Positions 1-35,544 of a DNA stretch of 35,544 nt are shown here, one piece after another. The translations under genes were made by a program, and so were the position numbers. Below the pieces are notes generated by a model. The model was not told the DNA's origin. It saw nothing but the letters and a program-made list of their open reading frames with translations, and did not search any database. Location: contig CAKZQZ010000040.1 in assembly GCA_937142855.1 (NCBI GenBank), positions 1 through 35,544 of the forward strand. Reading direction: 5' to 3'. Within the stretch, counting starts at the first letter, position 1, and every line of letters begins with the position of its first letter. The DNA comes from an uncultured Alphaproteobacteria bacterium. GTDB taxonomy: Bacteria; Pseudomonadota; Alphaproteobacteria; Puniceispirillales; Marisalimonadaceae.

Positions 1-104
1 TCTTTTGTATTTGAAAACCATTGATTAAAATTTTCATTGGGCTTTGAGGTTAACATATAACCAAGAGAACATAATACGATTACATTAAATACTAAAAATT
101 TCAT
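1..104 (-). CDS. Exported protein, N-terminal fragment only (window edge)
   Basis: Seen: a reading frame running off the left edge, starting with ATG at 104-102 and preceded by a strong AGGTGA ribosome-binding site that overlaps the stop codon of the gene at 113. The 34 visible residues begin with a lysine followed by a hydrophobic stretch (KFLVFNVIVLCSLGYML), which looks like a signal peptide or membrane anchor. Inference: it is the next member of the leftward envelope operon and is probably co-translated with the channel-like gene before it. An ExbD- or TonB-like partner would also start with an N-terminal anchor, but nothing visible identifies the family. Confidence 0.6.
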   Translation of the reverse strand, partial: MKFLVFNVIVLCSLGYMLTSKPNENFNQWFSNTK

Positions 105-112
105 TTCTTCAC

Positions 113-640
113 CTATTTGCTTAATAGTTTGGGGGATGTTTTAAGAGAATGAACAGTGAAATGTTCATAAATTATAATTAAAATACTTCTTAACAAGCCT
201 GACAAAGGTAAACCTATTACTGAAGTCATAAAAGCCATACTAAATTGTTGAGTTAATTTAGAAATAGTTTGATTGATTGTATCAATATCTAATTTAGATG
301 ATGATAACTCACCAATACCAAGACTTATTCCAAGAAGAGTGTAAGTCAAAGCTAAGGTGGAAATCAAATTAGATACTTGCAAACCTGTTTCAAACCAAAA
401 TTTTCTTCTTCTATTTTCACAATTATTAATATTTATAATACTTATAATAGCCATAAAAGTTAGGAAAGCTGTTATAATTAAAAAGCTATAGCCTAAAGTT
501 GATATTAGCCATTCAAATACAAAAGAAGGATTAGCATCTGAATAACCTACATATACAAATAGGATTAAAACTATACCTCCTAAGAAAATACTTATGGCTT
601 GAGAAGATTGGTTAAACCCTATCAATAAATAATTAATCAT
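113..640 (-). CDS. MotA/TolQ/ExbB-like membrane channel protein (putative)
   Basis: Seen: 175 residues with about four hydrophobic segments (near 16-33, 50-70, 90-110 and 137-158). Residues 90-158 resemble the core of the MotA/TolQ/ExbB family: a helix reading ALTYTLLGISLGIGEL, a linker, then a helix with FSMAFMTSVIGLPLSGLL, like the paired pore-lining helices of ExbB and TolQ. The short, basic 73-80 segment is much smaller than the large cytoplasmic domain of typical ExbB or TolQ (about 230-240 residues). Known: such proteins are inner-membrane subunits that use the proton gradient to drive envelope work through an ExbD/TolR partner. That partner is not visible here; the cut gene at 1-104 could be it. 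The start overlaps the previous stop (ATGA), so translation is coupled. Assignment is from pattern only. Confidence 0.55.
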   Translation of the reverse strand: MINYLLIGFNQSSQAISIFLGGIVLILFVYVGYSDANPSFVFEWLISTLGYSFLIITAFLTFMAIISIININNCENRRRKFWFETGLQVSNLISTLALTYTLLGISLGIGELSSSKLDIDTINQTISKLTQQFSMAFMTSVIGLPLSGLLRSILIIIYEHFTVHSLKTSPKLLSK

Positions 641-1020
641 CTTCTAGAGACCCTAGTATTCATAATATTATCTGTTGTTAAGCCGATTTTTTCAAACCAA
701 GTAATTGATAATGGTTTATTTCTTTCAAATGAGTTATGCACCAAGAAGGTTAAATCAAAATCCTCAAAAGCCCTTATTGTATGGGTGTCTGGATTTTTAT
801 TTATTTGTTTATTATTAATTGTCATCCTCTCTAAATCTAATAATTTCATTTTTGATTTTTCTAATTTTTTCTTCCTTTCTGCTATTGAAATTGTCTTATC
901 TAAAATGAGATTTAATGTCTTTGCTCTTTCTCTTTCAAGAGGCCCGATTGGGCTTGCATTCGCATATGAAGAAGCCACAAATGATATTAACAAAGTTAGT
1001 TTAGCTATTGATTTATACAT
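637..1020 (-). CDS. Small exported protein of unknown function with a coiled-coil segment
   Basis: Not recognised. Seen: 127 residues; N-terminal signal peptide with a probable cut after ANA (about residue 22), then a charged lysine- and leucine-rich stretch at about 30-70 likely to form a helix or short coiled coil, and a C-terminal part with FDLTFLVHNSFERN and an arginine-rich end. An AAGGA ribosome-binding site lies just upstream. The stop overlaps the start of the channel-like gene by 4 bp, and the gene follows the coiled-coil protein by 13 bp. Inference: a periplasmic component working with the neighbouring membrane channel; no catalytic motif is visible. Confidence 0.6.
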   Translation of the reverse strand: MYKSIAKLTLLISFVASSYANASPIGPLERERAKTLNLILDKTISIAERKKKLEKSKMKLLDLERMTINNKQINKNPDTHTIRAFEDFDLTFLVHNSFERNKPLSITWFEKIGLTTDNIMNTRVSRR

Positions 1021-1033
1021 TTTTTTTCCTTTC

Positions 1034-1906
1034 TTATAATTTTGTAAAAATATCTATTACGTTTTCTGGATCATTATAATTTTCACCTGAGGTGAAACTT
1101 CCATCTAACTTTTGATTTATTCCTGAAACATTTTCAGCTAAATTCATGGCATCTAGAGCTACAATTTTAGCCATATAACTCATCATCTGCTCTTTCATTT
1201 CTAAAACAGCAATTTCTGTTTCAATGTTGTATATATAATTTGAGATCGCCTCTAATTTATTATCAGAGTTATTCGAAAGCACACTTTTTTCATTCATTGG
1301 ATGGTTTTTTATCGCTATTTTGAGCTTTTCTATTGCGTTTTTGTTAGTTTTATATTGTTTAAAATACTTACTTTTTTCGTTAATATTTAGCGACGTTTTC
1401 TCTATTATTTTTAAATCAAGTTTCTGCGCCCTTTCTAGAGCTTTACTTTTATTATTCAAAAAAGCACTCTGATTTACCTTATTTTTATTTGTATATTTGA
1501 TATTATTTTTTATTTTTTCAAAGAAAGCTTTTTTAGTCTCAAGTTTCTGTCTCTTCATGATTATAAGATTATTCATATCCTTGATATAATCTCGTTTGTT
1601 AAGAATAATCTGGTGTTTAATTTCTAAAGTTTCATCTTTTGAAGCGTTTGGTAAGAAAGAATTAAGTTCATTGATTTTATCAATTTTACTTTTTATCTTA
1701 TTATCTGTAACTCTTAAGTTTGTGGCTAGTATAGAGGTTTTAAAGTCGTTATTTAAAACTTTATTCAAATGCTGAGGTGGCAAAACAAACATTTTCTCAA
1801 CAATTTGAGGTTTCCAGTCCCCTCCACTTACATTAGCTAGTGCTGGAAATGATGCAAATAAAGTAGGAGTTATAATCAAGAGTAATTTTATAGTATTTTT
1901 TTTCAT
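1034..1906 (-). CDS. Periplasmic coiled-coil protein of unknown function
   Basis: Not recognised. Seen: 290 residues, a clear signal peptide ending in ALA (about residue 24), then a long lysine-, asparagine- and glutamate-rich region (about 60-255) with heptad-like spacing and almost no glycine, typical of an extended coiled coil. The last 35 residues (VALDAMNLAENVSGINQKL onward) are less helical and may be a globular tip. An AAGGA ribosome-binding site precedes the ATG and only 12 bp separate it from the lipoprotein gene. Position next to an ExbB-like channel recalls operons where a periplasmic coiled-coil protein (DUF3450 type) accompanies a TonB-like energiser, but the sequence itself does not look like DUF3450 to me. 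Confidence 0.6.
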   Translation of the reverse strand: MKKNTIKLLLIITPTLFASFPALANVSGGDWKPQIVEKMFVLPPQHLNKVLNNDFKTSILATNLRVTDNKIKSKIDKINELNSFLPNASKDETLEIKHQIILNKRDYIKDMNNLIIMKRQKLETKKAFFEKIKNNIKYTNKNKVNQSAFLNNKSKALERAQKLDLKIIEKTSLNINEKSKYFKQYKTNKNAIEKLKIAIKNHPMNEKSVLSNNSDNKLEAISNYIYNIETEIAVLEMKEQMMSYMAKIVALDAMNLAENVSGINQKLDGSFTSGENYNDPENVIDIFTKL

Positions 1907-1918
1907 TTTTAATTCCTT

Positions 1919-2470
1919 TTAGTTTTTAGACCAATAATTAATACGTTTTAACTCAGATCTAATAACTCGATTATTATTTGTGAGAGCAAATTTACCTGAA
2001 ATCTTAGGAGCGCTATGATTTAAGATTGTCTCAATATTCTCAATGAAACTTGAGCCATCCATATAGATCAAATCTTTTTCAAAAGTATTTTTGTAATCTT
2101 TCAGATTTAATGAAGCCTGAATGAGGTTACCCGCCTTAATATAGTTTTGGATACTAAGTGCGATGTTCTGCATCCTCTCAACCTCGTTTATCATGTATGG
2201 ATTGCCTTTAATCAGCAAGTCACAATCACTTAAAATTTTAGCGCTTTTATTATATAAGCTCTCTGCTTCTTCATTCTTTGTTGCAGCAATTCTGTCAAAA
2301 TTTCTTCCATCTTCAATACAGCTGGTATAATTTCTTATGTTATTACTGAGTTTAATGTCTTCTAATTTTGTTTCTATTGAAGCACTTTGTTGATTGTCGA
2401 TAATATTACAACTTATAAGAGATAAACTTGTAATACCTACCAATATAAATTTTTTATAAATATTTTTCAT
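1919..2470 (-). CDS. Small lipoprotein of unknown function
   Basis: Not recognised. Seen: 183 residues with a lipoprotein signal peptide; the lipobox is LSLISC with the acylated cysteine at residue 21. Residue +2 is asparagine rather than aspartate, so outer-membrane sorting is expected under the usual +2 rule. The mature part is mostly helical and carries a CIEDGRNFD segment and a second cysteine pair region (SDCDLLIK), so a disulphide is possible. An AGGA ribosome-binding site precedes the ATG. Gene spacing of 12-19 bp on either side places it in the same leftward operon. Inference: outer-membrane anchored partner of the periplasmic coiled-coil proteins. Confidence 0.6.
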   Translation of the reverse strand: MKNIYKKFILVGITSLSLISCNIIDNQQSASIETKLEDIKLSNNIRNYTSCIEDGRNFDRIAATKNEEAESLYNKSAKILSDCDLLIKGNPYMINEVERMQNIALSIQNYIKAGNLIQASLNLKDYKNTFEKDLIYMDGSSFIENIETILNHSAPKISGKFALTNNNRVIRSELKRINYWSKN

Positions 2471-2489
2471 ATTTCAATTCCTATTCTGA

Positions 2490-2957
2490 CTAGTTTAAAT
2501 AAATAATGTCGTGTACAGAGTATGGTGTGGAAGATTGAATGTTAATTATTCCTCTTTTTGTCCTCACTCTAAGATTATAATGAGAAAAGTGATTAACTCT
2601 TTTATTCTTATAAAATGTTTTCTCCTGACATGTTTCTGAGACATAACTTGATGAATTATCAGTTGCCATCATTGACCCAAACAAGGCACCTATAGTACCA
2701 GCACCATGGACATCGCTTAATTTGTTGCCAATGACACTGCCAATCAATCCACCAACTGCCATGTTGGCAAAGTTATTGGGATTTCCATGTCTGGATTTTT
2801 GACATACGACCCTTGTATATGGCTCTGAGTAATTCGATGTGACGTTTACTGGATTTACGCCAATGACAACACCCCACCTAGATTTAAATTGCCCAGCAAG
2901 CGATAAACTTGCATTAGAAAATATGATTGTTATGGTGATAAATATTAATTTTTTCAT
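2490..2957 (-). CDS. Exported glycine-zipper protein
   Basis: Seen: 155 residues, signal peptide ending about residue 21 (LSLAG), then a segment at about 67-95 rich in small residues spaced as in glycine zippers (MAVGGLIGSVIGNKL and GTIGALFGSMMA). Flanking cysteines (VVCQKS and ETCQEK) sit either side of the zipper. Known: this layout (cysteine strand, two glycine-zipper helices, cysteine strand) is shared by the Rickettsia 17-kDa antigen-like and glycine-zipper 2TM outer-envelope proteins. First gene of the leftward operon, with its start facing the nuclease gene across about 75 bp. The exact role is unknown; membrane insertion or envelope association is the reasonable guess. Confidence 0.6.
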   Translation of the reverse strand: MKKLIFITITIIFSNASLSLAGQFKSRWGVVIGVNPVNVTSNYSEPYTRVVCQKSRHGNPNNFANMAVGGLIGSVIGNKLSDVHGAGTIGALFGSMMATDNSSSYVSETCQEKTFYKNKRVNHFSHYNLRVRTKRGIINIQSSTPYSVHDIIYLN

Positions 2958-3031
2958 TGTTAATCTCTTTATTTGTTTTTTATAATTTTGTTATGGAAAT
3001 TTTTGTGAGATTTTTGTTTGTTTTTAGAATT

Positions 3032-3844
3032 ATGAGTAAATTATTTTATTTTTTTTTATTAATTGTTTTATATTCTCAAACAAGTATTGCCCAAGCTAAT
3101 GAAGGCAATAAAAAAATTGAGAGCTTTTTAAAATCCAAAACTTTTTTAAAAAAAATACATCAAGAAAGTCCAGTAACTTTCTATTGCCAATGTAAATATA
3201 ATGCTAATAAGCCAAATTGGGAAAGCTGTGGTTTTCGCCCTCGAAAAGATAAAAAAAGGGCCTCTAGAATTGAATGGGAACATGTTTTACCAGCGTCATA
3301 TTTTGGTATCAAGTTTAATGCTTGGGCAAATGGTCATCCCCTCTGTGTTAGTAGCAAAGGAAAAATATTTAAGGGAAGGAAATGCACCGAAAAGGTACAT
3401 GAACTATATAGATATATGCAAGCTGACTTATATAACCTACAACCAGCTATTGGTGAGGTTAATGGTATAAGAAGTAATTATCAAATTGGAGAGATTGAAG
3501 GAGAAGAAAGAAAATTTGGTAAATGTGATATAGAAATAAAAAATAAAAAAGTTGAACCCACTCCTAAAATTCGTGGTGATATTGCAAGAACTTACCTATA
3601 TATGGAACAGACTTACCCGCAGTATGTAAAATTTAATCAATCAATTAAAAAACTTATTATAAGATGGGATCAAGAAGATCCGGTAGACGCATGGGAATGT
3701 AAAAGAGCAATTTTAATTTCTAATATACAAGGTAACACTAATAGAATTCTTCAGAACCGATGCTCTAATAAAATTAAAATTGGTAACACTAATCTCAATA
3801 TTAAAAAAACAGATCAAAACGATAAAATAGATAAGGGTAAATAG
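3032..3844 (+). CDS. endA: Endonuclease I family secreted/periplasmic nuclease (EndA-like)
   Basis: Non-specific endonuclease for DNA (and possibly RNA) outside the cytoplasm. Seen: from the ATG chosen here the protein is 270 residues and opens with a good signal peptide ending around SIAQA. The family's active-site motif is present (RIEWEHVLPAS, catalytic His about residue 84), followed by DLYNLQPAIGEVNG and RSNY, the metal-binding histidine/asparagine region of EndA-type (Endonuclease_1) ββα-metal nucleases. Several cysteines (near 52, 54, 66, 105 and 118) suggest disulphides. A longer frame begins at a TTG at 2957 but adds a second hydrophobic stretch and destroys the signal peptide, so 3032 is preferred; an ATG at 2993 cannot be excluded. 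Likely role: scavenging extracellular DNA for nucleotides and phosphate. Confidence 0.88.
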   Translation: MSKLFYFFLLIVLYSQTSIAQANEGNKKIESFLKSKTFLKKIHQESPVTFYCQCKYNANKPNWESCGFRPRKDKKRASRIEWEHVLPASYFGIKFNAWANGHPLCVSSKGKIFKGRKCTEKVHELYRYMQADLYNLQPAIGEVNGIRSNYQIGEIEGEERKFGKCDIEIKNKKVEPTPKIRGDIARTYLYMEQTYPQYVKFNQSIKKLIIRWDQEDPVDAWECKRAILISNIQGNTNRILQNRCSNKIKIGNTNLNIKKTDQNDKIDKGK

Positions 3845-3923
3845 AAAAAGCTCTATAAAAATGCTAGTCCTAATAAAAAAAGTGCTTTTACAGGAAATGG
3901 AACTAACAATAGTTTCAAATAAT

Positions 3924-4688
3924 TTAAAGGTAAGTTAAATTATTTTTTCGAGAAACATCTATTCCTCTCATATGATAAATTTTTCTATCTGAATATTTGC
4001 TTGCATTTAATTTTGAAAACATTTTTTTTTCTTTAACCATTTGGTGATCAAAAAAACTTGTAGTAGGCATAAAGCGCATTGTAATAGCCCTCCTTGATTT
4101 AGAAGAGTTGTTTGCTTCAGACCCATGTACTAAATAAACATCATGAAGTGAAATCTGACCCCTTTTTAAAATTAGATTAACGGCTTCATTCTCATTAAAC
4201 TCTTCTTTATTTAATTCTTGATTTAAAGTTAGATTTCTATCTTCGTTTAGATTATGAGATTTTAACCTTTGATCTATGTGCGACCCTTTAATAAATCGCA
4301 AACATCCATTTTCAATGGTAGCATCATCTATAGCCAACCACACTGTGCAGGTTGCTAATGGTTTAATTGGCCAATATTGACCATCTTGGTGCCATGGAGT
4401 TGCATGGCCATTAAGAGCGGGTTTTGCAAAAAAACTTGAATTCCATAGAGCAAAGTCAGGACCTATTAGTTGTTCAACATAATCTAAAATTGTTTCATTT
4501 TTACAAAACTCTAAAAAACCTTCATCATAGGATAATACTGCAGGGCAATAGTTTTTAAATTCGGGAAATTTAGCTAAAAGTTTATTATGTCTGGATTCAA
4601 TTTTTTTTAAAACTTCTTCTGGCATAGAAAAATTAGGGACAACATATCCGTCATTTTTATATCTATTAATTTCATCCTTAGTTAACAT
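3924..4688 (-). CDS. Phytanoyl-CoA dioxygenase (PhyH) family Fe(II)/2-oxoglutarate oxygenase
   Basis: Seen: 254 residues, close to the usual family length. The iron facial triad is visible as H100 and D102 in WHQDGQYW and H188 in YLVHGSEANN, with a 2-oxoglutarate-binding arginine at 199/200 (SKSRRAITMRF). Known: such enzymes hydroxylate small metabolites with O2 and 2-oxoglutarate in the cytoplasm; substrates range from phytanoyl-CoA to ectoine and phosphonates, and the sequence does not tell which. An AGGA ribosome-binding site precedes the ATG. It stands alone, divergent from the M19-like operon and sharing a 132-bp AT-rich promoter region with it. Confidence 0.9.
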   Translation of the reverse strand: MLTKDEINRYKNDGYVVPNFSMPEEVLKKIESRHNKLLAKFPEFKNYCPAVLSYDEGFLEFCKNETILDYVEQLIGPDFALWNSSFFAKPALNGHATPWHQDGQYWPIKPLATCTVWLAIDDATIENGCLRFIKGSHIDQRLKSHNLNEDRNLTLNQELNKEEFNENEAVNLILKRGQISLHDVYLVHGSEANNSSKSRRAITMRFMPTTSFFDHQMVKEKKMFSKLNASKYSDRKIYHMRGIDVSRKNNLTYL

Positions 4689-4820
4689 TTTTTTATTCCT
4701 ATTGATCCTTATTATTTAGATTCATTTAACTTTTTATAAACTATCAATATGAAATTTTTATTTTTTTAAAATTTAAAGTTTATCTTTTAATAAATTCATC
4801 AAGTATGTTATTTTTTTTTT

Positions 4821-5798
4821 ATGTTAATAGATGGCTTACAGTATTGCAATTGGTCTGAAAAAATATTTAGAGAATGGCGTGCCTCTAATATAACAGCTGT
4901 TCACGTTACAATCTCATACCACGAGCAATTTAGAGAGACAGTTTCTAATTTTGAAAAATGGAACAATTGGTTCGAAAAGTTTCCTGACTTGATCATGCCT
5001 GCCTATTACGCACAAGATGTCGAAACTGCAAAGACCCTAAATAAAACAGCGGTAATATTTGGATTTCAAAATCCTTCCCCAATTGAAGATGATATTGGCC
5101 TTGTAGAAATACTTCATAGGCTTGGTGGAAGATTTATGCAGCTTTCCTATAATAACCAATCCTTATTAGCAACTGGTTGTTATGAGGCTAACGACCCTGG
5201 AATTACTAGAATGGGCAAAGAAGTTATTAAAGAGATGAATAGGGTTGGAATGGTAGTAGACATGTCTCATTCTTCTGAGAGATCTACTTTTGAAGCAATG
5301 GAAATATCAAAAAGACCGATCGTAATAAGTCATGCTAACCCTTCTTTTTGGCATCCAGCTAAAAGAAACAAATCAAACGAAATATTATTAAAATTATCTG
5401 AAACAAATGGTTTCCTTGGCTTTTCATTATATCCACACCATTTAAATAATGGCAGTAATTGTAAGCTAGAGGATTTTTGTACAATGATTGCTAAAACGGC
5501 TGATTTAATGGGAGTGGATCATATCGGTTTTGGTTCAGATTTATGTCAAGATCAACCTGATTCTATAGTTGAATGGATGAGGGTTGGTAAGTGGACTAAA
5601 GAAATAGATTATGGTGAAGGATCTGCCTCTAATCCTGGGTTTCCTGAGATGCCTAATTGGTTTAAAGACAATAGAGACTGGTATAATATTATACAAGGGT
5701 TAAAAAAAATTGGCTTTAACGATGAAGAAGTTAAAAAAATTAAAGGTGAAAACTGGTTAAATTTTTTTAAAAAATCATTTACTTCTATTTCAAAATGA
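4821..5798 (+). CDS. Membrane-dipeptidase-like protein (peptidase M19 family) with altered metal site
   Basis: Seen: 325 residues of M19-type amidohydrolase barrel. Retained: H150 in VDMSHSS, H171 in ISHAN and D240 in GFGSDL, matching ligands of the second zinc and the catalytic acid. Changed: the N-terminal HxD motif that binds the first zinc reads IDGLQY, and the bridging glutamate motif (VEG) reads FGFQN with Q83. Known: M19 enzymes hydrolyse dipeptides and some lactams with a two-metal centre. As I recall, the same IDGL-type variant is encoded beside the dimethylglycine catabolism genes of Pseudomonas. Inference: a one-metal enzyme or non-peptidase. No ribosome-binding site is visible; a run of ten T directly precedes the ATG. 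Its stop overlaps the next start by 4 bp. Confidence 0.8.
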   Translation: MLIDGLQYCNWSEKIFREWRASNITAVHVTISYHEQFRETVSNFEKWNNWFEKFPDLIMPAYYAQDVETAKTLNKTAVIFGFQNPSPIEDDIGLVEILHRLGGRFMQLSYNNQSLLATGCYEANDPGITRMGKEVIKEMNRVGMVVDMSHSSERSTFEAMEISKRPIVISHANPSFWHPAKRNKSNEILLKLSETNGFLGFSLYPHHLNNGSNCKLEDFCTMIAKTADLMGVDHIGFGSDLCQDQPDSIVEWMRVGKWTKEIDYGEGSASNPGFPEMPNWFKDNRDWYNIIQGLKKIGFNDEEVKKIKGENWLNFFKKSFTSISK

Positions 5799-7498
5799 AC
5801 ATTTACCAATCAAAAATAAATTTTAATGATGACTTCCCTCTGAGACATCCAGCAGATGTTATGAAGTTAGATAGGTTAGGAAGCTTTCATCAAACACGTT
5901 TATCCTTTTCACGCCAATTAATCGATGAGCTAATTTCAAATAATTGGAAAACTGAAATTATAAAATGGAATATTAATTCCATAGGTACTGGCAAAGCTGT
6001 CATAAAAATATCTTCAAAACAAAGAATTTATTCTCTTGTAGTTTTTTGTCATCAAATAAATGATGATGAAAGAAGTGACAGGGTTATTGCTGAAAAGTGG
6101 GATATGACTTTTTCACTTTTTTTAGGAATTCCATCTAAAGAAGAATTAGATGAAATGTCAAAAAACTTAAAAATACAAGAATTAGGTAGGCACCTTCCTA
6201 AACAATTAACCCTTAGTAGAGCCAACAAATCAGTAAGAGTTTTTAATTCAGTTTTAAATAATTTATCAGAAGGAAAACAACCTGATAAGAAAATGATTAA
6301 CAATATTGGCTATCTTGTGAGAACAACAGCTGTATATGGCAATGGTAAATTTGGCATTGCTGATTATTTACCTGAAACAAATGACAACCCCTTAAACAAG
6401 CCTTTTCAGGCAGAAATGTTAACGGTTTATCTAATTAGATATTTTTCAATAGAACTAGTTAATTATTTAGCTAAAGAAAAAGGAAAAGATAAATCTATTA
6501 CTTTATCAAATGAAATTTCGAAACATGTTGGTGTTGGAAATGCAACAGGTTTAGGAATGGCACCATTTTTAATTAATCATCAAAAACTCATACATAAATG
6601 GATACAGGCTCGCGAAACAGCCATTTCGAGGGTGTTGTCTATAAAAAAATTGAGCACATATAATCAAACTAAAATTTTTAATCTTATCGAAAGAGCGTAT
6701 TTATATACAACACAATGGAATGTAGATGATGTAATTCAATTCAAAAGGATAAACGTCCTTAGAAAAGAACTAAAAGATATTTCAAATAATAAAAGTTTAA
6801 ATGGCCTTTTGAATAACGATTACCCACTACAAAATGTTTATTTACATTTTATAAATAAAATAAGTATCGAAACTCAAGAAATTCTTAATTCAATATTTAT
6901 TGAACCCTTTCCTGAACTATTAGACGATTTAACCAATGAAATGGGAACTGATGAACAAAATACTGTTGCAATAGGTTATAAAGTTAACGAATTAATAAAA
7001 ATTATCAAAGATAAATATAGTTGGGCCCTAAAAATTGATATTATGAACCCTGATGAAAATTTTTATTTTTGGTATACCTCTCAAGCTAAATTAGAGCCAA
7101 GATTAGGTGCTACACAAATAGATCATGGTAAAGAAAAGCAACTACCCTTTGATATCCCTCAACAAGTCCAAAATGGACTAAAAATTCTGACAAAGTTACC
7201 AGACGACATGACAGGAGCTGAAGCTATGATACTTCATCCTGAAATAAGAAATATTATAAAAAGAGTAATTATTAATGAGAATTTTCCGTTTAGCGAAATA
7301 CAAAACAATTTAGTCGGTAAAAAAGTTAGACCTATAGACTTACTTAGATGTAAATTAAGTTTTTTTGGAGCTACTAAATATGATCCTAAATCAAACTTAT
7401 GGACACGAATTACGTTATTCCAAGGAGCTCCATTGCCACATCAACTCCAAGAGGAAAATGCAACCGAGTGGCTCTTCCCATACCTAGTTAATGCTTAA
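5795..7498 (+). CDS. Conserved-looking protein of unknown function, 567 residues
   Basis: Not recognised. Seen: a soluble protein with no signal peptide or membrane segment. Its N-terminal part carries motifs such as RHPADVMKLDRLGSFHQTR and ELGRHLPKQLTLSRANKSVR, a glycine-rich stretch HVGVGNATGLGMAPFLI in the middle (about 247-263), and near the C-terminus FYFWYTSQAKLEPRLGATQ and GKKVRPIDLLRCKL. The density of charged and aromatic fixed-looking motifs suggests an enzyme, but I cannot name a fold. Start is fixed by the ATGA overlap with the M19-like gene; the DUF3726-like gene begins 2 bp after its stop. Inference: the three products are made together and act in one process. Confidence 0.7.
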   Translation: MNIYQSKINFNDDFPLRHPADVMKLDRLGSFHQTRLSFSRQLIDELISNNWKTEIIKWNINSIGTGKAVIKISSKQRIYSLVVFCHQINDDERSDRVIAEKWDMTFSLFLGIPSKEELDEMSKNLKIQELGRHLPKQLTLSRANKSVRVFNSVLNNLSEGKQPDKKMINNIGYLVRTTAVYGNGKFGIADYLPETNDNPLNKPFQAEMLTVYLIRYFSIELVNYLAKEKGKDKSITLSNEISKHVGVGNATGLGMAPFLINHQKLIHKWIQARETAISRVLSIKKLSTYNQTKIFNLIERAYLYTTQWNVDDVIQFKRINVLRKELKDISNNKSLNGLLNNDYPLQNVYLHFINKISIETQEILNSIFIEPFPELLDDLTNEMGTDEQNTVAIGYKVNELIKIIKDKYSWALKIDIMNPDENFYFWYTSQAKLEPRLGATQIDHGKEKQLPFDIPQQVQNGLKILTKLPDDMTGAEAMILHPEIRNIIKRVIINENFPFSEIQNNLVGKKVRPIDLLRCKLSFFGATKYDPKSNLWTRITLFQGAPLPHQLQEENATEWLFPYLVNA

Positions 7499-7500
7499 AG

Positions 7501-8115
7501 ATGTTAAATGTTTCATTAAATGAAATATATTCAGAAACTTACAAAGCTTACAGAAGTGTAGGAATTGAATGGGGAATAGCAAAAGATGGAGCAAATTTAT
7601 CAAGATGGTTGGCAGAACATAATTTTTACTTTCTTGGCTCTACACTTAAAAATGCAGACCTTTACAAGACAGGTAAAATTTCACTGTCCTTAAGAAATAA
7701 CACTTTAAAAAAACCATTTAGTGCGGCTTTAATGGGCTTACTTTTAGTTGAGTATATCTCATCTGGTAATGTAAAATGGCAAGGATATATTTATGATTAT
7801 AAATTCTTAATAGCTTCCATGGCAATCATTGCAAAAGAACAAAATGTAAATTTAATATTAAAAGATAATAAAACGACTATTGCCTACACACTAGAAAAGA
7901 ATATTTTCCTACAAAAAGATAAAATAATTAATACCAATTACTTTTACTTAGAACCTTTCCATTTAAAAGAAAAGCTTAGTCTTAACCACTTGGAGACTTT
8001 AAAAGCTTTACCTGTTCCAAAAGTTAATAAAAATTGTTGGGAAAGATTAAAACTAATGGCATTTGAAACATACGTCCCAGAAAGCGAAACATCTAAAACG
8101 GGTGCTGGGTATTAA
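7501..8115 (+). CDS. DUF3726-like protein
   Basis: Seen: 204 residues starting MLNVSLNEIYSETYKAYRSVG with EWGIAKDGANLSRWLAEHN, and ending in a segment (AFETYVPESETSKTGAGY) that I recognise as typical of proteins annotated DUF3726. No signal peptide. Function is unknown for the family. It begins 2 bp after the 567-residue gene, so it is the last gene of the coupled trio. Its stop codon overlaps that of the leftward enolase-superfamily gene: both TAA codons share the TTAA at 8112-8115, so the two operons meet with no terminator space between them. Confidence 0.6.
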   Translation: MLNVSLNEIYSETYKAYRSVGIEWGIAKDGANLSRWLAEHNFYFLGSTLKNADLYKTGKISLSLRNNTLKKPFSAALMGLLLVEYISSGNVKWQGYIYDYKFLIASMAIIAKEQNVNLILKDNKTTIAYTLEKNIFLQKDKIINTNYFYLEPFHLKEKLSLNHLETLKALPVPKVNKNCWERLKLMAFETYVPESETSKTGAGY

Positions 8116-9218
8116 AGTGTCTTAACAGCAAAGTCCTTTATAACATCCTTATCTGGATCTAAGCCTAACCCTATAGTGTCCGGAGTTTTAAAAAAACCAT
8201 CTTGGGGGGTAAAAATTTCTTTTGGATAAAGATATGCCTCAAAGTCTATAAAAAATCTTTCTAGTAAACCAGGGTTTGGCATTGACTGTGCCAAATGCAA
8301 TGTAGCTAAAAAACCTGGTCCAAAATAAGGAGAGTGGGGCATTACCTGTACACCATAAGTATCAGCAAGGTGATTGATTTTTTTGAATTCTGTAATGCCG
8401 CCAACTTTAGTAACACTTGGTTGTGCATAGTCTACAGCTTCAGCATCAAACATCTTTTTAAACTCAAATGACGTACAAGCGTTTTCTCCTGCAGCAATTG
8501 GTATAAAAGTATCAGCCCTTAAATTTGACAAACTTTCAAAATCCTCTGGTGGGTTTATAGGTTCCTCAACCCAGTATAGAGAATACTCTTCCCAAGAATT
8601 AAGCATTTGTCTTGCTTCATCTTTTGTCCAAGGACAATTTGTATCTACCATAATTGGAATATCATCTCCTAAAATATCCCTGGCAGCTTTTACTTCAGAG
8701 GTAAAAATTTCGTGCAGTTTTATATATTTATATCCTAAATTTTTTGCATGTTTACATCTATCCTGAACAGATTCAGCATCTTCATATCGCCACAAACTTG
8801 CATAAGCAGGTAATTGTTTTTTACCCGTTGACCCTAGTAGATTACATAAGGGTAGATTACTATGTTTAGCTACAATATCCCATAAAGCTATGTCTACAGC
8901 GCTAATTGCAAATATTGTAATTCCATATCTACCAAAAAGATGAAGTTTTTTTTGTAGTTCAAAATTAATTTGTTGAACGTTTAAGGGATTTTTACCTATT
9001 AAATGAGGCTTTACCATAGTATTAATGGCTTCTGCTACAGCTCTTCTACAATGGAAAGAAAAAGCATCACCCCACCCTACTATACCAACATCAGTTTCAA
9101 CCTTAACCAAGCAAAAATCTAATGCGTCAGATTTTAAAAAATTAGAAGAGGCTTGCTTTGTTACACCGGTAGAAAATGGTATTTTAAGTTCAAAAACTTC
9201 AATATTGGTAATTTTCAT
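8112..9218 (-). CDS. Mandelate racemase/muconate lactonizing enzyme family protein (enolase superfamily)
   Basis: Abstracts a proton next to a carboxylate on a hydroxy or amino acid, typically as a dehydratase, epimerase or racemase. Seen: 368 residues with the capping domain (1-125) and barrel. Metal ligands are D192 (MVDTN), E218/E219 (WVEEP) and E245 (AAGEN); base candidates are K167 and H169 in IKLHE and H295 in MPHSP. The aspartate that usually pairs with that histidine, expected in a QPD motif, is serine here (QPSVTKVGG, S268). Neighbours are an SDR dehydrogenase and a VOC protein upstream in the same operon, consistent with sugar-acid or hydroxy-acid breakdown. AGGA ribosome-binding site; starts 18 bp after the small membrane protein. 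The substrate cannot be inferred. Confidence 0.85.
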   Translation of the reverse strand: MKITNIEVFELKIPFSTGVTKQASSNFLKSDALDFCLVKVETDVGIVGWGDAFSFHCRRAVAEAINTMVKPHLIGKNPLNVQQINFELQKKLHLFGRYGITIFAISAVDIALWDIVAKHSNLPLCNLLGSTGKKQLPAYASLWRYEDAESVQDRCKHAKNLGYKYIKLHEIFTSEVKAARDILGDDIPIMVDTNCPWTKDEARQMLNSWEEYSLYWVEEPINPPEDFESLSNLRADTFIPIAAGENACTSFEFKKMFDAEAVDYAQPSVTKVGGITEFKKINHLADTYGVQVMPHSPYFGPGFLATLHLAQSMPNPGLLERFFIDFEAYLYPKEIFTPQDGFFKTPDTIGLGLDPDKDVIKDFAVKTL

Positions 9219-9236
9219 TTTAATTCCTAACTTTTA

Positions 9237-9440
9237 CTAATGAGCCTCATGATCAGCTAACCACTTAATTACTTTAGCTGCTGGATATAACCATAATAAA
9301 CCTGCCAATATATATATTATCCAATCTATTAACCAAAAAAAACCAGTAATAAATTCAAATGCATACATAAAAAAACCAACATACATAATTAATAATGGAA
9401 TAATACCTATAACCACAACAAAATGGCGCCACCTTTTCAT
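9237..9440 (-). CDS. Small two-helix membrane protein, DUF2842-like
   Basis: Seen: 67 residues with two hydrophobic segments (about 8-30 and 35-58) and the sequence YILAGLLWLYPAAKVIKWL near the C-terminus, which resembles the 'AGLLW-x-P-x(4)-I-x-W' ending of DUF2842 proteins found in alphaproteobacteria. Function unknown. AAGGA ribosome-binding site upstream. It sits between the SDR and enolase-superfamily genes and is close enough (18-25 bp) to both to be co-transcribed. Unlike its neighbours it is not an enzyme, so it may be a passenger in the operon or an accessory transport subunit. Confidence 0.6.
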   Translation of the reverse strand: MKRWRHFVVVIGIIPLLIMYVGFFMYAFEFITGFFWLIDWIIYILAGLLWLYPAAKVIKWLADHEAH

Positions 9441-9465
9441 CTAATTTTCCTTTTTACTAACTATC

Positions 9466-10257
9466 TTAACTTGGGATAAGTCCGCCATCTACATTATAGG
9501 ATTGGCCCGTAATATTTCTTGCTCCAGATGATGATAAAAAAACAACCATAGCAGCAATATCTTCTGGATAATTTGGCCTTTGTAATGGAATGTCTCTTAC
9601 ATAATGCTTCATAATATCTTCTTCAGATTTGTTTTGTTCCAACGATCTTTTTTTAACAATATCAGATAAAATGTTTGTATACGTAATCCCTGGACATATA
9701 GAGTTTACTGTTATTTCGTGTTTGGCTAATTCTTGAGCAGCAGTTTTAGTTAAACTTATTACAGCACCTTTACTTGCAGCATAAATAGCATTTGAAACAT
9801 CTACAAAACCCTTTCCACCAACAGAAGCCATGTTAATAATTCTACCACCATTATTTTGTTTTATCATCTGTTTGGCAGCTTCTTGAAGGCAAAAAAATGT
9901 ACCTTTTGCATTTACATTATGTATCCAATCCCAATCGTCTTCTGTTAAGTCCATTATCTTAGATGTACGAGTAACCCCAGCATTATTTACCAAAATATCC
10001 AAAGAACCGTATTTGACCACTGTATCTTTTATCATTTTTTTAATATCAGCACTTTTAGTCACATCCATTTCTATTGAAAGTCCATTTCCATTATTATCTA
10101 AAATAATTTCAAGGGTTTCATTTGCTTGATTTAAATCAATGTCAGCACATACTACATTGTATCCTTTTTTGCCCATAGCTATTGCTATAGCCCTACCTAT
10201 ACCGTTCCCAGCACCCGTAATACAAATATTTTTAAAAACTCTTTCCATATGAATCAT
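9466..10257 (-). CDS. Short-chain dehydrogenase/reductase (SDR), probably NAD-dependent
   Basis: Seen: 263 residues, classical SDR size. Cofactor motif TGAGNGIG (14-21), NNAG (91-94), catalytic S145, Y159 and K163 (YAASK), and a C-terminal GGLIPS end. The acidic residues after the second strand (ADID, about 38-41) favour NAD over NADP. Known: family members oxidise secondary alcohols or reduce ketones; here the likely substrate is the product or precursor of the neighbouring enolase-superfamily enzyme (inference). The start is 6 bp after the VOC gene stop with AGGA in front; an ATG three codons later is an alternative. Confidence 0.9.
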   Translation of the reverse strand: MIHMERVFKNICITGAGNGIGRAIAIAMGKKGYNVVCADIDLNQANETLEIILDNNGNGLSIEMDVTKSADIKKMIKDTVVKYGSLDILVNNAGVTRTSKIMDLTEDDWDWIHNVNAKGTFFCLQEAAKQMIKQNNGGRIINMASVGGKGFVDVSNAIYAASKGAVISLTKTAAQELAKHEITVNSICPGITYTNILSDIVKKRSLEQNKSEEDIMKHYVRDIPLQRPNYPEDIAAMVVFLSSSGARNITGQSYNVDGGLIPS

Positions 10258-10263
10258 AAAATC

Positions 10264-11100
10264 CTAAACGGCTTGGTTAACCTCTAACATATTGGCATTA
10301 ATGTCATATAAGTAAATTTGATGAAAGCCAGGCATTGCATAAACTTTAGCATCAGAGTAAAGAATATTATTTTTATCTAATCTGTTTTTTAAACTAGATA
10401 AATCTTTAATTGTAAATGCTGGGTGCCCACCTATTGAAGGGTTGTGAGCAAAATTATTTCTATAACCAAAACCATCATCTGGCTTAATGACATGAAGGCC
10501 TCTGTTATTATTGGACAGAGGTAAAATTGCTAATTCTGACGGGTCTATGCTAAAATCACCTTTATTTTTTGGTGCAACCCATTCACCCTCAATCATCTCC
10601 GAAATATTTGTAAAAAAATCTATTGAACTTCTAACGTCTAAAGATTCTAAATTCATATGATGGACGCCCCAATCAAGTCCCATAGACCAACTATTGGTTT
10701 CTTTGTTAAATCCATTATTATCTTGAACAAAATGAATTAAATTTAATGATGGCTCTTGAACATAAAGACTATGCAATGACACACCATCACCTGAAGTTTC
10801 AAAAATAAAATCAATTTTTTTTCTCTCTAAATTAGTCTTAATTTTCAATATATTATCTACTAATATTGAAACATAACTTCGTCTACTTTGTATCTTATCG
10901 TTTAATTTAAGATCTGGCATCGGCTTGAATAATCTTAACCCTAATCCCTTATTTCCGAAATAAACACTTTCTTCTTTTTCAAAAATATTTTGGTACAAAG
11001 TCTCCTGTTTGTCTTGATGAGGAAAAATTAGCTGATAAAACTTTTTTGATTTTTCGAGATCATGAACGGGAACAGAGACATTTAAAATAGACCAATTCAT
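10264..11100 (-). CDS. VOC family protein (glyoxalase/extradiol dioxygenase fold), two domains
   Basis: Seen: 278 residues forming two vicinal-oxygen-chelate modules: residues 1-130 (opening LNVSVPVHDLEKSKKFYQLIF) and about 145-278 (opening WGVHHMNLESLDVRSSIDFF, ending in FHQIYLYDINANMLEVNQ). HHMN and the terminal glutamate in MLEVN are at positions where VOC enzymes bind metal. Known: lactoylglutathione lyases, extradiol dioxygenases and epimerases share this fold; which one applies cannot be read from the sequence. First gene of the leftward four-gene operon, with AAGGA eight bases before ATG, divergent from the TauD gene. Confidence 0.8.
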   Translation of the reverse strand: MNWSILNVSVPVHDLEKSKKFYQLIFPHQDKQETLYQNIFEKEESVYFGNKGLGLRLFKPMPDLKLNDKIQSRRSYVSILVDNILKIKTNLERKKIDFIFETSGDGVSLHSLYVQEPSLNLIHFVQDNNGFNKETNSWSMGLDWGVHHMNLESLDVRSSIDFFTNISEMIEGEWVAPKNKGDFSIDPSELAILPLSNNNRGLHVIKPDDGFGYRNNFAHNPSIGGHPAFTIKDLSSLKNRLDKNNILYSDAKVYAMPGFHQIYLYDINANMLEVNQAV

Positions 11101-11212
11101 TTAAAATTCCTTATTTATCATAAATTATTAAATAAAAAGTAAAACTATCAAATGTTTACAAAAATAACAAATTGAATAAGAATTAGATTTCTATTTACTT
11201 AAGGAATTTAAA
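11101..11212 (+). promoter_or_regulatory. Divergent promoter region with matching leaders on both strands
   Basis: The 112 bp between the two operons end in near-identical translation leaders facing outward: on the + strand AAGGAATTTAAA then ATG (11213), on the - strand AAGGAATTTTAA then ATG (11100). These AAGGA sites fix both start codons. The middle is over 80 % A+T and must hold both promoters; I cannot single out convincing -35/-10 pairs. Confidence 0.6.
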
Positions 11213-12115
11213 ATGGAAATTACGGTTTTATCTGATAACTTTGGCGTTGAAATTACTAAATTTGATTGTTCTCAAAATATTCAATTAAATGATATCAAGA
11301 CACTTAAGGATTTAATCCAAAGTAAACATTTTATCTGCTTTAAAAATCAAAATTTAGATGGTAATTCTCTGGCAAATTTTACAAAAAACTTTGGAGATTT
11401 AGAAGCATATCCGGAAAAAGACAAAACAAAAGGAAAAATAGAAATTTTTAATGTTTCTAATGTATCAGAAAAAGGGGAGCATTTATCACCAGATGATCAG
11501 AGGGTTATACTGCAGAAAAATAACTCACGTTGGCATACTGACAGTTCTTATAGATATTTTCCAGCATCTTTTTCTATACTTTATGGTCAAGAGACCCTTC
11601 CAAACGAAGCTGCCGGAGGTCAAACTGAATTTTCTAACATGTTAATAGCTTACGAAGATCTGCCAGAGGATAAAAAGGAGTTGTTAGAACCACTCCATCA
11701 AGTTCACTCCTATAATGACATAAGAAGACTTGAGCCTGGCTTACCAGAACTGACATACGAAGAAAAATCAAACTTTCCTCCAGTAACACACCCTGTAGTC
11801 AGGGTGCATCCTGATAGAAATTATAAAAAGTCTTTATATTTCACATCCAATACTAGCTTAGAAATTGGAGGAATGAGCCTTGAAGAAGGAAAAAAACTAC
11901 ACAGTTGGCTAGTACAATATATAAGCCAGGATCAGTTTTGTTATAAACATTATTGGGAAAAAAATGATCTTATAATGTGGGATAACAGAGTACTATTACA
12001 TAGGGTTATTCCTTATAACTATGCCAAGTATAGAAGAGCAATGATTAGAGGAACAGTTGAGGGCACAGTTCCTGTTCTTGGTCCATTTTCAAATCAAATT
12101 AGAATGCGGCTCTAA
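11213..12115 (+). CDS. TauD/TfdA family Fe(II)/2-oxoglutarate dioxygenase
   Basis: Seen: 300 residues, normal family length. Iron ligands H108 and D110 in WHTDSSYR, H263 in LLHRVIPY, and 2-oxoglutarate-binding arginines near 274-279 (YRRAMIRG); WDNR before the distal histidine is typical of the family. Known: these enzymes release sulfite from taurine, cleave aryloxyacetates or hydroxylate carnitine precursors and other acids. The surroundings (deacetylase and gamma-glutamyltransferase downstream, enolase/SDR/VOC enzymes divergent) do not point to taurine; no taurine transporter or sulfite exporter is adjacent. First gene of the rightward operon with a good AAGGA site. Confidence 0.9.
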   Translation: MEITVLSDNFGVEITKFDCSQNIQLNDIKTLKDLIQSKHFICFKNQNLDGNSLANFTKNFGDLEAYPEKDKTKGKIEIFNVSNVSEKGEHLSPDDQRVILQKNNSRWHTDSSYRYFPASFSILYGQETLPNEAAGGQTEFSNMLIAYEDLPEDKKELLEPLHQVHSYNDIRRLEPGLPELTYEEKSNFPPVTHPVVRVHPDRNYKKSLYFTSNTSLEIGGMSLEEGKKLHSWLVQYISQDQFCYKHYWEKNDLIMWDNRVLLHRVIPYNYAKYRRAMIRGTVEGTVPVLGPFSNQIRMRL

Positions 12116-12138
12116 TTAAGTTTAAATAGGAGTATAAA

Positions 12139-13032
12139 TTGGATAAAATACACCCCAATAAAAGACTACCCTACTCAGCTATTGTCGATAGAAAACGTCT
12201 AAAACTACCCAATGAAGCAAGGGTAATTATTTGGCCAATTCTTGCTTTAGAAGTGTGGGATATAGTAAGGCCTATGGCAAGAATGATTATCACGCCTCCC
12301 CAAGGCTCTCCACTTCTTCCTGATTTCCCAAATTGGAGTTGGCACGAATACGGTATGAGAGTTGGTTTTTGGCGTATAAAAAAGATGTTAGAAGAATTGA
12401 ATATAAAGCCCACTGTAACTTTGAATGCCAGAACTTGCCTAGAATACCCTCGCGTCGCTGAAGCTTGCCTAGAAAATAACTGGGAATTTAATGCTCATGC
12501 CTATGAACAAATTCCTATGCATAAACTAGATGATGAGGCGGGTAGTATTGCAAAAACAATGGATGTTATTAGTAATTTCTGTGGATATAGACCCAAAGGT
12601 TGGTTTGGACCTGGACTTACACAGACCTTCGATACCATTGATCACTTAGCATCGAATGGTATTGAATATATTGGAGACTGGGTTCTTGATGATCAACCTG
12701 TATGGGTAAAAACGAAAACAAACCCTATTGCAGCACTCCCGTATAACTATGAAATACATGATATTGTATTAATGGCGATACAGCATCATGAATCAAATGT
12801 TTATAAAAAAAGGTCACTAGATTATTTTGAAACTATTTATGAAGAAAGTGAAGAGAATATTAAGGTAATGGCTTTAGCTATGCATCCTTATTTGTCAGGA
12901 TCACCACATAGAATAAAATACGTAAGGCAAACCTTTGAAGAAATTTTATCCAAACCTGGAGTGATTTGTTGGGATGGAGTTCAAATATTAGAATGGTTTG
13001 AAAGAGCCGTTGGCAAACCTGGTTCTTTATAA
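12139..13032 (+). CDS. Polysaccharide deacetylase-like protein (PuuE/allantoinase-type)
   Basis: Seen: 297 residues. The start is a TTG, supported by TAGGAG seven bases upstream; no in-frame ATG fits better. The sequence has the NodB-like fold signature of the PuuE group: WSWHEYGMRVGFWR, FNAHAYEQ, GWFGPGLTQTFDT and a late ALAMHPYLSGSPHR. Known: PuuE-type enzymes act on allantoin and related C-N bonds rather than on polysaccharide. The usual metal-binding aspartate pair of sugar deacetylases is not evident. It begins 23 bp after the TauD stop. The product probably hydrolyses an amide or ureide in the same unknown pathway (inference). Confidence 0.85.
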   Translation: MDKIHPNKRLPYSAIVDRKRLKLPNEARVIIWPILALEVWDIVRPMARMIITPPQGSPLLPDFPNWSWHEYGMRVGFWRIKKMLEELNIKPTVTLNARTCLEYPRVAEACLENNWEFNAHAYEQIPMHKLDDEAGSIAKTMDVISNFCGYRPKGWFGPGLTQTFDTIDHLASNGIEYIGDWVLDDQPVWVKTKTNPIAALPYNYEIHDIVLMAIQHHESNVYKKRSLDYFETIYEESEENIKVMALAMHPYLSGSPHRIKYVRQTFEEILSKPGVICWDGVQILEWFERAVGKPGSL

Positions 13033-13071
13033 AGACATGCTTAATTATTAGTAATGCTATATTAATAACTT

Positions 13072-14862
13072 ATGAGTTATATAAAATTAATAAAAATATT
13101 TAAAATAAAAATTTTAAGCTTTTTTTTATTTATATTCATCAACAATGCTTTTGCCGTACAACAATCTGACAAAATAAAACCTGAAATTTTTAATATTAAT
13201 ACAGATAAATTTTTGAAATTAAAAAATGAGGGTAAACCAATAATAGCTCGCAAATGGATGGTTGTGACAGCTAATCAACAAGCTTCAAAAGTAGCTGCAA
13301 AAATTTTAAGCAAAGGGGGAACCGCAGTTGATGCCATGATATCTGCACAATTAGTTTTAGGATTGGTAGAACCAGAATCTTCTGGTCTTGGCGGAGGAGC
13401 CTTTTTAGTCTATTTCAATAGTTCAACTAATAAAATCACAACTTTAGATGGAAGAGAGACTGCACCATTAAATGTGGACGAAAAGATGTTTCAAGACCCT
13501 AACGGAAAAGCTATTAAATTTTTTGATGCTGTTGTAGGCGGTAAATCAGTTGGTACTCCAGGAACCCCTGCTTTACTTGAGAATGCTCATAAAAAATGGG
13601 GTAAAATTAAATGGTCAATTCTTTTTGAAGATGCAATAGAATTAGCTGACAAAGGTTTCGTAGTTTCAAAAAAATTAAGTTCATCTATACAAAAAAATCA
13701 AAAATCCCTTAGCAAATTTAAAAGAACTAAAAATTATTTTTTGCCTAATAACGAACCTCTTAAAGCTGGGATAATTTTAAAGAATAAAAATTATGCTAAA
13801 ACACTAAAAGAGCTAGCAAAAAATGGTTCAAAACCTTTTTATCAAGGCTCCATTGGGGATGAAATAATAGATACTGTACAGAATGCAAAAATTAATCCAG
13901 GTGTTTTAGATCAAAAAGACCTTCTAAATTATAGTGTTATAGAAAGAGAACCTTCTTGTATCGTCTATAGAAAGTATAAAGTATGCGGCATGGGTCCACC
14001 CTCTTCTGGTGCAATAACTGTTAATCAAATATTAGGAATGATAGAAAATTTTAACGTATCAAAACTTGGTCCTTACAATCCAGAGACATGGAGAATTATA
14101 GGTGATGCATCAAGGTTAGCCTTTGCTGATAGATCAATTTACATAGCAGACGATGATTTTATAAGTGTTCCTACACGAGAGTTAACTAATAAAACTTACC
14201 TTCAGAACAGAGCTAAAAATTTAAATAGCCTAAAAAAGATTGAAAATATCAAACCTGGTAATTTTGAAGATAAATTATCTCAAAATTTTACTGATGATAT
14301 TTCAATAGAATTACCTTCAACCTCACATATTTCTATAGTAGATGTGTATGGAAATGCTTTGTCTATGACAACCACAATTGAAAATGGGTTTGGCTCAAGG
14401 TTGATGACTAAAGGTGGGTTTTTATTAAATAATGAACTGACAGATTTTTCTTTTAAAACATATAAAAATAATAAAAGAATAGCTAATAGTATTGAGCCAG
14501 GTAAAAGGCCAAGGTCATCTATGGCACCTACTATTATTTTAAAGGATAAAAAACCAATTTATATATTAGGTAGTCCAGGAGGAAGTAATATAATTGGGTA
14601 TGTGGTGAATGCTATCATTTCCTTAATCGACTGGAAACAGGATGCACAAAGAGCAGCCTCAACAGCGCATGCTATAAATAAATTTGGAACCTATTACATA
14701 GAAAAAAATACACACCTAGTTAAACTTCAAAAATCATTAAAGAAGATGAATTTCGAAGTAAAATTAAGAAATTTTTCATCAGGACTAAATATAATACATA
14801 TAGATAAAAACTTATATGGCGGTTCTGATCATAGACGTGAAGGAATTGCAATTGGTGAGTAA
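13072..14862 (+). CDS. ggt: Gamma-glutamyltransferase (periplasmic, self-processing)
   Basis: Transfers or hydrolyses gamma-glutamyl groups of glutathione and related amides in the periplasm. Seen: 596 residues with an N-terminal signal peptide (to about FAVQ, residue 29). The autoprocessing nucleophile is T417 in PSTSHISIVD. Substrate residues match the family: R128 in LDGRETAP, SSM in RPRSSMAPTI and the GSPGGSNI oxyanion loop. Known: the precursor splits at the threonine into large and small subunits. No strong ribosome-binding site is visible before the ATG. It follows the deacetylase by 39 bp. Likely role: recovery of amino acids or glutathione; alternatively removal of a gamma-glutamyl tag in the neighbouring catabolic route (inference). 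Confidence 0.93.
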   Translation: MSYIKLIKIFKIKILSFFLFIFINNAFAVQQSDKIKPEIFNINTDKFLKLKNEGKPIIARKWMVVTANQQASKVAAKILSKGGTAVDAMISAQLVLGLVEPESSGLGGGAFLVYFNSSTNKITTLDGRETAPLNVDEKMFQDPNGKAIKFFDAVVGGKSVGTPGTPALLENAHKKWGKIKWSILFEDAIELADKGFVVSKKLSSSIQKNQKSLSKFKRTKNYFLPNNEPLKAGIILKNKNYAKTLKELAKNGSKPFYQGSIGDEIIDTVQNAKINPGVLDQKDLLNYSVIEREPSCIVYRKYKVCGMGPPSSGAITVNQILGMIENFNVSKLGPYNPETWRIIGDASRLAFADRSIYIADDDFISVPTRELTNKTYLQNRAKNLNSLKKIENIKPGNFEDKLSQNFTDDISIELPSTSHISIVDVYGNALSMTTTIENGFGSRLMTKGGFLLNNELTDFSFKTYKNNKRIANSIEPGKRPRSSMAPTIILKDKKPIYILGSPGGSNIIGYVVNAIISLIDWKQDAQRAASTAHAINKFGTYYIEKNTHLVKLQKSLKKMNFEVKLRNFSSGLNIIHIDKNLYGGSDHRREGIAIGE

Positions 14863-14945
14863 ACAACCAAATTTGTTTCACAAACTAATATTAAATTTAA
14901 CTATTGATATAATTTATAAAATTAATGTTAATTATAATACAATAA
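14863..14945. other. AT-rich convergent intergenic gap
   Basis: Stops of ggt (+) and phaB (-) face each other over 83 bp. A weak TTTGT/ACAAA hairpin with a 3-base loop lies near 14872-14884; it is too short to call a terminator. Nothing else is visible. Confidence 0.4.
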
Positions 14946-15728
14946 TTAATACATATGATGACCACCATTAATAGAAATGGTAGAGCCTGTAACGAACTGT
15001 GAGTCTTCTCGTGCTAAAAAAGCGACAGCTCTAGCTATTTCTTCTGGATGACCTAATCTTCCCACAGGAATTGTACTAATTATTTTATCTAATACATTTT
15101 GAGGAACAGCAGCAACCATTTCAGTATCAACATAACCAGGCGCAACTGTGTTAGCTGTGATATTATATCTAGCACCTTCTTGTGCAATAGCTTTAGTCAT
15201 ACCTATAATGCCTGCTTTTGCAGCGCAATAATTAACTTGACCGTATTGACCGGCTTGACCATTCACAGATGAGATATTGATAATTCTACCGAATTTATTT
15301 TTTAACATTTCGTCCCAAGATACCTTGGTCATATTGAAAACAGAGTTGAGGTTTACATTAATTACTTCCTGCCATTGCTCGACAGTCATCTTTTTAATTG
15401 TTGTATCTCTGGTAATACCAGCGTTATTTACTAGAATTGATATTGTACCATATTCATCAATAATATGTTTAACTACCTTTTCACATTCATTGAAATTAGA
15501 AACATCCCACTTAATAGCTTCTATATTTGTTTCTCTTGAAAACTTTTTAGCTTGTTCTTCATCAGATGCATAACCGGCAACAACTGTTGCACCAGCTCGC
15601 TTTAAGATTTCACAAATACCTCTTCCTATTCCTCTAGTGCCACCAGATACAAGGGCAACTTTATCGTCTGAGAAAATAACTTCGTCTTTTTGAATAGCAT
15701 TTAAATTAGATAAATTTATATCGTCCAC
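14946..15728 (-). CDS. phaB: Acetoacetyl-CoA reductase (NADPH), PhaB
   Basis: Reduces acetoacetyl-CoA to (R)-3-hydroxybutyryl-CoA, the monomer for PhaC. Seen: SDR protein with SGGTRGIG, NNAG, catalytic serine, YCAAK (Y about 167, K about 171) and the PhaB-typical NSVFNMTKVSWDEML and SSVNGQAGQYGQVNY segments and GHHMY end. The start is taken as GTG at 15728 because GGAG lies six bases upstream; this gives 260 residues. A longer frame from ATG 15779 would add 17 residues with no ribosome-binding site. Context: downstream of phaZ on the same strand, 148 bp apart, so it may have its own promoter. No thiolase (phaA) is in the window. Confidence 0.92.
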   Translation of the reverse strand: MDDINLSNLNAIQKDEVIFSDDKVALVSGGTRGIGRGICEILKRAGATVVAGYASDEEQAKKFSRETNIEAIKWDVSNFNECEKVVKHIIDEYGTISILVNNAGITRDTTIKKMTVEQWQEVINVNLNSVFNMTKVSWDEMLKNKFGRIINISSVNGQAGQYGQVNYCAAKAGIIGMTKAIAQEGARYNITANTVAPGYVDTEMVAAVPQNVLDKIISTIPVGRLGHPEEIARAVAFLAREDSQFVTGSTISINGGHHMY

Positions 15729-15817
15729 AATTAACTCCAAAAAAATAATAAAGGCGGTCGAATACATTATTTTACACAATGATACAAGTGTTAAATTTAA
15801 TTATTCAATGACAGTTA

Positions 15818-15842
15818 AAAATGATTAATATTTAATCATTTT
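15818..15842 (-). terminator. Perfect 10-bp hairpin, possible terminator between phaZ and phaB
   Basis: AAAATGATTA (15818-15827) and TAATCATTTT (15833-15842) form a perfect stem with a five-base loop. Read on the minus strand it is followed by a short T run. It has one G-C pair only, so it is weak, but it lies just after phaZ and could reduce read-through into phaB. Confidence 0.4.
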
Positions 15843-15882
15843 AGCCATCATTTATTTTATTTGAACAAAAATAAGGCTAAAA
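15839..15882 (-). repeat. Inverted repeat at the phaZ 3' end
   Basis: TTTTAGCC (15839-15846) and GGCTAAAA (15875-15882) are exact inverse copies 28 bases apart; the loop holds a second pairing (TTATTTT with AAAATAA). It overlaps the phaZ stop and abuts the hairpin at 15818. It may protect the phaZ transcript end or terminate it. Confidence 0.4.
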
Positions 15883-17100
15883 TTTATTTATGAAGTCTAT
15901 GAACTGAGGTCTAATATCCTTACGCCATGCCTTACCGCTAAAAATACCATAATGACCAGCATTATGATGAAGATAATTGAACTTTAATTTTTCTGGAAGA
16001 TTTTTTAATATATGCAAAGCTGCTAAACATTGTCCAGGAGCTGATATATCATCATTCTTACCTTCAATTACAAAAGTTGGAACATTTTTAATATTATTTA
16101 AATCTAAAATATGGCCATCAAGAGTAAATTGATTCTGGGCTATCTCTCTTTTTTTGAAAATACGGTCAACAGTTGACAAATAAAACTCTGCAGTCATATC
16201 CATAACAGCTAAATACTCATCATAGAAGGTATTATGTCTATCAAATTCTGAAGCTTCACCATTAATCTCGTTGATGATTTGCTCATTAAAAGCTTTTTGA
16301 TGACTAGTAAGGTTCATTGATAAAAAAGACATTATCTGTATAATGCCTGGATATACCATTCTACCCACCCCTTTGTAATTAACGCCTACAGACATAGTCA
16401 TAAGATTTTTAAGTTTATCCATTTGTATTTTATTTCCAAAATCGGTAACAGATGTTGGATTTGCGTTCGGGTCTATCGGCCCTCCAATCAGTGTTAAAGA
16501 TGAAGGTAAATATTTTTTTTCTTTTGCAAGAAACGCTGTAGCTGCCAATGCTAAAGGGGCTGGTTGACATACAGCTAATATATGTAATTTTGGACTGAGC
16601 TCTTTAAAAAACTCAATCAAATATTTAGTAAAATCTTCAATATCAAATTTACCTTTTGAAAAAGGTATATCTCGAGCATTTTTCCAATCAGTTACATAAA
16701 CTTCACAATCAGGTAGTAAAGAAATGACCGTTTTCCTTACTAAGGTAGCATAATGACCTGACATAGGGGCTATAATTAAAACCTTTTGTTTTTCTGGTTT
16801 AGGATTTGTACTTTCAAATTTTATGAGATTACAAAACGGAAAGTTTAAAATTATTTTTTCATTTACATGATATTCAGAATCTCCTGAAATATATGAGGAA
16901 ATATTCCAATCTGGTTTAACAGAGATTCTAGAAAGTGAATGTTCAGTCACCCTTCCCCATGCCGCAAAAGCAGACGGAATTGGAGAAGGTAATAACCCAA
17001 AGATAGGATTAGTCCAAAAAGTTTTAGTTGTGGAGGCAAACCACTGATAATAGTTTTTGTTAATTTCAAAAAGGTCGTATGATTGAGATGGCGATAACAT
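15877..17100 (-). CDS. phaZ: Intracellular polyhydroxybutyrate depolymerase, PhaZ
   Basis: Breaks down stored PHB in granules to oligomers and monomers. Seen: 407 residues, close to the length of the Cupriavidus PhaZ1 family. The triad matches with a constant offset: C178 in AVCQPAPLAL, D350 in EGKNDDISAPG and H383 in HNAGHYGIF; cysteine as nucleophile is diagnostic of this intracellular family. The ending GKAWRKDIRPQFIDFI is also typical. No signal peptide, so cytoplasmic. Perfect AAGGAG ribosome-binding site. Divergent from phaC across 73 bp, the arrangement known from Rhodobacter and Paracoccus. Confidence 0.95.
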   Translation of the reverse strand: MLSPSQSYDLFEINKNYYQWFASTTKTFWTNPIFGLLPSPIPSAFAAWGRVTEHSLSRISVKPDWNISSYISGDSEYHVNEKIILNFPFCNLIKFESTNPKPEKQKVLIIAPMSGHYATLVRKTVISLLPDCEVYVTDWKNARDIPFSKGKFDIEDFTKYLIEFFKELSPKLHILAVCQPAPLALAATAFLAKEKKYLPSSLTLIGGPIDPNANPTSVTDFGNKIQMDKLKNLMTMSVGVNYKGVGRMVYPGIIQIMSFLSMNLTSHQKAFNEQIINEINGEASEFDRHNTFYDEYLAVMDMTAEFYLSTVDRIFKKREIAQNQFTLDGHILDLNNIKNVPTFVIEGKNDDISAPGQCLAALHILKNLPEKLKFNYLHHNAGHYGIFSGKAWRKDIRPQFIDFINKF

Positions 17101-17144
17101 TATTTCTCCTTTTAAAAACTAACGAGCTAATATAAAATAACATT

Positions 17145-17177
17145 ATGTCGAAAAAAAAATTAAGGCAATCAAATTGA
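17145..17177 (+). other. Ten-codon reading frame overlapping the phaC start
   Basis: ATG at 17145 opens MSKKKLRQSN and ends in TGA at 17175-17177, overlapping the TTG of phaC (17174) by two bases. Nine consecutive A (17151-17159) lie within it; a -1 shift there would join it in frame to PhaC without any stop. It could be a leader peptide coupled to phaC, the true slippage-dependent start, or chance. Confidence 0.3.
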
Positions 17178-18943
17178 GTAATGAAGAAAACGAAGATAAA
17201 ATTCCTGGTTTTGATGAGCTAAAAAATAACTTAGAAAAAGTAGATATATTAACAAAGAGATTAGTATATATAATTGCTACTAAGTCAAAAAAACAACAGG
17301 TCACCCCTCCAAATCAAGATCTTTACTATAAAGCTGCTGCAAAATATTTTTCAGAAATACTCTCTAACCCATCTAAATTAATAGAAAATCAAATCAAATA
17401 TTATAAATCATCTCTTGAAACATGGTCTGATGTTCAAAAATATTTTCTTAAACAAGAAATGTCATCCGGTACAAAAAGCGACAGACGCTTTAAAAGTGAG
17501 GTTTGGGAAGAAAACCCTTATTTCAAAATGATAAAACAACAATACTTGACCTCGTCAGACATTATTCAAGAAACGATAACCGGTATAGACGGTCTTAACC
17601 ATCATGAACAAAGACAAATTACATTTTTTACAAAACAAATGCTTGAATTTTTTTCTCCTACAAATTTTCTCATGACAAATCCAGACGCTCTAAAAGAAGC
17701 TATGGACACTAAAGGAAAGTCTTTGGTAGATGGGTTGGAAAACTTAGTAGAGGATTTAGAAAAAAATGATGGAGAATTTAACGTTTCACTAACTGACGAA
17801 ACGGCTTTCGAAATTGGAAATAATATTGCTAATTCTGAAGGGTCAGTTATTTATCAAAACAAACTTTATCAATTAATTTATTATAAACCAAAACATCAAG
17901 AGACCCATGAAACACCTATTTTGATTATTCCCCCTTGGATTAATAAATTTTATATACTTGATTTAAAGCCAGAAAATAGTTTCATACAGTTTTTGCTCAA
18001 AAAAGGAATACCAGTATTTTTAATGTCTTGGGTTAACCCAGATAGTGATCATTCTCATATAGGTTATGAGGATTACTTAAAGGATGGATTATTTGATGCC
18101 GTTAACCAAACGAGGAAATTTTACTCAGTAGATATGATAAATACTATAGGTTATTGTATTGGCGGCACACTTCTAGCTTCTGGCTTAAGTTATCTTAATA
18201 TTAAAAAATTAAATTATATTAAATCAGCTTCTTTTTTTACAACTCTTACAGACTTTGAAGATCCTGGAGACTTGTCAATATTCATTTCAGATGAATACTT
18301 AGCAAATATTAAAAAACAAGTACAAGAAAAAGGTTATTTGGATGGTGATTTTTTATCTCAAACTTTTAGCTTTTTAAGATCAAACGACCTTATTTATGGA
18401 CCAGCAGTAAAATCATATTTATTAGGAAAAAAACCACCTCCCTTTGATTTATTATACTGGAATAGTGATCCTACAAATTTACCAGGTAAAATGGCGCTCG
18501 AGTACCTTGAAAAATTTTATAAACATAACTTATTCGCAAAAGGACTTCTAGAAATATTGGGTGAAAATATCAAGCTTGAGCAAATTTCACAACCCATTGC
18601 AGCTATTGGAACCTTTAATGATCACATTGCTCCTTGGCAATCATCTTTTAATGGCTTGAGTAAAACGACAGGTAAAAAAATGTTCATTTTGGCAGGTAGT
18701 GGACATATCGCTGGTATAATTAATCCAGAAAGTTCAAATAAATATGGATATTGGGTTAATAACAAAAAATATAATAGTGCCGATGAATGGTTTAATGAAT
18801 CTACTAACAAAAGTGGTTCTTGGTGGAACGAATGGTATGAATGGAAAAAAGAATATCTTGGAGAAATGATTTTAAACAAAACTATTGATATTATAGAAAT
18901 AGAGGCAGCTCCAGGAAGTTATGTGAAGAAAAAAAATAAATAA
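17174..18943 (+). CDS. phaC: Class I poly(3-hydroxyalkanoate) synthase, PhaC
   Basis: Polymerises (R)-3-hydroxybutyryl-CoA at the granule surface. Seen: 589 residues, the normal class I length. Lipase-like box GYCIGGT with nucleophile C328, D483 in GTFNDHIAPW and H511 in GSGHIAGIINP match the Cupriavidus triad spacing; PPWINKFYILDL and FLMSWVNPD are hallmark segments. The start is TTG with AAGG about eight bases upstream; no in-frame ATG fits, and an overlapping short frame lies just upstream. Class I: it needs no PhaE or PhaR(subunit) partner. Followed by phaP and phaR, divergent from phaZ. Confidence 0.95.
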   Translation: MSNEENEDKIPGFDELKNNLEKVDILTKRLVYIIATKSKKQQVTPPNQDLYYKAAAKYFSEILSNPSKLIENQIKYYKSSLETWSDVQKYFLKQEMSSGTKSDRRFKSEVWEENPYFKMIKQQYLTSSDIIQETITGIDGLNHHEQRQITFFTKQMLEFFSPTNFLMTNPDALKEAMDTKGKSLVDGLENLVEDLEKNDGEFNVSLTDETAFEIGNNIANSEGSVIYQNKLYQLIYYKPKHQETHETPILIIPPWINKFYILDLKPENSFIQFLLKKGIPVFLMSWVNPDSDHSHIGYEDYLKDGLFDAVNQTRKFYSVDMINTIGYCIGGTLLASGLSYLNIKKLNYIKSASFFTTLTDFEDPGDLSIFISDEYLANIKKQVQEKGYLDGDFLSQTFSFLRSNDLIYGPAVKSYLLGKKPPPFDLLYWNSDPTNLPGKMALEYLEKFYKHNLFAKGLLEILGENIKLEQISQPIAAIGTFNDHIAPWQSSFNGLSKTTGKKMFILAGSGHIAGIINPESSNKYGYWVNNKKYNSADEWFNESTNKSGSWWNEWYEWKKEYLGEMILNKTIDIIEIEAAPGSYVKKKNK

Positions 18944-18945
18944 TT

Positions 18946-18998
18946 TGCAGTCGCAGCATTTTTCTATTGACTTTTCTGCATTGCGGCATATATATACT
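18946..18998 (+). promoter_or_regulatory. phaP promoter with two TGC-rich elements, likely PhaR operators
   Basis: TTGACT (18967-18972) resembles a -35 box; TATATA/TATACT at 18989-18998 gives a plausible -10. Between them lies CTGCATTGCGG (18976-18986), and a second TGC-rich element, TGCAGTCGCAGCA, at 18946-18958, about 30 bp (three turns) upstream. Known: Paracoccus and Rhodobacter PhaR bind CTGC-N(3-4)-GCAG-like sites before phaP. The fit here is one mismatch for the inner site. Repression by the PhaR encoded at 19520 is inferred. Confidence 0.55.
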
Positions 18999-19026
18999 TT
19001 ATAAACTTTATTTATGGAGATATTTC

Positions 19027-19449
19027 ATGTTTACTTTTGACGAATTTAATAAAAATATGGAGAAGTTTACCTCTCAAAACCCTTTCTTTTCAACAAATTC
19101 CGTAGACAGTGTTTTAGAGTTTAACTCGAAATTATCAAAAATAGCCCTGGATACATTTAAGAAAAATGCAGAATTAAGCCAGGAGTGGTCCAAAGAAACT
19201 CTTAATGCTTTAGAAAATCTAACTAAGACACAAAAAAATCCTAGTGACTATTCTAAAGTCGTTAATGACTTCATCACTCAACAAACACAATCTTCACCTA
19301 AGCACTTAGCTGAATTCGCTGAAATTACAAAAAAAGCTCAATTAGACACGATTGATCTTTACATGACTGCTGGTAAAGAAATGAATGAAGAGATGACTAA
19401 AACTGCAAAAAAAACAGCTAATAAAACAGTTGTGACAACTTCAGAATAA
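19027..19449 (+). CDS. phaP: Phasin, PhaP (PHB granule-associated protein)
   Basis: Coats the PHB granule and controls its size and number. Seen: 140 residues, mostly amphipathic helix, opening MFTFDEFNKNMEKFTSQNPF with the central EFNSKLSKIALDTFKKNAEL and late EITKKAQLDTIDLYMTAGKEM segments expected of Phasin_2-type proteins, and an alanine/lysine/threonine-rich tail. The ATG at 19027 is chosen because GGAG lies seven bases upstream; a longer frame from 18967 would read through the promoter. It lies between phaC and phaR with its own promoter and is followed by a hairpin, consistent with separate strong expression. Confidence 0.88.
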   Translation: MFTFDEFNKNMEKFTSQNPFFSTNSVDSVLEFNSKLSKIALDTFKKNAELSQEWSKETLNALENLTKTQKNPSDYSKVVNDFITQQTQSSPKHLAEFAEITKKAQLDTIDLYMTAGKEMNEEMTKTAKKTANKTVVTTSE

Positions 19450-19461
19450 TTTATAATAATC

Positions 19462-19494
19462 GACTAGTGAAGGTAATGAAAGCCTTCATTAGTC
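19462..19494 (+). terminator. Hairpin after phaP
   Basis: GACTAGTGAAGG (19462-19473) pairs with CCTTCATTAGTC (19483-19494) over 12 positions, with one G-T pair, around a nine-base loop, followed by TTAATTATTT. It probably ends or attenuates the phaP transcript before phaR. Confidence 0.6.
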
Positions 19495-19519
19495 TTAATT
19501 ATTTGAAAGTTGTAAATCA

Positions 19520-20077
19520 TTGTCTGAAGATCATATTTTAATTACCCGTTATTCAAGTAGACGTTTATACAACACTCATTCTAGTGAATACATTACTCTT
19601 GAAGAAGTTTATTCTCTTATTAAAGAGGGAAAAAATATCAAAATTATTGATAAACAAACTCAAGAAGATCTTACAAAGCAATACCTCCTTCAAATCATAT
19701 CAGATATTGAAAACAAAGAAGGTAACGTTTTTCCAGAAAATATGTTAACTGATATAATTAAGAGTTACAGTGACGCAACTCAAAAAATTATGCCAGATAT
19801 GGTTGCTAAGAGTTTTGAGTTTTATAAAAATCAACAAAGCGAGTTCCTGAAACATTTAAATACAAAAGATATCAATCCGTTTTTAGATGAAACAACTAGT
19901 GAAGTTGTAAAAGATTGGCAATCAAAGCAATATAAATTTATGAATGATTTATTCAACCCTTTGAACAATGATGAGGAAAACGAAAAATCAACTTTGAGTC
20001 AGAAAGAAGAAATTGAGATTCTAAAAAAACAAATGTCTCAGCTTCAAGAAGAATTAAATAAAAAAAAATCAAACTAA
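19520..20077 (+). CDS. phaR: Polyhydroxyalkanoate synthesis repressor, PhaR
   Basis: DNA-binding repressor of phaP and itself that also senses PHB by binding it. Seen: 185 residues; the N-terminal PHB/PHA accumulation regulator domain is clear in ITRYSSRRLYNTHSSEYITL and IKIIDKQTQEDLTKQYLLQI (about 8-65), followed by a second helical domain (FPENMLTDIIKSYS onward) and a C-terminal coiled coil (KEEIEILKKQMSQLQEEL). Starts with TTG, with only a weak GAAAG upstream. The first lysine of the usual KKYPNRRLY motif is replaced by TRYSSRRLY. Position after phaP is standard for alphaproteobacteria. Confidence 0.93.
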   Translation: MSEDHILITRYSSRRLYNTHSSEYITLEEVYSLIKEGKNIKIIDKQTQEDLTKQYLLQIISDIENKEGNVFPENMLTDIIKSYSDATQKIMPDMVAKSFEFYKNQQSEFLKHLNTKDINPFLDETTSEVVKDWQSKQYKFMNDLFNPLNNDEENEKSTLSQKEEIEILKKQMSQLQEELNKKKSN

Positions 20078-20148
20078 TTTCTAAGTACTGAGATTAAAAG
20101 ACTTTTTTTATTACTCTAAACTAACATTACTAATCCTAAAAAAATGAA

Positions 20149-21744
20149 ATGAATGTTTTTTATAAAATTTTTGGTACATTTAAATTTTCTTTTATACCTC
20201 CATTATTGATTTATTTGGCGGCTGGCGTTTCTGGCATTACAAATATAGTAGGCGTTTTCTTTGTAAAAGAGTACTTAGATTTATCTGCAGTATTTTTAGC
20301 TGGATTAGGTTTTTGGGCAGGTCTTCCCTGGGTGTTAAAGATGCCATTAGGACACCTAGTCGATATATTATGGAAATTCAAATCATTGCTAGTTTTACTT
20401 GGAGCTATTGTCATGGCTACAAGTAGTTTAATTATGTTTGGCTTAATCCAATACAAAGTTCAAATGCTTACCATTTTAAATGCAGAAACATGGTTTGTTA
20501 TTTCGACTTTGCTAGCACCAATTGGATTTGTTTTACAGGATGTTGTAGCAGATGCAATGACTGTGGAGGCTGTTCCTAAAATTGATGGAAATGGAAACGA
20601 GATTAATTTTAATGAATTAAAGTCTATGAATGTTTCTATGCAATTACTAGGAAGAGTCTCTATTATTTTCGGAACATTAATAGTTTCAATGCTTAATCTA
20701 ATTGTCTTTGCAGACTCTTCAGAAATGACTGAATTAGAAAAAGTAAAGGCCTATGGTAATATCTACTTATACTCTTTAATTGTTCCAATTATATCTATCA
20801 CAGGTATTTTTTTAGCTTATTTAAACCAAAAAAATAAATATAAGCTTCTTGTTGCCAATGGCATTAGTCCTTCAAAAGCATCTACAATGATATTTAATGT
20901 TCCTGAAGTCACTAATCCAAATATGCTAATTATAATTGGTTCAATATTATTTGTTATTTTTACTTTAGCAATTGGCACTTCGAATATAGAGTTTTCTCAA
21001 GAGATCGTATTTATTGGCTCATTTGCAATCATATTAACTTTACTTTTTAAATTATCTAATGAGTTAGATTTAAAAGCAAAAAAAATGTTACTTGGAACAG
21101 CAATTATTATTTTTGCGTTCAGAGCGATGCCAGGTGTTGGTCAAGGAGGAAGCTGGTTCGAAATTGATGTATTAGGCTTCGATCAAGAGTTTCTATCACT
21201 ACTTGGTCTAATCGCTTCTTTCCTAACTATCATTGGGATTTTTATCCTAAGGCCTTTAATGGAAAAATCTTCTATGACAAAGTTAATAGTAATACTTTCC
21301 ATAGCTGGTTCATTTTTTATATTACCTTCTATTGCAATGTTTTATGGCTTTCATGAATTCACTTCAAAAATTACTAATGGCCTCGTTGATGCTCGATTTA
21401 TTGCCATTTTCAATACTGCGCTTGAAAGTCCTTTGGGACAAGTTTCTATGATACCTATTCTTGCATGGATAGCTCAATCTGCTCCAAATCATTTAAAAGC
21501 TACATTTTTTGCTGTATTAGCTAGTTTTACTAACCTGGCTTTGTCTGCAAGTAATTTAGGGACTAAATATTTAAATCAAATATATGTCATTACCCGAGAA
21601 GTAAAAACAAATCTTGGAGATATTAAAATACCTGCTGACTACTCTGAACTCGGAACTCTTCTTATTATTGTGTGTTTATTAACCTTGATCGTTCCAATTG
21701 GAGTTACGTTTGTAATTAAGAAGTTAAGATTGATTTCTTATTAA
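20149..21744 (+). CDS. BT1/folate-biopterin transporter (FBT) family membrane protein
   Basis: Seen: 531 residues with about twelve hydrophobic segments, an MFS-like layout. The BT1 signature is visible: GLPWVLKMPLGHLVD after the second helix and GFVLQDVVADAMTVEAV around 120-140, where the DVxADAxxVE motif is characteristic. Known: FBT proteins carry folates, pterins or S-adenosylmethionine in protists, plants and cyanobacteria; bacterial members outside cyanobacteria are poorly studied. It follows phaR by 71 bp and its stop faces the next gene within 5 bp. A tiny ATG-AAA-TGA frame overlaps just before the ATG. The substrate is not known. Confidence 0.75.
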   Translation: MNVFYKIFGTFKFSFIPPLLIYLAAGVSGITNIVGVFFVKEYLDLSAVFLAGLGFWAGLPWVLKMPLGHLVDILWKFKSLLVLLGAIVMATSSLIMFGLIQYKVQMLTILNAETWFVISTLLAPIGFVLQDVVADAMTVEAVPKIDGNGNEINFNELKSMNVSMQLLGRVSIIFGTLIVSMLNLIVFADSSEMTELEKVKAYGNIYLYSLIVPIISITGIFLAYLNQKNKYKLLVANGISPSKASTMIFNVPEVTNPNMLIIIGSILFVIFTLAIGTSNIEFSQEIVFIGSFAIILTLLFKLSNELDLKAKKMLLGTAIIIFAFRAMPGVGQGGSWFEIDVLGFDQEFLSLLGLIASFLTIIGIFILRPLMEKSSMTKLIVILSIAGSFFILPSIAMFYGFHEFTSKITNGLVDARFIAIFNTALESPLGQVSMIPILAWIAQSAPNHLKATFFAVLASFTNLALSASNLGTKYLNQIYVITREVKTNLGDIKIPADYSELGTLLIIVCLLTLIVPIGVTFVIKKLRLISY

Positions 21745-21749
21745 CAAAT

Positions 21750-22388
21750 TTAAGACATATTAAAAATCATATTCATGCTAAATGACCTTCGCTCGCCTTT
21801 AGTATAAAAAGGATAAACACCGTGATATAAGTAACTTGGAAAAATATAAAAATCACCAACCTGTGGTTTAACTAAAAAGTTTGAATTAGTATAAAGTCCG
21901 TCTGTTCCATAAATAAAATTGATATGTCCATTTGCTGGATAATGATCCTTGTAATCTTCTTTCCATTCTTCATCAATGCCTTCAGGTAATTTCAAATAAC
22001 CGACACATGATAGCGTACAGTTTGCATGAACATGCATAGGATTATATTCATTTTCAAATTGCCTAACAAACCATGCAGCAGTTATATCAAGACTAGGTGT
22101 TTTACTTTTGTCTAGACTTAGTTCGCCCATTGAATTTCTATTTTTTGTAAATTCGTGGTAATCAACAATAAAACCCAGTAATTTACTAGAAACATAATGT
22201 CTTAGTTCTTTATCAAAATGTAGTTCTTGACTAACTTTCCCGACTAAATAATCAGAAAAATCATCTAATTTTTTATCTATGCTATTATTAAGGTATTCAA
22301 CCATTTCATTAGGCATTTTAAAATAACCCATTGTAGGTCCAAAAGGAGCAATGAAACATTGGTCTTTATTAGGTTTGAATATAGTCAT
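21750..22388 (-). CDS. 2OG-Fe(II) oxygenase, 2OG-FeII_Oxy_5/TIGR02466-like
   Basis: Seen: 212 residues with the double-stranded helix core at the C-terminal half. Candidate ligands are H119 and H121 in NPMHVHANC, distal H189 in PSYLYHGVYPF and R201 in GERRSFSMNM; GDFYIFPS before the distal histidine is typical. Known: this family occurs in marine bacteria and their phages and is related to prolyl-4-hydroxylase-like oxygenases; substrates are not established. No signal peptide. No obvious ribosome-binding site. Downstream of the YeiH gene on the same strand with a 42-bp gap. Confidence 0.8.
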   Translation of the reverse strand: MTIFKPNKDQCFIAPFGPTMGYFKMPNEMVEYLNNSIDKKLDDFSDYLVGKVSQELHFDKELRHYVSSKLLGFIVDYHEFTKNRNSMGELSLDKSKTPSLDITAAWFVRQFENEYNPMHVHANCTLSCVGYLKLPEGIDEEWKEDYKDHYPANGHINFIYGTDGLYTNSNFLVKPQVGDFYIFPSYLYHGVYPFYTKGERRSFSMNMIFNMS

Positions 22389-22430
22389 TTTATTATCAAA
22401 TATTATTAATATAATATTATCATATTATAT

Positions 22431-23489
22431 TCACACAAGCTTTAAAAGATAAATAACACTTATAAAACCAACTATAGCTGAAGCAGTAAAACCTATAAGA
22501 AGAGGTTTTGTTCCTAATGAAAACATACTTTTAATATTGGTTTGCAAACCAAGAGCTACCATTGCAAATAAAATTAAATAAACTGAAAGTTGTTTTGATA
22601 AAGCCAAAAACTCTTTCCAATAAATAACTATGTTATTATCAATAAAAATGTAATCCCCAATAGTTCTAAAGAGAGCTAAAATAATAAACGCTAAAACAAA
22701 AAAAGGAAAAAAATCCTTAACTGATTTTTTTACATTTATATTTTCATCTTTGTTATAAAGGAAGGCTATTAAGGGAATAAGAACAATTAGAAATGAATTT
22801 CTAAGAAGTTTAGTCGTCATTGCAGAATTGAGCGCCTCTTCACTATTAAACAATTCAGAATATATAACGCCAGCAGCACTTACTTGAGCAGTATCATGTA
22901 TTGCTGTGCCAAGAAAAATTCCAGCTAAATCCGATGATGCATGAAAAAAGTGATTAGCTAAATATGGGTATGCAAAAACTGCAATAATTCCAAATAATGT
23001 TACGACACCTACTGCATAACTAGTTTCGTTCTTATCTGATTTAATAATTGAGGATGTAGCTATTACCGCAGTAACACCACAAATACAAGTACCCATTGTA
23101 ATTAAATACCCTAATTTACTTGGAATTTTAAATAACTTACAAAGAAAAGTTATAATTAAAAATGCAATAACTATGTTAATAATTACAAGTAAAATGGCTG
23201 TTGAACCATAACTTAAAAGTTCACTTAAACTTAAACTTAACCCTAAAAAAGCAATGCCAACTCTTAACAATTTTTTTAGACTAAAATCAATAAATGGCGC
23301 TATTTTTTCCTGAAATGAAAATATATTACCTAACAAAAGGCCTATAAAAACACACAAAAAAGCAGAAGAAATTAGTAAATTATTAGCCGATAAGGCTTTA
23401 CTAATATAAGTCGACATAAATACAACTAGACTGACAATAAAAATGCCAAATATATTTTTTCTTAAAAAATACAAACCATCATAATCCAA
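22431..23489 (-). CDS. YeiH family putative sulfate exporter
   Basis: Seen: 352 residues, about ten membrane segments. Family motifs GTCICGVTAVIATSSII and LGTAIHDTAQVSAAG (about 132-148 and 193-207) are well preserved, identifying the UPF0324/YeiH group. Known: members are annotated as sulfate exporters acting after sulfite release from taurine or sulfolactate, though transport is proven for few. The start is a TTG at 23489 with no clear ribosome-binding site; the true start could be slightly inside. Two TauD dioxygenases elsewhere in the window could supply sulfite, but neither is adjacent. Confidence 0.85.
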   Translation of the reverse strand: MDYDGLYFLRKNIFGIFIVSLVVFMSTYISKALSANNLLISSAFLCVFIGLLLGNIFSFQEKIAPFIDFSLKKLLRVGIAFLGLSLSLSELLSYGSTAILLVIINIVIAFLIITFLCKLFKIPSKLGYLITMGTCICGVTAVIATSSIIKSDKNETSYAVGVVTLFGIIAVFAYPYLANHFFHASSDLAGIFLGTAIHDTAQVSAAGVIYSELFNSEEALNSAMTTKLLRNSFLIVLIPLIAFLYNKDENINVKKSVKDFFPFFVLAFIILALFRTIGDYIFIDNNIVIYWKEFLALSKQLSVYLILFAMVALGLQTNIKSMFSLGTKPLLIGFTASAIVGFISVIYLLKLV

Positions 23490-23534
23490 ATTAATATTAA
23501 TTATCTAAACTGAAAATAATAGTTTTACCAATTA

Positions 23535-23765
23535 TTATTTAAGAAAATATTTTAAATGTTCTAGCTGTTTGCGTTTGTAATTTGCTCTATCTAATATTGC
23601 GTTTGACATGATTTTAGTAATTGCAGATTTTTTACATTTGAGATTTTTTTGAATATTAATAACATCTTCCTTTTTGTCCCAAACATGTACAACACCGTCA
23701 TCCATATCTCTCAATAAGTACCAATCCTTAGTATCTTCAGATAACCAAACTTTAATACCATACAT
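23535..23765 (-). CDS. Small hypothetical protein, 76 residues
   Basis: Not recognised. Seen: opens MYGIKVWLSEDTKDWYLL, then DDGVVHVWDKKEDVINIQKNL and a basic helical C-terminus; no signal or membrane segment. The ATG at 23765 is preferred because GGAG lies six bases upstream; an in-frame ATG at 23777 is itself part of that ribosome-binding site. The N-terminal beta-rich part followed by a lysine-rich helix could be a nucleic-acid or protein-binding module, but this is a guess. Confidence 0.55.
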   Translation of the reverse strand: MYGIKVWLSEDTKDWYLLRDMDDGVVHVWDKKEDVINIQKNLKCKKSAITKIMSNAILDRANYKRKQLEHLKYFLK

Positions 23766-23822
23766 ATTTAACTCCATTAAACGTCATATACTAGACGAAG
23801 CAAGAAATATGCCACTTAGATT

Positions 23823-24494
23823 TTAGAGTAAATTTTTTATTTTACTTACAGGAAGTTTATAGACTGATTTGTTAGATAAAAGATAGATAGTTGAGTTTAC
23901 ATCTATAAATTCTCTAAGAGGAGATTTGGTTATGTTTAATCCTCCTGTATACTGTCCATAAGAGGGTAGAATTATTAAATTTTCAGAATGAACCAAACAT
24001 TTAGCTGTAATTTTTTTTGAATTGACTTTTAATGATGCTACCGGGTGAAAATGACCTGAAACTTGATTAATATTTTCTTTCGATGCTTCATGAATGAAAT
24101 GAATACCGTCTAAAACATATTTTTCACAACAAATAACACCATCTATACTTAATTTATTATCATGATTACCACGAATAAAAATAACCTTATATGTTTTGAT
24201 TAATCTTTTAAATAAAAGATCTGTTTCATGAGACATTCTTTCTGAGGCTTGGTCATCATGAAAAGTATCACCAAGAAAAATTAATTCTGAAACTTTATTT
24301 TTTTCTAAGTTTTTAATTAAATTATTAAGTGTTTCCAAACTATCATATGGAGGTATTAACTGCCCGGTTGATGCATAGCTAGAACCTTTTTCAAGATGTA
24401 AATCAGATATGATAGCAATTTTTTTTTCTATCCAAAATAATATACCGTCTAAACTAATTTGAAATTCATGATTCTTAAATTTAAAAGATTTCAA
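23823..24494 (-). CDS. pdeM: Ligase-associated metallophosphoesterase/DNA endonuclease, PdeM-like
   Basis: Metal-dependent phosphoesterase of the DNA repair cluster. Seen: 223 residues; phosphoesterase motifs are DLHLEKG (31-37), GDTFHD (75-80), GNHDNKL (109-115) and SGHFHP (146-151), each holding expected metal ligands. Known: PdeM-type proteins are encoded with an Lhr-like helicase, an MBL exonuclease and an ATP-dependent ligase in many proteobacteria. The start overlaps the helicase stop by 4 bp (ATGA), so it is coupled to it. Confidence 0.88.
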   Translation of the reverse strand: MKSFKFKNHEFQISLDGILFWIEKKIAIISDLHLEKGSSYASTGQLIPPYDSLETLNNLIKNLEKNKVSELIFLGDTFHDDQASERMSHETDLLFKRLIKTYKVIFIRGNHDNKLSIDGVICCEKYVLDGIHFIHEASKENINQVSGHFHPVASLKVNSKKITAKCLVHSENLIILPSYGQYTGGLNITKSPLREFIDVNSTIYLLSNKSVYKLPVSKIKNLL

Positions 24495-26914
24495 TTCAGA
24501 CCTACTTCCTTAGTCATTTGCTCTTCTAATTCTTGAAGGAAATATTCATTTACTTCGGATTTATCTATAGTTTGCCTATTAATTTCTAAAATAAGTGGAA
24601 TGGCAAGAGGTGAAATTTGATTAAGTTTTTTAAGGATAATATTTTTTTTTATCCTTTTTAAAAATTTGCTTAACCTGTCTAAATCAATTAAACCTCTGTA
24701 AGAATCTTGCCTGGCAACTTGTAATAGTAAGTGATTAGGTTCATGTTTTTTTAGAACATCAAAAATAAGATCTGAGTTAAACATTATCTGCTTACCAGTC
24801 TTTTTTTGCCCAGGAATTATTCTTTCAATTAAACCCGAAATTATTGCTGCATCTCTAAAGTTCTTCTTCAAAAGTGGAGTTTCTTCTAACCATTCATACA
24901 AATCATCTAGCATTATATCATCACTCAGAAGAATATTAATATCTTCAACCATGTTCATTGACCAAATCGCTAACGCATATTCAGTTGCAACAAATCCAAT
25001 TGGTTTATAGCCCATTCTTTGCATTCTTTTAGATATTAAAAAACCTAATGTTTGATTGGCATTTCTTCCTTCAAACGAATAACAAATTAGAAAATATCTT
25101 TTTTTATTCTTAATATTTCGAGGAAATGTTTCTACTAGAAGTTCTTCAGGACCAGGTATATTGGAAAATTTTAGTTGTAACCTGAGCCATTCACTTATTT
25201 GAGACGGAAGGTTCTTCCAATTTTCTTCTTTGCTAATTAATGAACGCACTTGAAATGAAAGTTCTGAACTTAAAGGCAATCTACCTCCTGCGTATGAAGG
25301 AATTTTAGGCTGCTGATCTTTAGTTGTTCTTACTATAACATTGTTATTAGATAAATATTGATATTCTAAAATTCTCCCGCCAAATAAAAAAGTATCACCT
25401 TCATTTAAACCTTCTATAAACCATTCTTCTACTTGACCTAAAGTTCTATTGCCAAGCTTTACTTTAAGCATATATGACTCAACTATAGTCCCTACATTCA
25501 ATCTATATTTGTTTCTTATATTTTTATTTTTAATCGTATAAAGATTTTCCTTATTAAGACCAATCTTAGAATATTGATCATAATTTTTAAGAGAGTACCC
25601 CCCATTTTTTACAAACTCCAAAACTTCAAGAAATTTTTTGATCTGCAAATTTCTGTATGGCCAAGAATTTTTTATTTCAGTAAACAATTCATTTACTTCA
25701 AAAGGTTTGCTGCAAGCAACTCCCAAAATATGTTGAGCTAAAACATCTAGACTCCCCTCTTTATCATTAATTTCATCCAAAATATTTTCCCTAATTGATG
25801 ATATGGCTGAGACACACTCCAAATACTCAAACCTATTGGATGGTACTAATAAAGCTCTTGATGGTTCATTTAATCTATGATTACTCCTTCCAATACGTTG
25901 TAAAAATCTTGCAATTCCTTTGGGTGATCCGATTTGAATAACTAAATCAATATTTCCCCAATCAATACCTAGGTCCAGTGAGCTAGTTGCTACTACACAA
26001 TCTAGTAGACCCCGTGACATCATATTCTCAACTTTTCTTCTCATTTCTTTTTCTAAACTGCCATGATGAATAGCGATTTTTAAATTCTTTTCATTTTCAT
26101 GCCAAAGTTTGTTAAACACTAATTCAGCTTGAGCCCTAGTGTTTACAAATACGATGCTCATAGTTGAGTTTATTATTTTTTTATAAATATCTTTTATAGC
26201 GTAACTGGCCATATGACCTGACCAAGGCACTCTTATATCAGTTTTCAAAATATCAATGGAAGGAGAAGATCTTTCTTGGACGTTTATTGTTATAGATTTA
26301 TTTTTTTGTGACAGAAAGGCTAATACAGAGTTCTTATTTTTAACAGTTGCAGATAATCCTAACTTTTGACATTTTGGAGCAATAGTTTCCAACCTTGAAA
26401 GATTTAAAGATAATAAATCACCTCTTTTTGAATTTACTAAGCTGTGGATTTCGTCAATTATTAAAAATTTGAGAAATTTAAAATAATCATTTGCCTCTGG
26501 TGAGGCTAAAAGTAAAGCTAAGGATTCAGGTGTAGTCATTAACATATGAGGTGGAGCTTGTTTTTGCCTTGCCTTTTTATAACTTGAAGTATCACCTGTC
26601 CTCGTTTCAACTTTTATGTCTAGTTTTTGATCCTGTATTGGAGCCAAAAGATTTCTATGCACATCAACTGTTAATGCTTTGAGCGGAGAAATATATAGAG
26701 TGTGCAATTGGTTTTTGGGATGTTGGTTATTTATTAAATCTTCTAATGCAGGTAGAAAGCCCGCTAATGTTTTTCCACCACCAGTTGGAGCTACAAGAAG
26801 AACGTCATAACCTTGTAAAGTTTTGGTAACAGTTTCGAGTTGGTGATTATAAAAATGCCAGTTATTTTTTTTTAACCAGTTATTTATAGGTTCAAGCTTT
26901 AATTTATCTAGCAT
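24491..26914 (-). CDS. Ligase-associated Lhr-like DEXH-box DNA helicase
   Basis: 3'-5' ATP-dependent DNA helicase of the Lhr-Core type. Seen: with the ATG at 26914 the protein is 807 residues, the usual size for this group. Walker A APTGGGKT (42-49), DEIH Walker B in IIDEIHSL, TTPESLALLL, LGLSATV, SSLDLGIDWG and QRIGRSNHR (motif VI) are all present; the C-terminal half carries the winged-helix and Lhr-specific region. A frame extending to 27079 exists but runs into the oppositely oriented exonuclease gene and has no domain support. Coupled to the phosphoesterase gene downstream; divergent from the exonuclease by 11 bp. Confidence 0.93.
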   Translation of the reverse strand: MLDKLKLEPINNWLKKNNWHFYNHQLETVTKTLQGYDVLLVAPTGGGKTLAGFLPALEDLINNQHPKNQLHTLYISPLKALTVDVHRNLLAPIQDQKLDIKVETRTGDTSSYKKARQKQAPPHMLMTTPESLALLLASPEANDYFKFLKFLIIDEIHSLVNSKRGDLLSLNLSRLETIAPKCQKLGLSATVKNKNSVLAFLSQKNKSITINVQERSSPSIDILKTDIRVPWSGHMASYAIKDIYKKIINSTMSIVFVNTRAQAELVFNKLWHENEKNLKIAIHHGSLEKEMRRKVENMMSRGLLDCVVATSSLDLGIDWGNIDLVIQIGSPKGIARFLQRIGRSNHRLNEPSRALLVPSNRFEYLECVSAISSIRENILDEINDKEGSLDVLAQHILGVACSKPFEVNELFTEIKNSWPYRNLQIKKFLEVLEFVKNGGYSLKNYDQYSKIGLNKENLYTIKNKNIRNKYRLNVGTIVESYMLKVKLGNRTLGQVEEWFIEGLNEGDTFLFGGRILEYQYLSNNNVIVRTTKDQQPKIPSYAGGRLPLSSELSFQVRSLISKEENWKNLPSQISEWLRLQLKFSNIPGPEELLVETFPRNIKNKKRYFLICYSFEGRNANQTLGFLISKRMQRMGYKPIGFVATEYALAIWSMNMVEDINILLSDDIMLDDLYEWLEETPLLKKNFRDAAIISGLIERIIPGQKKTGKQIMFNSDLIFDVLKKHEPNHLLLQVARQDSYRGLIDLDRLSKFLKRIKKNIILKKLNQISPLAIPLILEINRQTIDKSEVNEYFLQELEEQMTKEVGLN

Positions 26915-26926
26915 TATTATATAATA
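26915..26926. promoter_or_regulatory. 12-bp perfect palindrome between two divergent start codons
   Basis: TATTATATAATA fills the whole gap between the helicase ATG (26914) and the exonuclease ATG (26926, sharing its A). Each strand reads TATAAT, the -10 consensus. On the + strand a start of transcription about seven bases downstream would fall near the in-frame ATG at 26932, as in leaderless mRNAs. The base composition is AT-rich, so chance is possible. Confidence 0.4.
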
Positions 26927-27921
26927 TGAATATGAAATGGATTGATAAAAATTTACATATAATTCCAATAAATACACATATTGATCCTTATAAGCCAGTT
27001 GAAAATGCAATAATAACTCATGGTCATGCCGATCATGCAAAACCTGGGCATAAGAATGTTTTAGCAACAAAGGAAACAATTGAAATTATGAAAATAAGGT
27101 ATGGCGAGAACTGTGCCGAAAATTTTCAAGAACTTCGATTAAATCAAACACTCAAAATTGATGAAGTATCTATAACATTTTTTCCAGCAGGACATATTTT
27201 AGGAAGCGTTCAAGTACTAGCAGAATTAAAAGGTGAAAAAATAAATTTTACGGGAGATTATAAAACTTCAAAAGATAAAACATGTAAGCGCTTTGAACCT
27301 GTAAAGTGTAATACATTAGTGACCGAAGCTACATTTGGCCTACCTGTCTTTCAGCACCCAGAAGAAAAATTAGAAATTAATAAACTTTTAACATCACTTA
27401 AATTATTTCCTGAAAGACCTCATATAATTGGGGTTTATGCTTTAGGAAAAGCTCAACGAGTATTGAGTTTATTAAGACAACAAGGTTATGACAAAGAAAT
27501 ATTTATCCATGGATCTTTAGACAAATTATGTAATTACTACCAAAAGAATGAAATATTTTTAGGTAAGATCTCAAAAATTAACCTAACCAATAAGAAAAAT
27601 TTTAATGGGGAAATAATTTTAGCCCCTCCATCGGCTATTAAAAATGTTTGGGCAAGAAAATTTGAAGATCCTATAATCAGCCAAGCTTCAGGCTGGATGT
27701 CAATAAAACAAAGAGCCAAACAAAGCTTAGTAGAGCTTCCTCTTATTATTTCTGATCATGCTGATTGGAATGAATTAACTGATTATATAAAATATACAGA
27801 AGCAGAAAATGTTTATGTTACCCATGGTAGAGAAGATGCAATTGTTCATTGGTGCAAACAAAATAAAATCCAAGGTTTGGCTTTATCTTTGTCTGGAAGA
27901 GATGATGAGAATGAATTATGA
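26926..27921 (+). CDS. Ligase-associated DNA exonuclease (metallo-beta-lactamase/beta-CASP fold)
   Basis: MBL-fold DNA exonuclease of the repair cluster. Seen: 331 residues; zinc motif THGHADHAKPGH (31-42), PAGHILGS (88-95), the aspartate in NFTGDYKTS, and the beta-CASP-like ending LIISDHADWNEL plus YVTHG. Known: these resemble SNM1/Artemis-type nucleases and occur with an ATP-dependent ligase. An ATG two codons in (26932) is an equally good start given the position of the TATAAT. Overlaps the ligase start by 4 bp (ATGA). Confidence 0.9.
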   Translation: MNMKWIDKNLHIIPINTHIDPYKPVENAIITHGHADHAKPGHKNVLATKETIEIMKIRYGENCAENFQELRLNQTLKIDEVSITFFPAGHILGSVQVLAELKGEKINFTGDYKTSKDKTCKRFEPVKCNTLVTEATFGLPVFQHPEEKLEINKLLTSLKLFPERPHIIGVYALGKAQRVLSLLRQQGYDKEIFIHGSLDKLCNYYQKNEIFLGKISKINLTNKKNFNGEIILAPPSAIKNVWARKFEDPIISQASGWMSIKQRAKQSLVELPLIISDHADWNELTDYIKYTEAENVYVTHGREDAIVHWCKQNKIQGLALSLSGRDDENEL

Positions 27922-29483
27922 AAAAATTCAGTGGGCTTATTAATAAACTTTTATTAACACCATCTAGAAACAGAAAAATTGATATATTATCTGACTATTT
28001 CCAGAATACTCCTGATCCTGACAGAGGCTTTGCTTTGGCTGTTCTTACAGGCAACTTAGAATTAAGAAATATTTCCATTTCCAAAATTAAAGAAATTGTG
28101 TGCAACAAGATTGACCCTGAACTATTTGCACTTTCATATGAGTATGTTGGAGATCTTGCTGAAACTATTTCACTTATTTGGCCTTATAAGAAAAAAGGAA
28201 TGATAGATAACATTACGGAAATGACTAACAAGTTAAAAAATTTAAAAAAAAATAACCTAGATGAAACTATTGAAAACCTTCTATCAGTTGCAAATGATAC
28301 AGAAAGGTGGGCAATAATTAAGCTAATTAGCGGTGGGTTAAGGATAGGTGTTTCTTCAAGGTTAACTAAAAGCGCTCTAGCTCAATTCAGCAATAAAAAT
28401 TTAGATGATATTGAAAAAATTTGGCATGGCGTTAATCCTCCTTACACTAACCTATTCAAATGGCTTTGTGATAAAGGACCAATACCAGAAATTGATGTAA
28501 ATAACACTTTCAATCCCATGATGCTTGCCAACCCCATAAACCAAAAAGATTTTGAAAACTTAAACCCTGAAAGATTTGTAGCTGAATGGAAATGGGATGG
28601 AATTAGAGTCCAAGTAATAATTAACAAAGATAAAGTTAAAATTTTTTCAAGAACTGGTGATGATATTACTAAATCTTTTCCTGAAATAAAAATCGATCAA
28701 AAAAATATGATTGTTCTTGATGGAGAATTATTAGTAGGGAAAAATTATATACCAATGACTTTCAATTCGTTACAACAAAGGCTTAATAGGAAGAGCGTTA
28801 GTTCTAAACACCTAAAAGAATTTCCTGCATTTATTAAGTTGTACGATATTTTATTTTTAGATTCTGTTGACCTTCGAAACCACACGTGGATCGATAGGCG
28901 TTTAAAACTAGAGAATTGGCATGCCAAAAATAGAGATAATATTTTTGATATATCTAAAATTATCAAATTTAAAGACTGGCATAATTTAGAAGAAATCAAA
29001 ACAAATGATATTATTGACAATCAACATGAAGGTTTAATGATTAAATGCATTGAAAGCCCTTATCTTTCAGGTCGACCCAAAGGTCATTGGTTTAAGTGGA
29101 AAAAGGAACCCAAAACTGTTGACGCTATTTTAATGTATGCAATCCGTGGGCATGGAAAAAGAAGTTCATATTATTCGGACTTCACATTTGGTTTATGGGA
29201 CAAAAATCAAGTTACGCCGATAGGTAAAGCTTATTTTGGTTTTACAGACGAAGAATTAAAAAAATTAGATAAATTTGTTCGAAATAACACTATAAAAAAA
29301 TTTGGTCCTGTAAGAGAAGTTGAGAAAACGTTTGTTATTGAAATTGCGTTTGATTCCATAAATGAAAGTAAGCGTCATAAATCAGGTGTTGCACTAAGAT
29401 TTCCACGTATAAAAAGGTTAAGAGAAGACAAACCTGTAAATGAGGTGTTACAATTATCAGAATTCAAAACAGAATTTTTATAA
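27918..29483 (+). CDS. ATP-dependent DNA ligase (cluster-associated, LIG-type)
   Basis: Seals nicks in DNA, forming a ligase-AMP intermediate. Seen: 521 residues; N-terminal helical DNA-binding domain (1-200), adenylation motif EWKWDGIR (223-230) with nucleophile K225, then FSRTGDD, LDGELL, EGLMIK and WFKWKK (motifs III to V) and a C-terminal OB-fold domain. Known: this size and layout match the ligase co-encoded with the Lhr-like helicase, exonuclease and phosphoesterase; it is separate from the replicative NAD ligase. Translationally coupled to the exonuclease gene. Likely role: repair of damage in non-growing or stressed cells (inference). Confidence 0.94.
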   Translation: MKKFSGLINKLLLTPSRNRKIDILSDYFQNTPDPDRGFALAVLTGNLELRNISISKIKEIVCNKIDPELFALSYEYVGDLAETISLIWPYKKKGMIDNITEMTNKLKNLKKNNLDETIENLLSVANDTERWAIIKLISGGLRIGVSSRLTKSALAQFSNKNLDDIEKIWHGVNPPYTNLFKWLCDKGPIPEIDVNNTFNPMMLANPINQKDFENLNPERFVAEWKWDGIRVQVIINKDKVKIFSRTGDDITKSFPEIKIDQKNMIVLDGELLVGKNYIPMTFNSLQQRLNRKSVSSKHLKEFPAFIKLYDILFLDSVDLRNHTWIDRRLKLENWHAKNRDNIFDISKIIKFKDWHNLEEIKTNDIIDNQHEGLMIKCIESPYLSGRPKGHWFKWKKEPKTVDAILMYAIRGHGKRSSYYSDFTFGLWDKNQVTPIGKAYFGFTDEELKKLDKFVRNNTIKKFGPVREVEKTFVIEIAFDSINESKRHKSGVALRFPRIKRLREDKPVNEVLQLSEFKTEFL

Positions 29484-29551
29484 AAATAAGACAATTACAT
29501 ATTGAACAAAAAAAATTATTAAACAATAATTAATTATTTGGGAGTTACTTC

Positions 29552-30382
29552 ATGTCAGATTTACAAGAGTTAGTTATCGGATCAACCAGAATTGTAGCAT
29601 TAAGAGATGGCGAATTATCTCTTCCTAAAGAAATTTTACTCAACGTCGATGATGATACATCGACTAGAATATCAGACGAGAATAATAAATTAACGCTTAA
29701 TAACGTCAACGCTTACTTAATATTCAAGGATGATAAAACTCTTTTAGTAGATGCTGGTTGCAGAGACCTTTTTGGTCCAAGTTGTGGATTTGTTCATGAT
29801 GAAATTGCGAAGGCAAATGTTAAGCCAGAAGACATAACTGACATTTTTTTTACTCATTTACACCCAGATCATGTTGCAGGGGCCATAGATAAAGATGGTA
29901 AAGCTATGTTTCCTAATGCAGCAGTAAAGGTTTTAGAAGATGAATTAAATTTTTGGAGTAAAGATGATTTTGAAGATGTGGAGATAAATGGTAAAAATTT
30001 TGCTGATTTGAATAAGTCAGTTATTAAAGCCTATAAAGACAAAGTCCAAACCTTAAAACCTAATCAAGAAATTATTTCTGGTGTTTTTTCTGTAGCTTTA
30101 CCAGGACATACACCTGGTCACTCAGGCTTTAGGATTGATGACCAAAATAAAAGTTTTGTCCAAATGGGAGATGTTCTACACGCTCCAAATCTACAATTTG
30201 CTGATCCTAATATATCTGTTTTATTTGATATTGATTTAGAAAATGGGATGAAATCTAGGAAAAAAGTATTTGATATGGTCTGTACTGATAAAATTATTTG
30301 TTCCGGTGGGCATATGTTAGAGCCAAAATTTGGATATTTAGATAAAATGGGTAATGGTTATAAATTCATATCTGAAATTTAA
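29552..30382 (+). CDS. MBL-fold metallo-hydrolase
   Basis: Seen: 276 residues with the zinc motif THLHPDH (H102, H104, D106, H107), PGHTPGHSGF (H186) and QMGDVLH. The arrangement resembles lactonase-type MBL hydrolases such as AHL lactonases and other small-molecule esterases. No signal peptide, so probably cytoplasmic. GGGAG ribosome-binding site eight bases before the ATG. It starts 68 bp after the ligase, likely in its own unit with the isomerase-like gene 48 bp downstream. Substrate unknown; quorum-signal breakdown is only one possibility. Confidence 0.85.
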   Translation: MSDLQELVIGSTRIVALRDGELSLPKEILLNVDDDTSTRISDENNKLTLNNVNAYLIFKDDKTLLVDAGCRDLFGPSCGFVHDEIAKANVKPEDITDIFFTHLHPDHVAGAIDKDGKAMFPNAAVKVLEDELNFWSKDDFEDVEINGKNFADLNKSVIKAYKDKVQTLKPNQEIISGVFSVALPGHTPGHSGFRIDDQNKSFVQMGDVLHAPNLQFADPNISVLFDIDLENGMKSRKKVFDMVCTDKIICSGGHMLEPKFGYLDKMGNGYKFISEI

Positions 30383-30430
30383 GTTTTATATTTATTAACC
30401 AAATAATTTTTCCAGTAGAATTCAAAATAT

Positions 30431-31201
30431 ATGAACAAACATTTATATTATAATGTCACCAATAATGTTGCTGAAATAACACTCGCAAGGGGACCATCCA
30501 ATGCCTTTAGCTTAGATTTTCTCAACGAAATTTTAAATCAATTAAAATTGGCCTCTAAAGATGAGAATGCTAAGGTTGTAATCATTAAAAGTGATATTCC
30601 AGACATTTTCTGCGCAGGTCTTGATTTAAATATAATTATTGGAAAATCAGGTCTAGAGATAAGAGAATTTTTAAACCGACTTTATATAGATTTATGGGAT
30701 ACCCAATATAACATGGGCAAGCCAACAATAGCTGCCATTAATGGAGCAGCTAGAGGTGGAGGAATGACATTAGCCATTTCATGCGACATGATCATAGCCT
30801 CTAAAAATTCATCGTTTGGATATCCTGAAATCAATTTAGGATTGCTTCCGGCTATACATTTCAATCATCTTCCTAAAATAATTGGGAGATACAGAGCGTT
30901 TGAATTACTTTTCAGCGGAAGAACATTTTATACAGATGAAGCTTTTTCATTAGGTTTATTAAGTAAAGTAACTTCAGAAGAAAATTTTACAGATGAAATA
31001 AAGAGTTTAGCTACAAATTTATCACAGAAATCTCCAACAGCTCTAAAATTAGGTAGAGCTGCATTTATGAGAACAAATGATTTAGATTACAGAAGAGGCG
31101 TTGCAAATGCTGTTGAAGATTTTTGTAATTCAGCTGTAACACCAGATGCTCAAGAAGGTTTAAAGGCTTTCATAGAAAGAAGAAAACCTATTTGGGAATA
31201 A
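30431..31201 (+). CDS. Enoyl-CoA hydratase/isomerase family protein, probably isomerase type
   Basis: Seen: 256 residues, crotonase fold. Oxyanion-hole segments FCAGLDL (60-66) and ARGGGMTLA (107-115) are clear. Of the two hydratase glutamates, the one in GGGCELA is threonine here (T113), while the one in YPEINLG (E133) is kept. Known: delta3,delta2-enoyl-CoA isomerases use a single glutamate at the latter position and carry an AGLDL motif, so an isomerase is more likely than a hydratase. The C-terminal TPDAQEGLKAFIERRKPIW tail is typical. Role: fatty-acid or CoA-thioester breakdown. No strong ribosome-binding site. Confidence 0.85.
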   Translation: MNKHLYYNVTNNVAEITLARGPSNAFSLDFLNEILNQLKLASKDENAKVVIIKSDIPDIFCAGLDLNIIIGKSGLEIREFLNRLYIDLWDTQYNMGKPTIAAINGAARGGGMTLAISCDMIIASKNSSFGYPEINLGLLPAIHFNHLPKIIGRYRAFELLFSGRTFYTDEAFSLGLLSKVTSEENFTDEIKSLATNLSQKSPTALKLGRAAFMRTNDLDYRRGVANAVEDFCNSAVTPDAQEGLKAFIERRKPIWE

Positions 31202-31223
31202 ATTATACATTTTAATTATTCGC

Positions 31224-32012
31224 CTATATAATAGCTATCATTTCTCTAATAATTTGAATAATTTCTTTTGGTTGTTCAGCACAAGGTATATGGCCCGCAT
31301 TTTTTATCACTTCAAATTTAGAGCCAGGTATTAATTTAGCAGTACCTTCAACAAGTTCTGGGTTGGTAGCCCCATCATATTCGCCAACAACACAAGTTGT
31401 GGGCACAGAGATTGATGATGCTTTAGATGTAAAGTCTGCATCACGAATTGCAGTGCCAGTTCCTATGTAACCTTCAAGAGGTGTACGAGAAAACATTGCT
31501 TCATAACCTCTTAATTCAATTTGATTGTTTTTATGAAAATTAGGAGAAAACCAACGCTGCATATTTGCTTCTAAAAGTGCCTCAAGACCACCATTTCGTG
31601 CAATTTCAATACGATCATTCCACATAGTCTCATTTCCAATTTTAGCTGCAGTATCGCATAAAACTAATCCACAGACCAGGTCAGGCCTTGAGTGATAAAC
31701 ACCCTGAACTATCAAACCTCCTACAGAAAGACCAACTAATAAAGCATTTGAAATTTCAAGTTTATCCATCAATGCAATTAGATCATTTACATGATTATCG
31801 ATTATGTAAGGAGTTTGACCTAAGCCAGACAGACCGTGTCCACGTTTATCATATAAAAGTACGCTATAATCTTTAGCAAGATCATCTACACATTTTTGCC
31901 AAATACGAAAATCAGTGCCCAAGGAATTAGAAAAAACTATAGTTGGTTTATTTTCATTATTTTTTAAATAATTAAAATGAATAGAAATGTCGTTTATTTT
32001 TGCAAAGTTCAT
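31224..32012 (-). CDS. pcaD: 3-oxoadipate enol-lactonase-like alpha/beta hydrolase (PcaD)
   Basis: Would hydrolyse 3-oxoadipate enol-lactone in the beta-ketoadipate pathway. Seen: from ATG 32012 (GGA about eight bases upstream) 262 residues, the normal length. Characteristic PcaD motifs: VFSNSLGTDFRIW, YDKRGHGLS, nucleophile S96 in GLSVGG, GTAIRDADF, D213 in VGEYDGAT and H241 in NAGHIPC. A frame extending to 32042 adds ten residues without support. No other pca gene is in the window, so it is an orphan; a related lactonase or esterase substrate is possible. Confidence 0.82.
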   Translation of the reverse strand: MNFAKINDISIHFNYLKNNENKPTIVFSNSLGTDFRIWQKCVDDLAKDYSVLLYDKRGHGLSGLGQTPYIIDNHVNDLIALMDKLEISNALLVGLSVGGLIVQGVYHSRPDLVCGLVLCDTAAKIGNETMWNDRIEIARNGGLEALLEANMQRWFSPNFHKNNQIELRGYEAMFSRTPLEGYIGTGTAIRDADFTSKASSISVPTTCVVGEYDGATNPELVEGTAKLIPGSKFEVIKNAGHIPCAEQPKEIIQIIREMIAII

Positions 32013-32106
32013 GTTAAAATCCACTATTAGTTTTATGGTCAATTTATAATAAGTTATAGCAATATATTAAACAAATTAAAAAGAATAGTGCTAAAGGAAA
32101 TTTTGA

Positions 32107-32535
32107 ATGGAAACTGAATTTACACCATTAAGTTCTCTTGTAGGAGGTATGCTGATTGGTATATCAGCTGTTATACTTTTAATTACAAATGGGCGTATCG
32201 CTGGAATAAGTGGAATTGTATCAAGAATACTTCCCCCCTCTATTCATAGATCAGAGTTATCTCAAGGTTTACTTTTTATTGCGGGTCTGATTTTAGCAAT
32301 CCCAACGTGGTATTTTATAGATGGAGGTATGCCAGTTCAGTTTGTTTCAAATAATTATTTAGTTCTTAGCATAGCAGGCTTGTTAGTTGGTTTTGGAGCC
32401 GTGTTTGGCAACGGATGTACAAGTGGACATGGTGTCTGTGGAATTTCTCGTATGTCAACAAGATCTATAGTAGCTACTAGCGTTTTCATGACTACATCCT
32501 TTCTGACTGTTCTGTTTTTAAGACATGGATTATAG
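32107..32535 (+). CDS. YeeE/YedE family half-transporter, first subunit (PmpA-like)
   Basis: Seen: 142 residues, about four membrane helices, with FGNGCTSGHGVCGISRMSTRS (C104 and C111 in the conserved loop), the sulfur-binding motif of YeeE/YedE proteins. Known: full-length family members move thiosulfate or other sulfur compounds through conserved cysteines; split pairs like this one and the next gene together equal one full-length protein. AAAGGA ribosome-binding site. Divergent from the pcaD-like gene. Confidence 0.87.
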   Translation: METEFTPLSSLVGGMLIGISAVILLITNGRIAGISGIVSRILPPSIHRSELSQGLLFIAGLILAIPTWYFIDGGMPVQFVSNNYLVLSIAGLLVGFGAVFGNGCTSGHGVCGISRMSTRSIVATSVFMTTSFLTVLFLRHGL

Positions 32536-32544
32536 GGTTAAATT

Positions 32545-32976
32545 ATGCGTAACTTTATAACCCTCGTAACAGGATTAATTTTTGGAATTGGTTTGATTAT
32601 GTCAGGCATGACTAACCCTGCAAAGGTTCAAAATTTTTTAGATTTTTTTGGTAATTGGGATCCAAGCCTAGCTTTAGTAATGGGTGGAGCAATATTTATT
32701 ACAATGCCAGGTTTCTGGTTGGTACAGAAACGAAAGTCACCTTTTTTCGAAAAATTATTTCATTTTCCAACGAAAAGTGATCTAGATTTTCGACTGCTCT
32801 TAGGAGCTGCAATATTTGGAATTGGATGGGGTCTTGGAGGATTTTGTCCAGGCCCTGCAATTACATCTATTCTAACTGGAAGTAAGGGAACATTTCTTTT
32901 TGTAATGACAATGATACTTGGCATGGTTCTAGCCAAATCATTGGTAGTGACATTAGAAAGAAATAGAGATGTTTAG
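32545..32976 (+). CDS. YeeE/YedE family half-transporter, second subunit (PmpB-like)
   Basis: Seen: 143 residues, about four helices; opens LVTGLIFGIGLIMSGMTNPAK and carries FGIGWGLGGFCPGPAI with C101, the second-half signature of the family. Starts 9 bp after the first half with AGGG upstream, so the two are made together and presumably form one pore. Role: uptake or export of a sulfur species such as thiosulfate or hydrosulfide (inference). No rhodanese or sulfur oxidation gene is adjacent. Confidence 0.87.
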   Translation: MRNFITLVTGLIFGIGLIMSGMTNPAKVQNFLDFFGNWDPSLALVMGGAIFITMPGFWLVQKRKSPFFEKLFHFPTKSDLDFRLLLGAAIFGIGWGLGGFCPGPAITSILTGSKGTFLFVMTMILGMVLAKSLVVTLERNRDV

Positions 32977-33088
32977 CAGCTTTATCAGATGGTTTTAAAG
33001 GTTTTCTATAAAATTAAATAATATTGATATTTTGAAATATTTAAATAAAATTTAAATTATCAAAGTACTGTAATAAATTAAGTATATT

Positions 33089-33955
33089 ATGATTGTAAAA
33101 AAATTACATGAAAATATTGGAATTTCAATTCAAGGGATTACTCTTTCAAACATTGATGATCATACCTTTCAAGAAATAAAAAACCTATGGCTTGAGCATT
33201 TAATAATTTTATTTCCAAACCAAAATATTTCTGATGAAGATCACATCAAATTTGGAAAGAGATTTGGTAACCTTGAAGTTCATCCATCTTTATCTCATAG
33301 ATCCTCAAAAAACCCTGAAATTTATAGAGTTTCTAATGTTGATGAAAATGGAAACATTATTCCTAACAAAGAAACTTCATGGCAATATTTAAAACAATCC
33401 TGGCTTTGGCACACCGATAGCTCGTTTAGAAAGATTCCAAGTAATGGGTCTATCCTTCATGGTATTTCTACTACTAATGAAGGAGGAAATACTCTTTTTG
33501 CCAACATGTATAAAGCCTATGAGGATCTAGATAAATCTATAAAAGAAAAAATTAAAAAATTAGAAGTAATTCATGACCATGATTATATAATAAGTTTGTC
33601 TAAAGAATTGAGCAAAAGAAAAAATAAAGGTGATTACGTTAAACTTGATCCAGTAATTCATCCTTTAGTAAGAAGACACCCCTCAACAAAAAAGCCTAGT
33701 CTTTTTTTATCTCCTCATACAATGGTAAGCATTGTAGATTATAATTATAACGAAGGTAGAGAATTATTAGATTACTTAACTAATCACGCAACACAACCAA
33801 AGTATGTATATAAACATTCTTGGAATAATCACGATATAGTAATGTGGGATAATCGTTGTACTATGCATTCAGTAGAGCCTTTTGATAATAATAACATCAA
33901 AAGAATAATGCATAGGGTTACATTAGTTGGTGATCAAGAACCAATAATAGCTTAG
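33089..33955 (+). CDS. TauD/TfdA family Fe(II)/2-oxoglutarate dioxygenase (second copy)
   Basis: Seen: 288 residues. Ligands H108 and D110 in WHTDSSFR, H260 in WDNRCTMHSVEP and arginines near 272-276 (KRIMHR) complete the site. It is related to but clearly different from the copy at 11213, with the same spacing of HxD and the distal histidine. Known reactions as for the family: oxidation of sulfonates, aryloxy acids or carnitine-like compounds. No ribosome-binding site is evident before the ATG. Stands alone after a 112-bp gap; the sulfur transporter pair upstream might hint at a sulfonate, but that is weak. Confidence 0.88.
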   Translation: MIVKKLHENIGISIQGITLSNIDDHTFQEIKNLWLEHLIILFPNQNISDEDHIKFGKRFGNLEVHPSLSHRSSKNPEIYRVSNVDENGNIIPNKETSWQYLKQSWLWHTDSSFRKIPSNGSILHGISTTNEGGNTLFANMYKAYEDLDKSIKEKIKKLEVIHDHDYIISLSKELSKRKNKGDYVKLDPVIHPLVRRHPSTKKPSLFLSPHTMVSIVDYNYNEGRELLDYLTNHATQPKYVYKHSWNNHDIVMWDNRCTMHSVEPFDNNNIKRIMHRVTLVGDQEPIIA

Positions 33956-34001
33956 TATATTAATCGATAAAAAATTAAGTTTGTAAGCTCAATCAGTGAC
34001 G

Positions 34002-35276
34002 TTAAAGACCAGCTACAACTTCTTTAGTTATTGCTCTTGGCCTAGTTATTGACAAAAGTGTTCGGGCTTCTTGTTGTCTACCATCGCGGACGAGGCAAGA
34101 AGCTAGTGAGTAGTCAATTAGATCACGTTGTGCTTTAGAACCGCCGATCCTGGCATGGTCGCGCATGGCATGACAGAATTGTTTGGCCGCCATAGCCCAA
34201 TTTTCATCTTCCATCTCTTTATACCCTGTCGCAAGAGTCTTAGTAAGGTCACTTACTGGTCCATTATTGCTGTGTATTAGAGCTTCAAGCGCATCTCTGT
34301 TGCCACTTCGTGAATGCGTAATAGCAGCATGAAGGTCTGCAAATCCTAGTCCAGGGTTTGGAAATCTTGCAAGAGAATATGCACTAAGTTTTTTCCAACG
34401 CTCAACAGGAACTTTTAAACCTGCAAGTTCTGCACGAAATAAAAGTGATGCAGCATCGGTTAAAACGTTCAGCGGTGGCCCTTGACTTTGCTCTGGTGAA
34501 ATATTGATATCCAAAACTTGCCACATCCGATCTATGTCACCTGTTTCTAAAGACCAAAGTCCAACATGCCAGTAAATATGGTTGTATAACGTTGCTGATG
34601 GATCATAATCCTTGCACCAATTTGATAAGTAGTTAAGACCCTCTTTATCTTCCATATTTTCATAATAGAGATGTGCACGAATATGAGCCGTGTGCGCACT
34701 TCTTGGATTAGCATTCATTGCAATCTCTATGTTTTCTTGAGCTGATGCAAGTTGACCAACTTCTATCTGGGCAAATGCTAATTGGGTACGAAACCACCAA
34801 TTGTCACCGTAGTAAGGCGATAGACGAGAAATAAAGGCAAGTTGTTCTGCCTCGCGTCCAGGCAAGCCAGAAAAACCAATTAAACCAAAGACACTTGTAC
34901 ACATTTGAGCGATCATGACATCAGCGGGCCACTCTTCAACGTGTTTATAAACAGCAGCACGAGCTGCAGGTGCATTACCCTCTAAAAGTAAAGTAGATGC
35001 TTCAATGTGTGAACGCTCTCGTGCACTCAAACTTGATGCTAAATCACGGGATTTTCTAAGACATGACATTACACGATCAGGTTGGCCCAGTAACTGCAAA
35101 TTACGAGCAAGGCCTATGTATGCTAGTGCAAAACTCTCGTCAGCATTAATAGCAGTTTCAAACGCATCTGAAACACCCAACTCTGCCCCAAGAAACTTAC
35201 TAACTCCTAAGTCATAAGCATCACGTGCCTGAACTGAGAGTGTTGCAACAGGGTTTCCATAGGCGTCATCAAGCAT
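34002..35276 (-). CDS. TTC38-like tetratricopeptide repeat protein
   Basis: Seen: 424 residues, all helical, with TPR-like pairs through most of its length. The sequence matches the TTC38 group: opening YGNPVATLSVQARDAYDLGV, then REAEQLAFISRLSPYYGDNWW, NPRSAHTAHIRAHLYYEN and YNHIYWHVGLWSLETGD. Known: TTC38-like proteins are widespread in bacteria and eukaryotes with no settled function; protein-protein binding is assumed. Odd: GC is roughly 45 % on the lines I counted (one line reaches 60 %) against about 30 % around it, and codons look different, which suggests transfer from a higher-GC bacterium. It lies beside the 3' end of tRNA-Pro. An AGG lies eight bases before the ATG. Confidence 0.85.
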   Translation of the reverse strand: MLDDAYGNPVATLSVQARDAYDLGVSKFLGAELGVSDAFETAINADESFALAYIGLARNLQLLGQPDRVMSCLRKSRDLASSLSARERSHIEASTLLLEGNAPAARAAVYKHVEEWPADVMIAQMCTSVFGLIGFSGLPGREAEQLAFISRLSPYYGDNWWFRTQLAFAQIEVGQLASAQENIEIAMNANPRSAHTAHIRAHLYYENMEDKEGLNYLSNWCKDYDPSATLYNHIYWHVGLWSLETGDIDRMWQVLDINISPEQSQGPPLNVLTDAASLLFRAELAGLKVPVERWKKLSAYSLARFPNPGLGFADLHAAITHSRSGNRDALEALIHSNNGPVSDLTKTLATGYKEMEDENWAMAAKQFCHAMRDHARIGGSKAQRDLIDYSLASCLVRDGRQQEARTLLSITRPRAITKEVVAGL

Positions 35277-35471
35277 CTCATAAACCTATCATTATTTTAC
35301 CACATAATCATAGCAATATATCAAATATAAGCAATGAATGCAGATCAAAAATACCTAAGTAAACAAAAACAGTTTAATAGTTAAACAATACCACTATTTT
35401 ATGCAGTCAAATAAAATTTATTAGAAAATATGGGGGATGTTGCCTGATATACCTTTCAACACTTTAAATGT
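35277..35471. other. AT-rich gap between the TPR gene and tRNA-Pro
   Basis: About 195 bp without a convincing gene. It must hold the TPR gene promoter. I see no repeat of the tRNA 3' end and no integrase remnant here. Confidence 0.5.

Positions 35472-35544
<73 letters not shown>

Follow-up and report, generated by a model that had tools for sequence, protein, structure and literature searches.

Gene layout at the contig end

The window, i.e., the whole stretch of 35,544 nucleotides analyzed, comprises the complete contig C40 of a SAR116-type genome. Reading of the open reading frames (ORFs) revealed six leftward ORFs, all on the minus strand, of which five are complete and the sixth is cut. 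Gene 1 (gz5, 2490..2957) encodes an exported, glycine-zipper-like protein of 155 amino acids. Gene 2 (lipo4, 1919..2470) encodes a 183-aa lipoprotein with its lipobox cysteine at Cys21, in agreement with the earlier note, and a lipobox was also found in 76 of 89 members of its family. Gene 3 (cc3, 1034..1906) encodes an exported protein of 290 amino acids, judged helix-rich by eye (the coiled coil of the earlier note is likewise a reading by eye), and gene 4 (sh2, 637..1020) a short 127-aa protein; the signal sequence of the latter was likewise read by eye, and a simple hydropathy scan called none. Gene 5 (exbB1, 113..640) encodes a 175-aa ExbB/TolQ/ZorA-like membrane protein, assigned from the ORF, matches to ZorA models and the predicted structure. 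Gene 6 (tm6, 1..104, read from 104 to 1) is cut by the end of the window, which thereby interrupts the operon; its partial product is the start of a single-TM anchored protein with a membrane segment read by eye.

The intergenic spacing from gene 1 to gene 6 is 19, 12, 13, -4, and 8 bp. The earlier note had described six leftward genes with gaps of 0-20 bp, which was accurate for the genes and the spacing except for the one overlap of 4 bp. Its glycine-zipper assignment of gene 1 was borne out in part: the Pfam model Gly-zipper_YMGG was matched, but with an E-value of 0.013, which falls short of the Pfam cut-off. The region 2958..3031 (no strand assigned) is, as inferred from the sequence, a likely promoter region shared with a divergent endonuclease I gene, for which an ATG near 3032 is probably a better start than the TTG at 2957.

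Following the earlier proposal to extend the operon to the left, contig C57 of the same genome was found to overlap the first bases of the window by 77 bp. It carries the remainder of gene 6, coding for 177 residues, followed by gene 7 (tm7, 340 aa). The product of gene 7 is a single-TM anchored protein consisting of a membrane anchor, a long linker, and a C-terminal periplasmic domain.

Conservation and the linked second gene set

Genes 2-7 are kept together across Alpha- and Gammaproteobacteria. Strand and order were maintained in 94 of 96 loci, and in the remaining two one ORF start was drawn too far upstream. These counts are not independent, as 12 of the 96 loci appear to repeat contigs already in the set; furthermore, 80 of the loci were picked for encoding gene 5, out of 123 confirmed relatives, and many loci stop at contig ends. 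Genes 3 and 4 were each present in 94 of the 96 loci, the gene 1 family in just 30, with a copy of 93% identity in genome G014. At the far end of the range, sequence identity falls to ~33% for gene 5 and ~20% for gene 3. As the genes are conserved across the class and also in Gammaproteobacteria, chance or artefact is excluded as the origin of the arrangement. Distances between the families correlated with r of 0.65-0.91, as expected from common descent.

Within the order, gene 5 was found in 18 and gene 3 in 19 of 61 genomes, the genome of the window being included in the order-level counts. A second set of genes often adjoins genes 2-7 and encodes five proteins, among them one that is ExbD/TolR-like, a lytic transglycosylase, and a Lon-like protein anchored in the membrane. 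It also occurs in the genome of the window, where the ExbD-like gene lies on another contig. In Terasakiella pusilla (locus L102), a single run of 12 genes was found. Among the near-complete genomes of the order (≥90%, n = 23), gene 5 and the ExbD-like gene were present in the same nine (Fisher P 1.2e-6, kinship not removed). Three of the 18 carriers of gene 5 in the order, with genomes 53-70% complete, yielded no ExbD-like gene. Counts of associated genes refer to single-linkage clusters, of which part of the members were tested.

Searches of a plasmid collection with one homologue as the query and of a phage collection with the window protein as the query gave no match at E ≤ 1e-3, and no viral contig was matched. 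The idea that the genes are plasmid or phage cargo is thus unsupported in these collections.

The transglycosylase was identified by a domain match with an E-value of 2.3e-23. The Lon-like family (B345) is, by sequence, a Lon (S16) peptidase domain family with a predicted catalytic Ser and Lys: Lon-type chains head its PDB matches (best E-value 4.6e-4, in the part with the Lys), the Lys is present in 29 of 29 rows, and a Ser in the motif GxSWQ, paired with the Ser of Lon by eye, in all 22 rows that extend this far. The profile of a further family, B576, matched nothing trustworthy in the PDB, and a hydrophobic segment was called in 26 of its 51 members, so its label as cytoplasmic is uncertain. 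B324 and B309 are overlapping families, possibly interchanged. The alignments took in 33 of 37 ExbD-like, 29 of 31 B345, and 26 of 35 B576 sequences; for genes 3 and 7 they took in 38 of 50 and 41 of 60, respectively.

Gene 5 and its ExbD/TolR-like partner

The hydropathy scan called four hydrophobic segments in the product of gene 5. The earlier note had taken this 175-residue protein to be MotA/TolQ/ExbB-like, a claim that gained support. The protein matched the ZorA models of NCBIfam (E 2.4e-5) and PADLOC (E 6.5e-6), and NF033915 was matched by seven of 45 relatives at E ≤ 0.01. The cut-off of Pfam MotA_ExbB (22.9 bits) was missed, with 7.8 bits and an E-value of 3.6 for the window protein; nine of the 45 relatives matched this model at E ≤ 1 (best E 0.02). 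A 16-row profile of the family retrieved ZorA (8vvn) as the sole PDB match (E 0.0046), whereas a deeper 45-row profile lost it and returned noise alone. That alignment holds 45 of 51 thinned sequences and shows 21 invariant columns, with many Thr, Ser, and Gly residues in the two core helices.

The AlphaFold model of gene 5 reached a pLDDT of 91.9. In a Foldseek search with it, rows 1-19 were all MotA, TolQ, ExbB, or ZorA chains, yet with E-values of 0.18-1.3. VIA-align superimposed the model on TolQ with Z 9.8 (129 residues, 3.0 Å), on ExbB with Z 9.3 (130 residues, 3.1 Å), and on ZorA with Z 9.3 (127 residues, 2.6 Å), compared to Z 8.7 for the unrelated CorA channel. Such middling scores for unrelated helical chains, together with the missed Pfam cut-off and the PDB match that vanished with the deeper profile, would also fit an unrelated four-helix membrane protein whose hydrophobic helices resemble ExbB by convergence. 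We regard this as decidedly improbable, given the ZorA matches in two model libraries and the PDB, a single superfamily filling the first 19 Foldseek rows, and the linked, co-occurring ExbD/TolR-like partner.

In the partner family, one TM segment was called in 46 of 48 members, and the TM helix carries Glu12, a Glu and not an Asp, in 33 of 33 rows. The periplasmic domain has the order beta-beta-alpha-beta-alpha-beta-alpha. TolR (5by4) ranked first in the structural comparison (Z 6.4, 70 residues, 3.8 Å), followed by ExbD (8vgc; Z 5.8, 61 residues, 2.4 Å); further ExbD rows (Z 5.4-4.9) are level with the first unrelated row (Z 4.8). Foldseek gave an E-value of 0.31. None of the 33 members tested matched Pfam ExbD (PF02472) at E ≤ 1, and the family profile retrieved nothing trustworthy from the PDB. 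Profile-profile comparison (hhalign) with local TolQ/TolR-type alignments yielded no significant match; the ExbD-like family reached E 0.079, no better than the unrelated control B189 (0.078).

A candidate trans-envelope motor and its alternatives

The idea of the earlier note, a trans-envelope machine with an energizer, is supported: neither the fold of the 175-residue protein nor the co-conservation of the genes spoke against it, and it is strengthened by the ExbD/TolR-like partner in the linked set. Our reading is that the genes are part of an ion-gradient-driven machine across the envelope with the ring, axle, and transducer roles set out below, which we hold to be likely, with considerable room for doubt. 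The conserved set of about a dozen genes appears to build, in marine bacteria, a motor across both membranes.

All roles, including ring and axle, ion flow, and force transfer, we infer from the genes and models. TolQ/ExbB-type proteins form a pentameric ion-conducting ring, and gene 5 would be the subunit of such a ring. The ExbD/TolR-like protein, with Glu for the usual Asp in its membrane helix, would form the axle, turned or shifted by the flow of ions, which are probably protons. Gene 7 may act as a TonB/TolA-like force transducer, with gene 6 as a further anchored subunit. The lytic transglycosylase of the linked set would make an opening in the cell wall. The products of genes 2-4 would form the periplasmic or outer-membrane end that receives the force, and gating or regulation of the motor may fall to the membrane-bound Lon-like protein and the remaining two proteins of the linked set. 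At the outer membrane, the likeliest task would be to assemble or remodel a structure of that membrane or of the cell surface. Against the motor reading as a whole stand the missed Pfam cut-offs of both motor proteins, the Glu in place of Asp, the short turn of the gene 5 model where TolQ has a large cytoplasmic loop, the three carriers without an ExbD-like match, and the linker of gene 7 in the genome of the window, with 5% proline and 28% Lys+Glu.

The best reading is a new ExbB/ExbD-energized class that falls outside Tol-Pal, Ton, and Zorya as these are defined. The motor appears to be kin to the known import and cell-wall motors and distinct from each. A derived second copy of Tol-Pal or Ton would account for the fold rankings, in which TolQ/ExbB and TolR/ExbD come first, and for the anchored long-linker protein beside a lipoprotein, as in TolQRA-Pal and ExbBD-TonB; the build of gene 7 is TonB/TolA-like, and most members of its family have a proline-rich linker (13% proline or more in 46 of 80). 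However, the genome of the window has an ordinary, side-by-side MotA_ExbB/ExbD pair above the Pfam cut-offs on contig C55, no TolB, Pal/OmpA, or TonB C-terminal domain was matched in Pfam by the operon proteins scanned, the proposed axle helix carries Glu where theirs carries Asp, and the Lon-like, transglycosylase, and other genes are extra. The TonB C-terminal domain was not matched in Pfam by the two gene 7 proteins searched, and the gene 7 family profile retrieved nothing trustworthy from the PDB (TonB at just E 3.5, within the linker). We therefore consider a derived copy very unlikely.

The AglRQS-Glt gliding machinery and GldLM of type 9 secretion likewise combine a motor, periplasmic parts, and outer-membrane lipoproteins, an overall logic alike to that of the present set. 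Among 10 proteins, no significant NCBIfam match to Glt or Gld models was found; GltJ reached an E-value of 0.087 with the Lon-like protein. PMC12204202 describes vWA-type force transducers beside TolQR-like motors, a class of motor-driven envelope systems that was recognized only recently and, like the present set, has no assigned task; in contrast, the anchored proteins scanned here had no vWA match.

A motility accessory, e.g., an additional stator or a flagellar disk in the outer membrane, is quite unlikely. In its favor, FliF was found in nine of nine near-complete carriers of the order compared to seven of 14 other genomes, and in 17 of 20 carriers compared to 168 of 295 among the near-complete genomes of the class sample, but kinship was not removed in these enrichment tests. 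Furthermore, LpoB or CsgG domains occur on some neighbors, presumably pointing to FlgT/FlgO. FliF was present in 15 of 18 class carriers and 15 of 18 order carriers tested, and the misses may be gaps. Against such a role, it was unmatched in the class carriers G255, G269, and G364, which are 92-98% complete (assembly gaps are possible), and lies ~1 Mb away in the one-contig genome G042. Gene 5 shares its superfamily with the MotAB stators, but its model, with a short turn at the place of the large cytoplasmic loop of TolQ, would leave no room for a torque domain, and an OmpA-like domain was found in none of 33 ExbD-like partners. The motor is probably not a flagellar stator.

With the reading as a new class, the set would be a widespread, unannotated motor with a new job for the ExbB/ExbD family, distinguished by a Lon-like protein, a transglycosylase, and an anchored protein with a long linker, all of its own, and about a dozen hypothetical genes of ocean bacteria would gain meaning. 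It also makes Glu in place of Asp as the ion carrier a testable question. Only a handful of ExbB/ExbD-type motors are known to have defined tasks, i.e., Ton, Tol, flagellar, gliding, type 9 secretion, and Zorya (see also PMC12204202). No description of the gene set was found in the open-access literature searched, including PMC12505986, PMC12204202, PMC7159879, and PMC10907252, and the earlier statement that it matches no known layout holds for this literature and the family libraries searched.

Among named proteins, ZorA is closest to gene 5, with a two-helix core common to both in the alignment, and a Zorya-kind defence was therefore weighed, in which a ZorAB-like envelope motor senses phage entry and triggers cytoplasmic proteins. 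The patchy distribution within one genus (12 of 37 genomes, many incomplete), a weak match of the Lon-like protein to a CARF-Lon model (E 0.006), and kinase, caspase-domain, and MoxR/VWA genes near some loci would suit it; such domains are known from conflict systems (PMC7159879). Nevertheless, we judge it unlikely: the 175-aa gene 5 protein lacks the long tail of ZorA, the partner has a TolR/ExbD-like domain, and a peptidoglycan-binding domain was found in none of 33 partners. Neither this domain of ZorB nor ZorC, ZorD, or ZorE was matched in the proteins scanned from part of the loci. None of 26 B576 proteins matched any PADLOC model at E ≤ 1, which rules out B576 as ZorC, and single proteins of genes 2, 3, and 7 and of the ExbD-like and B324 families had no PADLOC match at E ≤ 0.5. 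The plasmid and phage collections gave no hit, and the transglycosylase and lipoproteins fit envelope building.

It is similarly improbable that the set is an envelope weapon or defence machine of a categorically new type that responds to a signal, with phosphorylation firing the motor once a hypervariable sensor binds a foreign surface. In some Gammaproteobacteria loci, a membrane-spanning Hanks-type kinase with periplasmic peptidoglycan-binding and lectin-like (FGE) domains is encoded alongside. An FHA domain is present in one Lon-like protein, and a diversity-generating retroelement of one Hahellaceae genome mutates the sensor end of the kinase.

Operon structure and distribution

The window represents a complete contig of 35.5 kb from a 2.3-Mb genome. 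Five complete leftward ORFs and a sixth truncated by the contig end were found at its left end, separated by 19, 12, 13, -4, and 8 bp, which confirms the leftward envelope operon described in the earlier note. Leftward extension, proposed there as a check, was provided by contig C57 of the same genome, which shares the first 77 bases of the window, carries gene 6 onward, and then gene 7 (340 aa). Because C57 completes gene 6 and adds gene 7, the joined operon is counted here as seven genes, encoding in order a glycine-zipper-like protein, a lipoprotein, an exported protein (helix-rich by eye), a short protein, the ExbB-like protein, and a pair of anchored proteins with one TM each. C57 (L232:1-1850) also bears part of an NADH:quinone oxidoreductase-type subunit (matching Proton_antipo_M at E 1.5e-19), an ATP-synthase-alpha-like piece discerned by eye, and a truncated D428 gene; the contig is possibly chimeric. 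In the window, a divergent endonuclease I gene occupies positions 2957-3844 (Pfam, E 4e-32). Its listed TTG start is probably wrong, and an ATG near 3032 yields a signal peptide by eye.

Gene 5, the ExbB-like gene, was present in 18 of the 61 Puniceispirillales genomes, the window's own included (12/37 within the genus, 6/24 outside), the six outside the genus belonging to two further families. Gene 3 occurred in the same 18 genomes, and G007 has a piece of it at the edge of a contig. When one genome was scanned for each species, 123 relatives were confirmed, of which 80 were retained; they comprised Alphaproteobacteria (SAR116, Rhodospirillales, Terasakiella, Magnetovibrio) and Gammaproteobacteria (Paraglaciecola, Glaciecola, Colwellia, Pseudoalteromonas, Hahellaceae). 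Carriers made up 20 of 385 genomes in the class sample, and plasmid and phage collections gave no match at the limits applied. Strand and order of genes 2-7 were kept in 94 of 96 loci; in the two exceptions (L095 and L117) an ORF start had been drawn too far upstream. The earlier proposal had been made to depend on joint conservation in relatives, and on this point it stands. One locus titled Gammaproteobacteria (L085, ARS1012) is arranged identically to SAR116 genomes, and its title may reflect a binning error.

The putative motor pair

The core of gene 5 is strictly conserved. Its product scored below the cut-off for Pfam MotA_ExbB and matched ZorA models (E 2.4e-5 and 6.5e-6). Searched against the PDB, a 16-row profile gave ZorA 8vvn as sole match (E 0.0046), which a 45-row profile did not recover. 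The AlphaFold model (mean pLDDT 91.9, pTM 0.82) retrieved TolQ, ZorA, MotA, PomA, and ExbB chains at Foldseek ranks 1-19 (E 0.18-1.3). VIA-align returned Z 9.8 with TolQ (129 residues, 3.0 A), 9.3 with ExbB (130 residues, 3.1 A), and 9.3 with ZorA (127 residues, 2.6 A), whereas the unrelated CorA already reached Z 8.7. The machine could conceivably serve in defence, but none of the remaining Zorya components turned up among the proteins tested.

Roughly half of the loci carry a second gene set beside the operon (each gene in 48-51 of 96, many loci being cut short). Its products are a single-TM protein with a median length of 145 aa, an SLT lytic transglycosylase (locus L051, E 2.3e-23), a protein of median 420 aa (one TM in 38/50), and two proteins measuring about 560 and 185 aa; exported proteins some 300 aa long accompany the set less often. 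Operon and second set are united in Terasakiella pusilla (L102), where 12 genes follow one another on the same strand. The window's genome has its second set on contig C109, and in genome G014 about 12 kb separate the ExbD-like gene from gene 5. Of the order's genomes, 23 are at least 90% complete; nine of these have gene 5, and the same nine have the ExbD-like single-TM protein; the three carriers of the order lacking the latter are 53-70% complete.

A Glu in the TM helix of the ExbD-like protein is invariant (33/33 rows). The protein did not match Pfam ExbD, and hhalign scored its family no better than a control. The model of this protein (pLDDT 78.9, with lower confidence in the linker) shows a beta-beta-alpha-beta-alpha-beta-alpha order, and aligned with TolR at Z 6.4 (70 residues, 3.8 A) and ExbD at Z 5.8 (61 residues, 2.4 A), against Z 4.8 for the first unrelated row, with which further ExbD rows (Z 5.4-4.9) are tied. 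Together with linkage and co-occurrence, these results lead us to take the two proteins as a divergent ExbB/ExbD-type pair with Glu for Asp, through which ions would flow. The ZorA-model matches, the fold ranking, and the linked partner support the earlier interpretation of an ExbB/TolQ-like energiser, to whose gene list the putative axle protein, the transglycosylase, and the Lon-like protein are added. An ordinary MotA_ExbB/ExbD pair lies side by side on contig C55 of the same genome; therefore, the gene 5 machine is not its only such motor.

Gene 7 and the Lon-like protein

Gene 7 encodes an N-terminal TM segment that a linker connects to a C-terminal domain, in which Trp-Pro and Cys are invariant. 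Linker proline was at least 13% in 46 of the 80 members tested (median 14.7%), but 5.1% in the window's genome (Lys+Glu 27.6%) and 1.8-5.4% in seven relatives from the same genus, so the protein is built like TonB/TolA but is proline-rich only in other lineages.

The membrane-anchored Lon-like protein (family B345; L230:4421-5760 on C109, where its gene reads through, and other loci) matched Lon chains of PDB structures, with E 4.6e-4 for the best. Lys is conserved in 29/29 rows and Ser in all 22 reaching the site. Single copies carry DUF4384, FHA, or no Pfam match.

Flagellar genes and neighbouring systems

FliF was commoner in carriers, both in the order (9/9 vs. 7/14 others, P 0.014) and in the class (17/20 vs. 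168/295, P 0.010), kinship not being removed in either comparison; three class carriers gave no FliF match. In genome G042, FliF lies about 1 Mb distant. The FliF match in carrier G358 (C1:1985929-1986450) is interrupted by one in-frame TAA, possibly marking a decayed flagellar gene.

A phmmer search found a kinase domain in eight loci. Domain scans of six kinases, taken from five loci, showed kinase and FGE domains in all six and a peptidoglycan-binding domain in five; in the five checked for membrane segments, one TM separates kinase from sensor. In Hahellaceae locus L128, two kinase-FGE genes terminate in variable repeats (retroelement at 2497-7059 and 11945-14524). The template (6943-7059) adjoins a reverse transcriptase (5876-6901; RVT_1, E 2.7e-23), and a bAvd gene lies at 5520-5879 (E 2e-16). 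Differences between repeats and template fall at template adenines in 9/11 and 15/17 cases, an adenine bias that, judged from sequence, is the signature of a diversity-generating retroelement, seen at this one locus. Conflict systems with retroelement-diversified sensors are already described in published work (PMC7159879, PMC10907252).

A caspase-type gene recurs in five alphaproteobacterial loci (domain checked in two); in Terasakiella (L102:373-2710) a caspase-domain protein with an SH3 domain and a glycine-zipper-like gene adjoin the machine. A neighbour cluster is common to 12 loci, its sole tested member having CsgG and peptidoglycan-binding domains. SAR116 genomes carry an exported-protein block (379, 913, 530, and 504 aa) with the operon (L039:12452-19897; L230:11774-15682); one of its proteins has an LpoB domain (E 7.2e-8), and the block is perhaps FlgT-like. 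In Colwellia (L119:248-2260), VWA (CoxE-like) and AAA (MoxR-like) genes adjoin the machine.
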